64,000 bases of DNA from Streptomyces sp. NBC_01314 (lineage in GTDB: Bacteria; Actinomycetota; Actinomycetes; Streptomycetales; Streptomycetaceae). The stretch is from positions 4,092,001 to 4,156,000 of the forward strand of contig NZ_CP108394.1 of assembly GCF_041435215.1 (NCBI RefSeq), in the 5' to 3' direction. Shown piece after piece: positions 1-64,000 of the stretch (positions are counted from its first letter, which is position 1; each line of letters opens with the position of its first letter). A program made the translations under genes and the position numbers. The notes below the pieces were generated by a model. It worked only from the letters and a program-made list of their open reading frames with translations, made no database searches and was not told the origin of the DNA.

Positions 1-707
1 ATGTTCGAGATGACGCCGAGGTCGTGGGTGATGAAGATGATCGCGGAGCCGAACTCCTGCTGGAGATCCTTGAGCAGGTCCAGGATCTGGGCCTGCACGG
101 TCACGTCGAGCGCTGTCGTCGGCTCGTCGGCGATCAGCAGGTCGGGGTCGCACATCAGCGCCATGGCGATCATCGCGCGCTGGCGCATGCCGCCGGAGAA
201 CTGGTGCGGGTAGTCGTCGAAGCGCACCTTGGGCTGCGGGATGCCGACCTTCTCCAGCATCTGGATGGCCCGCTCCTTGGCCTCCTTCTTGGAGGCGCCG
301 CGGTGCTTCATGAACGGCTCGGACAGTTGCCGGCCCACCGTGTAGTACGGCGACAGGGCCGTCAGCGGATCCTGGAAGATCATCGCCATCCTGTTGCCGC
401 GGAGCTGCTCCAGCTCCTTCTCGGTGGCGGTGACGAGTTCCTTGCCGTCGAAGAGGATCTCACCGTCGACGGTGCTGGTGCGCGGGTTGTGCAGGCCCAG
501 GATCGTCAGGTTGGTGACGGACTTCCCGGAGCCGGACTCACCCACGATGCCCAGGGTCTTGCCGCGCTCGACGTCGAAGGAGAGTCCGTCGACGGCCTTG
601 ACGATGCCGTCCTCGGTGGAGAACTGCACCCGCAGGTCACGGACCGAGAGGAAGCTCTCGGGCCCGGTCGGGGCCGGGGCGTCCTCGGTCTTGGTCAGTG
701 TGGTCAC
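1..707 (-). CDS. bldKD: Oligopeptide ABC transporter ATPase, BldKD/DppD-like (3' end outside window)
   Basis: ATP-binding subunit that powers peptide import from the cytoplasmic face. The visible 235 residues hold a complete nucleotide-binding core: Walker A GESGSGKS (56-63), Q-loop Gln112, signature FSGGM (170-174), Walker B LLIADEP (190-196) and switch His228. The C-terminal peptide-ABC extension lies off the window. The GTG start at 707 has an AGGAAG ribosome site about 11 nt upstream and lies 15 nt after the permease stop, so it is the fourth gene of one operon. The order permease, lipoprotein, permease, ATPase matches bldK of S. coelicolor (from memory); a second ATPase would follow. The symbol rests on gene order and neighbourhood, not on a search. 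Confidence 0.85.
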
Positions 708-722
708 GGTGGTTCGTTCTTC

Positions 723-1700
723 CTAGGAGAGCCGGACGCGCGGGTCGATCCAGGCGTACGCGATGTCGGTGAGGATGTTCACGATGAGGATGAAGAAGGC
801 CCCGAACATCATGACGCCCATCGTCAGGGGAAGGTCCTTGGTCTGGGCTCCGTTCACAGCCAGGCGGCCGATGCCCTGGAGGGAGAAGGTGAGTTCCGTG
901 ACGACGGCACCGCCGAGCATGGAGCTGATGTCGATACCCAGGACGGTGACGATCGGGATGAGCGAACCGCGCCAGGCGTAGCGGAAGAAGACGAACTTCT
1001 TCGACATGCCCTTGGCCCGGGCGGTGCGCACGTGCTCCTCCGCGAGCTGCTCGATCATCGAAGCGCGCGCCATACGCGTGTACTGCGCGGTGAAGATGGT
1101 GGCCATCACGACCACCGGGATGGACAACCCGATGAACCAGCCGACCGGATCCTCGGTGATCGGGACGTACTGCGGGTCCTCCATCCAGCCCGTGCTGTAG
1201 ACGAGGACCGTCAGCGCGATCGGGCCGAGGAAGTAGATCTGGAAGGAGCTGAGCACCATCGACGAGCCCGTGGCGACCTTGTCGAGCGTGGAACCGCGCC
1301 GGTAGGCGGCGATCATGCCGGCACCCACACCGAAGATCAGGAAGCAGACCGCGCCACCCGCGGTCAGCGTGAGGGTGGTCGGGAAGCGGTCCATGATGGT
1401 GTCCCAGACCATGTCGCCCGAGTAGAACGACTGGCCGAGGCAGGGGGCGGCACAGTGGCCGTCCGGGAAGTCACGGCCCATCACGATGCCGGACATGAAC
1501 TGCCAGAACTGGGTCGCGATCGGCAGATTGAGACCGAGCGCCTCGCGGATGTCCGCGATTCTCGTCGGGGAGCAGTCCCTGCCACAGGCCAGAGAGGCGT
1601 AGTCGGACGGCCCGGCGATGAAGAGGAAGAACGTGACGGCGCCGATGAGGAACAAGGTGACGACGGCACCGGCCAGGCGCCGGATGATGAACTGAAGCAT
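723..1700 (-). CDS. bldKC: Oligopeptide ABC transporter permease, BldKC/DppB-like
   Basis: Integral membrane subunit of the peptide permease (325 aa). It begins with a transmembrane helix directly after MLQFIIRRLAG, followed by a roughly 100-residue extracytoplasmic region and about five more helices. The cytoplasmic EAA-type loop reads EEHVRTARAKG, the coupling site for the ATPase. The ATG at 1700 is preferred because it puts the helix at the N terminus, as is usual for DppB. An in-frame GTG at 1742 would add 14 polar residues, and neither start has a convincing ribosome site. It lies 98 nt after the binding-protein gene and 15 nt before the ATPase gene. Confidence 0.85.
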   Translation of the reverse strand: MLQFIIRRLAGAVVTLFLIGAVTFFLFIAGPSDYASLACGRDCSPTRIADIREALGLNLPIATQFWQFMSGIVMGRDFPDGHCAAPCLGQSFYSGDMVWDTIMDRFPTTLTLTAGGAVCFLIFGVGAGMIAAYRRGSTLDKVATGSSMVLSSFQIYFLGPIALTVLVYSTGWMEDPQYVPITEDPVGWFIGLSIPVVVMATIFTAQYTRMARASMIEQLAEEHVRTARAKGMSKKFVFFRYAWRGSLIPIVTVLGIDISSMLGGAVVTELTFSLQGIGRLAVNGAQTKDLPLTMGVMMFGAFFILIVNILTDIAYAWIDPRVRLS

Positions 1701-1798
1701 GGCGGGGAGGCTGCTCTCTGCAGAGAGGGTGGACGGTTTCACGGAACCGCGGGGGTGCGCTCCGCCTGGTGCGCACCCCCGCGATCAGCCGTAGAGAG

Positions 1799-3592
1799 TT
1801 ACGACTTCAGGAACAGGTTGTTCACGTCGATGTAGCTCGACTCGGTGCTGTAACGGGCACCGCCGATGTTCGAACCGTAGAGCTGGAACTGCTTGGCGTA
1901 CCACAGCGGAGCAGCCGGGTTGATCTTCTCCAGGATGTAGTGGTGCGCCTCCTGCCAGGTCTTCTGGGCCGCGGTCGGCTCCTCGCTGAGGGCCTTCTTG
2001 ATCAGCTCCTGGACCTTCGGGTCGTTCACGTGCGAGTAGTTCGGCGAACCGTCGGCGAGCTGGTCACCGTCGTAGATCGGCGTGACGACCGTGCCCGCGG
2101 ACGGCCAGTCCTGGCCCCAGCCGGTGATGTAGACGTCGTACGGGTTCTTGATCTTGCCGATCTGCTCGTAGAAGCTCGCGGCGTCGATCTCCTTGCCGAC
2201 GACCTCGATACCGACCTTGGACAGCGCGTCCTCGAGAGCGACCTTGCGCTTCTGCTCGTTCTCGTTGTTGCGGTAGGCGAAGACGATCTTCTTCTCGGCG
2301 GCCGGGACGTCCTTCAGGAGCTCCTTGGCCTTCTCGATGTTGCCGGACGGCGTCTTCAGACGGCCGTACGGGTCGTACTTGGCCTCGTAGCCCGGCAGGG
2401 TCGGGGCGAACAGGTTCGGGGCCGGGTCGCCACCGTAGGCGCCACCCTCACCGGCGATCAGGGACTTGGAGTTCACCGCGTAGGTGATGGCGTCACGGAC
2501 CGCCTTGTTCTTCACCCGGTCCAGGTTGAAGTTCAGCACCATGACGTAGGGCTGGTAGCCCTTGATCGTGCGCTTGTTGACGGCCGGGTCGGTGATGACG
2601 TTCTGGATCTGGGTGGACTCGACGCTGCCGGTGAACTGGATGGCGTTCTTGGAGGCACCCTGGTCGGCGATCAGACGCTTGGTCTGGGTCGACTCGGTGA
2701 CACCGAAGTCGAAGTTCCAGCCGTCCACGTACTGGTGGCGCACGGGGTCGGTCTCGGCGTCCCACTGGTCGTTCTTGACCAGCTTGAGGGACTTGCCGAC
2801 CTTGTACTCGGAGATCTTGTACGGGCCGAGGGAGACCGGGGCCTTGTCGTACTTCTCCTTGGTGTCGGTCTTCTCCGGGACGATGGAGTAGCCCGACATG
2901 GCCAGCGTCTGCGGCAGGTCCGGACGCGCCGTGTCGAAGTGGAAGACGACCGTCTTGTCGTCCGGGGTCTCCAGGACGGAGTCCGGCAGGTGCTTCTTGC
3001 CGTAGCCGCCGTCCGGCAGCGCCTCGCGGTACTTGGCCCCGCTCAGCCAGGTCTGCAGGTAGTTCGGGCCGTCGAAGATGAACTCGGCGTACATGCGCTC
3101 GACGGTGTGGCGGACGTCGGCCGAGGTGATCTCGTTGCCGTTCTGGTCCTTGACGCCGTCCTTGAGCTTGTACGTCCAGGTCTTGCCGCCGTCGGACGAC
3201 GTGCCGGAGTCGGTGGCGATGTCACCGACGACGGACATGTTGCCCTTGTCGTCCTCCTGGAAGTTGGTCAGCCCACGGTAGATCAGGTTGGACACCTGGC
3301 CACCGTCGGAGACGTAGATCTGACCCGAGTCCAGGTGCGAGAGGCCCGCCTCCTGGTAGACCTCGACGGTGCCGCCGCTCTTCGCGCCGGCCACGTCCGC
3401 GGCAGGACCCTCCGACGCGGCAGCGTCGGCGTAGGTGACGGCCTTCGACTGAACGGCCGCCTCCTTCTGGTCCTTCTTGGAGTCGGTCCCGGAGGTGTTG
3501 CCCTTGTTCTCCGAGCACGCCGTGAGCACGAGGGAGCCGGCCGCGACCGCGACGACTATGGCGCGAGCTCTGCGCGAGTTGAGGGACTTCAT
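1799..3592 (-). CDS. bldKB: Peptide-binding lipoprotein, BldKB-like (SBP family 5)
   Basis: Extracellular solute-binding lipoprotein of 597 aa, close to the about 600 aa I recall for BldKB. The N terminus has a basic region, a hydrophobic stretch and lipobox LTAC with Cys26 as the lipidation site. A charged linker follows (about 27-75), then a family-5 peptide-binding fold (about 75-590). It lies between the two permease genes, as in bldK. In S. coelicolor BldK imports an extracellular signal needed for aerial hyphae; that role is inferred from gene order here. Sequence alone cannot separate it from another Dpp/Opp-type binding protein. Confidence 0.85.
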   Translation of the reverse strand: MKSLNSRRARAIVVAVAAGSLVLTACSENKGNTSGTDSKKDQKEAAVQSKAVTYADAAASEGPAADVAGAKSGGTVEVYQEAGLSHLDSGQIYVSDGGQVSNLIYRGLTNFQEDDKGNMSVVGDIATDSGTSSDGGKTWTYKLKDGVKDQNGNEITSADVRHTVERMYAEFIFDGPNYLQTWLSGAKYREALPDGGYGKKHLPDSVLETPDDKTVVFHFDTARPDLPQTLAMSGYSIVPEKTDTKEKYDKAPVSLGPYKISEYKVGKSLKLVKNDQWDAETDPVRHQYVDGWNFDFGVTESTQTKRLIADQGASKNAIQFTGSVESTQIQNVITDPAVNKRTIKGYQPYVMVLNFNLDRVKNKAVRDAITYAVNSKSLIAGEGGAYGGDPAPNLFAPTLPGYEAKYDPYGRLKTPSGNIEKAKELLKDVPAAEKKIVFAYRNNENEQKRKVALEDALSKVGIEVVGKEIDAASFYEQIGKIKNPYDVYITGWGQDWPSAGTVVTPIYDGDQLADGSPNYSHVNDPKVQELIKKALSEEPTAAQKTWQEAHHYILEKINPAAPLWYAKQFQLYGSNIGGARYSTESSYIDVNNLFLKS

Positions 3593-3693
3593 GTGGCGTA
3601 AGCACCTACCTGTCGGTTGTTATCCATGAGTACTGCCTGACGCGGCTGGTAGGCCGACGCGGGGGCGGCAGTCACCCCCCACCAATGGACGAT

Positions 3694-4740
3694 TCAGCGC
3701 CCGGACTTGGGGTCGAAGGCATCCCGTACGGAGTCTCCGAGAAGGTTGAAGCAGAGGATGAAGATCACCAGCGCCACGCCCGGGAAGAACATGAACGCGG
3801 GGTCCTGCTCCGCGTACTTGGCGCCGGCGGCGAACAGCCGTCCCCAGTCCGGGGTGGGTTCGACGAAGCCGACACCCGCGAAGGAGAGGAACGCGATGGT
3901 CAGGATCGTGCTGGGCAGCTGATACGTGAACTGCACCAGGATCGGCGACACGACGTTCGGCAGGATCTCCTTGCGGACGATCCGCCAGGGCGAGGCACCG
4001 GAGACCTTGGCGGCCTCCACGAACTCCCGCTCACGCAGGGACAGCACGGTGGAGCGGACCAGTCGGGCCATGCCCATCCAGCCCAGCAGCCACAGCACGA
4101 TCAGGATCGCCACCGCACGGAAGTAGGTGGGGGTCTCTTCCTGCGGGTCCACGAAGAACGCGGTCACCACGGGCATGAAGGCGATGAAGAACAACTGCTG
4201 GGGGAAGGCGAGGAAGAAGTCGGTGACGCGGCCGATCCAGTAGTCGGTACGCCCACCGAAGTAGCCGCCGATCAGACCGATGACGACGCCCGTGATCATC
4301 AGCAGCACGGTGACACCCAGCGCCATGAAGAGCGAGGTGCGCATGCCGTACATCAGCATGGCGAACAGGTCACGGCCGTACTGCGGCTCGACGCCGAACC
4401 AGTGGTCCCCGGAGACACCACCGAAGTAGCCGAGCGGCAGGCCGAACTCGTCGAGCACCGGATTGACGTCCACGTACGTGGGGTCCTGCCCGTACAGCGT
4501 GTACGGGTTCGTCCCGCTCATCGCGACGACGAGCGGAGCGAGCAGTGAGAGCACGAAGTAGAAAATCACTACCCCGGCGCAGATCATGCCGGTACGGTCG
4601 CGCCGGAAGCGCTGCCACATCAGCTGGCCGGGGGAGCGGCCTTCGAGCTTCTTGGGCTCGACCTTCTCGCTGGTCGACGCCAGCTCGGGGTCCAAGGCGA
4701 CCGTGGACCCTGAGCCCTCGGCCTTGGTTGGACTGGTCAT
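3694..4740 (-). CDS. bldKA: Oligopeptide ABC transporter permease, BldKA/DppC-like
   Basis: First gene of the peptide permease operon (348 aa). It has a cytoplasmic N-terminal tail of about 55 residues, a first helix (FYFVLSLLAPLVVAM), a long extracytoplasmic segment containing HWFGVEPQYGRDLF (typical of DppC) and about five further helices. The EAA loop reads EFVEAAKVSGASPW. The ATG at 4740 is chosen for its GGGGGAAGA ribosome site; an upstream in-frame ATG at 4842 has none and would cross the AT-rich promoter-like zone's downstream side. The binding-protein gene starts 101 nt downstream. Confidence 0.85.
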   Translation of the reverse strand: MTSPTKAEGSGSTVALDPELASTSEKVEPKKLEGRSPGQLMWQRFRRDRTGMICAGVVIFYFVLSLLAPLVVAMSGTNPYTLYGQDPTYVDVNPVLDEFGLPLGYFGGVSGDHWFGVEPQYGRDLFAMLMYGMRTSLFMALGVTVLLMITGVVIGLIGGYFGGRTDYWIGRVTDFFLAFPQQLFFIAFMPVVTAFFVDPQEETPTYFRAVAILIVLWLLGWMGMARLVRSTVLSLREREFVEAAKVSGASPWRIVRKEILPNVVSPILVQFTYQLPSTILTIAFLSFAGVGFVEPTPDWGRLFAAGAKYAEQDPAFMFFPGVALVIFILCFNLLGDSVRDAFDPKSGR

Positions 4741-5417
4741 GTCTGTTCTTCCCCCGGGGGGTTGGAGAGTTGAGCGCAGCACAGTTACCGGCAGGTTCTG
4801 TGGTTTGGGGGAACTTTCGCCAAATGGGTCAACGCGCGTCAAGGGCGGAAGGCATAGGGATCTCCCTACCGTCTATATTTTGAGCAAAAATTGCAAAGAT
4901 TGACACCTGGTCGCGCTTGACAGGCAGTAAGGGACTCCGGCGAAGCGGACATTCAGGGTACGATTTTTGTTTACATGTCCGAAACTTGATCGCCGGAACA
5001 CCGATATCCGAACAGCGCTTCACAGCTCCCAGACAGCCACCCGGACACCACGGAGGAAGTCCAGCCTCCCCCGCACACCCTTCGCACCCTTCCCGGAATC
5101 CCCAGTATCCCCACAGGATCTCCCTGTATGCGGATACACCTGAGACCCGGTCCTCCCCACGAGGTGGAGAACCGGGGCTTGCTGACACTTCGACAGAAGC
5201 GTCGACAGACACTCCGGTATGCGCTGCCGTTCGGAGTCTACACGCGTAGCAGGGTCCGGAGGAGGCCCTGAACCGGCCGATCCCGGGACAGCCGGTCCGC
5301 TCCTCTGCTGCCACGACGGGCGCCGGATGGTGCTCCTACGCGTGGCGCACGCGACCACCGGACATGGCCTGGCCCGGTCACCCGCGGACGCGTGCAACCG
5401 GGCCAAATCCCTGTCCG
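4741..5417. other. Intergenic region upstream of bldK, downstream of typA
   Basis: No credible gene was found in these 677 bases; reading frames on both strands lack the codon bias of the neighbours. The bldK-proximal part (4865-4985) is AT-rich for this genome and likely holds the bldK promoter. The remainder is plain GC-rich spacer with no convincing terminator hairpin for typA. Confidence 0.6.
4872..4902 (-). promoter_or_regulatory. Candidate bldK promoter, AT-rich patch
   Basis: Read on the minus strand, this patch has a -10-like TATAGA (4877-4872) preceded by an AT run. Two small inverted repeats lie in it: GCAA/TTGC around AAA, and TTTTG/CAAAA around AG. A clear -35 at normal spacing is not visible. 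It sits about 135 nt upstream of the bldKA start and is the strongest promoter-like composition in the gap. Confidence 0.35.
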
Positions 5418-7325
<1,908 letters not shown>

Positions 7326-7466
7326 AGTGAGGCGCTTCTCCCGGGTGTGAGGACGGCCTGCGCTGACATCTGTGTCGCGCGGACCCTGCCGGGCTGGACA
7401 CGCCACGGCCTCACCCCATGGTACGGGGCTGCCGGGGGGACGGCCTCCGCAGGGTTCCGGGCCGGT

Positions 7467-7772
7467 TCAGGCACTCCTGATCTGCGGCGACAGTTCCACC
7501 CTCAGTTCGAGACCCAGAGCCCGTGCGAGACGGTCGAGGACGGGGAAGGTCGGTACGGTGCCCCCGCCCTCGAAGCGGGCCACGGCCGATTGGGTCATGC
7601 CCGCTCGGCGACCGACTTCCCGCTGCGAAAGACCGAGCTCCTGTCGCCGTGCGCGCACGGCCTCACCGAGAGTGAAACGCAGTTGCGCGGCCGCGTACTC
7701 CTCCTCGATCTCGTGAGTCATGGGCCGGGCCCGGCGGGCATCCGTGAGGCTGGTTCGCCCGGTTTCCGTCAC
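7467..7772 (-). CDS. HTH antitoxin of a HigBA-type toxin-antitoxin pair
   Basis: Protein of 101 aa with a Cro/C1-type helix-turn-helix in its C-terminal half (ELGLSQREVGRRAGMTQSAV, then RFEGGG). This is the usual HigA-like antitoxin and DNA-binding repressor. The GTG start at 7772 overlaps the toxin stop by four bases (GTGA) and has GAGGAGGA upstream, so the two are translationally coupled. A later ATG at 7721 would remove about 17 residues. The toxin-first order is typical of higBA. Its close relative in this window is the gene at 60641-60982. Confidence 0.8.
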   Translation of the reverse strand: MTETGRTSLTDARRARPMTHEIEEEYAAAQLRFTLGEAVRARRQELGLSQREVGRRAGMTQSAVARFEGGGTVPTFPVLDRLARALGLELRVELSPQIRSA

Positions 7773-8119
7773 AGCTCCTCCTCGTCCACCGTGTGGCCTT
7801 CGGCCTGGCACTTCTTCATCGCCTGGCGAGCCCGCTCCACCTCGGCGAACTCACGCATCCTCGTTTTCGCGAACACGGTGAGCATGACGATGCGGCGCCC
7901 GGTGGCGATCCAGTACGTGATCCGTACGCGCGCGGCGCCACAGTAGAAGCGCAGTTCCCTGAGCTTGCCGTCGAGCTGACGGGTGTACGGCTCGCCGAGG
8001 TGGACTCCTCGCTGTTCCAACAGGTCAAGGTGCATGAGCGCCTGCGCCCAGCGTTTGTCGTCGAGTCCGCCAAGCCACTCGGCGACCTCCGGCTCAAGTT
8101 CGACCGTACCCCACGCCAT
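7769..8119 (-). CDS. RelE/HigB-family toxin
   Basis: Protein of 116 aa resembling phage-derived Gp49/HigB and RelE/ParE-type toxins: a helical N terminus (VELEPEVAEWLGGLDDKRW) then a beta-rich core KLRELRF...VRITYWIATGRRIVMLTVF ending KTRMRE. Members usually act as ribosome-dependent mRNA interferases; the activity is inferred. ATG at 8119 has no ribosome site, but TAGCGT lies 7 nt upstream, suggesting a leaderless transcript, and a perfect palindrome (8115-8136) covers start and -10. It overlaps the antitoxin by four bases. A truncated relative is at 60979-61248. Confidence 0.75.
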   Translation of the reverse strand: MAWGTVELEPEVAEWLGGLDDKRWAQALMHLDLLEQRGVHLGEPYTRQLDGKLRELRFYCGAARVRITYWIATGRRIVMLTVFAKTRMREFAEVERARQAMKKCQAEGHTVDEEEL

Positions 8120-8136
8120 AGCATCGACGCTATGGC
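8115..8136. promoter_or_regulatory. Palindromic operator candidate over toxin start and -10
   Basis: GCCATAGC and GCTATGGC form a perfect inverted repeat with 8-base arms around ATCGAC. On the minus strand the downstream arm contains the toxin ATG (8119-8117), and the -10-like TAGCGT spans the other side. This is the expected place for autorepression by a HigA-type antitoxin. Binding is inferred. Confidence 0.55.
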
Positions 8137-8245
8137 CACAGGAGGCCCGCCCGAGATCGATCGGCCCCGGGTTCACTCCATCGTGCGCCTGGCCGCCGCC
8201 CCGTGTCGTACAGGGCAGCGGCCGGAGTCCGCGAGGGTTGATCCT

Positions 8246-10585
8246 CTACTTTCCTGTGGGCCGCGCCGGTCCCTTCGCGCCCTTCTTCCGGAAGCCCATG
8301 TCCTCGTAGACCGGGGTCTGGAAGCCGAAGGCACCCGCGTTGGCGAGGGTGGTGCGGGCGGCGACGAGCTGGGGGCGCTGGTAGAGCGGGATGGACCCGG
8401 CGGCGGCCCAGATCCGGGCGTCCGCCTTGCGGATCAGGGAGCGGGTCTTCGACTCGTCGAGGGTGGACATGGCCTGGTCGAAGAGCTGGTCGACCCGGTC
8501 CGTGCCGACGCGCGTGTAGTTCTGCTCGACGCTCAGCGAGCCGTCCGCCGCGGGCACCGGCTTGGCGTAGATCGGCCGGGCGTCGGTGGCGGGGTACGCG
8601 GAGGTCGGCCAGGAGTACAGCGCGAGGTCGTACTGCCCGTTCGCGATGTGATCCTTGAAGTAGCTCTCGTCGGCGACCTTCGTGATCTCCGTACGGATCC
8701 CGACGCGCTCCAGCATCACCGCGATCCGCTCACCGACGACCCGCAGCGACTCCGTCCCCGGCCCCGACGGCAGCACGAACCGCAGGGTCAGCAGCTTGCC
8801 GTTCTTGGCGAGCGGCCCCCGCGCGGCATCGGCGGGCGCCCGCGTCCCCTGTGGCGCGTACGCGCCGGGCGCACCGCCCGGCTTGAACTGCTTGCCGTCC
8901 TGAGCGAGGTTCGCGTCGGCGTCGTAGGGCTTGTTGTCGCCGACGATGTTCGTGCTCTCGTCCTCGGAGGAGCCGGATTCACCGGAGCCGGGCTTGGCGG
9001 AACCGGAGGCGGAGGGCTTGGCGGAACCGGAGCCGGGCTTGTCGGAGCCGGAGTCGTCCTTCGTCCTGGTCTTCTCCCCTTCCGCGCCGGCCGCCTTCTT
9101 GCTCGCCCCAAGGGGCTCGCGGGGTTCGACAGGGCCGCCCTGCTCCCATCCGGCGTCGGCGAGCAGGGCACGTGCCTCGTCGGCGTCATGGTCGCCGAGG
9201 GCGCCGCTGTTGTCGGCGTAGGCGGCCTGGCCGGCGAGGGCGAGGTGGCTGCCGACGGGGACGGCGGGCAGGCCGAGGGGCTCCAGAACGAGGGCGGCGA
9301 GCTTCTCGCGGTCGAGGGCGCGGGCCACGGCGCGGCGGACGCGCTCGTCGGCGAGAGGGCCGTCGGAACCGTTCAGGGCGAGCTGGGTGAACGCGGGTTC
9401 CAGGGACCTGCGGAGGGCGAAACCGCGCAGGGCCGACTGCTGGGCGGTGTACTCGGCGATCGCCGCGCGCCGCTTCTCCCGGGCGCTGAGCTCGTCGTTC
9501 GCGGCCTTCTCGTCCGAGCCGTGCGCGATGGCCCAGGACCGCAACGACTTCGCGGGGGTCAGGGCGGAGCCGGGTCCCTGGGCGAGGGAGCCGTCCGGGG
9601 CCACGGGACCGTGCTCGGCGAGGGAACCGCTCCGCGAGAGCGGCCCGGCGCCCCGCGAGTCCTCCTTGTCGCGGGAGGTTTTGTCGCGGGAGGCCTTGTC
9701 ACGGGAGGCGAGCATGATCCGTTCGGCCTGTGCCGAGTCGACCTCGGCGATGTCGACCTTGTCCTCGGCCAGTGCCTGGGCGCGCTCGGCGCGCGGTACG
9801 GCGCGCAGCACCAGCTCGGAGAGCTTGGCGGGGCGGCCCCACCAGCGCGGGTTGCGGACGAGCGTGACCTCGCCGCCCTTGCGGTCGACGTCCTTCAGCG
9901 TGAACGGCCCGGCGGTGACCTTGAGCCTCTTGCGGGCACCGTCGTTGAAGGAGTCGGGGGTGCCCATCACCTGCTTCGGGTACAGCGGCGAGAACAGCGA
10001 CTTCCAGTCGGCGTACTGGCGGGCGAAGGTGACCCGGACCTCCAGGTCGTTGTCGCCGCGTTCGATCTTCTCGATGCGTTCGTAGCCGGCGTTCCTGGCG
10101 GTCCAGTACGCGGAGTCCTTGCCGGACAGCGCGCGCCACTGCGCGGCGAAGTCGGCGGCGCCGATCTCCCGGCCGTCGCTCCACACCGCCTCCTGGTGGA
10201 GCTTGTAGAGGACGACCTGCCGGGGCTCGCGATCGACGACCTTCGCGGACTCCAGGTACTCGGGGTTGAGCTGGGGGCGTCCGCTGGTGTCGAGCCGGTA
10301 CATCGACGGCAGGACCGCGCCGGCGATCCGTGCCGTGGCCGGGTCGGCGTCCGACTGAAACGTGTTCAGCGTCTCCGGGACGGCGTCCACGGCCCAGCGC
10401 AGGGTGCCGCCGTCGGCGACGAGGTTCCGCGCGGCGGGCGCGATGTCCTGCCCGGCGACGGGCCTGCCCGCCGGATCCTCCTCGCTGCATCCGCTCAGCA
10501 CGGGCATCGTGAGCACTCCGGCGACCAGGAACGCCAGGGAACGGCGCAGGGCGCGCGGTCGAACGCGGTCGTGGGGAATCGGCAT
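8246..10585 (-). CDS. Family-5 ABC solute-binding lipoprotein, orphan
   Basis: Lipoprotein of 779 aa with a type II signal peptide ending LSGC (Cys about 32) and an SBP family-5 fold like that of peptide- or nickel-binding proteins. It is much longer than the usual 500-600 aa because of low-complexity insertions: a Ser/Asp/Lys/Arg-rich one (repeated SRDK near the middle) and a Gly/Ser/Lys/Pro stretch (GSGSAKPSASGSAKPGSG). No permease or ATPase genes are adjacent. The ATG at 10585 is preceded by GAGGAGG at 8-nt spacing; a GTG one codon upstream is also possible. Substrate unknown. Confidence 0.8.
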   Translation of the reverse strand: MPIPHDRVRPRALRRSLAFLVAGVLTMPVLSGCSEEDPAGRPVAGQDIAPAARNLVADGGTLRWAVDAVPETLNTFQSDADPATARIAGAVLPSMYRLDTSGRPQLNPEYLESAKVVDREPRQVVLYKLHQEAVWSDGREIGAADFAAQWRALSGKDSAYWTARNAGYERIEKIERGDNDLEVRVTFARQYADWKSLFSPLYPKQVMGTPDSFNDGARKRLKVTAGPFTLKDVDRKGGEVTLVRNPRWWGRPAKLSELVLRAVPRAERAQALAEDKVDIAEVDSAQAERIMLASRDKASRDKTSRDKEDSRGAGPLSRSGSLAEHGPVAPDGSLAQGPGSALTPAKSLRSWAIAHGSDEKAANDELSAREKRRAAIAEYTAQQSALRGFALRRSLEPAFTQLALNGSDGPLADERVRRAVARALDREKLAALVLEPLGLPAVPVGSHLALAGQAAYADNSGALGDHDADEARALLADAGWEQGGPVEPREPLGASKKAAGAEGEKTRTKDDSGSDKPGSGSAKPSASGSAKPGSGESGSSEDESTNIVGDNKPYDADANLAQDGKQFKPGGAPGAYAPQGTRAPADAARGPLAKNGKLLTLRFVLPSGPGTESLRVVGERIAVMLERVGIRTEITKVADESYFKDHIANGQYDLALYSWPTSAYPATDARPIYAKPVPAADGSLSVEQNYTRVGTDRVDQLFDQAMSTLDESKTRSLIRKADARIWAAAGSIPLYQRPQLVAARTTLANAGAFGFQTPVYEDMGFRKKGAKGPARPTGK

Positions 10586-11072
10586 CACTGCGACCTCCTC
10601 GCTCCGCGGTGGGAGAACGGGGACGGGGGTGGCTCTGATCACGTTCGGCGGTATATGGAGCTGATCAGACGGATGCGGCCACTGAAGAGGACGGGGTTCT
10701 TCCAGAGCCGCCGACACGACGGGTGGCGCCCTGGAACCCACCCGTTCGGACGCCTGGAGCTCGGGGGGTTCCGGTTGCGTGGCGGGTACGGGTGGGTTGT
10801 GGTTGCTCACGTGGTGCCCCGCGCCCCTGGAAAGCAAGGGCTGCGCCCCCTGCTGTACGTCGGCCCGCAGGGCCGTGTTTCAGGGGGCGCGGGGAACCGC
10901 GCGACCCGCCCCCACCCACCCGCGCACAAAGAACTCCCACCGGCCCGCGAGCTCCCCCGACGCAAAAGAACACCGCACACCGCTTCCCACCGGCAGGTGT
11001 GACGCGCGACACTCGCAGGCGCATGAACATTGCCGCCTGGGGCCCACCACCCCCTGAAAGCGAGGGCAAGTC
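10586..11072. other. Divergent intergenic region with GC-rich inverted repeat
   Basis: No gene is supported in these 487 bases. They hold two CTGATCA motifs (near 10636 and 10663) around a TATAT core that could serve either divergent gene, and copy A of the dispersed inverted repeat (10811-10908). Confidence 0.5.
10811..10908. repeat. Dispersed GC-rich inverted repeat, copy A
   Basis: Left arm GCCCCGCGCCCCTG (10816-10829) and right arm CAGGGGGCGCGGGG (10881-10894) pair almost perfectly across about 50 nt. The outer sequence CCGCGCGACC matches the other copies in this window. Confidence 0.75.
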
Positions 11073-11363
11073 ATGTCCGTGCACGACGACTTGACGGCCG
11101 TCCGGCGCTGCCTGGACGAGCTGACCCGGTCCGTACGCCGCCTGGAACAGCAACTCGGCGGCAACGGCCTGGAGATTCGCCGCGTCCGAACCGACGCCGA
11201 CCACCTGCGCGAGAGCATCGCGCTGCTCGGCGAGGCCGCCCCCGGCCTGGCCAAGCCGCGCCGCCCCGACCTGGTCCCCATTTCCGACACTCCGTACGAC
11301 AGCTCCCTGTGGACGGACTCGGACGACGAAGGCCTCGGTGCCCGCGACCGCCGCGCACCCTGA
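11073..11363 (+). CDS. Small conserved protein upstream of sdhCAB
   Basis: Protein of 96 aa of unknown function. The N-terminal half is a heptad-like helix with alternating charges (LTRSVRRLEQQLGG, then RVRTDADHLRESIALL) and could form a coiled coil. The C terminus is acidic and Ser-rich. ATG at 11073 has a GAGGGCAAG-like ribosome site. It lies 74 nt before sdhC on the same strand, and I recall similar small genes ahead of this sdh operon in other streptomycetes. A scaffold or adaptor role would be a guess. Confidence 0.65.
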   Translation: MSVHDDLTAVRRCLDELTRSVRRLEQQLGGNGLEIRRVRTDADHLRESIALLGEAAPGLAKPRRPDLVPISDTPYDSSLWTDSDDEGLGARDRRAP

Positions 11364-11437
11364 ATCGACGTAGACGAACGAAACGACAACCGACCCGACA
11401 AGCCCGACAAGCCAAGAACCCGACCGGGAGTCCCCCG

Positions 11438-12274
11438 TTGGCCACTGGTACGGAACCACCGGCAACAGAACCCCATCCACAGCGCGGCGGCGTACGGACC
11501 CGTACGCGCGCCGCGATCTCCGCCCCGCATCTGCGCACCGACCGCTGGTGGCTGGCCCCGGCCGCCACGGCCGCCGGACTGCTGGCCTTCATCGTGTACT
11601 CGACATGGCGGGCCTTCGCGGACGAGCACTACTACGCGGCCCCCTACGTCTCGCCGTTCTACTCGCCCTGTCTGGCGGAACGCTGCGAGCCCATGCGCGG
11701 GGGCCCCAACTGGGAGGTCCTCGGTGGCTGGTGGGGCATCTCACCGGCGATCATCATCCTGATCTTCCCGCTCGGCTTCCGCCTGACCTGCTACTACTAC
11801 CGCAAGGCCTACTACCGCGGCTTCTGGGCGTCCCCGCCCGCCTGCGCGGTGGCCGAGCCGCACAAGAAGTACTCGGGCGAGACCCGGTTCCCGCTGATCC
11901 TGCAGAACCTCCACCGGTACTTCTTCTACGCGGCCCTGCTGGTCGCCGGCATCCTCACCTACGACACGGTCCTGAGCTTCCGCGACGAGAACTACGAGTG
12001 GGGCCACATGGGCCTCGGCACCCTCGTGTTCCTCGTCAACATCGTGCTGATCTGGGCGTACACCCTCTCCTGCCACTCGTGCCGGCACATCGTCGGCGGC
12101 AAGCTCAAGCACTTCTCCAAGCATCCCGTGCGCTACCGGCTGTGGCAGTGGGTCGGCAGGCTCAACGCCCGTCACATGCAGCTCGCCTGGGCCTCGTTGG
12201 TGAGTGTGGCGCTCGCCGACTTCTATGTGTATCTGGTCGCGTCCGGCGCCTTCGACGATCCGAGGTTGTTCTGA
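11438..12274 (+). CDS. sdhC: Succinate dehydrogenase membrane subunit, mycobacterial Sdh1 type
   Basis: Membrane anchor of 278 aa, similar in size to the single-chain Sdh1 anchor of mycobacteria. About five helices: 38-57, 97-117, 160-179, 190-210 and 249-269. Cys212, His213, Cys215 and His217 lie at a helix end (SCHSCRH), with Cys118 in TCYYYRKAYYRGF; such Cys/His sets fit the Rieske-type [2Fe-2S] cluster I recall for M. smegmatis Sdh1. No classic haem-b pattern is obvious. The TTG start at 11438 has GGGAG 7 nt upstream; no ATG or GTG in frame fits. Its stop overlaps the sdhA start by one base. Confidence 0.85.
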   Translation: MATGTEPPATEPHPQRGGVRTRTRAAISAPHLRTDRWWLAPAATAAGLLAFIVYSTWRAFADEHYYAAPYVSPFYSPCLAERCEPMRGGPNWEVLGGWWGISPAIIILIFPLGFRLTCYYYRKAYYRGFWASPPACAVAEPHKKYSGETRFPLILQNLHRYFFYAALLVAGILTYDTVLSFRDENYEWGHMGLGTLVFLVNIVLIWAYTLSCHSCRHIVGGKLKHFSKHPVRYRLWQWVGRLNARHMQLAWASLVSVALADFYVYLVASGAFDDPRLF

Positions 12275-14217
12275 TGTCCGTGGTCGAACGGCAGGAGTGG
12301 GACGTCGTCGTGATCGGCGCCGGCGGTGCCGGGCTTCGTGCCGCGATCGAGGCCCGCGAGCGGGGCGCCCGTACGGCCGTGATCTGCAAGTCCCTGTTCG
12401 GCAAGGCCCACACGGTGATGGCCGAGGGCGGTATCGCCGCCGCCATGGGCAACGTCAACTCCGGTGACAACTGGCAGGTCCACTTCCGCGACACCATGCG
12501 GGGCGGCAAGTTCCTCAACCAGTGGCGGATGGCGGAGCTGCACGCCCGCGAGGCACCCGACCGGGTGTGGGAGCTGGAGACCTGGGGCGCCCTCTTCGAC
12601 CGTACGAAGGACGGCCGCATCTCGCAGCGCAACTTCGGCGGCCACGAGTACCCACGCCTCGCCCACGTCGGCGACCGTACGGGCCTGGAGCTGATCCGCA
12701 CCCTCCAGCAGAAGATCGTCGCCCTCCAGCAGGAGGACCACAAGGAGACCGGTGACTACGAGTCCCGGCTGAAGGTCTTCCAGGAGTGCACGGTCACCCG
12801 GGTGTTGAAGGACGGCGCGCGGGTCTCCGGCGTCTTCGGCTACGAGCGCGAGTCGGGCCGGTTCTTCGTCCTCGAAGCGCCCGCCGTCGTCATCGCCACC
12901 GGTGGCATCGGCAAGTCGTTCAAGGTGACGTCGAACTCGTGGGAGTACACGGGCGACGGGCACGCGCTGGCCCTGCTCGCGGGCGCGCCGCTGCTGAACA
13001 TGGAGTTCGTGCAGTTCCATCCGACGGGCATGGTCTGGCCGCCGTCGGTCAAGGGCATCCTCGTCACGGAGTCCGTACGCGGTGACGGCGGGGTGCTCAG
13101 GAACTCCGAGGGCAAGCGGTTCATGTTCGACTACATCCCGGACGTGTTCAAGGAGAAGTACGCGCAGTCCGAGGAGGAGGGCGACCGCTGGTACGAGGAC
13201 CCGGACCACAACCGGCGCCCGCCCGAACTGCTCCCGCGCGACGAGGTCGCGCGAGCCATCAACTCCGAGGTGAAGGCGGGCCGGGGCTCGCCGCACGGCG
13301 GGGTCTTCCTGGACGTGTCCACGCGGATGCCGTCGGAGACCATCCGCCGCCGACTGCCGTCCATGTACCACCAGTTCAAGGAGCTGGCGGACGTCGACAT
13401 CACGGCGGAGGCGATGGAGGTCGGGCCCACCTGTCACTACGTGATGGGCGGTATCGCGGTCGAGTCGGACACGGCGGCGGCGCGCGGGGTGCCGGGCCTG
13501 TTCGCGGCCGGTGAGGTGGCCGGCGGTATGCACGGCTCCAACCGGCTGGGCGGCAACTCCCTCTCCGACCTGCTGGTGTTCGGCCGCCGGGCGGGACAGC
13601 ACGCGTCCGGGTACGCGGCGGGACTGACCGGGGCACGGCCCCCGGTGGACGACGTCGAGGTCGACACGGCCGCCGCCGAGGCGCTGCGGCCGTTCTCCGC
13701 CGAGGGCCCGGCGCCGGGCCCGGAGGCAGGTCGGCCGCCGGAGAACCCGTACACCCTCCACCAGGAGCTGCAGCAGGCCATGAACGACCTGGTCGGCATC
13801 ATCCGCCGCGAGGGCGAGATGGAGCAGGCGCTGGAGAAGCTGGCCGACCTGCGGGTGCGGGCGCGCCGGGCGGGTGTGGAGGGGCACCGGCAGTTCAATC
13901 CCGGCTGGCATCTCGCCCTCGACCTGCGGAACATGCTGCTGGTCAGCGAGTGCGTGGCTCGGGCCGCGCTGGAGCGCACCGAGTCGCGCGGCGGCCACAC
14001 CCGCGAGGACCATCCGACGATGGACCGCGACTGGCGCCGTATCAACCTGCTGTGCCGGCTCACCGATCCGACGGGCGGGCCGGAGAACTGGGATCCCGTC
14101 GTCGCCCGGATCGCCCTCACCCGTGAGACCACCGAAGCCATCCGTCCCGACCTGCTCGCCCTCTTCGAGAAGGAGGAGCTGGTCAAGTACCTCGCCGAAG
14201 AGGAGCTGTACGAGTGA
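12274..14217 (+). CDS. sdhA: Succinate dehydrogenase flavoprotein subunit
   Basis: Flavoprotein that oxidises succinate to fumarate (647 aa). FAD dinucleotide motif GAGGAG (15-20) and the His46 expected to hold FAD covalently (GKAHTVMAEGG). The substrate region includes QFHPTG and the conserved HGSNRLGGNSL stretch. The C-terminal helical domain is normal. ATG overlaps the sdhC stop (TGATG). It acts with sdhC and sdhB as a membrane complex feeding electrons to menaquinone. Confidence 0.95.
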   Translation: MSVVERQEWDVVVIGAGGAGLRAAIEARERGARTAVICKSLFGKAHTVMAEGGIAAAMGNVNSGDNWQVHFRDTMRGGKFLNQWRMAELHAREAPDRVWELETWGALFDRTKDGRISQRNFGGHEYPRLAHVGDRTGLELIRTLQQKIVALQQEDHKETGDYESRLKVFQECTVTRVLKDGARVSGVFGYERESGRFFVLEAPAVVIATGGIGKSFKVTSNSWEYTGDGHALALLAGAPLLNMEFVQFHPTGMVWPPSVKGILVTESVRGDGGVLRNSEGKRFMFDYIPDVFKEKYAQSEEEGDRWYEDPDHNRRPPELLPRDEVARAINSEVKAGRGSPHGGVFLDVSTRMPSETIRRRLPSMYHQFKELADVDITAEAMEVGPTCHYVMGGIAVESDTAAARGVPGLFAAGEVAGGMHGSNRLGGNSLSDLLVFGRRAGQHASGYAAGLTGARPPVDDVEVDTAAAEALRPFSAEGPAPGPEAGRPPENPYTLHQELQQAMNDLVGIIRREGEMEQALEKLADLRVRARRAGVEGHRQFNPGWHLALDLRNMLLVSECVARAALERTESRGGHTREDHPTMDRDWRRINLLCRLTDPTGGPENWDPVVARIALTRETTEAIRPDLLALFEKEELVKYLAEEELYE

Positions 14218-14239
14218 GCAGCTACGAGGAGCCGCGGTC

Positions 14240-15016
14240 ATGAGCGGCTACGAGGCCAGCTTCAAGGTGTGGCGGGGCGATAAGCGGGGCGGCGGTCTGG
14301 AGGATTTCAAGGTCGAGGTGAACGAGGGCGAGGTCGTCCTCGACATCGTCCACCGCCTCCAGGCGACCCAGGCCCCCGACCTCGCCGTCCGCTGGAACTG
14401 CAAGGCGGGCAAGTGCGGTTCGTGTTCCGCCGAGATCAACGGCCGTCCCCGGCTGTTGTGCATGACCCGGATGTCGGTGTTCGAGCGGGACGAGACGATC
14501 ACCGTGACCCCGCTGCGGGCCTTCCCGGTGATCCGTGACCTGGTCACTGACGTCAACTTCAACTACGCCAAGGCGCGTGAGGTCCCCGCCTTCGTGCCGC
14601 CGGAGAAGCTCGGCCCCGGCGAGTACCGGATGATGCAGGAGGACGTGGACCGCCCGCAGGAGTTCCGGAAGTGCATCGAGTGCTTCCTCTGCCAGGACAC
14701 CTGCCATGTCGTCCGCGACCACGAGGAGAACAAACCGGCCTTCGCGGGCCCGCGCTTCCTGATGCGCGTCGCGGAACTGGACATGCACCCGCTGGACGCG
14801 GCGGAGGAAACCGGCCTGGACCGCAAGAAGACGGCCCAGGACGAGCACGGTCTCGGCTACTGCAACATCACCAAGTGCTGCACCGAGGTCTGCCCCGAAG
14901 GCATCAAGATCACGGACAACGCGCTGATCCCGCTCAAGGAACGTGCCGTCGACCGCAAGTACGACCCACTGGTGTGGCTGGGCTCGAAGATCAGGAGGCG
15001 TTCCTCAGCGGGGTGA
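14240..15016 (+). CDS. sdhB: Succinate dehydrogenase iron-sulfur subunit
   Basis: Iron-sulfur protein of 258 aa. [2Fe-2S] ligands Cys54, Cys59, Cys62, Cys74; a ferredoxin-like set Cys145, Cys148, Cys151, Cys155 (CIECFLCQDTC) and Cys208, Cys213/214, Cys218 for the remaining clusters. ATG at 14240 has GAGGAG upstream and lies 22 nt after sdhA. A near-copy of the first bases of the gene lies 25 nt upstream, out of frame (see findings). It carries electrons from SdhA towards SdhC. Confidence 0.95.
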   Translation: MSGYEASFKVWRGDKRGGGLEDFKVEVNEGEVVLDIVHRLQATQAPDLAVRWNCKAGKCGSCSAEINGRPRLLCMTRMSVFERDETITVTPLRAFPVIRDLVTDVNFNYAKAREVPAFVPPEKLGPGEYRMMQEDVDRPQEFRKCIECFLCQDTCHVVRDHEENKPAFAGPRFLMRVAELDMHPLDAAEETGLDRKKTAQDEHGLGYCNITKCCTEVCPEGIKITDNALIPLKERAVDRKYDPLVWLGSKIRRRSSAG

Positions 15017-15051
15017 GGGTCTGCGCGGGGCGGTCACGGGGCGCGGGGCCG

Positions 15052-15342
15052 TCACGGGGTGGTGACGCGGCCGGGGCGGGTCGCGAGGTACGACAGCACG
15101 GTGTGGGTGACGATGAGGATCAGGCCGAGACCGAACACGTCCGCGCGTTCGGTCGCCATGGCTACGCACCACAGGCCCAGCCCCGCACTGCCGCTGAGCG
15201 TGGCACAGCCCCACAGCACCGGCCGCGGCGTGCTGCGCCGCAGCCACGGCAACATCCACTCCGTACGGATCGCGACGACACCGAACACGGTCGTGGCCAC
15301 CATGGCCGCCGCGAGGAACCCGATCCCGACGGTCGTCAGCAT
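15052..15342 (-). CDS. Small membrane protein, unknown function
   Basis: Protein of 96 aa with three predicted helices: 3-24, 44-62 and 69-87. A basic loop (RTEWMLPWLRRSTPRP) lies between the first two. The very strong ribosome site GGGGGAGG, 8 nt before the ATG at 15342, supports translation. Convergent with sdhB, 35 nt apart. No family recognised. Confidence 0.6.
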   Translation of the reverse strand: MLTTVGIGFLAAAMVATTVFGVVAIRTEWMLPWLRRSTPRPVLWGCATLSGSAGLGLWCVAMATERADVFGLGLILIVTHTVLSYLATRPGRVTTP

Positions 15343-15456
15343 GTCCCCGCCTCCCCCCTTGCGAACGAGGCGATCATGGCATGCCCTCGCCACCGGGACC
15401 GGCCTCCGCCTCCCCCACTCCGCCGCACCCCACTCGCGACCGCGCGACACCGGCCA

Positions 15457-15462
15457 TACGCT
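15457..15462 (+). promoter_or_regulatory. -10 box TACGCT, leaderless start at 15470
   Basis: TACGCT ends 7 nt before the GTG at 15470 and no Shine-Dalgarno is present, so transcription probably starts at or next to the start codon. No clear -35. Confidence 0.5.
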
Positions 15463-15469
15463 CCCAAAT

Positions 15470-17623
15470 GTGACGTCGCGTCTGAGAAGGAACCGAGCGC
15501 GGGGCGCCACGTCGCACATAGCCGTGCGGCTGGCCCACACCGCGTTCGGCGGGCTGGCAGCCATGGCCTGGCTCCTGTTGCCCACGGCAACGGAGCCGGC
15601 CGAGAGCCAGGCCGCGAAGCCGCCCGCCGACGAGCGGTCCGTGGACGGGACGGCCGTCCGGCCGACCGTCGGCGGGCAGCCCCTGACTCCGGTCGGCGGC
15701 GAGCTGTTCATGGCCCCGGCCGTGGACGAGCCACTCGTGGTCCCGCCGGTGGGCAGACCGCCCGCGGATCCGGTCGACCTCGGCCGGTCCACGGTCCCGG
15801 CCATCGGCGGGCGACCTGCGACTCCGGTCGTCGGCGCACAGTCCGTGGCTCCCGCTGTCGGCGGTGCTGCCCCCGCTGACGGCGATACCTTCGGGGCGGA
15901 TCTGATCCTGCCGGTGGCCGCGGCGGGTACGGCTGTCGCCGTGGCCGCGTACTCCCTCGTACGACGTCGGCGCCGCGCCCAGCTGCACACGCCCCCGACC
16001 GGCACCTTCGAACCGCCGACCACCGCGCTGCCCGACCTCCACCGCCGGGCCCAGCGGCTCCTCGTCGAGACCGACGACAGCGTCCGCACCAGCACCGAGG
16101 AACTCCGCTTCGCGGCGGCCCGGCCGGGCCACGATGCCGCCGAGCCGCCTACGGACGGGCAGACGGACCGCGAAGACGCCGGGCCGCACGAGGAAGGCCC
16201 GGCGAGCCCTGCCGAAACCGAGCCACCCACAGCCGACCCTGCCAGCCCTGCCAGCCCTGCCAGCCACAGTGATCCTCAGCCGCACCTGGAGAAGTCGGCA
16301 GTTCGCGAAGAAGCGGAGCCGCAGGAGGAGAGCCCGGCCGGCCACGACGAGCCCGAACCATCCGCAGTCGGTTCCGCCGGTCCTGCCAGTCCCACCGATC
16401 CCACCGATCCTGCCGATCCTGCCGATCCTGCCGACCCTGCCGACCCTGCCGACCCTGCCGACCACAGTGCTCCCCAGCCGCATCCGGAGAAGTCGGCGGG
16501 CGCTGGATCGGGCGGGCCGCGCGCGGAGGCGCCGGTCGTGCTCGACCCGGCCATGGCCTTCGCGGAGACGCCCGCGGCGCGGGACGCGGTGCAGCCGTTC
16601 GTGGAGGCGTTGGCGGATGCGCGGCGGGAGCTGGTGGGGGCCTGCCGGGTGGGTCTGCGGTTGGACGAGGAGCGCGATGCTCTGTCCCCCGACGAGGAAC
16701 GCGCGCTACTGGAGGAGATCCTCACCCGGTGCACGACCGCACAGCGGAGGCTCGACACGGCGACGCCCGCCTTCGATCAACTCCGTGCTCTGGAATGGGA
16801 CATCATCCCGGCCCTGAAGTTCGCGGAGTCCCGCTTCCGCGAGCTGACCGGCCGTACGGCGACCGCGGCCACCACCCTCACCGCCCTCCGCGACGGCTTC
16901 GCCCCGGCCGCCTCCCTCCCCGTCACCGGCTACGTCGAACAGGCCAAGGACCGCCTGGTCTTCGCCACCTCCGAGCTCAACCGGTCCCGTCAGGCCGCCT
17001 ACCCGGGCGACCTGCACACCGCGGCCGTACACCTACGGGCCGCCGAGGGCGCGATCGACCAGGCTGACCTGTTCGTGACCGGGGTGGAGCGCCTCGCCAC
17101 CGAACTGCTGCATGCGGCTGGGAGCGCCAAGCAGGGCGCCCCCTCCACCGCCCCCTCCACCGGCCCGTACGACGACCCCCTCGATGCCCTCCGCCGCCAG
17201 GGCCGCTGGCTCTTCCCGGCCCGCAGCGCGGTCGCCGCCGCGGCCGACTTCGTCACCACGCACCGGGGAGCGGTCGGGGCGAAGGCCAGGAGCCGGCTGT
17301 CGGAGGCGGAACGGCACTTGGCGCAGGCGATTCCGGCGGATTCCGCCGAGCGGGACGAGGGCGACGGGACCGCCGAGAACACCCGGCACACTCAACGAGC
17401 CCACGCTCTCGCCCAGGAGGCCCGGCACCTGGCCGAGCAGGACGTCAGGGCGTACGGCAACCCGTACGGCGGCCCCGTCGGCGACGGTCTGGCCGGCGCC
17501 CTCCTGGGCGGCATCATCCTCGGCGAGCCCCCCGACGGCGGCGGCCGAGCCGACCTGCGAGGCCCCGCTTGTTACGGCGGAACGGCGACCCGCGCCCGCA
17601 GAACAGCGGGCGGCCAGTTCTGA
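15470..17623 (+). CDS. TPM-family-like membrane protein lacking the TPM domain
   Basis: Protein of 717 aa. After a basic N terminus comes one hydrophobic segment (about 20-40), a Pro/Val-rich region, a second helix near residue 150 (ILPVAAAGTAVAVAAYSLV) followed by RRRRR, and a cytoplasmic part with VETDDSVRTSTEEL, VTGYVEQAKDRLVFAT and AEQDVRAYGNPYGG. That tail matches the long helical region of streptomycete TPM-domain proteins, but the N-terminal TPM domain itself is replaced by the Pro-rich region. The tail is split by a Pro/Asp/Glu-rich insertion with nine-base repeats. The Gly-rich end is eroded. Probably a diverged or decaying relative. Confidence 0.6.
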   Translation: MTSRLRRNRARGATSHIAVRLAHTAFGGLAAMAWLLLPTATEPAESQAAKPPADERSVDGTAVRPTVGGQPLTPVGGELFMAPAVDEPLVVPPVGRPPADPVDLGRSTVPAIGGRPATPVVGAQSVAPAVGGAAPADGDTFGADLILPVAAAGTAVAVAAYSLVRRRRRAQLHTPPTGTFEPPTTALPDLHRRAQRLLVETDDSVRTSTEELRFAAARPGHDAAEPPTDGQTDREDAGPHEEGPASPAETEPPTADPASPASPASHSDPQPHLEKSAVREEAEPQEESPAGHDEPEPSAVGSAGPASPTDPTDPADPADPADPADPADPADHSAPQPHPEKSAGAGSGGPRAEAPVVLDPAMAFAETPAARDAVQPFVEALADARRELVGACRVGLRLDEERDALSPDEERALLEEILTRCTTAQRRLDTATPAFDQLRALEWDIIPALKFAESRFRELTGRTATAATTLTALRDGFAPAASLPVTGYVEQAKDRLVFATSELNRSRQAAYPGDLHTAAVHLRAAEGAIDQADLFVTGVERLATELLHAAGSAKQGAPSTAPSTGPYDDPLDALRRQGRWLFPARSAVAAAADFVTTHRGAVGAKARSRLSEAERHLAQAIPADSAERDEGDGTAENTRHTQRAHALAQEARHLAEQDVRAYGNPYGGPVGDGLAGALLGGIILGEPPDGGGRADLRGPACYGGTATRARRTAGGQF
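16230..16500 (+). repeat. Coding repeats in the TPM-like gene
   Basis: Two blocks of nine-base units (CCTGCCAGC and CCTGCCGAY types) encode Ala-Ser-Pro and Asp-Pro-Ala runs. Each block is followed by a near-identical 36-base segment (16266-16301 and 16463-16498) encoding HSxPQPHxEKSA, so a segment of about 197 bases has been duplicated in tandem in part. Confidence 0.75.
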
Positions 17624-17654
17624 CTGCACAGGTCCCACCCCCGCGCGCCGGTCA

Positions 17655-17685
17655 GGGCGCCGGGAACCCGCGCGACGAGCCACGA
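17655..17685. repeat. Degenerate copy G of the dispersed GC-rich repeat
   Basis: GGGCGCCGGGAACCCGCGCG followed by ACGAGCCACGACG resembles the right arm of copy C with a few changes. It lies between two convergent genes. Confidence 0.45.
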
Positions 17686-17705
17686 CGCACCAGCGGTGCC
17701 CCGCC

Positions 17706-20573
17706 CTAGAACAGGCTCAGCAACGCCTCCGCCGGATCCGTCAGCCCGTGCTCCCCACCCGGCAGCGGCAGTTCGAACCACACCGTCTTGCCGCGAGGCG
17801 TCCGGCGGGACCCCCACGCGGCGGACAGCAGGCCGACCAGCTGGAGCCCACGCCCGCCCTCGTCCGTGTCGCGGGCCCGGCGTCGGCGGGGCTGCACAAG
17901 ACCCGCGTCCCACACCTCGCAGACGAGTGTTCTGTCGAGGAGGAGCCGGAGCCGAATCTCACCCTCGCCGTACCGCAGGGCGTTGGTGACCAGCTCGCTG
18001 ACCAGCAGTTCCGCCGTGTCGATGAGGGGCTCAAGGTCCCAGGCCTGCAACCGGGTGCGGGCGTACTCGCGGGCGCGGCCCACGCTGCGCGGCTCACGAG
18101 GCAGGGTCCAGTCGCCGACGGAGTCCTCCGGCAGTCCCTGGACACGAGCCATCAGCAGCGCGATGTCGTCCTCGCCGTGGTGGGTGTCGAGGGTGTTGAG
18201 GACGTGGTCGCAGACGTCCTCCAGCGACCGGGGGGTGTCGGCGCGCAGGGCGGTCGGCGGCTGGGCAGGGTCCGTGAGCGCGCCGACGAACGCCTGCAGG
18301 CCCTCGTCGAGGGGATGATGGCGGGATTCGACCAGTCCATCCGTGTAGAGCGCCAACAGCGCGCCTTCGGGTAGTTCGACCTCCACCTCCTCGAACGGCT
18401 CACCGCCGACGCCGAGCGGCATGCCGGGCGGCACGTCGAGCATCAGCGCGCTCTCGCCCGGCTCGACCAGCACCGGCGGCAGATGGCCCGCGTTGGCGAA
18501 GGTGCAGCGGCGGGTCACCGAGTCGTAGACGGCGTAGACGCAGGTGGCGAGGTAGACCTCGGCGAGGTCCTTGTCGCGGGGCCGGCTGGCTGAGGTGCGG
18601 GAGGCCGACTGGCCACCGCCGGGGGTGCCGAGGCCACGGGCGATCTCGTCGAGCGCCGAGAGAACCTCGGCGGGTTCGAGGTCCAGCAGGGCCAACGTAC
18701 GAACGGCCGTACGAAGTTCGCCCATCGCCACCGCTGCCCGCAGTCCGCGGCCCATGACGTCGCCGACGACGAGTGCCGTGCGGTGACCGGGGAGTTCGAT
18801 GACGTCGAACCAGTCGCCGCCGACCTCGGTGGCCGCGTTGCCCGGCAGATAACGGCAGGCGATGTCGAGCCCGGAGGCCTCGGGGTCGCCCGGCGGCAGG
18901 AGGGAGCGCTGCAGGATGAGGGCGCGCTCGTGTTCGCGGCGGTAGAGGCGCGCGTTGTCGATACAGACGGCGGCGCGTGCGGCCAGCTCGACGGCGAGGT
19001 CCCGGTCGCTTCCGCCGAACGGCTCGCTGCCCTTCGTGCGGGAGAACTGCACGAGTCCGACGACGGTGTCGTGCGCGACCATCGGCACGGCGAGCGTCGA
19101 CTGGATGAGGCTGCCGTCCTCGGGCACCTGCTGGGGGCGGCCGGTGCGCAAAGCGTCCGCGCAGGGCGAGTTGAACGGGTAGTGGTGGACCGCGCCGACG
19201 TCCACGGGGGCGGGTCCACCGACGAACGGCGCGTCGGAGACGGCGCTGGCGAAGGCGACCCGGCGCAGTTCGGCGCTGCCGTCGGCGAGTCCGGGCGGGG
19301 CCTCGTCGCCCACCAGGAGGCCCTGGTAGAGGTCGACGGTGGCGAGGTCGCAGAAGCCGGGAACGACGACGGCGAGGAGTTCGCGGGCGGTGGTCTCCAG
19401 GTCGAGTGAGTTGCCGATGCGCGAGCCGGCCTCGTTGAGGAGGGCGAGATTGCGCCGGGCGGCGGCGGCCTCGCGGGCGGCGGAGCGACGGGCCGTGATG
19501 TCGGTGCCGAGCCAGGCGATGCCGATGGGGCGGCCGGTACCGCTGTGCACGCGGTAGAGGTTGATGGACCAGTGGCGGCGGTCCTCGGATCCGGGCACGA
19601 AGCCCGTGATGTGCATGTCCGTGATCGACTCACCGGTCTCCATGACCCGGCGCAGGGTGGCCTCGACCCGCTCGGCCTCCGGGGACTGCAGGTAGTCGTG
19701 GACGCCCCGGCCGCGGTGGTCGTCGACCTCGCCGCCGTAGATGGAGGCGAAGCGCTGGTTGGCGCGCCTTACCCGAAGATCGGTGTCTATCAGAAGGAAC
19801 CCGAACGGAGATTGGCCGAAAATAGCCTGCGAAGCGGCAAGGTCGGTCTCTATCCGGCGCAGGGTCCGGACGTCCACGACGATGCAGACGGCGGCCCGTT
19901 CGCCACCTTCCACGGTGGTGGGCATCACATAGACCTCGGCGAGTCCCTCCACCCCGTCGGGACCCGGCACACGGAAGGGGACCACCCCGGTCCACTCCCG
20001 GCCGTCGAGGACCTCGGCCATTTTCCGCTGGCCTTCTTCACGCCGGTCGGGGTCGATGAACGCCTCGATGGGGTCCATCCCCACGGCCCGCTCCGCCGCT
20101 ATGCCGAACAACTGCTCGGCACGCAGACTCCACTGGTCGACGAGTCCGTCAGGACCGATCGAGAACGAAGCGACCTTGATGTAGTCGTACATGGATCCCG
20201 GCGGGCTGGTCTGCCACATCGAGTCACCGGTCCCGTGACCACCCATGACACCCGCGCCACCGTCGGACCCGTCTGACCTGCCGGATCCGCCGGACCCGTC
20301 GGCTTCACCGACCCGCGCGCCGGACGTTCGGCCCTCGGACCCTCGCCCCTCGGACCCTCGCCCCTCGGACCCTCGCCCCTCGGAGGCACGACTCCCGGGC
20401 ACACGACTCCCGGACACCCGGCCCATCGAACCGGTGCCCGTTTTGTCGCGTGTGGCCCCGCTGTCGCGAGTGGCTCCGCCCAGGCCGGAATGGCCTGCGG
20501 CCTCGGGCCTCGCGCGGTCCGACGGGTTCTTGGAACCCGTGGACTCCGTGGCCTTCGCTGGTATCTCGCTCAC
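17706..20573 (-). CDS. PAS-PAS-GAF-PP2C(SpoIIE)-HATPase signalling protein
   Basis: Multidomain regulator of 955 aa. Order: disordered Ser/Gly/Arg-rich N terminus (1-115, with SEGRG repeats), PAS about 120-235, PAS about 245-365, GAF about 375-560, SpoIIE-type PP2C phosphatase about 575-790 (GGDWFDVIELP, VGDVMGRGL, ANAGHLPP, LYTDGLVESR), HATPase anti-sigma-kinase-like domain about 815-940 (SELVTNALRYG, EGGRGLQLV). Such proteins control anti-sigma-factor antagonists in response to a sensed signal; the ligand is unknown. GTG at 20573 has GGAGGGGA 8 nt upstream. A stand-alone HATPase gene lies upstream on the same strand. Confidence 0.85.
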   Translation of the reverse strand: MSEIPAKATESTGSKNPSDRARPEAAGHSGLGGATRDSGATRDKTGTGSMGRVSGSRVPGSRASEGRGSEGRGSEGRGSEGRTSGARVGEADGSGGSGRSDGSDGGAGVMGGHGTGDSMWQTSPPGSMYDYIKVASFSIGPDGLVDQWSLRAEQLFGIAAERAVGMDPIEAFIDPDRREEGQRKMAEVLDGREWTGVVPFRVPGPDGVEGLAEVYVMPTTVEGGERAAVCIVVDVRTLRRIETDLAASQAIFGQSPFGFLLIDTDLRVRRANQRFASIYGGEVDDHRGRGVHDYLQSPEAERVEATLRRVMETGESITDMHITGFVPGSEDRRHWSINLYRVHSGTGRPIGIAWLGTDITARRSAAREAAAARRNLALLNEAGSRIGNSLDLETTARELLAVVVPGFCDLATVDLYQGLLVGDEAPPGLADGSAELRRVAFASAVSDAPFVGGPAPVDVGAVHHYPFNSPCADALRTGRPQQVPEDGSLIQSTLAVPMVAHDTVVGLVQFSRTKGSEPFGGSDRDLAVELAARAAVCIDNARLYRREHERALILQRSLLPPGDPEASGLDIACRYLPGNAATEVGGDWFDVIELPGHRTALVVGDVMGRGLRAAVAMGELRTAVRTLALLDLEPAEVLSALDEIARGLGTPGGGQSASRTSASRPRDKDLAEVYLATCVYAVYDSVTRRCTFANAGHLPPVLVEPGESALMLDVPPGMPLGVGGEPFEEVEVELPEGALLALYTDGLVESRHHPLDEGLQAFVGALTDPAQPPTALRADTPRSLEDVCDHVLNTLDTHHGEDDIALLMARVQGLPEDSVGDWTLPREPRSVGRAREYARTRLQAWDLEPLIDTAELLVSELVTNALRYGEGEIRLRLLLDRTLVCEVWDAGLVQPRRRRARDTDEGGRGLQLVGLLSAAWGSRRTPRGKTVWFELPLPGGEHGLTDPAEALLSLF
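20331..20390 (-). repeat. 15-base tandem repeat encoding SEGRG
   Basis: Three to four copies of a 15-base unit (GGACCCTCGCCCCTC on the plus strand) encode Ser-Glu-Gly-Arg-Gly repeats in the disordered N terminus of the PAS-PP2C protein. Likely variable in length between strains. Confidence 0.75.
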
Positions 20574-20890
20574 GCGAACCGTCCCCTCCAGCTCACCGCG
20601 TCCGGCTTCGGTCACCAGGGGCGGCTGCCCGCAGTATCCAGCACTACGGCGCCGCACAACACGGTGTTCACGATCACAGCACGGTCCCGATCGTTTTTGG
20701 ACCGGCCGGAACATACTCCCAAGTCTTCTAACCAGGCGGTGCCCTCTCGAATCAAAGACTCCTGCCAGCCCTACTGGCTTGAACCAGTCGGTCGCACGCA
20801 CGCCCCGGGGAGCCGCCCCCTCCCCCGGGCCGTACGCCGTGAACGCCCGCCGTGCATCAGGACCTTCGCCCTGTACGTCGACAGAGCCGC
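20574..20890. other. Gap between two HATPase-type genes
   Basis: No gene seen in 317 bases. The middle (20670-20735) is less GC-rich and may carry the promoter of the PAS-PP2C gene, but no -35/-10 pair with normal spacing could be picked. Confidence 0.4.
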
Positions 20891-21298
20891 TCAGCCGGGA
20901 ACCGCCAGCTCGAACCAGACCGTCTTGCCCGCCTCGCCGGGGCGGGTACCCCAGGCTCGCGAGGAACAGGCCACCAACTGCAGACCCCGGCCGCTCTCGT
21001 CGTCGACATCGGCCGCGCGTTCGCGCGGCGGGTCGGGCAGGGGGTCGGAGACCTCGACCAGGAGAGCGCCCGAGGGGCCGGCGGGACGCACGAGCCGTAC
21101 CCCGATGGGCCCCGTCGCGTGCCGCAGCGCGTTGGTCACCAGCTCGCTCACCAACAGGGCGGTGATGTCCCCGAGCACATCGAGTTCCCACTCACGCAGT
21201 TGCCTTCGCACCACCGCACGAGCGTCCCGCACCGCCCCCGGCTCCGCCGGAAAGGTCCACTCGGCGCAGTCGGCTCCGCTGTCGATCACGCCGATCAC
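20891..21298 (-). CDS. RsbW-like ATP-binding anti-sigma regulator (HATPase)
   Basis: Single-domain GHKL ATPase of 135 aa. N-box SELVTNALRHA, G1-like DPLPDPP, and DDESGRGLQLVACSSRAWG followed by GKTVWFEL are the usual motifs of streptomycete RsbW/SpoIIAB-like kinases, which bind sigma factors or phosphorylate antagonists. The GTG at 21298 is the only usable start; the ribosome site is weak. The adjacent PAS-PP2C protein carries a related domain and could act in the same pathway; that is inferred. Confidence 0.8.
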   Translation of the reverse strand: MIGVIDSGADCAEWTFPAEPGAVRDARAVVRRQLREWELDVLGDITALLVSELVTNALRHATGPIGVRLVRPAGPSGALLVEVSDPLPDPPRERAADVDDESGRGLQLVACSSRAWGTRPGEAGKTVWFELAVPG

Positions 21299-21739
21299 TT
21301 CCCAGTCCAGAAGCAGGCCCTGTCCGGTTTCATGGGGTTAATGGGCACATACCCGATATCCATCCCGTAGTACCGCGCACGAGGGCGCACTGTGGCACGA
21401 ACGGCGTAGGAGGCGCATCGTGCCGCGCAGGGAAGCCACATAAGGAACGCACAAGGAAGCCGCATAGGGAAAGGGCCATCCTCAACAAAAGTGCGGGGCC
21501 CCGCAACGGTCCCGTCAGAAGCGCGGGGAACTGTGCGACCAGCCGCACTCAACCCGCACCGCAGCCAGAACACCTACCCCACCGGCCGGGCGGGGGAAGG
21601 GGATCGAGGGCGGGAGCTCGGGAGCTCGGGAGCGGGGACGCGGAAGCTCGGGAGCCGCGACGCGGAAGCGGCGGGCCCCCAGAGGCAGTCCGGGACCAAA
21701 GATGCCCCGGCAGCGACCGCATCGCAGCCGGGGCCCCAC
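21299..21739. other. Intergenic region with short repeats
   Basis: No gene is supported in 441 bases. It holds a 14-base palindrome TGCGGGGCCCCGCA (21492-21505), copy B of the dispersed repeat (21519-21544), a near-direct repeat around AAGGAAGCC (21431-21472) and a GGGAGCTC-type repeat cluster (21611-21670). Confidence 0.5.
21519..21544. repeat. Dispersed GC-rich repeat, copy B (one arm)
   Basis: AAGCGCGGGGAACTGTGCG followed by ACCAGCC matches the right arm of the family with one change. No opposing arm is seen. Confidence 0.6.
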
Positions 21740-22144
21740 TCAGCCGACGTCGCCCCAAGCCACCCGCGCCGCCTCCATCACCGCCGGCACATCCTGCTCC
21801 AGCCAGTCGACATCCCACACCTCGTCCACGGTCAGCCACCGCAGCTCGTCATGGTCCTCCAGCGGCCGAGGCTCACCGGACAGCAGATGCGCGATCCAGA
21901 CCCGCAGCACATATCCGGGGCGCACCACCCACTCACCGGGCACCCGCTCCGCGGACTTCACCTCGACACCCAGCTCTTCCCGCAGCTCACGCACGAGTGC
22001 CTGCTCGGGCGGCTCACCGGGTTCCACCTTGCCGCCCGGCAGTTCCCAGCGTCCGGCCAGCTCAGGCGGCGCGCTGCGGCGGGCGGCGAGCAGTCGCCCG
22101 CCACTCAGCAGAGCGGCGCCCACCACCACGATCGGTTCGGTCAT
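21740..22144 (-). CDS. Nudix hydrolase (MutT-like)
   Basis: Nudix hydrolase of 134 aa. The Nudix box runs from GGKVEPGE to REELGV (about 37-59: G-x5-E-x7-REELG). Members cleave nucleoside diphosphate derivatives such as 8-oxo-dGTP; the substrate cannot be told from sequence. ATG at 22144 has no ribosome site; TAGGCT ends 7 nt upstream, so it is probably leaderless. Confidence 0.85.
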   Translation of the reverse strand: MTEPIVVVGAALLSGGRLLAARRSAPPELAGRWELPGGKVEPGEPPEQALVRELREELGVEVKSAERVPGEWVVRPGYVLRVWIAHLLSGEPRPLEDHDELRWLTVDEVWDVDWLEQDVPAVMEAARVAWGDVG

Positions 22145-22151
22145 GCGCGGG

Positions 22152-22157
22152 AGCCTA
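22152..22157 (-). promoter_or_regulatory. -10 box TAGGCT, leaderless start at 22144
   Basis: Minus-strand TAGGCT, a classic streptomycete -10, ends 7 nt before the Nudix ATG. No Shine-Dalgarno is seen. Confidence 0.55.
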
Positions 22158-22189
22158 CGGGAGCGTCCCCGGATGCCGGGCGGGGTGAG

Positions 22190-22390
22190 TCAGTTACTCC
22201 CGCTCTGCCCGTTCTGGCCGTTCTGCCCGACGCGTTCGACCCAGTAGAGCTGCTTGTGGCCGCGGCTGTCGAGACCGTCCGCGATCTTCTGCGCCTCGGC
22301 ACGCGTCGCATACCTGCCCACCCGGTAGCGATTGCCGTTGTCGTCCTGCCGCACGACGAGCCAGGGAAGAGTGATCGTGCTGTCGTTCAT
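22190..22390 (-). CDS. SPOR-like small protein
   Basis: Protein of 66 aa. The core LVVRQDDNGNRYRVGRYATR then AEAQKIADGLDSRG is a small SPOR-like fold, a module often linked to peptidoglycan binding, but there is no signal peptide, so it is probably cytoplasmic. The tail is Gln/Asn/Gly-rich. Start ATG at 22390 follows a G-rich stretch. I recall this small SPOR family as widespread in Streptomyces; function unknown. Confidence 0.7.
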   Translation of the reverse strand: MNDSTITLPWLVVRQDDNGNRYRVGRYATRAEAQKIADGLDSRGHKQLYWVERVGQNGQNGQSGSN

Positions 22391-22836
22391 CGACCCCCAC
22401 CGCCCTTTCCCGCCCCGGCTCGCCCAGGCCCCACCCCCGGATGCCGCCGCGCCCCGTCACCTAAGGAAACCGCATTCCGCATATGCCCGAGCGTACGCCT
22501 AACCTTTACGCAGCGAATCCGTCTTTTTACAAAGAGGTACGCAACCAGCCAAGACGAGGGGGGCGCACCCCGTCGAACGCGCCGCCGATCACTACTCGCA
22601 CGCCCCCCAGCGCTCCGACGAGCAGCGGTCCTGCGCCGTTCGTACGAAACGGGCCGCTACCAGGCCTCATCGTGACCCGACGGCAAGAACGACCGAAATT
22701 CGAACTACGTTCGGACGAACCGCCGAGGCTCCGACAAGTCCAACTTCCCTCCGGCAAAGACCAATTGACCCATGCCCGCGTCACGGTCCCGTACACGCTA
22801 AATCTGCCGGTTTCCCGAACGAGCGCCACCCGCCGC
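22391..22836. other. Intergenic region between GntR and SPOR genes
   Basis: No gene is supported in 446 bases. A perfect palindrome TTCGTACGAA lies at about 22639-22648 and a second TTCG-rich patch at about 22697-22720; either might be an operator, but no gene start is close. Confidence 0.4.
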
Positions 22837-23589
22837 TCACTTCACCGGCAGGTGGTACGCCACCTGGTAGCGGTCCGCCGGGACCACCACGTCCGCCGTC
22901 TCCACCGGGCGACCGGAGGCGAAGTACGTGCGCTGGACGACCAGGACGACATGTCCGGGGACGCCACCGAGGGCGAGCAGCTCCTCGGCGAGGCCGGGGC
23001 GGGCACCGACCTCCTCGGTGACGTTGTCGACGACGACGTCGATGGCCGCCATGCGCTCGACGACACCCATGCCCCCGAGGGGCCCCTCCTCGGGAAGCAT
23101 CACGGGTGTGCGGCCGGTGAGGGCGAGGGGCTCCCAGGAGGTGGAAAGCATCATCACCTCCCCCGCGTCCCGGAAGGTGTACCTGGTGCACATCACGCGG
23201 TCGCCGGTGTGGATCGCGAGCCGTTCGGCGATCGTCCGGCCCGCCTCGACCTGCTCGCTGCGCGACTCCCAGGTGCCGCGCGCCCCGACATCGGCCTGCT
23301 CCTGCCGGAAGGGCGTGGCACCGCCCGCGGGCCGGAATCCGGAGCGGGAGACCCGACGCGGCACCGGGCGCTCTCGCACATATGTGCCCGAACCGGAGCG
23401 GCCTTCCACCAGCCCCTCGGCCATGAGCACCTTGCGGGCCTCCAGCGCGACCGTGTCCGAAACGCCGTACTCCTCCCGAATGCGGGCCTGGGAGGGGAGG
23501 CGGGTGTGCGGTGGCAGCGAACCGCTCACGATCTTCCTGCGGAGATCACCCGCGACACGCAAGTACGCCGGCTGCTCACCGAAAGTCAC
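22837..23589 (-). CDS. GntR-family regulator with UTRA domain (HutC type)
   Basis: Transcription regulator of 250 aa. Winged helix at 8-72 (LRRKIVSGSLPPHTRLPSQA, then VSDTVALEARKVL and GSGTYVRE), linker about 75-100, UTRA ligand-binding domain about 105-245 (RYTFRDAGEVMMLSTSWEP, then VQRTYFASGRPVE). It likely senses a small molecule, unidentified. GTG at 23589 has GGGAG upstream. No metabolic target gene is adjacent. Confidence 0.85.
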   Translation of the reverse strand: MTFGEQPAYLRVAGDLRRKIVSGSLPPHTRLPSQARIREEYGVSDTVALEARKVLMAEGLVEGRSGSGTYVRERPVPRRVSRSGFRPAGGATPFRQEQADVGARGTWESRSEQVEAGRTIAERLAIHTGDRVMCTRYTFRDAGEVMMLSTSWEPLALTGRTPVMLPEEGPLGGMGVVERMAAIDVVVDNVTEEVGARPGLAEELLALGGVPGHVVLVVQRTYFASGRPVETADVVVPADRYQVAYHLPVK

Positions 23590-23735
23590 TGGCCGCTCCC
23601 ATCAGCTTGTACAGACAGCAACAGCGTGGCAACCGTGGGTTCCGCCTGCAAGCAAAGGCCAGAGAATCACTCGATGTGATGACTTGGGTCCGGTAAGGGC
23701 TTTACGCAGGCACTTTCTCCCCACTATGGGTGCCG

Positions 23736-24959
23736 TCACACCTCCGCGTCGGAGCCGTCCCCGCCACCGCCCTCGCCGGTGCTCTCGTCGTCGAATGTCG
23801 GCGATTCGGTGGCCAGCCCCAGAGCCTCGCGGGCGGTGACCGCCTTCGCTCCGTCGGTCAGCCGGTGCGCCTTGTCCCAGTGGTCGGAGAAGTCCCCGGC
23901 GTTCCTCGCCTTGTTCGCCGCCTCCCACTCCTCGCGCGCCCGGTCCAGGGCGTCGGCGTAGTCGGTGACCGCCTGCTCCGCGGAGGGCTCCCAGTCGTGC
24001 GCGCGCAACGCGGACGTCTGCTGTTCCAGGGCGTGGACCACCTTCGACGCCCACACCTTGTGCCCGGCCAGGTCGTCCTCGACGTACTCCGTGTCGGGTA
24101 CCCCGTCGAAGGCGTCGTCCAGGAGCGCCTCGGCCTCCAGGAAGGCGAACTGGTCGTCGTCGAGGGTCGTGCCGTCCTGCCGCAGCGAGCCCGTCAGGCT
24201 GCCCTCGGGGTCCACGTTGCCGAACATGCAGGTGATCTCGCGGTCGCCGTACCGCCAGCTCTGCCGGGTGGGCGTGAAGTAATAGACGTCGACGTCGGCA
24301 GGGAGCGCCCAGGGATCCATCGCATACAGCTCCGACTGCGCGTAGCACCGGTCGTCGGCGGCGTCGGTGACCGCCTCGTCACCCGGGTAGGCGCCGTCCG
24401 GCATCGAGAATTCGGCGAACACCTCCGCGTCGTGCTCACCGGCGCACGGCACGATGTCGACGTCGTACGCGTATCCCTCCAGGGAGCCGCTCTGCGAGTC
24501 GAAGCACTCGCCCCTGGCCACCGAGAAGGTGCCACCCGCACCGCTCGCCACGTCGCGGAAGCCGTCCCACGCGTCGCGCGCGCCGCCCGTGGTGAACGCA
24601 AGCGTCATCAGCAGCGCGCCGATCATCGAGAGGACGATTCCGGCCACCGCCATGCCCTTGCCGCGCTCCCCCTTCTTCCGGATCTGTACCAGCGCGACGA
24701 TCCCCAGCAGCAGGCCGACGCCCGGCAGGAAGCACAGCACCCCGAGCACGAGCGCGGCGATCGCGGGCCCGTTGACGGGCGGGGCCGGCAGCGGCGCCGG
24801 ATACGCCTGTCCCCAGCTCTGCCCCCACGCCTGCCCCAGGACCTGAGGAGGCACCTGGTACGGATACGGCTGCCCGGCCCCGGCCCGCGGCTGCCCCGGG
24901 GGCGGAAACTGGCCACCGCCATGAGGTGGCTGGGGCCCGAGGGGCGGGGGTGTGGCCAC
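23736..24959 (-). CDS. DUF4190-type membrane protein with secreted C-terminal domain
   Basis: Protein of 407 aa. A Pro/Gln/Gly-rich cytoplasmic N terminus is followed by two helices of a DUF4190-like module (PAIAALVLGVLCFLPGVGLL and GMAVAGIVLSMIGALLMTLA) and an extracytoplasmic domain with paired cysteines (GECFDSQ, IVPCAGEHDAEVF, DRCYAQSEL, ITCMFGN) like septum-formation-type domains, then an acidic tail. GTG at 24959 has AAGGAG 11 nt upstream and gives the typical VATPPPLGP start; an ATG at 25016 lacks a ribosome site. Function unknown. Confidence 0.7.
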   Translation of the reverse strand: MATPPPLGPQPPHGGGQFPPPGQPRAGAGQPYPYQVPPQVLGQAWGQSWGQAYPAPLPAPPVNGPAIAALVLGVLCFLPGVGLLLGIVALVQIRKKGERGKGMAVAGIVLSMIGALLMTLAFTTGGARDAWDGFRDVASGAGGTFSVARGECFDSQSGSLEGYAYDVDIVPCAGEHDAEVFAEFSMPDGAYPGDEAVTDAADDRCYAQSELYAMDPWALPADVDVYYFTPTRQSWRYGDREITCMFGNVDPEGSLTGSLRQDGTTLDDDQFAFLEAEALLDDAFDGVPDTEYVEDDLAGHKVWASKVVHALEQQTSALRAHDWEPSAEQAVTDYADALDRAREEWEAANKARNAGDFSDHWDKAHRLTDGAKAVTAREALGLATESPTFDDESTGEGGGGDGSDAEV

Positions 24960-25224
24960 AGGTACACATGCTCCTTGCGCCGAGCGGAGTGGGAACTGAC
25001 GTACGACTGGGCGCATGGTAAGCGGGTGAGGGGGGTGGGCGATACGCGGGGCGGGGCGGGACTCGGAACGAGGCAGGGTGGGGCACGGGACGGGGCGGCG
25101 CACGGCACGGGGACCCTCCCCGGATGATCGGTTCGCCGTCAGGAACTCGCAGTCGGAAGTGCGCCGCCCGCCTGAACCCACCATGACGCACCGTCACCAA
25201 CCATCCCGGCCATCCCCACCCAAC

Positions 25225-25230
25225 TAACCT
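25225..25230 (+). promoter_or_regulatory. -10 box TAACCT, leaderless start at 25237
   Basis: TAACCT ends 6 nt before the ATG at 25237; no Shine-Dalgarno is visible. Confidence 0.5.
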
Positions 25231-25236
25231 TCGCTC

Positions 25237-26343
25237 ATGACCCCTCTGCCGGATCGCTTCTGCCCGACGGACGGCACGCGCGTCCCCGCCGCCTCCTTCG
25301 CCTGGTGCTGCCCGGCCTGCCGCGGCCCCCTGGACCTGGACTTCGCGCCCACACCGGCACCGCTCAAATCCCTGACCGGCCGCGTGAACTCCCTCTGGCG
25401 CTACGCGGAATGCCTCCCCCTGGCGGCGCCCACGGTCTCGCTGGGCGAGGGCCGCACCCCGCTCGTCGATCTGAAGGAGGGCGTCCGGGCCAAGCTCGAC
25501 TTCCTGATGCCGACGCTGTCCTTCAAGGACCGGGGCGCGGTGCTCCTCGCCGAGCTGGCCCTGCGGCTCGGCCCCCGCCGGGTGATCGCCGACAGCAGCG
25601 GCAACGCGGGCACGGCGGTCGCCGCGTACTGCGCACGGGCCGCGCTGCCCTGCACGGTGTACGTCCCGGCCGGTACGTCGGACAAGAAGCTGGAGCAGAT
25701 CGGGGCGCACGGCGCGCAGCTGCACATCATCGACGGCGACCGCGAGGCCACGGCCCGCGCGGCCCGGGAGGCGGCGGACGCGGACGGCGTCTTCTACGCC
25801 TCGCACGTCTACAACCCGTACTTCCTGCACGGCACCAAGACCTACGTCCACGAACTGTGGGAGGACCTCGGCGGACGCCTCCCCGAGGTCATCGTCGTCC
25901 CCGTAGGCAACGGCACGCTGCTGCTGGGCGCGGCCCTCGCCGTCGCCGAGCTGCACGCGGCGGGCCTCATCGACCGCCGCCCCGCCCTCTACGCCGTCCA
26001 GTCAGCCGCCGTGGCGCCCCTGGCCCGCGCCTGGACCGAGGGCGCCGACGACCTCGTCGGGACCACCCCCGCGGCCCCCACCTTCGCCGAGGGCATCGCC
26101 ATCCCCCACCCGCCCCGGGCCCGCCAGATCCTTCGCGCCGTCCGCGGCTCCGGCGGCGCCTTCCTCACCGTGACCGAGGACCAGCTCCGCCACGCCCAAC
26201 GCGACCTGGCCTCCCGCGGTCTGTACGTCGAGTCCACGGGCGTGGCCTGCTGGGCGGCCGTACGGGAAGGGGTACTGGGGGCGCGCACGGCGGTGGTGCC
26301 GTTGTGCGGCGCGGGGTTGAAGACGGGGTTGGCGGGGAGCTGA
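25237..26343 (+). CDS. Threonine synthase-like PLP-dependent enzyme
   Basis: Fold-type II PLP enzyme of 368 aa. The PLP-binding Lys97 lies in LSFKDRG, the phosphate-binding loop is SSGNAG, and the N terminus has a small cysteine cluster (Cys9, Cys24, Cys25, Cys28) as in threonine synthases. Probably makes threonine from phosphohomoserine, but the gene stands alone with no thrA/thrB, so another beta-elimination/replacement activity cannot be excluded. ATG at 25237 appears leaderless. Confidence 0.75.
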   Translation: MTPLPDRFCPTDGTRVPAASFAWCCPACRGPLDLDFAPTPAPLKSLTGRVNSLWRYAECLPLAAPTVSLGEGRTPLVDLKEGVRAKLDFLMPTLSFKDRGAVLLAELALRLGPRRVIADSSGNAGTAVAAYCARAALPCTVYVPAGTSDKKLEQIGAHGAQLHIIDGDREATARAAREAADADGVFYASHVYNPYFLHGTKTYVHELWEDLGGRLPEVIVVPVGNGTLLLGAALAVAELHAAGLIDRRPALYAVQSAAVAPLARAWTEGADDLVGTTPAAPTFAEGIAIPHPPRARQILRAVRGSGGAFLTVTEDQLRHAQRDLASRGLYVESTGVACWAAVREGVLGARTAVVPLCGAGLKTGLAGS

Positions 26344-26387
26344 GGGGTCTCCGGCGGGGTCGGCGAACGGCAGAACCGGGGTCGGCG

Positions 26388-26561
26388 TCAGTACGCCGCG
26401 TACAGCATCAGCGCGAGGAACCCGGCGCCGACCGCCGCCAGCAGCATGTTCCCGCTTTTGTGCCCGACCCACAGCAGAAGCCCTCCGGCGGCGACCGCCA
26501 GCACACGAACCTCACCGTTGAACACGACGAGCACGCCGAGTATCGCCAATGCCACCCACAT
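26388..26561 (-). CDS. Small two-helix membrane protein
   Basis: Protein of 57 aa that is almost entirely hydrophobic: helices about 1-29 (MWVALAILGVLVVFNGEVRV) and 38-57. ATG at 26561 is preferred because GGGGGAGGGG lies 6 nt upstream; an ATG six codons earlier would bury that site in the gene. Convergent with the threonine-synthase-like gene. Function unknown. Confidence 0.6.
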   Translation of the reverse strand: MWVALAILGVLVVFNGEVRVLAVAAGGLLLWVGHKSGNMLLAAVGAGFLALMLYAAY

Positions 26562-26640
26562 GCGGTGCCCCTCCCCCAACCTGATGTGCCTGCCTGTTCA
26601 AGGCTTCCCACCCCGAGAGATCGACACCCCCCAAACCCCC

Positions 26641-26898
26641 ATGTTCCCGACACGTGAAGTACCCGAGGACCGGACTTCCGGGGAAACGCCCGATCCGCCC
26701 ATAGAGTCCATCCGCGATGTCCGGGCTCACCTGGCCGAGGTCGTGGAGCGAGCCGACCGGGACGACGTGCCCAGGGTCCTCACGCGCCGAGGCAGGAAAG
26801 TCGCCGGCGTCGCCGCCCGGACGCTCGTCCGAATTCCACACCTGGAACGACCCACCACTCACAGCGGCCAAGCGGTCAGCAAATCGCCGGGGCCGTAG
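26641..26898 (+). pseudogene. Phd/YefM-like antitoxin remnant
   Basis: The segment IESIRDVRAHLAEVVERADR followed by DVPRVLTRRGRKVAGV (about residues 21-58) is a recognisable Phd/YefM antitoxin core. The N terminus is Pro-rich, there is no ribosome site or promoter, and after the core the sequence diverges. It runs 40 bases into the convergent ATPase gene, and no toxin gene follows. Best read as a decayed antitoxin, though an orphan repressor is possible. Confidence 0.45.
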
Positions 26899-28277
26899 GT
26901 GGCATCGAGGCCCGGGCAGTCGACGCCGCTGCGCGAGACCGCCACGACTGGAACGGGTTCGCCGGTGAGGGCGGCCCGGTGTCGATGGAGAGCTGCCAGG
27001 TCGTGCCGGTCGAAGGGTGACTGCTCCAGCCACTTGACGGAGCCCACGAAGAGCAGCTCCTTGGCAATGGGGGCGCGGTCCGCCCCGACGATGTCGATCT
27101 CGACGTCGTTGGTACGCGTCCAGTAGCCGCCCACTGCGGGGGCCGCGGGCAGCCTGTCATCGGGCAGTATCCGCGCCAGGGCCTCGCGGACAAGGGGCTC
27201 GACGGCTCGGCCGCGCCAGCTGGTCCAGTTCTCCCGGATACGCGCCAAGGTCAGATCGCCCCGCCCCCGCTCGATCTCCTCCATGGACGGGCCGAGTAGG
27301 TGCAGCCAAAACCGCAGGTAGGGATCTGCCACCCGGTAGCGGCGATCCTTCGACGGACGCAGCGATACGGGCAGCTCCGCAGCGACGATCCGCTTGCCCG
27401 TAAGCAGCTCCAGCGCTCGCTGCAGGGGCGTGGCCCCGATCCCGCCGGCTGCACGGGCGATGTTGGTGAAGGTCCGCTCGCCACTGCCGATAGCCGCCAG
27501 CACCGTACGCGCCTGAGCCTGCGGAGGGAATTCGGCAGCCAGCGAGCGCTCGGCCGACACCAGCAGGGCCGAGACCGGGTCGCTCAGCGCCTCGTCGAGG
27601 AAGTCCCACAACCCCGCACCTCGCGGCCACTCCGCGCAGATCAGCGGCAGCCCGCCGGTGACCAGCGCGGCGTCGAAGGCTTCCGCCGGTTCCAACCCGA
27701 GCATCTGGCCCACCTCGGCGGGGTTCAGTGGTCCCAGCACCATCTCCCGGCCGCGCTGATGGAAGGGGCGTCCGTAGCTGTTCAGTGCCTCCATCATCGA
27801 CAGATCGGAGCCGATGAGGACCAGCAGCACCGGCTTGGTCTCCAGCACCCGGTCCCAGGCCCGTTGCAGCATCCCCTCAAAGGCGCCCTCCACGTCCATC
27901 AGATACGGCACCTCGTCGATGACCAGCACGCTCGCCCGGTCAGCGGGCAGCGCCGCAGCCAGCACATCGAACGCGGCGTCCCAGCTCTCCGGCCGCGCGG
28001 CGCCCACCAGCCCCGCCAACGGCAGCGTCGACGCCTGGGCGTCCCGGGCCAGCCGTGCCAGATCATCCCTGGGGGACGCACCGGTCGCCGCGTAGAACAA
28101 GAACGGGGCTCCGGAGCGCTCCGCAAACCGCTCGACCAGTCGCGACTTGCCCACCCGTCGCCGCCCACGCAACATCACGCACCGACCGGGCCGCTCCCCG
28201 CCAACCCCTGCCGCCACCTTCTGCAGCTCTCGCTCCAATGTCGCCAGCTCCGGCCGACGACCTACGAAGTCCACCAT
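26859..28277 (-). CDS. AAA ATPase with C-terminal DUF234 nuclease-like domain
   Basis: Protein of 472 aa in the archaeal-type ATPase plus DUF234 family. Walker A is GRRRVGKS (38-45), Walker B is VLVIDEVPYL, then a winged-helix region and a C-terminal domain with NDVEIDIVGAD...FVGSVKW, the restriction-endonuclease-like D-E-K pattern of DUF234. Biological role unknown; members are common in archaea and patchy in bacteria, which hints at transfer. ATG at 28277 has GGAGG at 9-nt spacing. Its promoter region is unusually AT-rich. Confidence 0.8.
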   Translation of the reverse strand: MVDFVGRRPELATLERELQKVAAGVGGERPGRCVMLRGRRRVGKSRLVERFAERSGAPFLFYAATGASPRDDLARLARDAQASTLPLAGLVGAARPESWDAAFDVLAAALPADRASVLVIDEVPYLMDVEGAFEGMLQRAWDRVLETKPVLLVLIGSDLSMMEALNSYGRPFHQRGREMVLGPLNPAEVGQMLGLEPAEAFDAALVTGGLPLICAEWPRGAGLWDFLDEALSDPVSALLVSAERSLAAEFPPQAQARTVLAAIGSGERTFTNIARAAGGIGATPLQRALELLTGKRIVAAELPVSLRPSKDRRYRVADPYLRFWLHLLGPSMEEIERGRGDLTLARIRENWTSWRGRAVEPLVREALARILPDDRLPAAPAVGGYWTRTNDVEIDIVGADRAPIAKELLFVGSVKWLEQSPFDRHDLAALHRHRAALTGEPVPVVAVSRSGVDCPGLDATYGPGDLLTAWPL

Positions 28278-28299
28278 GGCCACCGACCTCCACGCATGA

Positions 28300-28334
28300 T
28301 ACTAACGACAAGGTTACTAACATAGACATTAGTA
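28300..28334 (-). promoter_or_regulatory. AT-rich promoter/operator with three TTAGTA motifs
   Basis: Plus-strand TACTAAC occurs at 28300-28306 and 28315-28321, and the inverted form TTAGTA at 28329-28334. The last two make an inverted repeat with an 8-nt spacer; the first two are direct repeats 15 nt apart. They sit 23-57 nt upstream of the AAA ATPase start and include a TAGTAT -10-like hexamer (minus). Likely promoter plus operator; the regulator is unknown. Confidence 0.5.
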
Positions 28335-28438
28335 GGTAGCCCGCGCCAGTTGTCGCTAAGGCCCCCGGCGCTGCGGCCCACGAACCAGCACGGGAGCCTC
28401 AATGGCATCCCGGCACTATCCCAGCAAGGGAAAGAACC

Positions 28439-28470
28439 AAGGGGCCCGACCCCAAAGAGTCGGACCCCTT
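28439..28470 (-). terminator. Terminator of ychF
   Basis: AAGGGG-C-CCGAC pairs with GTCGG-A-CCCCTT around an 8-nt loop (11 pairs, one mismatch). On the minus strand it is followed by a T-rich stretch. It lies 48 nt past the ychF stop. Confidence 0.75.
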
Positions 28471-28517
28471 CTGAGCTGGGTATTTGCCAGATCAGTGACG
28501 TGGTGGTGTGCCACCCA

Positions 28518-29606
<1,089 letters not shown>

Positions 29607-29822
29607 GTTTGCGACTTCCCGTATGTAGGAGGGCCAGGCGGCCGGGGGAGGCTGGAGCGGCAAGGCCTGAGACCTGTCCGGCGGATCGTGCCCCAGCGGC
29701 CGGAAGGCCGGCCGGTCCCCCAGTTTACGGCGTGCCGACACCCGGTCCGGCGAGGTATCGAACGCTTGGCCAAGGTCCGCTCAACAGCGTGTCTCTGAAC
29801 CCATTCGGCACATTAACCGACC

Positions 29823-29828
29823 TAAGTT
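29823..29828 (+). promoter_or_regulatory. -10 box TAAGTT, leaderless start at 29835
   Basis: TAAGTT ends 6 nt before the GTG at 29835. It is flanked by CGACC and GGTCG, a small inverted repeat over the -10 that could be an operator. Confidence 0.45.
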
Positions 29829-29834
29829 GGTCGA

Positions 29835-30590
29835 GTGGAGCAGCAGCAAAGGACGCATCCCCCGTATCTCCCTCGGACCGGGCCGCAGCGCGGCACATCT
29901 CCTCTTCCCCCGCAGGCGGGCAGAGGGGGCCGGGTCGCCGGCGCGAGCGTGCCGCGTCGTGCTCCGGTCGCGCGCGGGCCCGTACCGCCGCCGGTCCGAG
30001 CCGTGCGAAGCATCGCGCGTACCGTGCGCCGGATGCCGAGTCCACGTCTCACCGACCTGGGCTGCGGGGTGTTCTGCGGGGTGTCGATGTTCGCGCTCGC
30101 CTGCCTCGACCGGCTGCTGTTCGGCGCGTCCCCCGTCTTGTACGGGGTGCTGTTCCTGCTGGTCAGCGCATTGACTGCGGTGTGGGTGCGGGGTGGCGAC
30201 CTGGCGAGCGCCCCCGTCGTCGTGCCGATCGCCTTCGCGTTCGGCCTGCCGCTGCTCGCCGAGGGCGAGGGCGGGCTCGCCGGGCATCTGATGGCCCTGG
30301 TCACCGCGCTCGCCACGCAGGCGGGCTGGCTGTACGGCGGCACGCTCGTCGCCGGGGTCATCGTGACCGTGCGCAAGCTCCGGCTGATGGCCCGCCGGGC
30401 GGCCGAGCGGGAGAGGAAGCGGGAGCGGGGGAACTGGGAGGCGCGGGCGCGGGTCGGTGGGCAAGGTAGGCAGGGTCTGGTCCGGGCACCTGGTGTCCAG
30501 GCCCTGCCCCCGTACGACCACCGGCCGGTCGGGCCCCGGACGCCGAGGCCTCAGGCCCGGCCCCGCCGCACCGCCCCCCGAGGTCACTAG
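29835..30590 (+). CDS. DUF6542 membrane protein
   Basis: Protein of 251 aa. The N terminus is Pro/Arg-rich and probably cytoplasmic (1-70), the central domain has four predicted helices (about 73-185: GVFCGVSMFALACL, VLYGVLFLLVSALTAVWV, VVVPIAFAFGLPLLA, LVTALATQAGWLYGGTLVAG), and the basic tail is disordered. This matches the DUF6542 proteins I recall near ispH and ppgK in Streptomyces. Function unknown. GTG at 29835 looks leaderless; a later ATG at 30033 (MPSPRLTD) is an alternative. Confidence 0.65.
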   Translation: MEQQQRTHPPYLPRTGPQRGTSPLPPQAGRGGRVAGASVPRRAPVARGPVPPPVRAVRSIARTVRRMPSPRLTDLGCGVFCGVSMFALACLDRLLFGASPVLYGVLFLLVSALTAVWVRGGDLASAPVVVPIAFAFGLPLLAEGEGGLAGHLMALVTALATQAGWLYGGTLVAGVIVTVRKLRLMARRAAERERKRERGNWEARARVGGQGRQGLVRAPGVQALPPYDHRPVGPRTPRPQARPRRTAPRGH

Positions 30591-30759
30591 CCGAAGCCGC
30601 CGGAGATGTCGGCCGACGTCACCGGAACTCCAGCTCACCGGCCTGTCCGCCCCTGAGCGTGCTTTCCTCTACTCCTGAGCCTGCCCTGGTCCTGAGCCTG
30701 CCGTTACCCGGCCCGGCCCCCGGCCCGTCCCCTGGCCCCGCCCTCGGGGCCGTCCTGTC

Positions 30760-31506
30760 CTAGCCAGCCTTCGCGGCCCGCATCGCCGCGCCCACGATGC
30801 CCGCGTTGTTCTGCAGCTGGGCCGGGACGATCTCCGCCCTGATGTCCTCGATGAGGTGGAGGAACTTCGAGGACTTGCGACTGACACCGCCGCCGATGAT
30901 GAACAGCTCGGGCGAGAAGAGCATCTCGACGTGGGCGAGGTACTTGGTGACGCGCTTGGCCCAGTGTTCCCAGGTCAGTTCGTGGTCGTCCTTGGCCTTG
31001 GTGGAGGCGCGGGTCTCGGCGTCGTGGCCGTGCAGCTCCAGGTGGCCCAGCTCCGTGTTCGGGACAAGGACGCCGTCGGAGAAGACGGCGCTGCCGATGC
31101 CCGTGCCGAAGGTGAGCAGGATGACCGTGCCCTGACGGGCGCGCCCGGCACCGAACTGCACCTCGGCGACGCCCGCCGCGTCCGCGTCGTTCACGACGGT
31201 CACCGGAAGACCGCCGATCCGCTCGCTCAGCAGGGCGCGCGCGTCGACGTCGATCCAGCTCTTGTCGACGTTGGCCGCCGTACGGATCGTGGCGCCGCCC
31301 GTGACCACACCGGGAAAGGTGATGCCGACCGGGCCGGTCCAGCCGAAGTGGTCGACGACCTCCTTGACCCCGTCGGCGACCGAGTCGGGCGTCGCCGGGT
31401 GCGGGGTCAGCACCTTGTGCCGCTCGTCCGTCAGGTCGCCCAGGTCCAGGTCCACGGGAGCGCCCTTGATCCCCGAACCACCGATGTCCACGCCGAAGAT
31501 GTGCAT
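30760..31506 (-). CDS. ppgK: Polyphosphate glucokinase
   Basis: ROK-type glucokinase of 248 aa that phosphorylates glucose using polyphosphate or ATP. Phosphate motif [11 protein letters not shown] (5-15), catalytic Asp in [17 protein letters not shown], and ELGHLELHG typical of PPGK. It lacks the CxCG zinc motif of other ROK kinases, as expected for PPGK. ATG at 31506 has no ribosome site and TAACGT ends 6 nt upstream, so the message is probably leaderless. Confidence 0.92.
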
Positions 31507-31512
31507 GGCCCT

Positions 31513-31518
31513 ACGTTA
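31513..31518 (-). promoter_or_regulatory. -10 box TAACGT, leaderless start of ppgK
   Basis: Minus-strand TAACGT ends 6 nt before the ppgK ATG. A palindrome TCGTACGA lies just upstream (31521-31528). Confidence 0.5.
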
Positions 31519-31590
31519 CGTCGTACGACAGACAGTCACGTTGCCGAGGTGCCCGACCGCCGCCGGGTACCGGAACCCTCACGTCCTGGA

Positions 31591-31634
31591 ACGCGTACGG
31601 CCCCGGAACCTTCACGTTCCGGGGCCGTACGCGT
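31591..31634 (-). terminator. 19-bp perfect hairpin downstream of ispH
   Basis: Arms 31591-31609 and 31616-31634 are perfect reverse complements with a 6-nt loop CTTCAC. There is no T tract. It lies 20 nt past the ispH stop and about 73 nt before the ppgK -10, so it probably ends ispH transcription. Confidence 0.75.
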
Positions 31635-31654
31635 GTGGTCAGGGGGTCAGACGG

Positions 31655-32665
31655 TCAGGTGTCCTGGCCGGTGCGCTCGGCGACCAGGGACGCAGCCTCC
31701 TCGCGCAGGTCGCGGCGGAGTTCCTTCGGCAGGGAGAAAGTGATCGACTCCTCGGCCGCCTTGACCAGTTCGACGTCCTCGTAGCCGCGCTGGGAGAGCC
31801 ACTCCAGGACCTCTTCGACGAGGACCTCGGGCACGGAGGCTCCCGAGGTGACGCCGACGGTCTCCACGCCCTCCAGCCACGCCTCCTCGATCTCGCTCGC
31901 GAAGTCCACGAGGTAGGCCTCGCGGGAGCCGGCGAGCTTGGCGACCTCGACGAGCCGGATCGAGTTGGAGGAGTTGCGGGAGCCGACCACGATGACCAGC
32001 TCCGCATCGGCGCCCATCTGCTTCACGGCGAGCTGACGGTTCTGCGTGGCGTAGCAGATGTCGTCGCTGGGCGGCGAGACGAGCAGCGGGAACTTCTCCT
32101 TGAGCGCGCCGACCGTCTCCATCGTCTCGTCGACGGAGAGCGTGGTCTGGGAGAGCCAGACGATCCTGGACGGGTCGCGGACCTCGATCTTGGCGACGTC
32201 CTCGGGGCCGTCGACCAGCTGGATGTGGTCCGGCGCCTCGCCCGAGGTGCCGATGACCTCTTCGTGCCCCTCGTGCCCGATCAGGAGGATGTCGAAGTCG
32301 TCCTTGGCGTACCGGATCGCTTCCTTGTGGACCTTGGTGACCAGTGGGCAGGTCGCGTCGATGGTGGCGAGTTTGCCGCGTGCGGCCTCGTCGTGGACGG
32401 TCGGGGCCACGCCGTGCGCCGAGAACATGACGATGTTCCCCTCGGGGACCTCCTCCGTCTGCTCGACGAAGATGGCGCCCTTCTTCTCCAGCGTCTGCAC
32501 GACGTACTTGTTGTGGACGATCTCGTGGCGGACGTAGATCGGGGCCCCGTACTGCTCCAGGGCCTTCTCGACGGCGATCACTGCACGGTCGACACCCGCG
32601 CAGTAGCCGCGCGGAGCGGCGAGGAGGACACGGCGGCGGCCAGGCGAAGCGGTCATGTCTTCCAT
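31655..32665 (-). CDS. ispH: 4-hydroxy-3-methylbut-2-enyl diphosphate reductase
   Basis: Last enzyme of the MEP isoprenoid pathway (336 aa), making IPP and DMAPP with a [4Fe-4S] cluster. The three ligand cysteines are visible: Cys22 ([10 protein letters not shown]), and those in DATCPLV and [21 protein letters not shown] and [10 protein letters not shown] are also conserved. ATG at 32665 is chosen because GGGGGAA lies 8 nt upstream; the ATG three codons later is too close to its purine run. Relevant to the Z-prenyl synthase at 54111. Confidence 0.92.
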
Positions 32666-32754
32666 CGTAGGGGTTCCCCCGCGTCGGGCTCCGCCGGTGG
32701 GAGCGGGTGAGGGGGTGGTGGGTTGGGTTCGTCGGCGGGTGCGGGTCCGGTGGG

Positions 32755-32857
32755 GGCTGGTCGCGCAGTTCCCCGCGCCCCTCAAGGACCAGGCCCCTGC
32801 GGGCCCGAAAAGCTGGGGCGCAGCCCTTGCTTTTCGGGGGCGCGGGGAACTGCGCGA
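32755..32857. repeat. Dispersed GC-rich inverted repeat, copy C (complete)
   Basis: The best copy: 32761-32781 and 32837-32857 are perfect 21-base reverse complements (core GCAGTTCCCCGCGCCCC), separated by 55 nt that hold a further AAAAG/CTTTT pairing. It lies between divergent ispH and xseA, so a terminator role for either is not obvious. Confidence 0.85.
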
Positions 32858-32932
32858 ACAACCACGACGACCGGCACCCGCCGACGCACCCGAACCCCCG
32901 AGCTGTGGGGCGGCCTTGTCGGCACCCCCCGC

Positions 32933-32938
32933 TACGCT
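32933..32938 (+). promoter_or_regulatory. -10 box TACGCT, leaderless start of xseA
   Basis: TACGCT ends 6 nt before the xseA ATG at 32945, with no Shine-Dalgarno. Confidence 0.5.
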
Positions 32939-32944
32939 CCCCAC

Positions 32945-34195
32945 ATGGCTCTCAACACGTCCGCCGAATCCCCCCTCCCCGTCGGCGAGGTGTCCCGGCT
33001 CATCGGTGGCTGGATCGACCGGCTCGGTGCCGTGTGGGTCGAGGGGCAGATCACGCAGTTGTCGCGGCGTCCGGGCGCGGGCGTCGTGTTTCTCACGCTG
33101 CGGGACCCGTCGCACGACATCTCCGTGGGTGTGACCTGCTACCGGCAGGTGTTCGACACGGTGGCCGACGTGGTGAGCGAGGGCGCGCGGGTCGTCGTCC
33201 TGGCGAAGCCGGAGTGGTACGCGCCGCGCGGGCAACTGTCGCTGCGGGCCACCGAGATAAAGCCGGTCGGGGTCGGCGAACTGCTGGCCCGGCTGGAACA
33301 GCTGAAGAAGTCGCTGGCCGCGGAGGGGCTGTTCGCCCCGGAGCGGAAGAAGGCGCTGCCCTTTCTGCCGCAGCTGATCGGGCTGGTGTGCGGCCGGGCC
33401 TCCGCGGCCGAGCGGGACGTGCTGGAGAACGCCCGGCGCCGCTGGCCGGCCGTCCGCTTCGAGGTGCGCAACGTCGCCGTGCAGGGTGTGCACGCGGTGC
33501 CGCAGGTCGTGCAGGCGGTGAAGGAGCTGGACGCGCTGGACGGCGTGGACGTCATCGTCGTGGCGCGCGGCGGCGGCAGCGTGGAGGACCTGCTGCCGTT
33601 CTCCGACGAGCAGCTCGTACGGGCGGTCGCGTCCTGTCGTACGCCGGTCGTGTCGGCGATCGGGCACGAGCCGGACACCCCGCTGCTGGACTATGTGGCG
33701 GACCTGCGCGCGTCCACGCCCACCGACGCGGCCAAGAAGGTCGTGCCGGACGTGGGCGAGGAGTACGAGCGGGTGCGGTGGCTGCGGGACCGGGCGCGGC
33801 GGTGCGTGGAGTCGTTCGTGGAGCGGGAGGAGCGGGGGCTCGCGCACGCTCTCGCGCGCCCCTCGATGGAGGATCCGCACCGCATGATCGACGAGCGCGC
33901 CGACCATGTGACCTCGCTGCTCGACCGGGGCCGCCGCTGCCTCGGGCACCATCTGGACCGCGCCGTCTCGGAGTTGACTCACACGCACGCGCGTGTGGTG
34001 GCCCTCTCCCCCGCGGCGACGCTCCAGCGGGGGTACGCGGTACTGCAGAAGGCCGACGGGCACGTGGTCCGCGCGCCCGGCGAGGTCGGGCCGGAGGAGC
34101 CGTTGCGGGCGCGGGTGGCCGAGGGCGAGTTCGTCGTCCGGGTCGACGGAACAGGGACCGTCGACGGCACAGGGACTGTCGGAGGGGACGCATAA
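32945..34195 (+). CDS. xseA: Exodeoxyribonuclease VII large subunit
   Basis: Large subunit (416 aa) of the single-strand DNA nuclease Exo VII. The N-terminal OB fold (about 12-105: [20 protein letters not shown]) is followed by the catalytic domain with [31 protein letters not shown] and [13 protein letters not shown], then a coiled-coil C terminus. ATG at 32945 fits a leaderless start. xseB follows after 10 nt. Confidence 0.93.
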
Positions 34196-34205
34196 GGTGA
34201 GTCGC

Positions 34206-34478
34206 ATGACCAGCAACGTGAGCGAGGCCGACGGGACGACCGGGGCGGCCGGGGCCTCCGAGGCCAACCGGGCCCTCGGGTACGAGCAGGCGCGGGACGA
34301 GCTGATCGAGGTCGTCCGCCGTCTGGAGGCGGGCGGTACGACGCTGGAGGAGTCCCTCGCCCTGTGGGAGCGCGGCGAGGAGCTGTCCAAGGTCTGCCGC
34401 CGCTGGCTGGACGGGGCACGGGCACGGCTGGACGCGGCGCTGACGGAGGACGCGGAGGGGGACGGCAAAACCGCGTGA
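34206..34478 (+). CDS. xseB: Exodeoxyribonuclease VII small subunit
   Basis: Small subunit of 90 aa. The conserved core [20 protein letters not shown], then [19 protein letters not shown], forms the helical partner of XseA. An acidic Thr/Ala-rich N terminus precedes it. ATG at 34206 has AAGGTGAG upstream and lies 10 nt after xseA, so the two are one operon. Confidence 0.92.
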
Positions 34479-34500
34479 CGGGACGGCAAGAACGCGTGAC

Positions 34501-34558
34501 CCGTGCAAGCGTGCACGGTGAACGGGCACTGTGAAGCGGATCACCAGACCCGCTTTTT
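34501..34558 (+). terminator. Two hairpins and T-run after xseB
   Basis: CCGTGCA/TGCACGG around AGCG (34501-34518) and AAGCGG/CCGCTT (34534-34555) followed by TTT, giving a TTTTT run at 34554-34558. The second is an intrinsic terminator. Confidence 0.7.
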
Positions 34559-34559
34559 G

Positions 34560-34588
34560 TTGAAGATTGAACTTCACTCGCGTACGGT
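34560..34588 (+). promoter_or_regulatory. Sigma-70-type promoter with inverted repeat upstream of nitroreductase gene
   Basis: -35 TTGAAG (34560-34565), 17-nt spacer, -10 TACGGT (34583-34588). Inside the spacer TGAAG and CTTCA form an inverted repeat (34561-34576), similar in style to MarR-type TTGAA/TTCAA operators. It starts directly at the xseB terminator T-run. Confidence 0.6.
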
Positions 34589-34627
34589 CGAGGACGTACA
34601 CCCCCGACATCGCCCGAAGGTTGCCCC

Positions 34628-35218
34628 ATGTCCCTCGTTCTCGATTCCGCCGCCCAGGACCTGCTGTTCCGCGAGGCCCACACCGCGAACACGTTCACCG
34701 ACGAGCCGGTGACCGAGGAGCAGGTGCAGGCGATCTACGACCTGGTCAAGTACGGCCCGACCGCGTTCAACCAGACCCCGCTGCGCATCGTGCTGATCCG
34801 CTCCGCCGAGGCCCGTGAGCGCCTGCTGCCGTACCTGGCCGAGGGCAACCGGGCCAAGACGGCCACCGCCCCGCTGGTCGCGATCCTCGCCGCGGACAAC
34901 GAGTTCCACGAGGAGCTGCCGACCTTGTTCCCGGCGCTCCCGCAGGTCAAGGACCTCTTCTTCGCCGAGCGCACGGCCCGCGAGTCTGCCGCCGGCATGA
35001 ACGCCGCCCTGCAGGCCGCGTACTTCATCATCGGTGTCCGGGCCGCCGGCCTGGCCGCCGGCCCGATGACCGGATTCGACTTCGCCGGTGTCCAGAAGGA
35101 GTTCCTGGACGACGACCACACCCCGCTGATGGTCGTCAACATCGGCAGGCCCGGCGAGGGCGCCTCCCGCCCGCGCTCCCCGCGTCTGGACTTCGACCAC
35201 GTCGTCACCACGGTCTGA
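34628..35218 (+). CDS. RutE/HadB-like nitroreductase family protein
   Basis: FMN-dependent reductase of 196 aa in the malonic semialdehyde reductase (RutE)/nitroreductase group: VKYGPTAFNQTPLRIVLIRS binds FMN phosphate, with AAGMNAALQAAYFIIGVRAA and GPMTGFDF later. No rut genes are near, so the substrate is open; a quinone or nitro compound is equally possible. Start ATG at 34628. The promoter with an operator-like repeat suggests regulation by a redox or MarR-type repressor not found here. Confidence 0.8.
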   Translation: MSLVLDSAAQDLLFREAHTANTFTDEPVTEEQVQAIYDLVKYGPTAFNQTPLRIVLIRSAEARERLLPYLAEGNRAKTATAPLVAILAADNEFHEELPTLFPALPQVKDLFFAERTARESAAGMNAALQAAYFIIGVRAAGLAAGPMTGFDFAGVQKEFLDDDHTPLMVVNIGRPGEGASRPRSPRLDFDHVVTTV

Positions 35219-35243
35219 GTCCCACCGCAGCCACACGTGACGA

Positions 35244-35271
35244 AGGGCCCCGGCGACCTCGCCGGGGCCCT
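35244..35271. terminator. Bidirectional terminator hairpin
   Basis: AGGGCCCCGGC and GCCGGGGCCCT are perfect reverse complements around GACCTC. It lies between convergent genes. Confidence 0.75.
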
Positions 35272-35371
35272 CGTGCGTTCACGGCAGGTGCGTACCGCCG
35301 CGCTCGTCTCGCTGCGGGCTCGCGCGCCGCGCGGTCACTCCGATCGCTCCGTCCTGAGTGGATCGCTCCGG

Positions 35372-35890
35372 TCACTCCGTCCTGAGTGCCTGAGCCATCT
35401 TCGTCAGCCGGTCGAACGAAGCGGAGCCCGCGACCACGGTCGTGGAGCCCGTGCCCTGCAGGACGAGGGCGTCGTAGCGCTCGCCCTCGTAGCGGGTCCA
35501 GGTCTCGTCGCCGATCTCCTGCGTGGTCCCGGTCTTCTTCGCGTCCTGGGTGGCCTCCGCGATGAACCGGGACGGCTTCTCGGCGGACTGCTCGATCGCC
35601 ACGTACTGACCGTCGGGGTCGTGGAAGCCGAGGTGCCAGTGGTCGGACTCGTCGCCCCGGAAGCGGACGGAGGTCGCCTTCCAGGTCTCGGGCAGACCCA
35701 CGGGGGCAACCACCGCGTAGGAGGCCGCGCGACGCGCCGTCAGCAGCTCGACGCGGTAGTCGACGCGCTTGGCTTCCTGCCTGGTCTCGTCATGCGGGAT
35801 GAAGAGATAGATGACCCATGCCGCCAGCACGATGAGCCCCAGGGAGAGGACCATGTCGCGAACGGTCTGCTTGCCTTTCGTACCTGCCAC
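35372..35890 (-). CDS. DUF4245 membrane-anchored protein
   Basis: Protein of 172 aa. After a short basic N terminus there is one helix (about 10-31: [20 protein letters not shown]), then an extracytoplasmic domain (about 40-170) with [17 protein letters not shown] and [10 protein letters not shown], typical of DUF4245. It is divergent from glpX, an association I recall across actinobacteria. GTG at 35890 follows GAGGG. Function unknown. Confidence 0.85.
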
Positions 35891-36015
35891 GCCCTCATCG
35901 TCGCAGGTGCACCGGTCCGCTCATCCGTGGGGTCCCCTGCTCATTTTGTCGGACTGACGATAGAGTCGGGCTAAACCCTCATCCGGCCGTCGCCGTATCA
36001 GAAAGGTGCGTTCCG

Positions 36016-37050
36016 ATGACCGAGAATCACCAACTGCCGTCCGAGCTCGAAGTCCCTTCCGAGGCCCCCGACCGCAACCTCGCCCTGGAGCTCGTCCGGG
36101 TGACCGAGGCTGCCGCCATGGCCGCGGGTCGCTGGGTCGGCCGCGGGGACAAGAACGGGGCGGACGGAGCCGCCGTGCGCGCCATGCGGACCCTCGTCTC
36201 CACCGTGTCGATGAACGGCGTCGTCGTGATCGGGGAGGGCGAGAAGGACGAGGCCCCGATGCTCTTCAACGGCGAGCGCGTCGGTGACGGCACCGGCCCG
36301 GAGTGCGACATCGCCGTGGACCCGATCGACGGCACGACGCTGACGGCCAAGGGCATGACCAACGCGATCGCCGTACTCGCGGCGGCCGACCGGGGCACGA
36401 TGTTCGACCCGTCCGCCGTCTTCTACATGGACAAACTGGTCACCGGACCGGAGGCCGCGGACTTCGTCGACATCAACGCGCCGATCTCCGTGAACATCCG
36501 CCGGGTCGCCAAGGCGAAGCGGTCCGCGCCGGACGATGTGACCGTGGTCATCCTGGACCGGCCCCGGCACGAAGGAATCATCAAGGAGATCCGGGAGGCC
36601 GGGGCGCGGATCAGGCTGATCTCCGACGGGGATGTCGCGGGCTCGATCCTGGCGCTGCGGGAGGGCACGGGTGTCGACCTGCTGCTCGGCGTGGGCGGTA
36701 CGCCCGAAGGCATCATCTCGGCCTGTGCGGTGAAGTGCCTCGGCGGCACGATCCAGGGCAAGTTGTGGCCGAAGGACGACGCGGAGCGGCAGCGGGCGAT
36801 CGACGCGGGGCATGACCTCGACCGGGTGCTGATGACCGATGACCTGGTGTCCGGGGAGAACGTGTTCTTCGTGGCGACCGGGATCACGGACGGGGAGTTG
36901 CTGCGCGGTGTGCGGTACCGCTCGGAGACCGCGACGACCGACTCGATCGTGATGCGGTCGAAGTCCGGGACGGTGCGGCGGATCGATTCGGTGCACCGGT
37001 TGAGCAAGCTGCGGGCCTATAGCTCGATCGACTTCGAGAAGGCCAAGTAG
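36016..37050 (+). CDS. glpX: Class II fructose-1,6-bisphosphatase
   Basis: Gluconeogenic phosphatase of 344 aa that turns fructose 1,6-bisphosphate into fructose 6-phosphate. Metal and phosphate motifs [11 protein letters not shown] and [12 protein letters not shown] are present, as is the C-terminal [18 protein letters not shown] at 36016 has GAAAGGTG upstream. It ends at a terminator shared with the convergent whiB-like gene. Confidence 0.95.
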
Positions 37051-37111
37051 CTCCGCCGGCTGGCCAGGGGGAGCTGGGGACCGCGGTCCGTTTTGGGCTG
37101 CGGGTTCGTAG

Positions 37112-37140
37112 TGGCTGATCGCGCGGTTCCCCGCGCCCCT
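37112..37140. repeat. Dispersed GC-rich repeat, copy D (one arm)
   Basis: TGGCTGATCGCGCGGTTCCC then CGCGCCCCT, the left-arm form of the family. Lies directly before the glpX/whiB-like terminator hairpin. Confidence 0.7.
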
Positions 37141-37164
37141 GAATGCGCGGCCAACCGGCGCCGG

Positions 37165-37197
37165 AAAGGCGCCCTCTTGTGCGGAGAGGGCGCCTTT
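37165..37197. terminator. Bidirectional terminator, glpX and wblI
   Basis: AAAGGCGCCCTCT and AGAGGGCGCCTTT are perfect 13-base reverse complements around a 7-nt loop. Lies between convergent genes and ends in short T runs in both directions. Confidence 0.8.
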
Positions 37198-37216
37198 CTC
37201 GTGCGTATCGGTGGTG

Positions 37217-37594
37217 TCAGCCGGCGGCCGCTATCGATCCCGTCGTCCTCGCCGCCTTCTGCAGTTCCACATCCCGGCGACGTCGGCGGGCGAGGACCAC
37301 TCTGCGTTCGGCTGCCGTCAGGCCGCCCCAGACTCCGTAGGGCTCGGGTTGCAGGAGTGCGTGTTCTCGGCACTCGACCATGACGGGGCAGCGGGCACAG
37401 ACGCGCTTGGCGGCTTCCTCTCGGGAGAGCCTGGACGCGGTGGGTTCCTTGGAGGGGGCGAAGAACAGCCCGGCCTCGTCACGCCGGCACACGGCCTCCG
37501 TATGCCACGGGGCGTCCTGATCCCTGTCGCGCACTGGCACCCGCTGGGGCGGAACAGCAGCGACCTGCAGGGACGAATGCGGCGGATGCAGCAC
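37217..37594 (-). CDS. wblI: WhiB-family iron-sulfur regulator (WblI-like)
   Basis: WhiB-like protein of 125 aa. Four cluster cysteines: Cys36, Cys66, Cys69 and Cys75 (C-x29-C-x2-C-x5-C), then GVWGG (87-91) and a basic tail RRVVLARRRRR for DNA contact. Such proteins carry a [4Fe-4S] cluster sensitive to O2 or NO and bind sigma factors. The name rests on its place beside glpX, where I recall wblI in S. coelicolor. GTG at 37594 has AGGAG 6 nt upstream. It has longer N- and C-terminal extensions than minimal Wbl proteins. Confidence 0.85.
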   Translation of the reverse strand: MLHPPHSSLQVAAVPPQRVPVRDRDQDAPWHTEAVCRRDEAGLFFAPSKEPTASRLSREEAAKRVCARCPVMVECREHALLQPEPYGVWGGLTAAERRVVLARRRRRDVELQKAARTTGSIAAAG

Positions 37595-37768
37595 GGTCTA
37601 CTCCTGACGACGGCTTCGCGAGCGAGAGACGATGCAGCAAGGCCTACCCGCTGTGCGCGGGCCTATGCACCGAGTCCCGATCCGCTGGGATTCGCCGTCA
37701 ACACCATGCGCCCACAACCGGATCGGATCCCTTCGGGCAGTGTCCGGGCGTGGTCGAATTCACAAGCG

Positions 37769-38491
37769 TCAACGATCCAGGTGTTTGCGCAAATGATCGT
37801 CCACCCTGCGGGAGACATGGTCGGTGACCCGGCCGAGGAGGTCGGAGATCACCTTGCCCCGCTTGGGCCTCGCCTCGATGCTGCCGAGGACGGCCAGCCC
37901 GTCCACATAGACCACGGGGGCGTCGCTCTCACCCGAATCCAGCGCGTGCACCTCGAAGTTGCCGAGGATGCCGACGCCGCTGCCGCGCAGCGAGACGTTC
38001 TCCGGAACGCGGATCTCGACGCTGCCGAAGACCGAGATCGCCTTGATCATCACCTGGCGGTGTTCGAAGAGCGCCTCGCTCAGGTCTATCTCGACGCTGC
38101 CGAATATCGCGTACGCGTGGATGCGGCGGCCTGCCCGCCAGCGGCCCTTGCGCATCGAGGCGCTGAAGACGGCCATCAGGCGGTCGTCGGGGTCGATCGG
38201 GATGGCGCCCGGCGTCGGGCGGTTGGGCACGGAGGAGACCGGCGGCACATACGCCGGCCCCGCCTTGCGGGCCTGGCCGGCCGGCAGGTCCCGTACGAAG
38301 ACGTCCAGCTCGCCCACCGTCTTCGCGGCGAGCACGCCCTCGACCCGCTCGGAGTGCTCCTCCGCGGTGAGGCGGCCCTCGGCGAGGGCGTCGCGCAGGA
38401 GGTCGGCGATCCGGTCGCGGTCGGCGTCGGAGGCGCGCAGCTCGGCAGAGGACAACGGAGGTTCCTGGGTGGGGCGCTTCTGAAGGTCCAC
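37769..38491 (-). CDS. DUF1707 protein with LiaF-like C-terminal domain
   Basis: Protein of 240 aa. The N-terminal DUF1707 domain (LRASDADRDRIADLLRDALA, EGRLTAEEHSERV) is about 18-70, followed by a Pro-rich linker and a beta-helix-like domain of repeated strands (YAIFGSVEIDLSEA, SVFGSVEIRVPENV, VGILGNFEVHAL, VLGSIEARPKRG) like DUF2154/LiaF. No membrane segment. Possibly an envelope-stress-linked protein by analogy with LiaF; unproven. GTG at 38491 appears leaderless. Confidence 0.75.
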   Translation of the reverse strand: MDLQKRPTQEPPLSSAELRASDADRDRIADLLRDALAEGRLTAEEHSERVEGVLAAKTVGELDVFVRDLPAGQARKAGPAYVPPVSSVPNRPTPGAIPIDPDDRLMAVFSASMRKGRWRAGRRIHAYAIFGSVEIDLSEALFEHRQVMIKAISVFGSVEIRVPENVSLRGSGVGILGNFEVHALDSGESDAPVVYVDGLAVLGSIEARPKRGKVISDLLGRVTDHVSRRVDDHLRKHLDR

Positions 38492-38497
38492 GACAGC

Positions 38498-38503
38498 AGA
38501 TTA
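38498..38503 (-). promoter_or_regulatory. -10 box TAATCT, leaderless start at 38491
   Basis: Minus-strand TAATCT ends 6 nt before the GTG of the DUF1707 gene. No Shine-Dalgarno is seen. Confidence 0.5.
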
Positions 38504-38659
38504 CCCACTCGCGATAGATCGCGACCAGGGGTGTGGACAACTCGTCGGCAGACGAACTGAGCCTTACCTCACAAGCCCACCCTCCCGGCCAGGTTCTACG
38601 CTGGTGGGCGCTGCCGATGAAGGCCAGCGTGCTGTCTTGTCGAGTGAGGAATGGGCGAC

Positions 38660-40327
<1,668 letters not shown>

Positions 40328-40341
40328 CGGGTCGTGGGGCG

Positions 40342-40362
40342 TGGGTAGTGGGTAGTGGGTAG
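40342..40362 (+). repeat. Three perfect TGGGTAG units
   Basis: Exact tandem heptamers between fumA and fumC. Likely strand-slippage; no role seen. Confidence 0.8.
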
Positions 40363-40566
40363 TGGGTTCGGGTGGCCGGGGAGCGATTTTCTCGCCCCCC
40401 GCCGCGCCTGCCTGTCGCCCCTGACCATCACCCCTGCCCGTCGCCGAGCCGTCCATGGCGTACGCGACGGGCGCCCACTCGTCGCTGACCGGCGTGCGGA
40501 AATTTACTCTCACCCGCACGGGGTACGGCCGGGAACACCACGACCGGCCCGGACGCTGTACCGGAC

Positions 40567-41952
40567 ATGAGTGACTACCGCGTCGAACACGACTCCATGG
40601 GCGAGGTCCGCGTGCCGGCGGACGCCAAGTGGCGGGCCCAGACACAGCGGGCGGTCGAGAACTTCCCGATCTCGGGGCAGCGCATCGAGCGCGCCCACAT
40701 CGAGGCCCTGGCCCGGATCAAGGGCGCCGCAGCGACGGTCAACGCCGAACTGGGCGTGCTCGACAAGGACATCGCCGAGGCGATCCGGGAGGCGGCCGGG
40801 GAAGTGGCCGAGGGGCGCTGGGACGAGCAGTTCCCGGTGGACGTGTTCCAGACCGGGTCCGGGACCTCGTCGAACATGAACGCCAACGAGGTGATCGCCA
40901 CCCTGGCGAGCGAGCGGCTCGGCCGGGACGTGCATCCGAACGACCATGTCAACGCCTCGCAGTCGTCCAACGATGTGTTTCCGTCATCCATCCACATCGC
41001 CGCCACCGCCGCCGTCACCCGTGACCTGATCCCCGCCCTGGCGCATCTGGCCTCGGCCCTGGAGCGCAAATCGGCGGAATTCGCCGACGTCGTGAAGTCC
41101 GGCCGTACGCATCTCATGGACGCGACACCGGTCACTCTCGGCCAGGAGTTCGGCGGGTACGCGGCCCAGGTGCGGTATGGCGTCGAGCGGTTGGAGGCCT
41201 CGCTCCCCCGGCTCGCCGAACTCCCCCTGGGCGGTACGGCCGTGGGGACCGGTATCAACACGCCGCCCGGGTTCTCCGCCGCCGTCATCGCGGAGGTCGC
41301 GCGGGACACCGGGCTGCCGCTCACCGAGGCCCGGGACCACTTCGAGGCGCAGGGCGCACGGGACGGGATCGTCGAGACGTCCGGTCAGCTCCGTACGATC
41401 GCCGTGTCCCTCACGAAGATCGCCAACGATCTGCGGTGGATGGCGTCGGGGCCGAGGACCGGTCTCGCGGAGATCTCCCTCCCGGACCTCCAGCCCGGGT
41501 CCTCGATCATGCCCGGCAAGGTCAACCCGGTGATCCCGGAGGCCGTGCTCATGGTCGCCGCGCAGGTCACGGGCAACGACGTCACGGTCACCACGGCGGG
41601 CGCGTCCGGCAACTTCGAGCTCAACGTCATGCTGCCCGTCATCGCCAAGAACGTCCTGGAGTCCGTCCGGCTGCTCGCCAACGTCTCCCGGCTGCTCGCC
41701 GACCGGACCGTCGACGGGATCGTCGCCCACCGGGAACGGGCCCGCGAGTACGCCGAGTCCTCGCCGTCCGTGGTCACCCCGCTCAACAAGTACATCGGGT
41801 ACGAGGAGGCCGCCAAGGTCGCCAAGAAGGCGCTGGCGGAGCGGAAGACCATCCGGGAGGTCGTTCTGGAGAGCGGGTACGTGGAGCGCGGCGACCTGGC
41901 GCTGGAACAGCTCGACGAGGCGCTGGATGTCCTGCGGATGACAAGGCCGTGA
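40567..41952 (+). CDS. fumC: Class II fumarate hydratase
   Basis: Oxygen-stable fumarase of 461 aa. [14 protein letters not shown], the catalytic-serine loop [12 protein letters not shown] and [19 protein letters not shown] motifs are all present. ATG at 40567 has no clear ribosome site; a later in-frame ATG at 40600 would cut the conserved YRVEHDSMG start. Paired with fumA, it provides an iron-independent backup for the TCA cycle. Confidence 0.93.
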
Positions 41953-42054
41953 CCGGACGGCGAGTTCAAGCCGTCGTGGGTGTCGTGCGGGTAACCGATT
42001 CCCGCCAAGGCGTGAACCATGACCGGTACCGCAGCGTCATATGTGCATGACACC

Positions 42055-42060
42055 TAATAT
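42055..42060 (+). promoter_or_regulatory. -10 box TAATAT, leaderless start at 42067
   Basis: TAATAT ends 6 nt before the ATG at 42067. The surrounding sequence (42038-42060) is the most AT-rich in this gap. Confidence 0.55.
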
Positions 42061-42066
42061 CTGCGC

Positions 42067-42759
42067 ATGGGAGACGACGGAGTGGTGAGACGAGCGGAAG
42101 CGGGCGGGGCGACGGCGTTCTGGAAGCCGGGAAGTCAGATCCTGTGGCGCTACCGGGAGAACGGCGGCGAACGCTTCCATATCGCGCGCCCCGTCACGGT
42201 CGTACGCGACGACGAGGAACTGCTGGCCGTGTGGATGGCGCCCGGCACCGAGTGTGTACGGCCCGTGCTGGCGGACGGCACCTCGCTGAACTCCGAACCG
42301 CTCGCGTCCCGGTACAAGAAGCCGCGCAGCGTGCGGCTCGGCCGCTGGTCGGGCACCGGGGTGCTCAAACTGGCGCGGCCGGGCGAGCCGTGGTCCGTGT
42401 GGCTGTTCTGGGAGCAGGGTTGGCGTTTCAAGAACTGGTACGTCAATCTGGAGACGCCGCTGGCCCGTTGGGACGGCGGCGTGGACTCCGAGGATCATTT
42501 CCTGGATGTCTGCGTGTACCCGGACCGGTCCTGGAACTGGCTCGACGAGGACGAGTTCACGCAGGCCCAGCAGGACGGCCTGATGGACGCTCACGCGGCC
42601 GAGCGGGTCAGGGAGGCGGGTCGTTCGGCGGTGGAGGTGATCCGCGCGTGGGGCCCGCCGTTCTCGGACGGCTGGCAGCACTGGCGCCCGAATCCGGCAT
42701 GGGGAGTACCGTCTCTCCCGGACGACTGGGACCGTACGCCCGCTCACTTGTCCTCGTGA
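42067..42759 (+). CDS. DUF402 family protein
   Basis: Protein of 230 aa. The DUF402 (FomD-like) domain covers about 40-190: FWEQGWRFKNWYVNLETPLA, then DHFLDVCVYPDRSWNWLDEDEF. Acidic residues there bind metal in FomD, a nucleotidyl-phosphonate hydrolase; others are nucleoside diphosphatases. The actual substrate is unknown. ATG at 42067 looks leaderless. Confidence 0.8.
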   Translation: MGDDGVVRRAEAGGATAFWKPGSQILWRYRENGGERFHIARPVTVVRDDEELLAVWMAPGTECVRPVLADGTSLNSEPLASRYKKPRSVRLGRWSGTGVLKLARPGEPWSVWLFWEQGWRFKNWYVNLETPLARWDGGVDSEDHFLDVCVYPDRSWNWLDEDEFTQAQQDGLMDAHAAERVREAGRSAVEVIRAWGPPFSDGWQHWRPNPAWGVPSLPDDWDRTPAHLSS

Positions 42760-43102
42760 GACCCTTGTTACGCCCCCGGTCCGGAACCGTAGGATCGTCC
42801 TCCGCAAGAGTTCACTGGGGCAACTCCCGCAGTTCGGACAGAGCTTGACCGTACGTCACCGAGGGGCGGCAAGACGTGATCAAGGGGTACGAGGGTTACA
42901 CCGGAACGAGCCGGAGACGGCCTGACGGACGGGCAGTACTGTCGTTCGGCGAGACCACCGGTACCGTGTGTGGCACAGGAACTGCCTCTGACCACGTGGG
43001 AATTCCGTTCCCAGGACACGTAATCCGGGTATCGGCCTTTCTGCGAGACGAAGTATCGGGTTTGCGGGACGCACTGCGCACACAACGCGCAGTCCCGGAC
43101 GG
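42760..43102. other. Upstream region of the GAF-PP2C gene
   Basis: No credible gene in 343 bases; an open frame at 42876-43121 lacks normal codon bias. It contains the inverted repeat TGGGAA/TTCCCA (42997-43013) and a sigma-B-like promoter candidate. Confidence 0.45.
43007..43032 (+). promoter_or_regulatory. Sigma-B/H-like promoter candidate
   Basis: GTTC (43007-43010) and GGGTAT (43027-43032) with a 16-nt spacer resemble the GTTT/GGGTAY pattern of streptomycete stress sigma factors. It overlaps the TGGGAA/TTCCCA repeat and lies 70 nt upstream of a PP2C gene. Confidence 0.35.
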
Positions 43103-45214
43103 ATGGATTCGACACGCGTGACGGAGCACCCCACCTCCCACGAGCGCCCGCAAAGCGGCGCCGGCCCCACGGATCCCCGCGGGGCGCTCCTGCGTACCCA
43201 GGAGCCGTTGCGAACCGCGCCCGCCGCGGCTTTACCCGCTCAGGCACGCATGGGTGACGCACAGGCCGAGCCCGACACCGCGGCCCCATGCCCGAAGAGC
43301 GGCCAGGCGCCCTCGGAGCACGCCCAGCCGGCGCTCTCCGAGCACTCCCAGCCCGCGGCCACCGAGCCCGACCCGCACCGCCCGCGGCCCGCGCCGGAGA
43401 CCATCCCGGCGCAGCCCGGCGGTGAACCGGACCGGTCCGGCGGGACCGTCGGCAGCCTGGAGCGGCGCAGCGGGCAGGGAGTGGCGCCCGGCGCCCCCAT
43501 GCCCATGCGGCGGGACGGCGACCGCCTGCGGTTCGTGGGCGCCGCGACCCGACGGATCGCCCGGGGCATAGACCTGGACGAGATCGTGATGGGTCTGTGC
43601 CGGGCCACCGTGCCGACGTTCTCGGACGCGATCCTCGTGTACCTGCGCGAGCCGCTGCCGGTCGGCGACGAGCGGCCCACGGGTCCCATGGTGCTGCGGC
43701 TGCGCCGCACCGACCGGATCCCCGAGGAGCGGGACACCGAGGGCGGCTTCATGCCCGCGCTCCAGCCCGAACAGCCCGTCGATCTGGCGGTCGTCACCGC
43801 CGAGCAGTGCGAGGTACGGCCCGGCGGGGCGCTCGCCGAGGTGCTGCGGGGCGTACGGCCGGTCTTCGCGGACGCTCCCGCCGCGCACGACGCGCTGCCC
43901 GAACTGCTGGGGCCGGACGCCGAACTGACCGTACCGACCGGTCAGCGGGCGATCCTCGCCCCGCTGCGCGGCCGGCGCCGGGTGATCGGCGCGGCGGTCT
44001 TCCTCCGCCGCCCGGAGCGGATGGCGTTCGAGCAGGACGACCTGCTGGTCGCCGCCCAGCTCGCCACGCACAGCGCGCTCGGCATCGACAAGGCGGTGCT
44101 GTACGGCCGCGAGGCCTACATCGCCGACGAGCTGCAGCGCACAATGCTGCCGGAGGCGCTGCCGAAGTGCACCGGCGTACGGCTCGCGCACCGGTATCTG
44201 CCGGCTGCCGAGACGGCGCGGGTCGGCGGCGACTGGTACGACGCGATTCCCCTGCCGGGGAGCCGGGTCGCGCTGGTGGTGGGTGATGTGATGGGTCATT
44301 CGATGACCTCTGCCGCGATCATGGGGCAGCTGCGGACCACCGCGCAGACGTTGGCGGGCCTGGATCTTCCGCCGCAGGAGGTGCTGCACCACCTCGACGA
44401 GCAGGCTCAGCGGCTCGGTACGGATCGTATGGCGACCTGTCTCTACGCCGTGTACGACCCGGTCTCGCACCGGATCACCATCGCCAACGCCGGGCATCCG
44501 CCGCCGGTGCTGCTGCATCTGGGCGGGCGTGCCGAGGTGCTGCGGGTGCCGCCGGGTGCGCCGATCGGTGTGGGCGGCGTGGACTTCGAGGCGGTCGAGC
44601 TGGACGCGCCGGCCGGTGGCACGCTGTTGCTGTACACCGACGGGCTCGTGGAGTCCCGGCTCCGGGACGTGTGGACCGGGATAGAGCAGTTGCGGGAGAA
44701 GCTGGCCGCGACCGCGCAGTTGACCGGGCCGGATCATCCGCCGCCACTGGAAGCGCTGTGCGACGAGGTGCTCGACATGCTCGGCCCGGGGGACCGGGAC
44801 GACGACATCGCGCTGCTTGCCGCACGGTTCGATGGGATCGCTCCCAGCGATGTCGCGTACTGGTTCCTGGAGCCGGAGGAGATGGCTCCGGGGCGGGCGC
44901 GTCGGCTGGCTCGGCATGCCCTGTCGCGGTGGGGGCTGGAGGAGTTGACCGACTCCGTCGAGTTGCTCATCAGCGAGGTCGTGACGAACGCGGTGCGGTA
45001 CGCGACGCGGCCGGTCACCCTGCGGTTGCTGCGGACCGATGTGCTGCGGTGCGAGGTGACCGATGACGTGCCGCAGCTGCCTCGGCTTCGGCAGGCTCGG
45101 GCGACGGACGAGGGGGGCCGTGGGCTCTACCTGGTCAATCGGCTGGCGAAGCGGTGGGGAGCCACTCGGTTGAGTGCGGGGAAGGTTGTCTGGTTCGAGC
45201 TCAATCAGGCGTGA
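43103..45214 (+). CDS. GAF-PP2C(SpoIIE)-HATPase regulatory protein
   Basis: Protein of 703 aa. A disordered Pro/Glu/Ala-rich N terminus (1-135) precedes a GAF-like sensor (about 145-345), a PP2C phosphatase (about 360-575: GGDWYDAIPLP, VGDVMGHSM, NAGHPPP, LLYTDGLVESR) and a HATPase domain (about 595-700: SEVVTNAVRYA, EGGRGLYLV). Such proteins control anti-sigma antagonists. Acid residues of the PP2C metal site (D in GDWYD, GDVMG, DDDIAL) are kept. ATG at 43103 is used; GTG at 43118 is an alternative. Confidence 0.85.
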   Translation: MDSTRVTEHPTSHERPQSGAGPTDPRGALLRTQEPLRTAPAAALPAQARMGDAQAEPDTAAPCPKSGQAPSEHAQPALSEHSQPAATEPDPHRPRPAPETIPAQPGGEPDRSGGTVGSLERRSGQGVAPGAPMPMRRDGDRLRFVGAATRRIARGIDLDEIVMGLCRATVPTFSDAILVYLREPLPVGDERPTGPMVLRLRRTDRIPEERDTEGGFMPALQPEQPVDLAVVTAEQCEVRPGGALAEVLRGVRPVFADAPAAHDALPELLGPDAELTVPTGQRAILAPLRGRRRVIGAAVFLRRPERMAFEQDDLLVAAQLATHSALGIDKAVLYGREAYIADELQRTMLPEALPKCTGVRLAHRYLPAAETARVGGDWYDAIPLPGSRVALVVGDVMGHSMTSAAIMGQLRTTAQTLAGLDLPPQEVLHHLDEQAQRLGTDRMATCLYAVYDPVSHRITIANAGHPPPVLLHLGGRAEVLRVPPGAPIGVGGVDFEAVELDAPAGGTLLLYTDGLVESRLRDVWTGIEQLREKLAATAQLTGPDHPPPLEALCDEVLDMLGPGDRDDDIALLAARFDGIAPSDVAYWFLEPEEMAPGRARRLARHALSRWGLEELTDSVELLISEVVTNAVRYATRPVTLRLLRTDVLRCEVTDDVPQLPRLRQARATDEGGRGLYLVNRLAKRWGATRLSAGKVVWFELNQA

Positions 45215-45235
45215 CAGCCGACTGCGGGGGGTATG

Positions 45236-45265
45236 TGGCTGGTCGCGCAGTTCCCCGCGCCCCTT
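45236..45265. repeat. Dispersed GC-rich repeat, copy E (one arm)
   Basis: TGGCTGGTCGCGCAGTTCCC then CGCGCCCCTT, identical in its core to the left arm of copy C. Directly precedes a terminator hairpin. Confidence 0.75.
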
Positions 45266-45279
45266 AAAAGCAAAAGACA

Positions 45280-45325
45280 AAGACGGAGGGGGCGCCCGGT
45301 AATCACCGGGCGCCCCCTCCGTCTT
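45280..45325. terminator. 21-bp perfect terminator hairpin
   Basis: 45280-45300 and 45305-45325 are perfect reverse complements around AATC. It sits between the convergent PP2C and PBP genes, ends in CTT in each direction and has no long T run. Confidence 0.85.
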
Positions 45326-45338
45326 GCGCTGCCGTGCG

Positions 45339-47732
45339 CTAGTCGTCCGCCTGTGGATCGTTCGGATCCGTCGGGAACTCGATGCCGCCGTCGTCGTCCG
45401 ACGGGGTCGCCTCCGGGGTCGTCTCCGGGGTGGTCTCCGGGGTGGTCTCCGGGGTGGTCTCCGGGGTCGTCTCCGGGGTCGTTGGGGCCTCGCTCGTCGG
45501 TTCCTCGGTGGTGGGGGTCTCGGACGGGGTCTCGCTCGGGGTGTCCGAGGGGGTCGGCGTATCGGTGGGCGCGACCGCGGCACCCTGCTTGGTGTCCAGT
45601 TTGAACTTGGTGGGCTCGCCCATGACACCGAAGGTGTAGGTGGCCCAGATCTGGGCGGGGAAGCCACCGCCGTTGACCCGGGGGACGCCGGCCGCGCCGT
45701 ACATCGGGACGTGCTTGCCGTTCTTGCTCATGTCCTCGCCGAAGAGGCCGACGGAGGTCACCAGGTTCGGGGTGTAGCCGGTGAACCAGGCGGAGCGGTT
45801 CTTGTCGGAGGTACCCGTCTTGCCGGCCACCTGCTGGCCGTCGCGGGACGGGTTGTCGCGGACCGACGTCTTGGCCGTACCGTCGTCGACCACGCCGGTG
45901 AGGACCGAGGTGACCGTGTCAGCGGCCTCCTCGCTGATGACCTGCTCGCCGATCGGGTCGTCGAACGTGACCGGACCCTCCCGGTGCGTGGCCGAGGCGA
46001 TGATGGTCGGGGTGACCTTCTTGCCGTGGTTGTCGAGGGTGGCGTAGATGCCGGCCATCTCCAGCGGGCTGGCGCCCATGGAGCCCAGGGTCTGGGCGGG
46101 CACCGCCTCCATGTCCTCGGTGTCCATGCCGAGTTTCCCGGCGACCTCCATGACCTTCTCCATGCCCACGTCGACGCCCATCTGCGCGAAGACGGAGTTG
46201 ATGGACTTGTTCATGGCGGTCTGCACGGTCACGTCGCCGTAGTTGACGTTGTCCTCGTTCGGCGGGTTGAAGCCGACCGCGGTGCCGTTGTCCATCACCT
46301 TGTGCCTGCTGTCACCGTCGTAGACCGTGCTGGCGGTGATCGGATCGCCGTCCTGCGTCTCGGCCGCCCCGTCGACGGCCGCGGCGAGGATCACCGGCTT
46401 GAAGGTGGAGGCGGGCTGGTAGTCCCGGCGCATGGCGTTGTTCGTGAAGTGCTTCACGTAGTCGACGCCGCCGTACATGGCCACGACCTTGCCGGTCTTC
46501 GGGTCGACGGAGACCGCGCCGGCCTGGATGTACTTGTCGACCTTGCGCTTCTTCGTGTCGAGGTTGCTGGTGAGCCGTTGCTTGACGGCCTTCTCCAGCG
46601 CGGCCTGCTTCTTCGAGTTGATGTTCAGCGTGACGGTGTAACCGCCCGCCTCGATCTTCGTCCTGGCCTCCTCGACGTTGTCCGCCTTGTCCTCGGCCAC
46701 GAGCTGCCTGGCCAGCTGGTTGTTGGCGGCCTCGACCAGGTAGCCGTTCTGGCCCGCCATGTCGGGAGCGGCCTGGGGCGCCTTCGGCTTGGGGAGCTTC
46801 ATGCCCTCCCGCTTCGAGGCGGTCAGCTTCTTCATCTCGACCATGTTGTCCAGCACGTAGTTCCAGCGGTCCGTGACCAACTTCCGGCCCGTGGGGGTCG
46901 CGGTGGCCAGGTCGTACTGGCTGGGGGCCTGGAGCAGCGCGGCGAGGTAGGCGCCCTCCTGGACCTTGAGGTCCTTGGCGTCCTTGCGGTAGTACGCCTG
47001 GGCCGCGGCCTGGATGCCCCAGGCGCCGCGGCCGTAGTAGCTGGTGTTGATATAGCCCGCGAGGATGTAGTCCTTGGACTTCTCGCGCTCCAGCTTCAGG
47101 GAGATGACCAGCTCGTTGAGCTTGCGGGTCACCGTCTGGTCCGACGTCAGGTAGTAGTTCTTGACGTACTGCTGGGTGATCGTCGAGCCACCCTGCTTGC
47201 CCTTGCCGGACAGGGTGTTGAGAAGGCCTCGGGTCATGCCTTTGAAGTCGACGCCGGGGTCCGAGTAGAAGGTCATGTTCTCGGCGGCGACGAAGGTCTG
47301 CTGGACGCCCGGGGGAATTTGGTCGAGCCCGACGATCTCGCGGTTGGTTTTGCCCAGGCGGGCGAGGACCTTCTTGCCGTCGGAGTACTTGTAGACGTTG
47401 CTTTCCTGGGTCGCCTGGGGGTTACCCCCCTCGGGGACCTCGATCGTCATATAGAGCACGACGAAGGCACCCATGCCGAGCAGGCAGACACCGAAGAACG
47501 TGCCGAGGATCTTCTTCCAGGTGAAGAGGCGGCGCAGGAAGCTCTTCTGCTGCTTCTTGCCGCCGCCCTTGGCGCCACCGCCCTTGGCCGCGATCCTCGC
47601 CGCCGCCCGGCCGCCGCCCTCGGGCGCGCCTATGACGGTCGTCGTCGCGCCCGCTTCGCCCCCGGACGAGCGCTGGGGCGCCGCGCGGCGACCGCCGCGC
47701 TGCCGCGCTCGTCTTTCATCCGCTCGTCCCAT
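45339..47732 (-). CDS. Class A penicillin-binding protein
   Basis: Bifunctional peptidoglycan synthase of about 797 aa. A basic cytoplasmic N terminus, one helix (GVCLLGMGAFVVLYM), a glycosyltransferase family 51 domain (AAENMTFYSDPG carries the catalytic Glu, then GGSTITQQYVKN and YYGRGAWGIQAAAQAYY), and a transpeptidase domain with STFK (SxxK) and KTGTS. It has an extended Thr/Pro/Glu-rich tail with TPET repeats. Start chosen at ATG 47732 (MGRADERRARQRGG); a GTG at 47774 would add 14 residues. Confidence 0.88.
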   Translation of the reverse strand: MGRADERRARQRGGRRAAPQRSSGGEAGATTTVIGAPEGGGRAAARIAAKGGGAKGGGKKQQKSFLRRLFTWKKILGTFFGVCLLGMGAFVVLYMTIEVPEGGNPQATQESNVYKYSDGKKVLARLGKTNREIVGLDQIPPGVQQTFVAAENMTFYSDPGVDFKGMTRGLLNTLSGKGKQGGSTITQQYVKNYYLTSDQTVTRKLNELVISLKLEREKSKDYILAGYINTSYYGRGAWGIQAAAQAYYRKDAKDLKVQEGAYLAALLQAPSQYDLATATPTGRKLVTDRWNYVLDNMVEMKKLTASKREGMKLPKPKAPQAAPDMAGQNGYLVEAANNQLARQLVAEDKADNVEEARTKIEAGGYTVTLNINSKKQAALEKAVKQRLTSNLDTKKRKVDKYIQAGAVSVDPKTGKVVAMYGGVDYVKHFTNNAMRRDYQPASTFKPVILAAAVDGAAETQDGDPITASTVYDGDSRHKVMDNGTAVGFNPPNEDNVNYGDVTVQTAMNKSINSVFAQMGVDVGMEKVMEVAGKLGMDTEDMEAVPAQTLGSMGASPLEMAGIYATLDNHGKKVTPTIIASATHREGPVTFDDPIGEQVISEEAADTVTSVLTGVVDDGTAKTSVRDNPSRDGQQVAGKTGTSDKNRSAWFTGYTPNLVTSVGLFGEDMSKNGKHVPMYGAAGVPRVNGGGFPAQIWATYTFGVMGEPTKFKLDTKQGAAVAPTDTPTPSDTPSETPSETPTTEEPTSEAPTTPETTPETTPETTPETTPETTPEATPSDDDGGIEFPTDPNDPQADD
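45411..45480 (-). repeat. 12-base tandem repeat in the PBP tail
   Basis: About six copies of a 12-base unit (TCCGGGGTSGTC on the plus strand) encode Thr-Pro-Glu-Thr repeats in the extracellular C terminus. Copy number probably varies between strains. Confidence 0.8.
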
Positions 47733-48077
47733 GGCTCCGGTCCGCTCCGACTTCTGCTCGGTCTCATACGTCACTCAGGTCATGTCAGCTCAGCAAGCTA
47801 ACACCGAGGACTATGACAAGAGGGAGTCGGTCCGCTCAGTGGCGGCGTGACAATGCGCACGCGCCACGCGTGTCCATAGACCTCATCCCACCGGAACGGA
47901 CGTTCCAACAGGGCCGATGGTTGCCCCACCCGGCCCATGAGTTGTCGCCCGATGGGCGCCGAACGCAGTGACAGAACCGTGACAATCGGGGCTGACCTGC
48001 GCCCCCTCCACACCGGATGGCGACCTATACACGGCAGGTATACGTGCGGTGTATACCCCCTGTGTACAGTCGTGTTC
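47733..48077. other. Divergent PBP/PadR intergenic region
   Basis: No gene seen in 345 bases. The PadR side (48020-48070) carries the TATAC palindromes and a -10; the PBP side shows TTGTCA (minus, near 47817) but no well-spaced -10. Confidence 0.5.
48026..48070 (+). promoter_or_regulatory. PadR operator and leaderless promoter
   Basis: GGTATAC (48037-48043) and GTATACC (48051-48057) form a perfect inverted repeat with a 7-nt spacer; TATACAC (48026-48032) and GTGTATA (48049-48055) form a second, overlapping one. TACAGT (48065-48070) ends 7 nt before the padR-like ATG. The palindromes fill the -35 to -10 interval, so binding would block RNA polymerase. Confidence 0.65.
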
Positions 48078-48602
48078 ATGTCCATCGGTCACACCCTCCT
48101 GGGACTCCTGGAGTCCGGGCCCCGACACGGTTACGACCTGAAGCGGGCCTTCGACGAGAAGTTCGGTCACGACCGGCCGCTGCACTACGGCCAGGTCTAC
48201 TCGACGATGTCGCGGCTGTTGAAGCACGGCCTCGTCGAGGTCGACGGCATCGAGCCCGGCGACGGCCCCGAGCGCAAGCGGTACGCCATCACGGAGGCGG
48301 GCATCACGGATGTCCAGCGGTGGCTCGCGACGCCCGAGAAGCCCGAGCCGTATCTGCAGTCGACCCTCTACACGAAGGTCGTCCTCGCCCTGCTCACCGG
48401 CCGGAACGCGGCCGACATCCTCGACACCCAGCGTTCCGAGCACCTGCGCATGATGCGCATCCTCACCGACCGCAAACGCAAGGGCGACCTGGCCGATCAG
48501 CTGATCTGCGACCACGCCCTGTTCCACCTGGAGGCCGATCTGCGATGGCTGGAGCTGACCGCCGCCCGACTGGGCAAACTGGCCGAGGCGGTGATCCGGT
48601 GA
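48078..48602 (+). CDS. PadR-family transcription regulator
   Basis: Regulator of 174 aa. N-terminal winged helix of the PadR type (LLGLLESGPRHGYDLKRAF, QVYSTMSRLLKHGLVEVDG, KRYAITEAG) and a helical C-terminal dimerisation domain. First gene of an operon with an ABC ATPase and an FtsX-type permease, coupled by TGATG. Probably represses its own operon and responds to a toxic compound or antibiotic; this is inferred from the usual pairing. Confidence 0.88.
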   Translation: MSIGHTLLGLLESGPRHGYDLKRAFDEKFGHDRPLHYGQVYSTMSRLLKHGLVEVDGIEPGDGPERKRYAITEAGITDVQRWLATPEKPEPYLQSTLYTKVVLALLTGRNAADILDTQRSEHLRMMRILTDRKRKGDLADQLICDHALFHLEADLRWLELTAARLGKLAEAVIR

Positions 48603-49294
48603 TGACGCAGCCTCCCGCCGGCTCCCTGCTCGTCGCGACCGATCTGCGCAAGGCCTACGGGCCGACCAACGCCCTGGACGGCGCCGAGTTCTCCATTCAC
48701 CCCGGCGAGGTCGTCGCGGTGATGGGCCCCTCCGGCTCCGGCAAGTCGACGCTGCTGCACTGCCTCGCCGGGATCGTGCCGCCCGACTCGGGCTCGATCA
48801 CGTACAACGGCCGCGAGATGGCCACCATGAACGACGCCCAGCGCAGCGCGCTGCGCCGCAGCGAGTTCGGGTTCGTCTTCCAGTTCGGCCAGCTCGTGCC
48901 GGAGCTGACGTGTGTGGAGAACGTGGCGCTGCCGCTGCGGCTGAACGGCGGTTCCCGCAAGGAGTCCGAGCGGACCGCCCTCGGCTGGATGGAGCGCCTG
49001 GAGGTCGACGACCTCTCGCGCAAGCGTCCCGGTGAGGTCTCCGGCGGTCAGGGCCAGCGGGTCGCCGTGGCCCGGGCGCTGGTCACCAACCCCCGGGTGC
49101 TGTTCGCGGACGAGCCCACCGGCGCGCTCGACTCGCTCAACGGCGAGCGGGTGATGGAGCTGCTCACCGAGGCCGCCCGGTCCACCAACGCCGCCGTCGT
49201 CCTGGTCACGCACGAGGCTCGGGTGGCCGCGTACTCCGACCGCGAGATCGTCGTACGGGACGGGAAGTCGCGGGACATGGAGCGCGTCGTATGA
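48602..49294 (+). CDS. ABC transporter ATP-binding protein (MacB/LolD-type)
   Basis: ATPase of 230 aa. Walker A GPSGSGKS, Q-loop in FQFGQ, signature VSGGQGQRVAVARAL, Walker B LFADEPTGALD and switch VTHE. The TGALDS form is typical of LolD/MacB transporters that work with FtsX-type permeases. ATG overlaps the regulator stop by one base, and its own stop overlaps the permease start by four (ATGA). Confidence 0.9.
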   Translation: MTQPPAGSLLVATDLRKAYGPTNALDGAEFSIHPGEVVAVMGPSGSGKSTLLHCLAGIVPPDSGSITYNGREMATMNDAQRSALRRSEFGFVFQFGQLVPELTCVENVALPLRLNGGSRKESERTALGWMERLEVDDLSRKRPGEVSGGQGQRVAVARALVTNPRVLFADEPTGALDSLNGERVMELLTEAARSTNAAVVLVTHEARVAAYSDREIVVRDGKSRDMERVV

Positions 49295-51642
49295 GCTCCC
49301 CCGTCGTGCGCCAGTGGTACCGGGACCTCGCGATGGGGGTCCGGTTCACCTTCACCGGGGGCCGTGAGGGCTGGGTGCGCGCCCTGCTCACCGCGGTCGG
49401 CGTCGGTCTCGGGGTCGCGCTGCTGCTGCTCACCGCGGCCATACCGAACGCGTTGGCGACGCGGGGCGCCCGGGAGGAGGCCCGGCAGGACCGGGGGATC
49501 GGCTACCTGGAGGACAACAGCAGGTCCAAGCCGACCGACAGGAGCCTGCTCGTCGCCGACACCGACACCGAGTACCGGCACCAGGAGATAAGGGGAAAGC
49601 TCCTCGAACCCGAGGGCGTGGACGCGCCGCCGCCGCCGGGGCTGGGGAAGTTCCCCGCGCCGGGCGAGATGGTCGTCTCCCCCGCCCTCGCCGAACTGCT
49701 GAAGTCGGACGCCGGGGAACTCCTGCGCGGCCGGCTGCCGTACAAGACGGTGGGCACCATCGGCGAGACCGGGCTGATCGGCCCGGGGGAACTCGCCTAC
49801 TACGCCGGCGCCGACGGACTCGCCCAGCGGCTCGACGGCTCGGTGGTGGCCCGGATCGACCGGTTCGGGGCGGGCGAGCAGCCCGCGGAGGAGATGGACC
49901 CGATCCTGCTCCTGCTCACGCTGGTCGTCTTCGTGGTGCTGCTGATGCCGGTCGCCGTCTTCATCGCCACGGCCGTACGGTTCGGCGGCGAGCGGCGCGA
50001 CCGGAGGCTGGCGGCGCTGCGGCTGGTCGGCTCCGACGGACGGATGACACGCCGGATCGCGGCGGGCGAGGCCCTCGCGGGCGCCGTGCTGGGGCTGCTC
50101 TTCGGCACCGGGTTCTTCCTGCTCGGCCGGGAGGTCGCCGGTTCGGTCGAGGTGCTCGACGTCAGTGTGTTCCCGAGCTACCTCGACCCCTCCCCCGGCC
50201 TCGCCCTGCTGGTGGCGCTCGCGGTGCCGGCGGCCGCCGTCCTCGTCACCCTGTTCGCGCTGCGTGGCGTCGTCATCGAACCGCTCGGCGTGGTCCGTAC
50301 GGCCAAGCCCGCGCGGCGCAGGCTCTGGTGGCGGCTGCTGCTGCCGCTCGGCGGTCTCGCCCTGCTCTACCCGATGGTCGGCCAGGGGTCGGAGAACGGG
50401 GAGTTCAACGAGTACATGGTGACCGGCGGTGTCGTCCTGCTGCTCGTCGGCATCACCGCGCTGCTGCCGTGGGTCGTCGAGGCGTTCGTCGCCCGGCTGG
50501 GCTCCGGCGCCGTCTCCTGGCAACTTGCCGTCCGCAGGCTCCAGTTGAGCAGTGGCTCGGCGGCCCGCATGGTCAACGGCATCGCGGTGGCGGTGGCCGG
50601 CGCGATCGCCCTGCAGATGCTGTTCGCCGGGGTCGAGAACAGGTTCACCGAGACGACCGGCAAGGACACCACGCGGGCCCAGATGGAGCTGACCCTGCCG
50701 GACGACCTCTCGGTGAGCGTCGCAGGCAAGGAACTGAAGGGGCCCAAGGGCGCGGAGGCCACCGCGGTGCTGTCCGCCACAGAGGTATCCGCCACCGCCA
50801 AGGACCCCGAGGAGTGGGCGGCGGTGACCGTCGGAGACTGCGCCGCGCTGCGCGAACTCGCCAAGATCTCCGCGTGCCGCGACGGCGACGTCTTCGTACT
50901 GGGTGACCGGAGGGACCCGACCGCGACGAAGCTCGCCGCCGCCGGGAACACGGTGTACTTCGGCGCGTCCTACAGCGGAGAAGAGCCGGGCGCCGAGCTC
51001 GCCTGGAAGCTGCCGGACGAGTTGACGAAGGTGTCCGAACGCGCCGACACGCTGCGGCCCGGGACGGCGGGGATGCTGGCCACTCCGGGCGCCCTGCCCG
51101 CCAAGGCGGAGGCCGGGTTCTCCAGCAGCATCTACGTACGGACCGATCCCCGGGTTCCGGACGCGCTCGACGAGGTGCGCAACGCCGCCGTGGCGGTCGA
51201 TCCGCTCATCAGGACCTGGGAGTGGACGTCGACCAGGCGGGTGGACCAGTTCGCGGACATCCGCACCGGTCTGCTGGTCGGCGCCTCCGCCGTGCTCGTC
51301 CTCATCGGCGCGAGCCTTCTCGTCTCCCAGCTGGAGCAGCTCCGCGAACGCAGGAAGCTGCTGTCGGCACTGGTCGCCTTCGGCACCCGGCGCCGCACGC
51401 TCGGCCTGTCCGTGCTGTGGCAGACGGCGATCCCGATCACGCTGGGCCTCGTCCTCGCGTCGACGGTCGGACTGACCCTGGGGGCGGTCCTGCTGAAGAT
51501 GACGGGCTTCCCGGTGGCCGTGGACTGGCCGAGCGTGCTGTCGATGACGGGCATCGGCGCGGGCATCGTCGTCCTGGTCACGATGCTGAGCATGCCGCCG
51601 CTGGTGCGGCTGATGCGGCCGGAGGGGCTGCGTACGGAGTAG
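49291..51642 (+). CDS. FtsX-family ABC permease
   Basis: Permease of 783 aa with two FtsX-like modules. First helix at about 30-50, a large extracytoplasmic region (about 55-200), helices near 205-225, 255-280 and 305-330, then 345-365 and 375-395, a middle helix near 435, a second extracytoplasmic domain (about 460-650), and a final set of three helices (about 670-770). The architecture suggests export or a mechanotransducing role as in antibiotic-resistance BceB/MacB systems. Substrate unknown. Confidence 0.85.
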
Positions 51643-51715
51643 GCCGGTGCCGCGGCGGCCCCGCGGCACCGCCACACTGGACCCCGTCAACCGCTCACCC
51701 GGGAGTGAGGACGCC

Positions 51716-52249
51716 ATGTCGCTCGACAGCTTGAGGTCCGCCATTCCGGACTATGCCAAGGATCTCCGCCGGAATCTGGAGTTCGTCCTCGGCGACTCGA
51801 AGCTGTCGGCGCAGCAGTTGTGGGGCACCGTGCTGGCCACGGCGATCGCCTCGCGTTCGGCGATCGTGCTGCGCGAGCTGGCGCCGGAGGCCAGGGCGAA
51901 CCTGTCGCCGGAGGCGTACGGCGCGGCGCGGTCCGCGGCCGCGGTCATGGCGATGACCAACGTCTTCCACCGGACGCGGCATCTGCTGTCCGACCCCGAG
52001 TACGGCCGTCTGCGGGCGGGTCTGCGGATGAACGTCCTCGGAGATCCCGGGGTCGACAAGGTCGACTTCGAGCTGTGGTCGTTGGCCGTGTCCGCGATCA
52101 ATGCGTGCGGCTTGTGTCTGGACTCCCACGAGCAGGCGCTCCGCAGGGCGGGGGTCGGGCGGGAGACCGTGCAGGAGGCGTTCCGGATCGCGTCGGTGAT
52201 TCAGGCGGTGGGGGTCACGTTGGAGGCGGAGGCGATTCTCTCCGAGTAG
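51716..52249 (+). CDS. ahpD: Alkyl hydroperoxide reductase AhpD
   Basis: CMD-family reductase of 177 aa, exactly the usual AhpD length. Cys131, Cys134, Glu119 and His138 ([11 protein letters not shown]) match the catalytic set of M. tuberculosis AhpD. It normally recycles AhpC using lipoylated SucB. No ahpC or oxyR lies upstream; the preceding gene is the FtsX permease, 73 nt away. ATG at 51716 has GGGAGTGAGG upstream. Confidence 0.92.
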
Positions 52250-52313
52250 GCCTTGCGGGCGATGGCCTGGAATCGCCGGGGAGCTCGGGAGGGTGGGGCC
52301 GCGGGGCGGCCTC

Positions 52314-52374
52314 GGGTCGGTTGTGGGTCGATTGTGGGTCGGTTGTGGCTGATCGCGCGGTTCCCGCGTCCCTG
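52314..52374. repeat. Tandem 11-mers plus dispersed repeat, copy F
   Basis: Three tandem copies of GGGTCGGTTGT (52314-52346, one base changed in the middle copy) run into copy F of the GC-rich repeat (52345-52374: TGGCTGATCGCGCGGTTCCC then a degenerate CGCGTCCCT). Confidence 0.7.
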
Positions 52375-52456
52375 AAGGACAGGGACGTCGCCCCTCGCTC
52401 GCGGGGCCCGGAAAATCAGTCGCGGCCCCATCTCCCACTGGGGAAAATCCATCCCC

Positions 52457-53236
52457 ATGACCTCCCTCTCCTCCCCCACCTTCGAAGACCTCGTCGCCGA
52501 AGGCGATGCCGTGCCCACCGACGGGTGGGACTTCTCGTGGTTCGAGGGGCGGGCCACGGAGGCCCGGCCGTCGTGGGGGTACGCCCGGGCGATGGGTGAG
52601 CGGCTGGGGCGGGCCTCGGCGGCGTTGGACATCCAGACCGGGGGCGGTGAGGTACTCGACTCCGCTCCGCGCTTTCCGCCGGTGACCGTGGCCACGGAAG
52701 GGTGGCCGCCGAACGTCGCCAAGGCCACCACGCTGCTGCACCCCCGGGGCGCGGTGGTGGTGGCCAATGCCGAGGACGCGCCGCTGCCGTTCGCGGACGG
52801 GGCGTTCGACCTGGTCACCAGCAGGCATCCGGTGAGCCCGCACTGGACGGAGATCGCCCGGGTACTCAGGCCCGGTGGCACGTACTTCGCGCAGCATGTG
52901 GGGCCGAGCAGCGTCTTCGAGCTGGTCGAGCACTTCACCGGGCCGCTGCCTGAGGAGACCCGCCGCGGCCGCCACCCGGACGGCGAGCGCGCCGACGCCG
53001 AGGCTGCCGGGCTGGAGATCGTGGACCTGCGGGCCGAGCGGCTGCGGATGGAGTTCCACGACATCGGCGCGGTCGTGCACTTCCTGAAGAAGGTCGTCTG
53101 GATGGTGCCCGGCTTCACCGTCGAGGCGTATCTCCCGCAGCTCCGCTCCCTGCACGAGCGGATCGAGAGCGAGGGCCCCTTCGTCGCGCACAGCGCCCGC
53201 CAGCTCTTCGAGGCCCGCAAGCCGGCAGCCGTGTGA
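52457..53236 (+). CDS. Class I SAM-dependent methyltransferase
   Basis: Methyltransferase of 259 aa. SAM-binding motif I is LDIQTGGGEVLD (about 57-68), followed by NVAKATTLLHPRGAVVVANA, the acidic loop EDAPLPFADGAFDLVTSRH and RVLRPGGTYFAQHVG (motif III). Substrate unknown. An inverted repeat TGGGGA/TCCCCA (52439-52457) overlaps the start codon. No clear ribosome site. Confidence 0.8.
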   Translation: MTSLSSPTFEDLVAEGDAVPTDGWDFSWFEGRATEARPSWGYARAMGERLGRASAALDIQTGGGEVLDSAPRFPPVTVATEGWPPNVAKATTLLHPRGAVVVANAEDAPLPFADGAFDLVTSRHPVSPHWTEIARVLRPGGTYFAQHVGPSSVFELVEHFTGPLPEETRRGRHPDGERADAEAAGLEIVDLRAERLRMEFHDIGAVVHFLKKVVWMVPGFTVEAYLPQLRSLHERIESEGPFVAHSARQLFEARKPAAV

Positions 53237-53849
53237 GGCACGCCTCATGCGGGCGGGCCGACCGTGACCTTCCCGATCGCCAACCCGGCTCGCGCCTGAA
53301 GCGCTCCGCCCACCCGCTCCCCCTGTTCCCCCCAACCCCCGCTCCTGCCGCGCGTTCTGCCGCCCGAGCGGCTCCACCGTGACGGTCGTACGCCGCCCCG
53401 GGAACAGCCGCTCTCCTGCGGCTCCACTCGCGCGCTCCCAGGTGACCGACCTGACCCTCGCGGGCTATACGGGGCGGCAGGGGCTGCACGGGCTGCCCAG
53501 CGGTGTCCACATCGTTATCGCCCACGGCTTGGTTTCTGCGGGTCTACTCGCGTAGGTTCAGACCAAGGCAGTTCGCGCGAGCAAATCTGCGCAGTACGGC
53601 ATCGTGCAGTGGAGGGGGCTGCGCGAAGCCGTGCGCCCCACCACCGGCGTCAAGCGCGCGTTCCACCCGCGCTTCACCCGTACGAGGGCGTCGGGCCGCT
53701 TCTCCTCGGAAGTCGCACAACGACGCGCAAACCCCACATTCCCGCCGGGATTCCCCCTTTCCCCCTTCGAATTCGCCGGGATTCGGCCATGATCACCCCT
53801 CGATCGCACCCTGAATGAGCGCTTCCACACTCACCGCCACGCTGTCGTT

Positions 53850-53965
53850 CGACTCCGGAGAGTAGTTGTGGCACGCCGATGCACGCAGCATCACTCACGA
53901 AGGGTTATGGTGGAAACCCCCCCTCGGGCCGGTCCGTCTCCCCCCCACGGACCGGCCCGTTTTTT
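53850..53965 (+). ncRNA. Candidate small RNA or attenuated leader, C7-loop terminator
   Basis: The 3' end is a perfect terminator whose loop is a run of seven C. A second C7 run (53917-53923) lies just upstream, after a GGGTT/AACCC pairing (53903-53920). Two C-runs with a 3' C-loop terminator recall the actinobacterial 6C RNA, but I cannot fold a clear first C-loop hairpin. The 5' end is a guess; no promoter with normal spacing was found. Confidence 0.35.
53925..53965 (+). terminator. Intrinsic terminator, 13-bp stem and U6
   Basis: CGGGCCGGTCCGT (53925-53937) and ACGGACCGGCCCG (53947-53959) pair perfectly around a C-rich loop and are followed by six T. It is the most canonical intrinsic terminator of the window and is not near the end of any gene on this strand (closest stop 53236). 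Confidence 0.85.
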
Positions 53966-54110
53966 CTGCCCGGAAGTCGGCCCTCCGGGTGGCCGCTCCC
54001 TCGGCCCCGGGCCCGCCCCAACCCCGCACACCCCTTGGCGGAGTTGGCCTCCAGCCCCGGTAGGCTCTGCCAACCAAGGGGACGCCACCGCACCGGAGGG
54101 GCTGGAACAC

Positions 54111-54884
54111 GTGAACCTGCGCGACACACTGCGCGGCCTGTTGGTCAGGGTCTACACACGCAGGGTCGAGGGCCACCTCGACCACGCCCAGGTGCCCGAG
54201 CACATCGGTGTGATCGTGGACGGCAGTCGACGCTGGGCGAAGGCGGCGGGCTCCACCACGATGCAGGGCCACCAGGCCGGCGCCCACAAGATCGAGGAAT
54301 TCCTCGGCTGGTGCACCGAGACGGACGTCAAGGTCGTCACGCTCTGGCTGCTCTCCACCGACAACTTCGGCCGGCCGAAGGAAGAGCTCGTTCCGCTCCT
54401 CGGGATCATCGAGGACACCGTCCGCTCCCTCGCCGCCGACGGCCGCTGGCGTGTGCACCATGTCGGGGCGCTGGATCTGCTGTCCCCCGGGATGCAGCGC
54501 GCGCTCAAGGAGGCCGAGGAGTCCACGTCGGACGTCGACGGGATACTGGTCAACGTCGCCATCGGGTACGGCGGACGGCAGGAGATCGCCGACGCGGTGC
54601 GCTCGATGCTCCTGGAGGCGCAGGACAAGGGCACCTCGATGGAGGAACTCGCCGAGTCCGTCGACATCGACATGATCGGCCGGCATCTCTACACCGTCGA
54701 CCAGCCCGACCCGGATCTGGTGATCCGTACGAGCGGCGAGCAGCGGCTGTCCGGATTCATGCTCTGGCAGACCGCGCACTCCGAGTACTACTTCTGCGAC
54801 GTCTTCTGGCCGGCCTTCCGGAAGGTGGACTTCCTGCGCGCCCTGCGCGACTACGCGGTGCGAGGCCGACGTTACGGAGGCTGA
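54111..54884 (+). CDS. Cis-prenyl diphosphate synthase (Z-FPP synthase-like)
   Basis: UPP-synthase family protein of 257 aa, closest in pattern to the short-chain Z-farnesyl diphosphate synthase of mycobacteria (recalled). Motifs: HIGVIVDGSRRWAKAAG, TLWLLSTDNFGRP, VNVAIGYGGRQEI, PDPDLVIRTSGEQRLSGF and WPAFRKVDFLRAL. The usual DGNxRW Asn is Ser here. GTG at 54111 has GGAGGGG 9 nt upstream. The same frame is open back to 53868, but that would cross the terminator. Supplies precursors for polyprenyl carriers. Confidence 0.88.
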   Translation: MNLRDTLRGLLVRVYTRRVEGHLDHAQVPEHIGVIVDGSRRWAKAAGSTTMQGHQAGAHKIEEFLGWCTETDVKVVTLWLLSTDNFGRPKEELVPLLGIIEDTVRSLAADGRWRVHHVGALDLLSPGMQRALKEAEESTSDVDGILVNVAIGYGGRQEIADAVRSMLLEAQDKGTSMEELAESVDIDMIGRHLYTVDQPDPDLVIRTSGEQRLSGFMLWQTAHSEYYFCDVFWPAFRKVDFLRALRDYAVRGRRYGG

Positions 54885-55210
54885 GACTCCGTATTGCTGG
54901 TGAGGGGCGCACTGGCCCCATCGGGACAGAAGTAACGAGGAGTTCACCGGGACGCCGTCGTACCGCTTGGCATGGCGGCGCATGTTCGAGGGCATAAGCC
55001 AGTCAGGTCGACACCCGAACCACGGGTGTCGGATCTCAGCGGGCGGCTCGGGGCCGTCCGCCCGGGAGGCCCTTTGCACCAGCCCGATCGTGCGGTCACA
55101 GCACGGACGAAGCAGCGGAGGGCCGGTCACCGGCCCGTGCAACGGCGCCGACGACCGGCCCAGTTCGAACCCGTCGCTCCCCGACCTCATCCGAGGGGGT
55201 ACGTCCTTCC
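54885..55210. other. Hairpin-rich leader of the PhoH gene
   Basis: No gene seen in 326 bases. Three hairpins: GACACCCG/CGGGTGTC (55010-55030), GGGCGG/CCGCCC (55041-55063), and GGGCCGG/CCGGCCC (55120-55136). A transcribed, folded 5' leader for the PhoH gene is likely. Confidence 0.5.
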
Positions 55211-56536
55211 GTGGTGACCAGCACAAAGCGCCGTATGCCAGACCGGCGCACCTACGTCCTCGACACCAGCGTCCTGCTGGCCGACCCGAATGCTTTGATC
55301 CGCTTCGACGAGCACGAAGTCGTGCTGCCGATCGTCGTGGTGACGGAGCTGGAGGCGAAGAGGCACCATCCCGAACTCGGCTACTTCGCCCGGCAGGCCC
55401 TGCGCCTGCTCGACGAGTTCCGGGTCCGGCACGGCCGCCTCGACGCCCCCATCCCGATCGGGGAACTCGGCGGGACCGTGAGGGTCGAGCTCAATCACTC
55501 GGATCCCAGCGTGCTTCCGAGCGGCTACCGCCTGGGGGACAACGACTCCCGCATCCTCGCGGTGGCCCGCAATCTGCAGGCCGAGGGCTTCGACGTCACG
55601 GTGGTGTCGAAGGACCTCCCGCTCAGGATCAAGGCGTCGTCCGTGGGTCTCCTCGCCGAGGAGTACCGCGCGGAGCTCGCCATCACGGGCGCCTCCGGGT
55701 GGACCGGGATGTCCGAGCTGACCCTGCCCGGCGAACAGGTCGACATCCTCTTCGAGGAAGGGACGATCTACGTTCCCGAGGCGAGCACGATGCCCGTGCA
55801 CACCGGCCTGACGATCACGTCGGAGCGCGGCAAGGCACTGGGCCGGGTGACGCCCGACGGCAACATCCGGCTTGTGCGGGGAGACCGGGAGGCATTCGGC
55901 ATCAAGGGCCGCAGCGCGGAGCAGCGCATCGCGCTGGATCTGCTGCTCGACCCGGACGTGGGCATCCTGTCGATGGGCGGCCGGGCCGGCACCGGCAAGT
56001 CGGCGCTCGCGCTGTGCGCGGGCCTGGAGGCCGTGCTCGAACGGCGACAGCACAAGAAGGTGATGGTCTTCCGGCCGCTGTACGCGGTGGGCGGGCAGGA
56101 GCTCGGCTATCTGCCCGGCTCCGAGTCCGAGAAGATGGGCCCCTGGGCGCAGGCGGTCTTCGACACGCTCTCCGCGGTCACCAGCCGCGAGGTCATCGAG
56201 GAGATCACCGCACGCGGGATGCTGGAGGTCCTGCCGCTCACGCACATCCGTGGCCGTTCCCTGCACGACGCCTTCGTGATCGTGGACGAGGCGCAGTCGC
56301 TGGAGCGGAACGTCCTGCTGACCGTTCTGTCCCGGATCGGGTCGAATTCCCGTGTCGTCCTGACCCATGACGTGGCCCAGCGCGACAATCTGCGCGTCGG
56401 TCGCTACGACGGTGTCGTCGCCGTGGTCGAGAAGCTGAAGGGCCATCCGCTCTTCGCCCACGTCACGTTGACGAGGTCCGAACGGTCCCAGATCGCGGCC
56501 CTGGTGACCGAAATGCTGGAGGACGGACAGATCTGA
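55211..56536 (+). CDS. PIN-PhoH family ATPase/ribonuclease
   Basis: Protein of 441 aa. N-terminal PIN nuclease domain (about 12-150: [39 protein letters not shown]), then PhoH NTPase (about 225-435: [32 protein letters not shown]). Such PhoH2-like proteins are ATP-driven RNA-unwinding ribonucleases in mycobacteria (recalled). GTG at 55211 has GAGGGGGTA upstream; its 5' leader is hairpin-rich. Confidence 0.9.
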
Positions 56537-57002
56537 CGGGACCCGGCCGGTCTCGACCGGTCTCGGCCGGTCTCAACCGGTTTGGTCAACTTCGGTCGGC
56601 CACCGATCCCTTGGATCCCATGGGCGCCGTCCGGCAAAGGCGATGAGCCTAGCCGGGCGGCGCCTTGGCGTGTGTGGCTTTCCTTGCATCTCCTGCCTCA
56701 AACGAGGTGTGAGCTTTCACACTCACCACTGGATTGCCTCACGGTGTCGGGTTACGGCAGAGTCTCACTCCTGTCAGACCCCGCATACGACACACCTGTA
56801 CCCCCAGCGGTACGGAACCACAGCGACACCAGGTCAACTCCATAGCTTCGTCGTATGCCGCCCGAGCATCTCGTGGCACTCCTCGCAAGGGAGTTGCCCA
56901 CCGGGCCCGTGCCTCCGTGACCCCGCAGTTGGGAGGCCAGCGTCAGGGGCACGATTGCGTCCGCCAGGGTCACCGAGGCGGGCGATGCTGGAAGGAAACC
57001 GT
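56537..57002. other. Leader region of the SLT-like gene
   Basis: No gene seen in 466 bases. After three 10-base repeats (56551-56580), two hairpins stand near the gene: GGCACTCC/GGAGTTGCC (56875-56898) and GCCTCC/GGAGGC (56911-56937). I looked for c-di-AMP riboswitch hallmarks, common before such genes in Streptomyces, and did not find them. Confidence 0.5.
56547..56580. repeat. Three tandem TCTCRRCCGG units
   Basis: Tandem 10-base units TCTCGACCGG, TCTCGGCCGG, TCTCAACCGG after CCGG, starting 11 nt past the PhoH stop. Confidence 0.75.
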
Positions 57003-57710
57003 GTGAGCCGGATTTCGGTCCGGGGATTCGCAGTGGCTTCGGCCACCGCGGTCACCGCAGTCGGCAGTGTCGTCGGAGTTGCCTCTGGCAGCACCGCCCA
57101 GACGACCATTGACGACGCCGAGGCCGTCGCGAACGACACCACGTTGCTCGCCGACATACCCGTGGGCCAGCAGGCCCAGGTGCAGACCGCGTCCCTGACT
57201 GCTCAGGCCGACGCCCAGGCCATCGCTGCCGACGCGAGCGCCCGCAAGGGTGCCGAGGAGACCGCCCGTAAGAAGGCGGCCCGCGACGCGATCGACAAGC
57301 AGAAGGCCGCGGAGAAGGCCGAGCAGGAGCGCAAGGCGAAGGAAGCGGCGCAGGCCGAGGCCGAGTCGAAGTCCGAGGCCGCCGGCTCGCTCGGTGACAT
57401 CCCCACGCAGAGCTCGTACACCGTCGCCGAGATCCAGGCGATGGCGAAGGCGGTCGTGGCAAGCGACCAGTGGACGTGCTTCAGCAACATCGTGAACCAC
57501 GAGTCCACCTGGAACTATCAGGCCGTCAACCCGTCTTCGGGTGCCTACGGTCTCTTCCAGGCGCTGCCCGCCGGCAAGTACTCCTCCGCCGGTTCCGACT
57601 GGCGGACCAACCCGGCCACGCAGATCAAGTGGGGCCTCAACTACATGGACTCGCGCTACGGCAGCCCGTGTGAGGCCTGGTCGTTCTGGCAGGCCAACCA
57701 CTGGTACTAG
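57003..57710 (+). CDS. Secreted lysozyme/transglycosylase-like protein
   Basis: Secreted protein of 235 aa. Signal peptide about 1-36 (GFAVASATAVTAVGSVVGVA), a long Ala/Lys/Glu coiled coil (about 75-130), and a C-terminal lytic-transglycosylase-like domain (about 145-235) with the catalytic Glu in NHESTWNYQAVNPSSGAYGL and the terminal SFWQANHWY. It would cut or remodel peptidoglycan outside the cell. GTG at 57003 has GGAAGGA 6 nt upstream; longer frames include no signal-peptide logic. Confidence 0.85.
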   Translation: MSRISVRGFAVASATAVTAVGSVVGVASGSTAQTTIDDAEAVANDTTLLADIPVGQQAQVQTASLTAQADAQAIAADASARKGAEETARKKAARDAIDKQKAAEKAEQERKAKEAAQAEAESKSEAAGSLGDIPTQSSYTVAEIQAMAKAVVASDQWTCFSNIVNHESTWNYQAVNPSSGAYGLFQALPAGKYSSAGSDWRTNPATQIKWGLNYMDSRYGSPCEAWSFWQANHWY

Positions 57711-57871
57711 GCCGGTAGGCCGTAGAGGCCGACCGTCCGCCGCTCAACCTTCCGCAGCCCTCCACCGTCCTTTGGTGGGGGGCCGCGGCCATGTACGGTC
57801 GAAGTCACCGAGAGGAATGGAGTCCTCCGGGAGGAGTGATGACCAGCAGAGGTGACGGGGGAAGAGAGCGG

Positions 57872-59287
57872 ATGATGTCGCGAGTTCCCGGATGGCTCGG
57901 CCGGGTCGGCGCCGGGCTGAGCGGGTGGGGCGAACGGCTGGAACGGCGCCGGGCCGAGATCGAGTCGGAGGCGGCGAGTCCGGACGACGGCAGGGATGCC
58001 GCGGCGGGACGCCGGCGCGACAGTGACGCGGACGGCCCCGGCTTCGGCTCCGGCTCCGGCTCCGGGGACTTCGAGGGGGCTACCGGCGTCGGAGTCGCGA
58101 AGGAGGCCGGGAGCGGGGTCGGGGGCGGGGGCGGGGGCGTCGAAAGCGGTGCGGATGATGCTCCGGACTCCCCCGCCGGTGCTCGGGGCCGGACGGCCAC
58201 CCCGGTTCTCCATACCCGCCCCGACCCCGCGTCGGCGGTGCCCTGGGGCATGCGGGTGGCGGCCGAGGCCGGATGGCGGCTGCTCGTGCTCGCGGGCACC
58301 GTCTGGGTGTTGATGCGGGTCATCAGCTCCGTACAACTGCTGGTGCTGTCGTTCACCGCCGCGCTTCTCATCACCGCCCTGCTCCAGCCGGCCGTGGCAC
58401 TGCTGACCCGGCACGGCGTACCGCGCGGCCTCGCCACCGCGCTGACCGCCGTCCTCGGCTTCGTCGTCATGGGGCTGATCGGCTGGTTCGTCACCTGGCA
58501 GGTCATGGAGAACATCGACGACCTCTCCGACCAGATCCAGGACGGCGTCGACGAGTTGCAACGCTGGCTGCTCGACAGCCCGTTCCACGTCACCGAGAAC
58601 CAGATCAACGACATCGCCAAGAACCTCCGCGAGGCCATCAGCGACAACACGGACACGATCACCTCGGCGGGTCTGGAGGGCGTGACGGTCCTCGTCGAGG
58701 CGCTCACCGGCATCCTCCTGACGATGTTCTCCACGCTGTTCCTCCTCTACGACGGCAAGCGGATCTGGCAGTGGACCCTCAAGCTGGTGCCGGCGGCGGC
58801 CCGGCCGGGTGTCTCGGCGGCGGGGCCGCGCGCCTGGCAGACGTTGACGGCGTATGTGCGCGGCACGGTGGTGGTGGCACTGATCGACGCGATCTTCATC
58901 GGCCTGGGGATCTACTTCCTGGACGTGCCGATGGCGGTCCCGCTGGCCGTGTTCATCTTCCTGTTCTCCTTCATCCCGCTGGTGGGTGCGGTCGTCTCGG
59001 GCGCGCTGGCGGTGGTCGTGGCGTTGGTGACGCAGGGCGTCTTCACGGCCGTCATGACGCTGGCCGTCGTGCTCGCCGTCCAGCAGATCGAGGGGCACAT
59101 CCTCCAGCCGTTCATCCTCGGGCGGGCCGTACGGGTGCACCCCCTGGCCGTCGTCCTGTCGGTCGCCGCCGGTGGCATGATCGCGGGCATCGGAGGCGCG
59201 GTGGTGGCCGTGCCGTTGGTCGCGGTCACGAACACGGTGGTGGGGTCGTTGCGGGCGTACGCGGACGAGCACGAGCGCGCGGGTTAA
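57872..59287 (+). CDS. AI-2E family transporter
   Basis: Membrane protein of 471 aa. The N-terminal 125 residues are charged and Gly/Asp-rich and vary between strains, followed by about eight helices (first pair VLAGTVWVLMRVISSV and LVLSFTAALLITALL). A soluble loop (NIDDLSDQIQDGVDELQRWL) and the C-terminal QQIEGHILQPFILGRAVRVH match the family. Despite the family name, substrates are mostly unknown. ATG at 57872 (or the next codon) follows GGGGGAAGAG; a second start at 57839 with GGGAGGAG is possible. Confidence 0.85.
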   Translation: MMSRVPGWLGRVGAGLSGWGERLERRRAEIESEAASPDDGRDAAAGRRRDSDADGPGFGSGSGSGDFEGATGVGVAKEAGSGVGGGGGGVESGADDAPDSPAGARGRTATPVLHTRPDPASAVPWGMRVAAEAGWRLLVLAGTVWVLMRVISSVQLLVLSFTAALLITALLQPAVALLTRHGVPRGLATALTAVLGFVVMGLIGWFVTWQVMENIDDLSDQIQDGVDELQRWLLDSPFHVTENQINDIAKNLREAISDNTDTITSAGLEGVTVLVEALTGILLTMFSTLFLLYDGKRIWQWTLKLVPAAARPGVSAAGPRAWQTLTAYVRGTVVVALIDAIFIGLGIYFLDVPMAVPLAVFIFLFSFIPLVGAVVSGALAVVVALVTQGVFTAVMTLAVVLAVQQIEGHILQPFILGRAVRVHPLAVVLSVAAGGMIAGIGGAVVAVPLVAVTNTVVGSLRAYADEHERAG

Positions 59288-59307
59288 CCGAGCCGGTCGG
59301 GCGGGCC

Positions 59308-59346
59308 GGGCGCGCGGGTCGGGCGCGCGGGTCGGGCGCGCGGGTC
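59308..59346. repeat. Three perfect GGGCGCGCGGGTC units
   Basis: Exact tandem 13-mers just after the AI-2E transporter stop. Confidence 0.85.
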
Positions 59347-59362
59347 GGTCGACCCAGCACTA

Positions 59363-59385
59363 CTCCGGCGCGCTCAACGCCGGAG
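59363..59385. terminator. Terminator between convergent genes
   Basis: CTCCGGCG and CGCCGGAG pair perfectly around a 7-nt loop. Lies between the AI-2E transporter and the small zinc-ribbon gene. Confidence 0.65.
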
Positions 59386-59453
59386 GCGGAACCGGATACC
59401 GGCACATGAAGGCAGCGCCCCGCCGGAGCGAGGCGCTGCACCGTTCTCAACTC

Positions 59454-59660
59454 CTAGTGCGAGACGGGGGCGAGCAGATCCATCGCGTTCGCCTGCGGCG
59501 GGTAGTGCGCGGCGCACTCCGGGCAGGCGTAGACGTTGAAGCCCGGACCCGTGGCGGCGTGGTGCTCGTGGACCAGGATGGGTGCCTCCGTGATGCGTTC
59601 ACAGCGGGCGCACATACGGATCGGACGACGCCGGGCTGCCTCATGATCGTGGTCGGTCAT
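59454..59660 (-). CDS. Small zinc-ribbon-like protein
   Basis: Protein of 68 aa. Two CxxC pairs, MCARC (about 16-20) and ACPEC (about 45-49), likely bind one zinc. A His-rich stretch HEHHA lies between. Its ATG overlaps the stop of the upstream membrane-protein gene by four bases (ATGA), so the two are made together. Function unknown; I recall this pair next to GntR regulators in many Streptomyces genomes. Confidence 0.7.
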   Translation of the reverse strand: MTDHDHEAARRRPIRMCARCERITEAPILVHEHHAATGPGFNVYACPECAAHYPPQANAMDLLAPVSH

Positions 59661-60025
59661 CGGGCGGCTACCGCGTGGCCGGCCAGCCCCTGGGCTCGCA
59701 CGAATACGGGCGGCTCGGTGTCGAAGCCGAGGCTCGCCAGGTAGAGGGCACGGCGTCGTTCACGTAGGCCGCGGGTCGCGCGGCGGCGGTGGCGTTCCTC
59801 AAGCGTGAATGTGGATGCATGGGTGAGGGTGGATGTACGGGGGCGGGCCGTGGCGTTCGGGCTGCCGCCGAGGCGTTCGGTGGAGCGAGGTGGGCGCGGT
59901 GATGCGGTGACGTTGGTGGCGGGGGCTGGTGGGGCGGGGACGGATTCCGCGCGGTGACGGCCTCGCGGGCTGAGCATGCAGACGCTCAGCACCCAGGTCA
60001 GGGCTCGGACGGTAAAGTCCAGCAT
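59657..60025 (-). CDS. Small membrane-anchored protein, partner of the zinc-ribbon gene
   Basis: Protein of 122 aa. One N-terminal helix (MLDFTVRALTWVLSVCML) is followed by a Pro/Ser/Arg-rich linker and a conserved-looking C terminus (RATRGLRERRRALYLASLGF, then VFVRAQGLAGHAVA). ATG at 60025 has AAGGAG 9 nt upstream. Divergent from the GntR gene and overlapping the zinc-ribbon gene. No family recognised. Confidence 0.65.
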   Translation of the reverse strand: MLDFTVRALTWVLSVCMLSPRGRHRAESVPAPPAPATNVTASPRPPRSTERLGGSPNATARPRTSTLTHASTFTLEERHRRRATRGLRERRRALYLASLGFDTEPPVFVRAQGLAGHAVAAR

Positions 60026-60100
60026 TGTCAGCGCTCCTTCGAAGCGTTCGGCCGTGCCCCGGGACGGCTTCCCTCCGTCGCCGGGGTCTTTACGTCCGTC

Positions 60101-60180
60101 AGCCTACATTGCTGCGCATGTCAGTGCATAGCAGTACGCAGCTTCGCATCAATCGCTGCAGCTCATGACTGTTTTACGGT
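60101..60180. promoter_or_regulatory. Divergent promoter/operator of the GntR module
   Basis: A plus -10 TACGGT (60175-60180) ends 7 nt before the GntR ATG, and a minus -10 TAGGCT (60106-60101) serves the small-protein pair. Between them GCTGCG (60111-60116) and CGCAGC (60137-60142) enclose further TGCAT/ATGC repeats, covering the minus -35. A likely autoregulatory operator. Confidence 0.5.
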
Positions 60181-60187
60181 GGTTGCT

Positions 60188-60490
60188 ATGGCAGCAGACC
60201 CAGGCGATTCACCGATCGATCCCAGCAAAATCGCGTACGTCTACATGCAGGTGGCCGACCACATTGCTGCCCAGATCGCTTCGGGCGCGCTGAGGCCGGG
60301 AGCACGGCTGCCCGGCGAGCGGGATCTCGGCGCGGAGTACGGAGTCGCATACCTGACTGCCCGCCGCGCTATCCGCGAGCTACGCGAACGCGGCCTCGTG
60401 GTCACCCTCCCCGCGAAGGGCACCTTCGTCGCATACCCGCAGGACGGGGAGTCCGGCGACGTCGGCCCGGATGGCGGGGCAGGCACCTGA
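60188..60490 (+). CDS. Short GntR-family regulator
   Basis: Winged-helix protein of 100 aa with no effector domain. KIAYVYMQVADHIAAQIASG, ARLPGERDLGAEYGVAYLTA and RRAIRELRERGLV form the GntR DNA-binding domain; the tail is Gly/Asp-rich. Short GntR proteins like this often sit in mobile or accessory modules. ATG at 60188 has no strong ribosome site and TACGGT 7 nt upstream, so it is probably leaderless. Confidence 0.8.
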   Translation: MAADPGDSPIDPSKIAYVYMQVADHIAAQIASGALRPGARLPGERDLGAEYGVAYLTARRAIRELRERGLVVTLPAKGTFVAYPQDGESGDVGPDGGAGT

Positions 60491-60640
60491 GCCGTCCCCG
60501 GTTCCCTGCGCGTATCCGCTCGCTTCGCGGATCTGTTCACGCGCGGCGACGCCTTCCGGAGGTTTCACGGGCCGTGCGACGCCCCCGCCCCCGCGCGGGC
60601 TGATCGGGCGCGGTCGCCCAGCCCTCCCCGCCCGGCCTGT

Positions 60641-60982
60641 TCAGGCCGCTTCGGTGCGATGTGCGGTGAACTCGACTCGGGTGTCTTCGTCGTCGAGGGC
60701 GATGTTCAGGGTGGCGTCCAGGGCCACAGCCAACCTGGCGAGGAGCGGCAGGGTGGGGACGGTGTCGGAGCCTTCGATACGGGAGATCTTCGCTTGCGTA
60801 AGGCCCGCGCGGGCAGCCAGTTCGGTCTGACTGAGGCCGAGCTCGGTGCGTCGGTCGTACACGGCTTGCGCGAGGGCCATGGACATACGGATCTCGCGAC
60901 GCGCCTCGGACACGTCTTCAGGCTCGGTGAACCCCTCGGTGAGCTTGCGCTCTCGCAAAGTCTTCCAGCGACTGTGGTTCAT
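60641..60982 (-). CDS. HTH antitoxin of a second HigBA-type pair
   Basis: Protein of 113 aa with a Cro/C1-type HTH (RTELGLSQTELAARAGLTQA, then KISRIEGSDTVPTLPLLARL). Clearly related to the antitoxin at 7467-7772, especially around LGLSQ and the VPT(L/F)P(L/V)L segment. Its ATG overlaps the toxin stop by four bases (ATGA). It appears intact while its toxin is short, so it may act only as a regulator now. Confidence 0.8.
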   Translation of the reverse strand: MNHSRWKTLRERKLTEGFTEPEDVSEARREIRMSMALAQAVYDRRTELGLSQTELAARAGLTQAKISRIEGSDTVPTLPLLARLAVALDATLNIALDDEDTRVEFTAHRTEAA

Positions 60983-61248
60983 TGCTCCACCTCTCCTTCC
61001 TCGATGACCCGAACGAACTCCTCGTGGGCCGGACCGTGCTCGGCCTCACAGACCTTCTGTGCGAGTTTGGCGCGCCTGACTTCCCCTTCCTCCCGCATCC
61101 TCGTCTTGCGGAAGACTGTCAGGAGGACAGCGGCGCGGTTCGGTGTGAGCCAGTACGTGATGCGTATGGCAGCACCATCGAGCGTGGGGCGCAACTCTCG
61201 GATTCCATCGCCGAGATAGCTATTCAACCGCTGCCTGGCCCGGCCCAT
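60979..61248 (-). pseudogene. N-terminally truncated RelE/HigB-type toxin
   Basis: The 89 residues contain the toxin core (IRELRPTLDGAAIRITYWL, LLTVFRKTRMREEGEVRRAK) found in the toxin at 7769-8119, but the first 50-55 residues of that protein have no counterpart. The ATG at 61248 begins 5 nt after the OmpA-like stop, so the missing part is replaced by the end of that gene. Probably inactive, although a short active variant cannot be excluded. Confidence 0.6.
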
Positions 61249-61252
61249 CGGC

Positions 61253-61891
61253 TCAAGAGGTCCTCGGGAACGAGACCTCCACCCGGCGGTTCTTCTTGCG
61301 GCCTTCCTCGGAGGAGTTGTCGGCGATGGGGTAGTCCTCGCTGTAGCCGCGTACCTCGAAGGTGACGTTGCCGCCCAGGTCGGCGGCGAGGATGTCGTGG
61401 ACGGCCTCCGCGCGCTTCTTGGAGAGGGTCAGGCCGTGGGCGTACGAGCCGAGGTTGTCCGTGAAGCCGAAGACGCGGACCGTGCCGGCGCTCTGCGTCT
61501 TGATCTCCTGCGCGATCGTCTGGATGCGGGAGCGGGCCTGCGGGTTGAGCTTCGCGCTGTTCTTCGGGAAGAGAACCTCCGCCTGAAGCGCGAACGTCAC
61601 GTTCTCGTTCGTGTCCTCCCGGCGCTCCTCACCGCCCAGGTCCTCCACGACCGACTTGATGTCCAGGACCTTGGCGGGGGCGAGCGTGGCCCCCTGCGCC
61701 AGCTTCAGCCCCGGGCTGTTCGCGTCCACCTCCGGGGGTGGGGAGGTGGCGACGGTGCCCGGGGGTTCGCTCGGGTCGTCCGCGGCATGGGCGGGCGTCG
61801 CGAGGGTGAGGGCGGCAAGGACCGCCACGGCTACGGCCAGCGCCGCGGTGCCCGTCGTCGCGGCACGTGGGGTGGGGGCGGTCATCGTCAC
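61253..61891 (-). CDS. OmpA-family peptidoglycan-binding protein
   Basis: Secreted protein of 212 aa. Signal peptide about 1-36 (ending TPAHAA), a Pro/Ser linker and an OmpA-like domain (about 95-210): AKLNPQARSRIQTIAQEI, VRVFGFTDNLGSYAHGLTLS, KKRAEAVHDIL, and KNRRVEVSF. It likely binds peptidoglycan; the context suggests the tad locus. GTG at 61891 has GAGGA 8 nt upstream and lies 1 nt after the lipoprotein stop. Confidence 0.85.
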   Translation of the reverse strand: MTMTAPTPRAATTGTAALAVAVAVLAALTLATPAHAADDPSEPPGTVATSPPPEVDANSPGLKLAQGATLAPAKVLDIKSVVEDLGGEERREDTNENVTFALQAEVLFPKNSAKLNPQARSRIQTIAQEIKTQSAGTVRVFGFTDNLGSYAHGLTLSKKRAEAVHDILAADLGGNVTFEVRGYSEDYPIADNSSEEGRKKNRRVEVSFPRTS

Positions 61892-61892
61892 G

Positions 61893-62489
61893 TCACTCGT
61901 CCTCGGAGAGTTCGATCGTGGCGGGGGGCATGGAGCCGACCTGGAAGTCTACGGAGGTTGTGGACTCGGGGGGGCCGGGGAATTGGGCGTACCAGTTGGC
62001 TGTACCGCCGGGCGTGATCTGGCCGTTGAACTTCGTGCACAGGCAGCGTCCCGAGGTGTCCCGGAGGATGAGGTACTTCTTCTTGCCCTCGTTGTCGACA
62101 AGGCTGGCACCCGACAGGGATCCGCCATTGGACCTCAGTTCGCGCTCGTCGCTCGCCCAGTTGGCGCCGAGCCACGACTGGCTGCCGTCGTTCTTCACCG
62201 TCCCCGACACGGTGACGAAGCCGCCACCGTCGCGTACTGCGGAGGTAATACTGACCGAGATGTCGCCATCCTTGGCCGTGGCCAGGACCTCGTTGGACGC
62301 AGACGGCTGCGACTCGGTGTTCTTGTCGTCACCGTTGTCGCCCTTCGTAGGAGCCGACGAAGAGGAGGATGGTTCCTTGGCGTCGTCGTCGCCCCCTCCC
62401 CCGCAACCGGCAACCGTGAGGACCAGCCCGGTCGCGATCGCCACCGCGGTCACTGCCCTGCGGCCCTTCATGGTGTGCCGAAGGTTCAT
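61893..62489 (-). CDS. Secreted lipoprotein of the tad locus
   Basis: Lipoprotein of 198 aa. Signal peptide with lipobox VAGC, a Gly/Asp/Ser-rich linker and a beta-sandwich-like domain (about 70-195) with GFVTVSGTVKNDG and two cysteines in SGRCLCTKF. Start ATG at 62489. It is 15 nt past the TadG-like stop and 1 nt before the OmpA gene, so it shares their operon. Function unknown. Confidence 0.75.
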   Translation of the reverse strand: MNLRHTMKGRRAVTAVAIATGLVLTVAGCGGGGDDDAKEPSSSSSAPTKGDNGDDKNTESQPSASNEVLATAKDGDISVSITSAVRDGGGFVTVSGTVKNDGSQSWLGANWASDERELRSNGGSLSGASLVDNEGKKKYLILRDTSGRCLCTKFNGQITPGGTANWYAQFPGPPESTTSVDFQVGSMPPATIELSEDE

Positions 62490-62504
62490 CGGTACGGCTT
62501 CCTC

Positions 62505-63122
62505 TCACTCGGCCAGATACACAGAGAACATCACGGACGCGTCGGGAAGGTTGCCCGGATTGAAGTTTCCGGGGTCGATGTCCACGGGCACGCCGTCGCA
62601 GTCCAGAGTGACGGGCTTCTTGGGGTCGGCGGTCGGATCGAAATCGCAGCGCGGCTGGATGACGGCGACCGCCTGGGCCCTGGCCGTCAAACTCTCAGTG
62701 CCGGGAATGATCGAATCGCCCACGGTGTAGTCCGTCACGACATCGACCTGGAACCCCGGAGCACCTTCCACCTCCGTGAGTTGGGCGCCGCCTTCGAGCG
62801 TCGAATTGTTCTGGGCAGCCAGCTCTGCGGCCGCGGCGTCGGCCCCTTCTACCGGAAGTCCCCCTCCGGCCAGGTCGAGCCCGTCCAGCCAGTCGCTGTT
62901 GCCTGCGTCGATGGCGTCGCCGAGTTCCAGCAACAGTTCGTCCCGCGCTTGCTGTGCCGCCGCCAACGCCGCAGCGTCCGCCGCCGACTGGGCGCCACTG
63001 CGGGCGGATGCCGCCTGGGCGAACGCGAAGAAGGCCAACGCCGTGAAGAGCAGGATCGTCGTCAGCCAGATATAGATGGGGAGGGTCGAGCCCCGGTCAC
63101 TGCCCAGTGGGCCGGGCGTCAG
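62505..63122 (-). CDS. TadG-related pilus assembly protein, probable CTG start
   Basis: Protein of 205 aa. Short basic N terminus, then one long helix (GSTLPIYIWLTTILLFTALA) and an Ala-rich TadE/TadG-like segment ASARSGAQSAADAAALAAAQ, with an extracytoplasmic rest. No ATG, GTG or TTG is in frame in a sensible place. CTG at 63122 overlaps the upstream Flp-like stop as CTGA, behaves like the ATGA overlaps elsewhere, and has GGTGG upstream. Coupled translation is likely. Confidence 0.7.
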   Translation of the reverse strand: MTPGPLGSDRGSTLPIYIWLTTILLFTALAFFAFAQAASARSGAQSAADAAALAAAQQARDELLLELGDAIDAGNSDWLDGLDLAGGGLPVEGADAAAAELAAQNNSTLEGGAQLTEVEGAPGFQVDVVTDYTVGDSIIPGTESLTARAQAVAVIQPRCDFDPTADPKKPVTLDCDGVPVDIDPGNFNPGNLPDASVMFSVYLAE

Positions 63123-63334
63123 CCACCGCCACCGACCACGTCCCGCACGGCGTCGCCGATCGCCGTGGAAATCAGGCCGTCGAGACCCAGCTGGTCGATC
63201 ATCACGAAGATCCCCGCGACGATGATCATGATGCCCGCGTACTCCACGAACCCGGCGCCCGAGTCCCGTCCCTTTCCGCGCATGCGGGAGACGACGGTGG
63301 TTTTCCAGGTCTCGAAACGGTGCTTCACCTTCAT
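63119..63334 (-). CDS. Flp/TadE-like small pilin-type protein
   Basis: Protein of 71 aa. A basic N terminus is followed by GAGFVEYAGIMIIVAGIFVM, which has the Gly-x4-Glu-Tyr pattern of Flp pilins (cleavage before or near the hydrophobic helix). The tail is Gly-rich. ATG at 63334 has GGGAAGG 8 nt upstream. The first gene of a short operon with the TadG-like protein. Confidence 0.75.
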   Translation of the reverse strand: MKVKHRFETWKTTVVSRMRGKGRDSGAGFVEYAGIMIIVAGIFVMIDQLGLDGLISTAIGDAVRDVVGGGG

Positions 63335-63439
63335 GGCGGTTGCCTTCCCGCGCGATGTCGACGCCAACAGGATCACCGTACGTGAGAAGGCCCGTACCGG
63401 GGGTGGGTCCGGGGGCCCAACTTCCGTTGGGGGGGCGGG

Positions 63440-64000
63440 TCATCGGGGCCACCCCTCGGGGGTCGTGCCCAGCCAGTGGGCTATGGCTTCGCTGCGGGTT
63501 GAACTGTGCAGTTTCGCGAAGATGTGGTTGATGTGGTTCTTGACGGTCTTCTCGCTGATGAAGCAGGTGGCGGCGATCTGGCGGTTGTTCATGCCGGACG
63601 CGATGAGGTCCATCACCTCCGCCTCCCTTGAACTCAGGCCGAAGGGCGGTCGGTTGGCGCTGTTGAGGATGCGGCGGCGGAGCGCCGACGCACGGGCGGG
63701 GCGAGTCTCTGACGACTGTGCCATAAATGGTTGCAGCTGCGAAGAGTGGTCGTGACTTTCGTGTGAAGGTTCGTAGGAAACGCCGAGCGAAGTCCAGCCA
63801 GCCGGAGAGACGGTCGCGGAGATCGTCGGGCGGCCCTCCCTCATGTTCCGTACCGCCGCGATGAGTTCGGGGGCCGTGAATTCGCCGTGGACGAGATAGC
63901 CGACCGCTCCCCGGCGCAGGGCCTCGGTCACGACCTCGGGTTCCGTGCTGTAGGTCAGCATCATCACGGGGCAGAGCGCGGTCAGTTCGGGGAGCGCGGT
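63440..64000 (-). CDS. LuxR-type response regulator (5' end outside window)
   Basis: At least 187 residues. The C-terminal LuxR HTH (LSSREAEVMDLIASGMNNRQ, ATCFISEKTVKNHINHIFAK) follows a receiver-like part (VTEALRRGAVGYLVHGEFTA, with K of the receiver Lys position apparently H) and a long linker. The start lies beyond 64000. Two-component regulators like this commonly sit in streptomycete tad loci (recalled), so it may control the adjacent operon. Confidence 0.8.
   Translation of the reverse strand, partial: TALPELTALCPVMMLTYSTEPEVVTEALRRGAVGYLVHGEFTAPELIAAVRNMREGRPTISATVSPAGWTSLGVSYEPSHESHDHSSQLQPFMAQSSETRPARASALRRRILNSANRPPFGLSSREAEVMDLIASGMNNRQIAATCFISEKTVKNHINHIFAKLHSSTRSEAIAHWLGTTPEGWPR

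Follow-up and report, generated by a model that had tools for sequence, protein, structure and literature searches.

A putative gene for a small RNA with an unpaired C-rich tail, conserved in Streptomyces and related genera

The locus

Ahead of the prenyl synthase gene uppS in the window, by which the whole 64,000-nt stretch of Streptomyces sp. NBC_01314 DNA under analysis is meant, lies a perfect 13-bp stem (53925-53937 paired with 53947-53959) with a 9-nt loop, CTCCCCCCC. A run of seven C (53917-53923) precedes the stem and six T (53960-53965) follow it. All these parts, including the C7 run of the loop, are present in the window sequence as the first-pass annotation had described them. Its statement that no plus-strand gene ends within 680 nt upstream also held, the closest plausible gene end being at 53236, 688 nt 5' of the stem. 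Between 53240 and 53850 there are about 600 nt devoid of a convincing gene, and the mechanical ORF list contains a plus-strand frame of 103 aa at 53503-53814. The GTG start codon of uppS (54111) is situated 145 nt beyond the last T of the T6 tract.

The fold of 53850-53970 reaches -52.4 kcal/mol (z-score -2.84; equalled in 2 of 200 shuffles) and that of the predicted RNA of about 49 nt -28.3 kcal/mol. The hairpin is missing from the output of a simple terminator scan, which accepts loops of 3-8 nt. An inverted repeat, GATGC-N5-GCATC (53878-53892), is found just 5' of the predicted promoter; it is partly conserved and possibly a candidate regulator site. The coordinates of the features are compiled in Table 1.

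Table 1. Predicted features of the element (window coordinates)
Feature	Position	Strand	Evidence
Upstream DNA, moderately conserved in Streptomyces, probably regulatory	53850..53901	+	column counts, 130 loci
Putative extended -10 promoter GTTATGGT, with G-14, T-12, A-11 and T-7	53904..53911	+	pattern invariance, 130 + 28 loci
Predicted small RNA of ~49 nt (start 53916-53918, end 53963-53965)	53917..53965	+	conservation, covariation, BLAST match starts
Unpaired 5' tail C7U, which with CGG of the stem would form the seed	53917..53924	+	C-run and U counts
13-bp hairpin with C-rich loop (53938-53946)	53925..53959	+	sequence, folding, covariation, RNAalifold
U tract of predicted intrinsic terminator	53960..53965	+	T counts, 129 Streptomyces loci

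Conservation and phylogenetic range

With 53800-53990 as a query, a match was obtained in 145 of 150 Streptomyces genomes. An alignment was built from 130 of the 145 matching genomes (15 are not included, and 24 named loci also lie outside it). In these 130 loci, positions 53904-53959 are nearly invariant with the exception of 53916, 53938 and 53939; positions 53905 and 53908 are changed in 5-6 of the aligned sequences. Conservation is moderate in the DNA immediately upstream and falls close to background in the outer flanks. The core also occurs in 24 named genome records, every one of them from Streptomyces. This conservation is a stronger argument against chance than the folding z-score. 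A phage or plasmid origin was considered as well and rejected, no match having been found.

The range beyond the genus was explored with a covariance model (R2). In a sample of 101 genomes of the family, 51 reach at least 64 bits, namely 21 Streptomyces and 30 genomes from six of the 16 other genera sampled, and four further genomes contain weak matches of 31-34 bits only. A class-wide search of 394 genomes, run under stricter filters, returned 40 genomes at 73 bits or more, all Streptomyces, and nine other genomes with matches of at most 33.6 bits; some weak matches span the full model.

Weak matches (31.5 bits or less) are present in 15 of 16 match-less genomes (five Streptomyces and 11 from other genera), the best of them being mostly GC-rich hairpins without a C tail. 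One match in genus g4 (29.8 bits) covers the full length of the model and has TAnnnT and a C5 run; it lacks a U tract, none of the four marker genes is nearby, and it was treated as a chance match, which is not proven. A search pattern combining tail and promoter recovered all three positive controls; in 25 genomes in which no copy had been found, it gave a single match (genome G171), which lacks such a hairpin. Among the Streptomyces genomes without a match, contigs end 28, 185 and 233 nt beyond the flanking gene in G001, G129 and G081, and 662 nt upstream of uppS in G014, so that the element may be missing from the assembly only; in G010 the contig extends 386 nt beyond the reductase match and the element is absent. 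In three Streptomyces draft assemblies (L415, L416 and L417) the sequence breaks off near the place where the element is expected, as though the hairpin or the C runs hindered assembly there. On the minus strand of L263 (around position 1505), in a genome of genus g10 without the sRNA, a hairpin of another kind was seen, with a C8 loop and a preceding C9 run; it may represent another C-rich RNA.

Promoter, C-rich tail and U tract

A G at -14 is a trait of extended -10 promoters. All 130 Streptomyces loci and all 28 loci from other genera have the pattern GnTAnnnT ahead of the C run, with middle bases that vary between genera; the sites were located by patterns presupposing the T, A and T, which all loci passed. 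A weak, tail-less locus (L204) was omitted from this count and from the structural alignment A2 described below. Two papers report TANNNT as the Streptomyces -10 element (PMC4895711, PMC8780764). No -35 box was found for the element, and a scan of 50000-58000 for sigma-70 promoters that include a -35 box was empty. In other genera, 25 of 32 rows of BLAST matches start at 53917, where such a promoter would initiate transcription. By the invariance of GnTAnnnT the element appears to have its own promoter, as an intrinsically terminated sRNA gene should.

The 5' C run comprises seven residues in 105 of 129 Streptomyces loci (one locus of the 130, cut by a contig end, was left out of the C-run counts) and in 25 of 28 loci of other genera. 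It is less variable in length than the loop run: within Streptomyces the former ranges from 6 to 9 and the latter from 6 to 10, and the loop run drops to 3-4 in nine of the 28 other loci. The U that closes the tail is kept in all 130 aligned Streptomyces loci. A steadier 5' C run with an invariant U is what would be expected of a seed. The U tract has at least five T in its first six positions in 111 of 129 Streptomyces loci and none in one.

Covariation of the stem

Alignment A2 combines 22 of the 130 Streptomyces loci with 19 of the 28 others, chosen for diversity. Across the 13 pairs and 41 sequences, pairing holds in 99.8% of 533 cells, with one unpaired; the comparison for uncompensated changes that the first-pass annotation had proposed thus came out in favour of the stem. 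Both sides are changed in 38 cells distributed over four pairs, and a control with slid partners gave no double changes. The covariation score of 0.202 (0.101 in shuffles) was reached in none of 500 shuffles, and none matched the percentage paired or the number of doubly changed cells. Two controls were weak or adverse: four doubly changed pairs occurred in 21 of 500 shuffles, and the number of pair types was reached by all 500. Related sequences may beat such shuffles without any structure, and because kinship can inflate the contrast, weight was put on the double changes at four separate in-register pairs.

Eight of the 13 pairs never vary. Within Streptomyces, a G-C pair became A-U at 53936/53948 in L054 and a U-A pair became A-U at 53937/53947 in L130, the pair being kept each time. 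U-G pairs, present in three of the 41 sequences, favour an RNA over a DNA palindrome, and RNAalifold recovers the same helix and no other. A conserved structure with compensatory changes, followed by a U tract, points to an sRNA gene.

Neighbouring genes

In 69 of 130 Streptomyces loci the gene directly downstream encodes an aldo/keto reductase on the minus strand, at a distance of 21-1290 nt (median 83; more than 386 in four), and uppS follows beyond it in 58 of the 69. In 54 of the 130 loci uppS is the next marker gene. Downstream of the element in other genera, a prepilin-peptidase-like gene is found in 22 of 29 loci; in Streptomyces this gene, often present, is upstream where seen. Two of the five loci from other genera examined gene by gene have an intervening minus-strand gene, which we take to be DUF192-like. 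A shared region with changing immediate neighbours is as expected of a self-standing gene.

Candidate target mRNAs

In its own genome, the complement of the tail occurs ahead of start codons 42 times, mildly above the 30 matches of a reversed control. When 30 of the 42 matches were examined with a coding filter, five distinct places passed, one of which is clearly the start of an AraC-type regulator of 409 aa, presumably AdpA. Its leader contains CCGAGGGGGG 9 nt 5' of the ATG. The predicted duplex with the tail has 10 bp and -23.8 kcal/mol; three of these bp compete with the stem and full pairing needs the three stem bp opened. Co-folding of the sRNA with the adpA leader is favoured over the separate RNAs by about 7 kcal/mol.

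A stricter pattern applied to 15 Streptomyces gave 46 matches versus 15 in the control, with the adpA leader among them in 13 of the 15, one per genome (10 confirmed by translation). Leaders were then compared between two sets, 50 of the 51 genomes that match the sRNA strongly and 20 of the remaining 50. In the sRNA-bearing genera, 9-10 nt of the site match in 47 of 50 genomes; in genera without a found sRNA, 9-10 nt match in nine of 20 genomes, 6-8 nt in six, and no site was seen in five, where the stretch may miss the start. Genomes within one genus are not independent in these counts, and by genus the site is kept in seven of seven with the sRNA versus four of seven judgeable ones without. 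A narrower search range had given 42 of 50 and five of 20 with 9-10 nt; the start codon fell outside it in several genomes, and the wider count was used. There are exceptions in both directions: G001, G010 and G014 are Streptomyces in which the site is present and no sRNA was found, and G239 is a Streptomyces with the sRNA and without the site, while two more genomes match 7-8 nt.

These counts suggest that complementarity at the Shine-Dalgarno region of adpA is conserved. The site is also kept in several genera in which no sRNA was detected, so that adpA is put forward as a hypothetical target only, and whether it is a true one appears doubtful, although possible. RNase III is reported to cut the adpA mRNA of Streptomyces coelicolor, in vitro and without added sRNA (PMC2936110), which is compatible with an sRNA-mRNA duplex. 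An antisense RNA to adpA has also been reported (PMC5775266).

The adpA-like gene (L294:274-1503, minus strand; G000:C1:7211500-7212745) has an unusual leader, CCGAGGGGGGCTTAG, before its ATG, which is kept across much of the family, genera without the sRNA included. The other recurrent target match belongs to the gene of a small protein of about 66 aa, where the site is similar but varies. This protein, which starts with MQAAPVR or similar (L400-L405, L409), was seen in 14 of 15 Streptomyces and has no Pfam match; its gene often has a G-rich Shine-Dalgarno region.

Alternative explanations

The first-pass annotation had offered two readings of the hairpin, a small RNA and an attenuator of the prenyl synthase gene. 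The conserved promoter-like site, the compensated stem, the U tract and the changing neighbours speak for the former, and a gene for a small RNA is very probably present. The latter, a terminator or attenuator in the uppS leader, might have been expected from the short distance to uppS in the window and from the 54 loci in which uppS comes next. It calls for a constant leader position, which was not found: the intervening reductase gene and the different neighbourhood in other genera contradict it for most of the genus and leave it most improbable. Hairpin and U tract do have the form of a terminator, and similar-stemmed GC-rich terminators are common, as the weak R2 matches illustrate. A plain terminator, whether for an upstream gene or for the convergent reductase gene, kept by chance or for its usefulness, would however need neither the promoter site nor the C tail that are conserved with it; background hairpins do not exceed 34 bits, compared to at least 64 bits for the element, and the upstream genes are not constant, which makes this a distinctly improbable explanation. 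The chance that the sequence encodes an N-terminal extension of uppS is negligible. The frame from GTG 53868 (338 aa) is open through into uppS, but the family matches are confined to the uppS part, and the two C runs differ in length between loci by single bases (6-9 in the first, 6-10 in the loop), which would shift any frame and contradicts coding.

The RNA, if real, could bind a protein or RNA polymerase and work by titration or sequestration rather than by base pairing, and the extreme invariance, which extends to stem positions free to compensate, would suit such a role. The steadiest unpaired part is nevertheless the C tail with its invariant terminal U, which resembles a seed, and in a RIP-seq study of S. 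coelicolor RNA polymerase the two associated RNAs reported are scr3559 and scr0792 (PMC11077062). Protein binding is accordingly regarded as unlikely, and action through pairing of the C tail as probable.

Proposed mode of action

The preferred reading, with a probability of roughly 0.6, is an autonomous gene for a trans-acting sRNA of about 49 nt in Streptomycetaceae that would pair through its C tail. The sequences themselves show the conservation, the compensated stem, the invariant promoter positions and the changing neighbours; transcription, start site, pairing, repression and target of this RNA are inferred. RNA polymerase would start at the extended -10 promoter and produce the C7U 5' tail, and transcription would halt at the 13-bp hairpin and U tract, so that the RNA would consist largely of its terminator. 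The exposed tail, extended by the CGG that follows in the stem, could pair with G-rich Shine-Dalgarno regions such as that of adpA and block ribosome entry, a pairing that the C-rich loop may assist. The adpA mRNA would be the best candidate target and the sRNA a brake on this master regulator of development and antibiotic production. More specifically, C7UCGG might cover the adpA Shine-Dalgarno sequence and hand the duplex over to RNase III, acting as an unrecognised RNA brake on development and antibiotic onset; this version is rather speculative.

If expressed, the element would be a core Streptomyces sRNA, and its single hairpin and fixed seed would keep it simple enough for testing. Should adpA be a target, the switch to antibiotic production would gain an additional post-transcriptional step, next to the RNase III action on adpA mRNA that has already been reported (PMC2936110).

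Relation to known RNAs

Rfam 15 has no match for the element at model cut-offs. Up to an E-value of 10, the models that overlap the element are Atu_C4 (15.0 bits), Pseudomon-1 (14.3) and SorX (12.1), all far below the cut-offs. An annotation relying on Rfam would therefore miss the element, despite the near-constancy of its core within the genus.

The orthologous locus in S. coelicolor, placed by its neighbours, lies presumably near 5.47 Mb. Parts 1-2 of the five parts of the tables in PMC2422843 contain no entry between 5,400,680 and 5,647,597. In the main texts of the papers searched, as distinct from supplementary lists, there is no name or sequence for the element and no occurrence of scr5022-5031 or scr5036-5041; of five words of its sequence, one occurs, in a single paper on mammalian promoters. 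The transcript may already be contained in the supplementary sRNA lists of PMC3765725, PMC4895711 or PMC8780764. In the first of these, 28.7% of 92 S. coelicolor sRNAs were counted as conserved in three species (PMC3765725). The same study describes scr5583 and scr1434 as conserved, expressed Streptomyces sRNAs with C-rich loops; they are named for other flanking genes (SCO5583 and SCO1434), and by these names would be other loci.

The kinship with 6C RNA (RF01066) suggested by the first-pass annotation stands as a likeness and fails as a membership. Both are actinobacterial and share two exposed C runs, and the 6C RNA of Mycobacterium tuberculosis is said, in work of Mai et al. from 2019, to bind mRNAs via its C-rich loops. 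The search with the Rfam 6C model that had been advised gave no match in 53240-54200 even at E-values up to 10. The sole 6C match in the whole genome is a separate one (C1:5036329-5036404, 49.3 bits, cut-off 47), to which model R2 does not match. In 6C RNA a C-rich loop caps each of the two hairpins (PMC8388888), whereas the element has one hairpin and its first C run forms an unpaired tail, not a loop.

A likeness in the way of working, in another phylum, is offered by RNAIII and other C-rich-tract sRNAs of Firmicutes, in which unpaired C-rich stretches cover Shine-Dalgarno sequences; RsaE is a further member of this group. The element is provisionally filed with this known kind, as a putative trans-acting sRNA with a C-rich seed.
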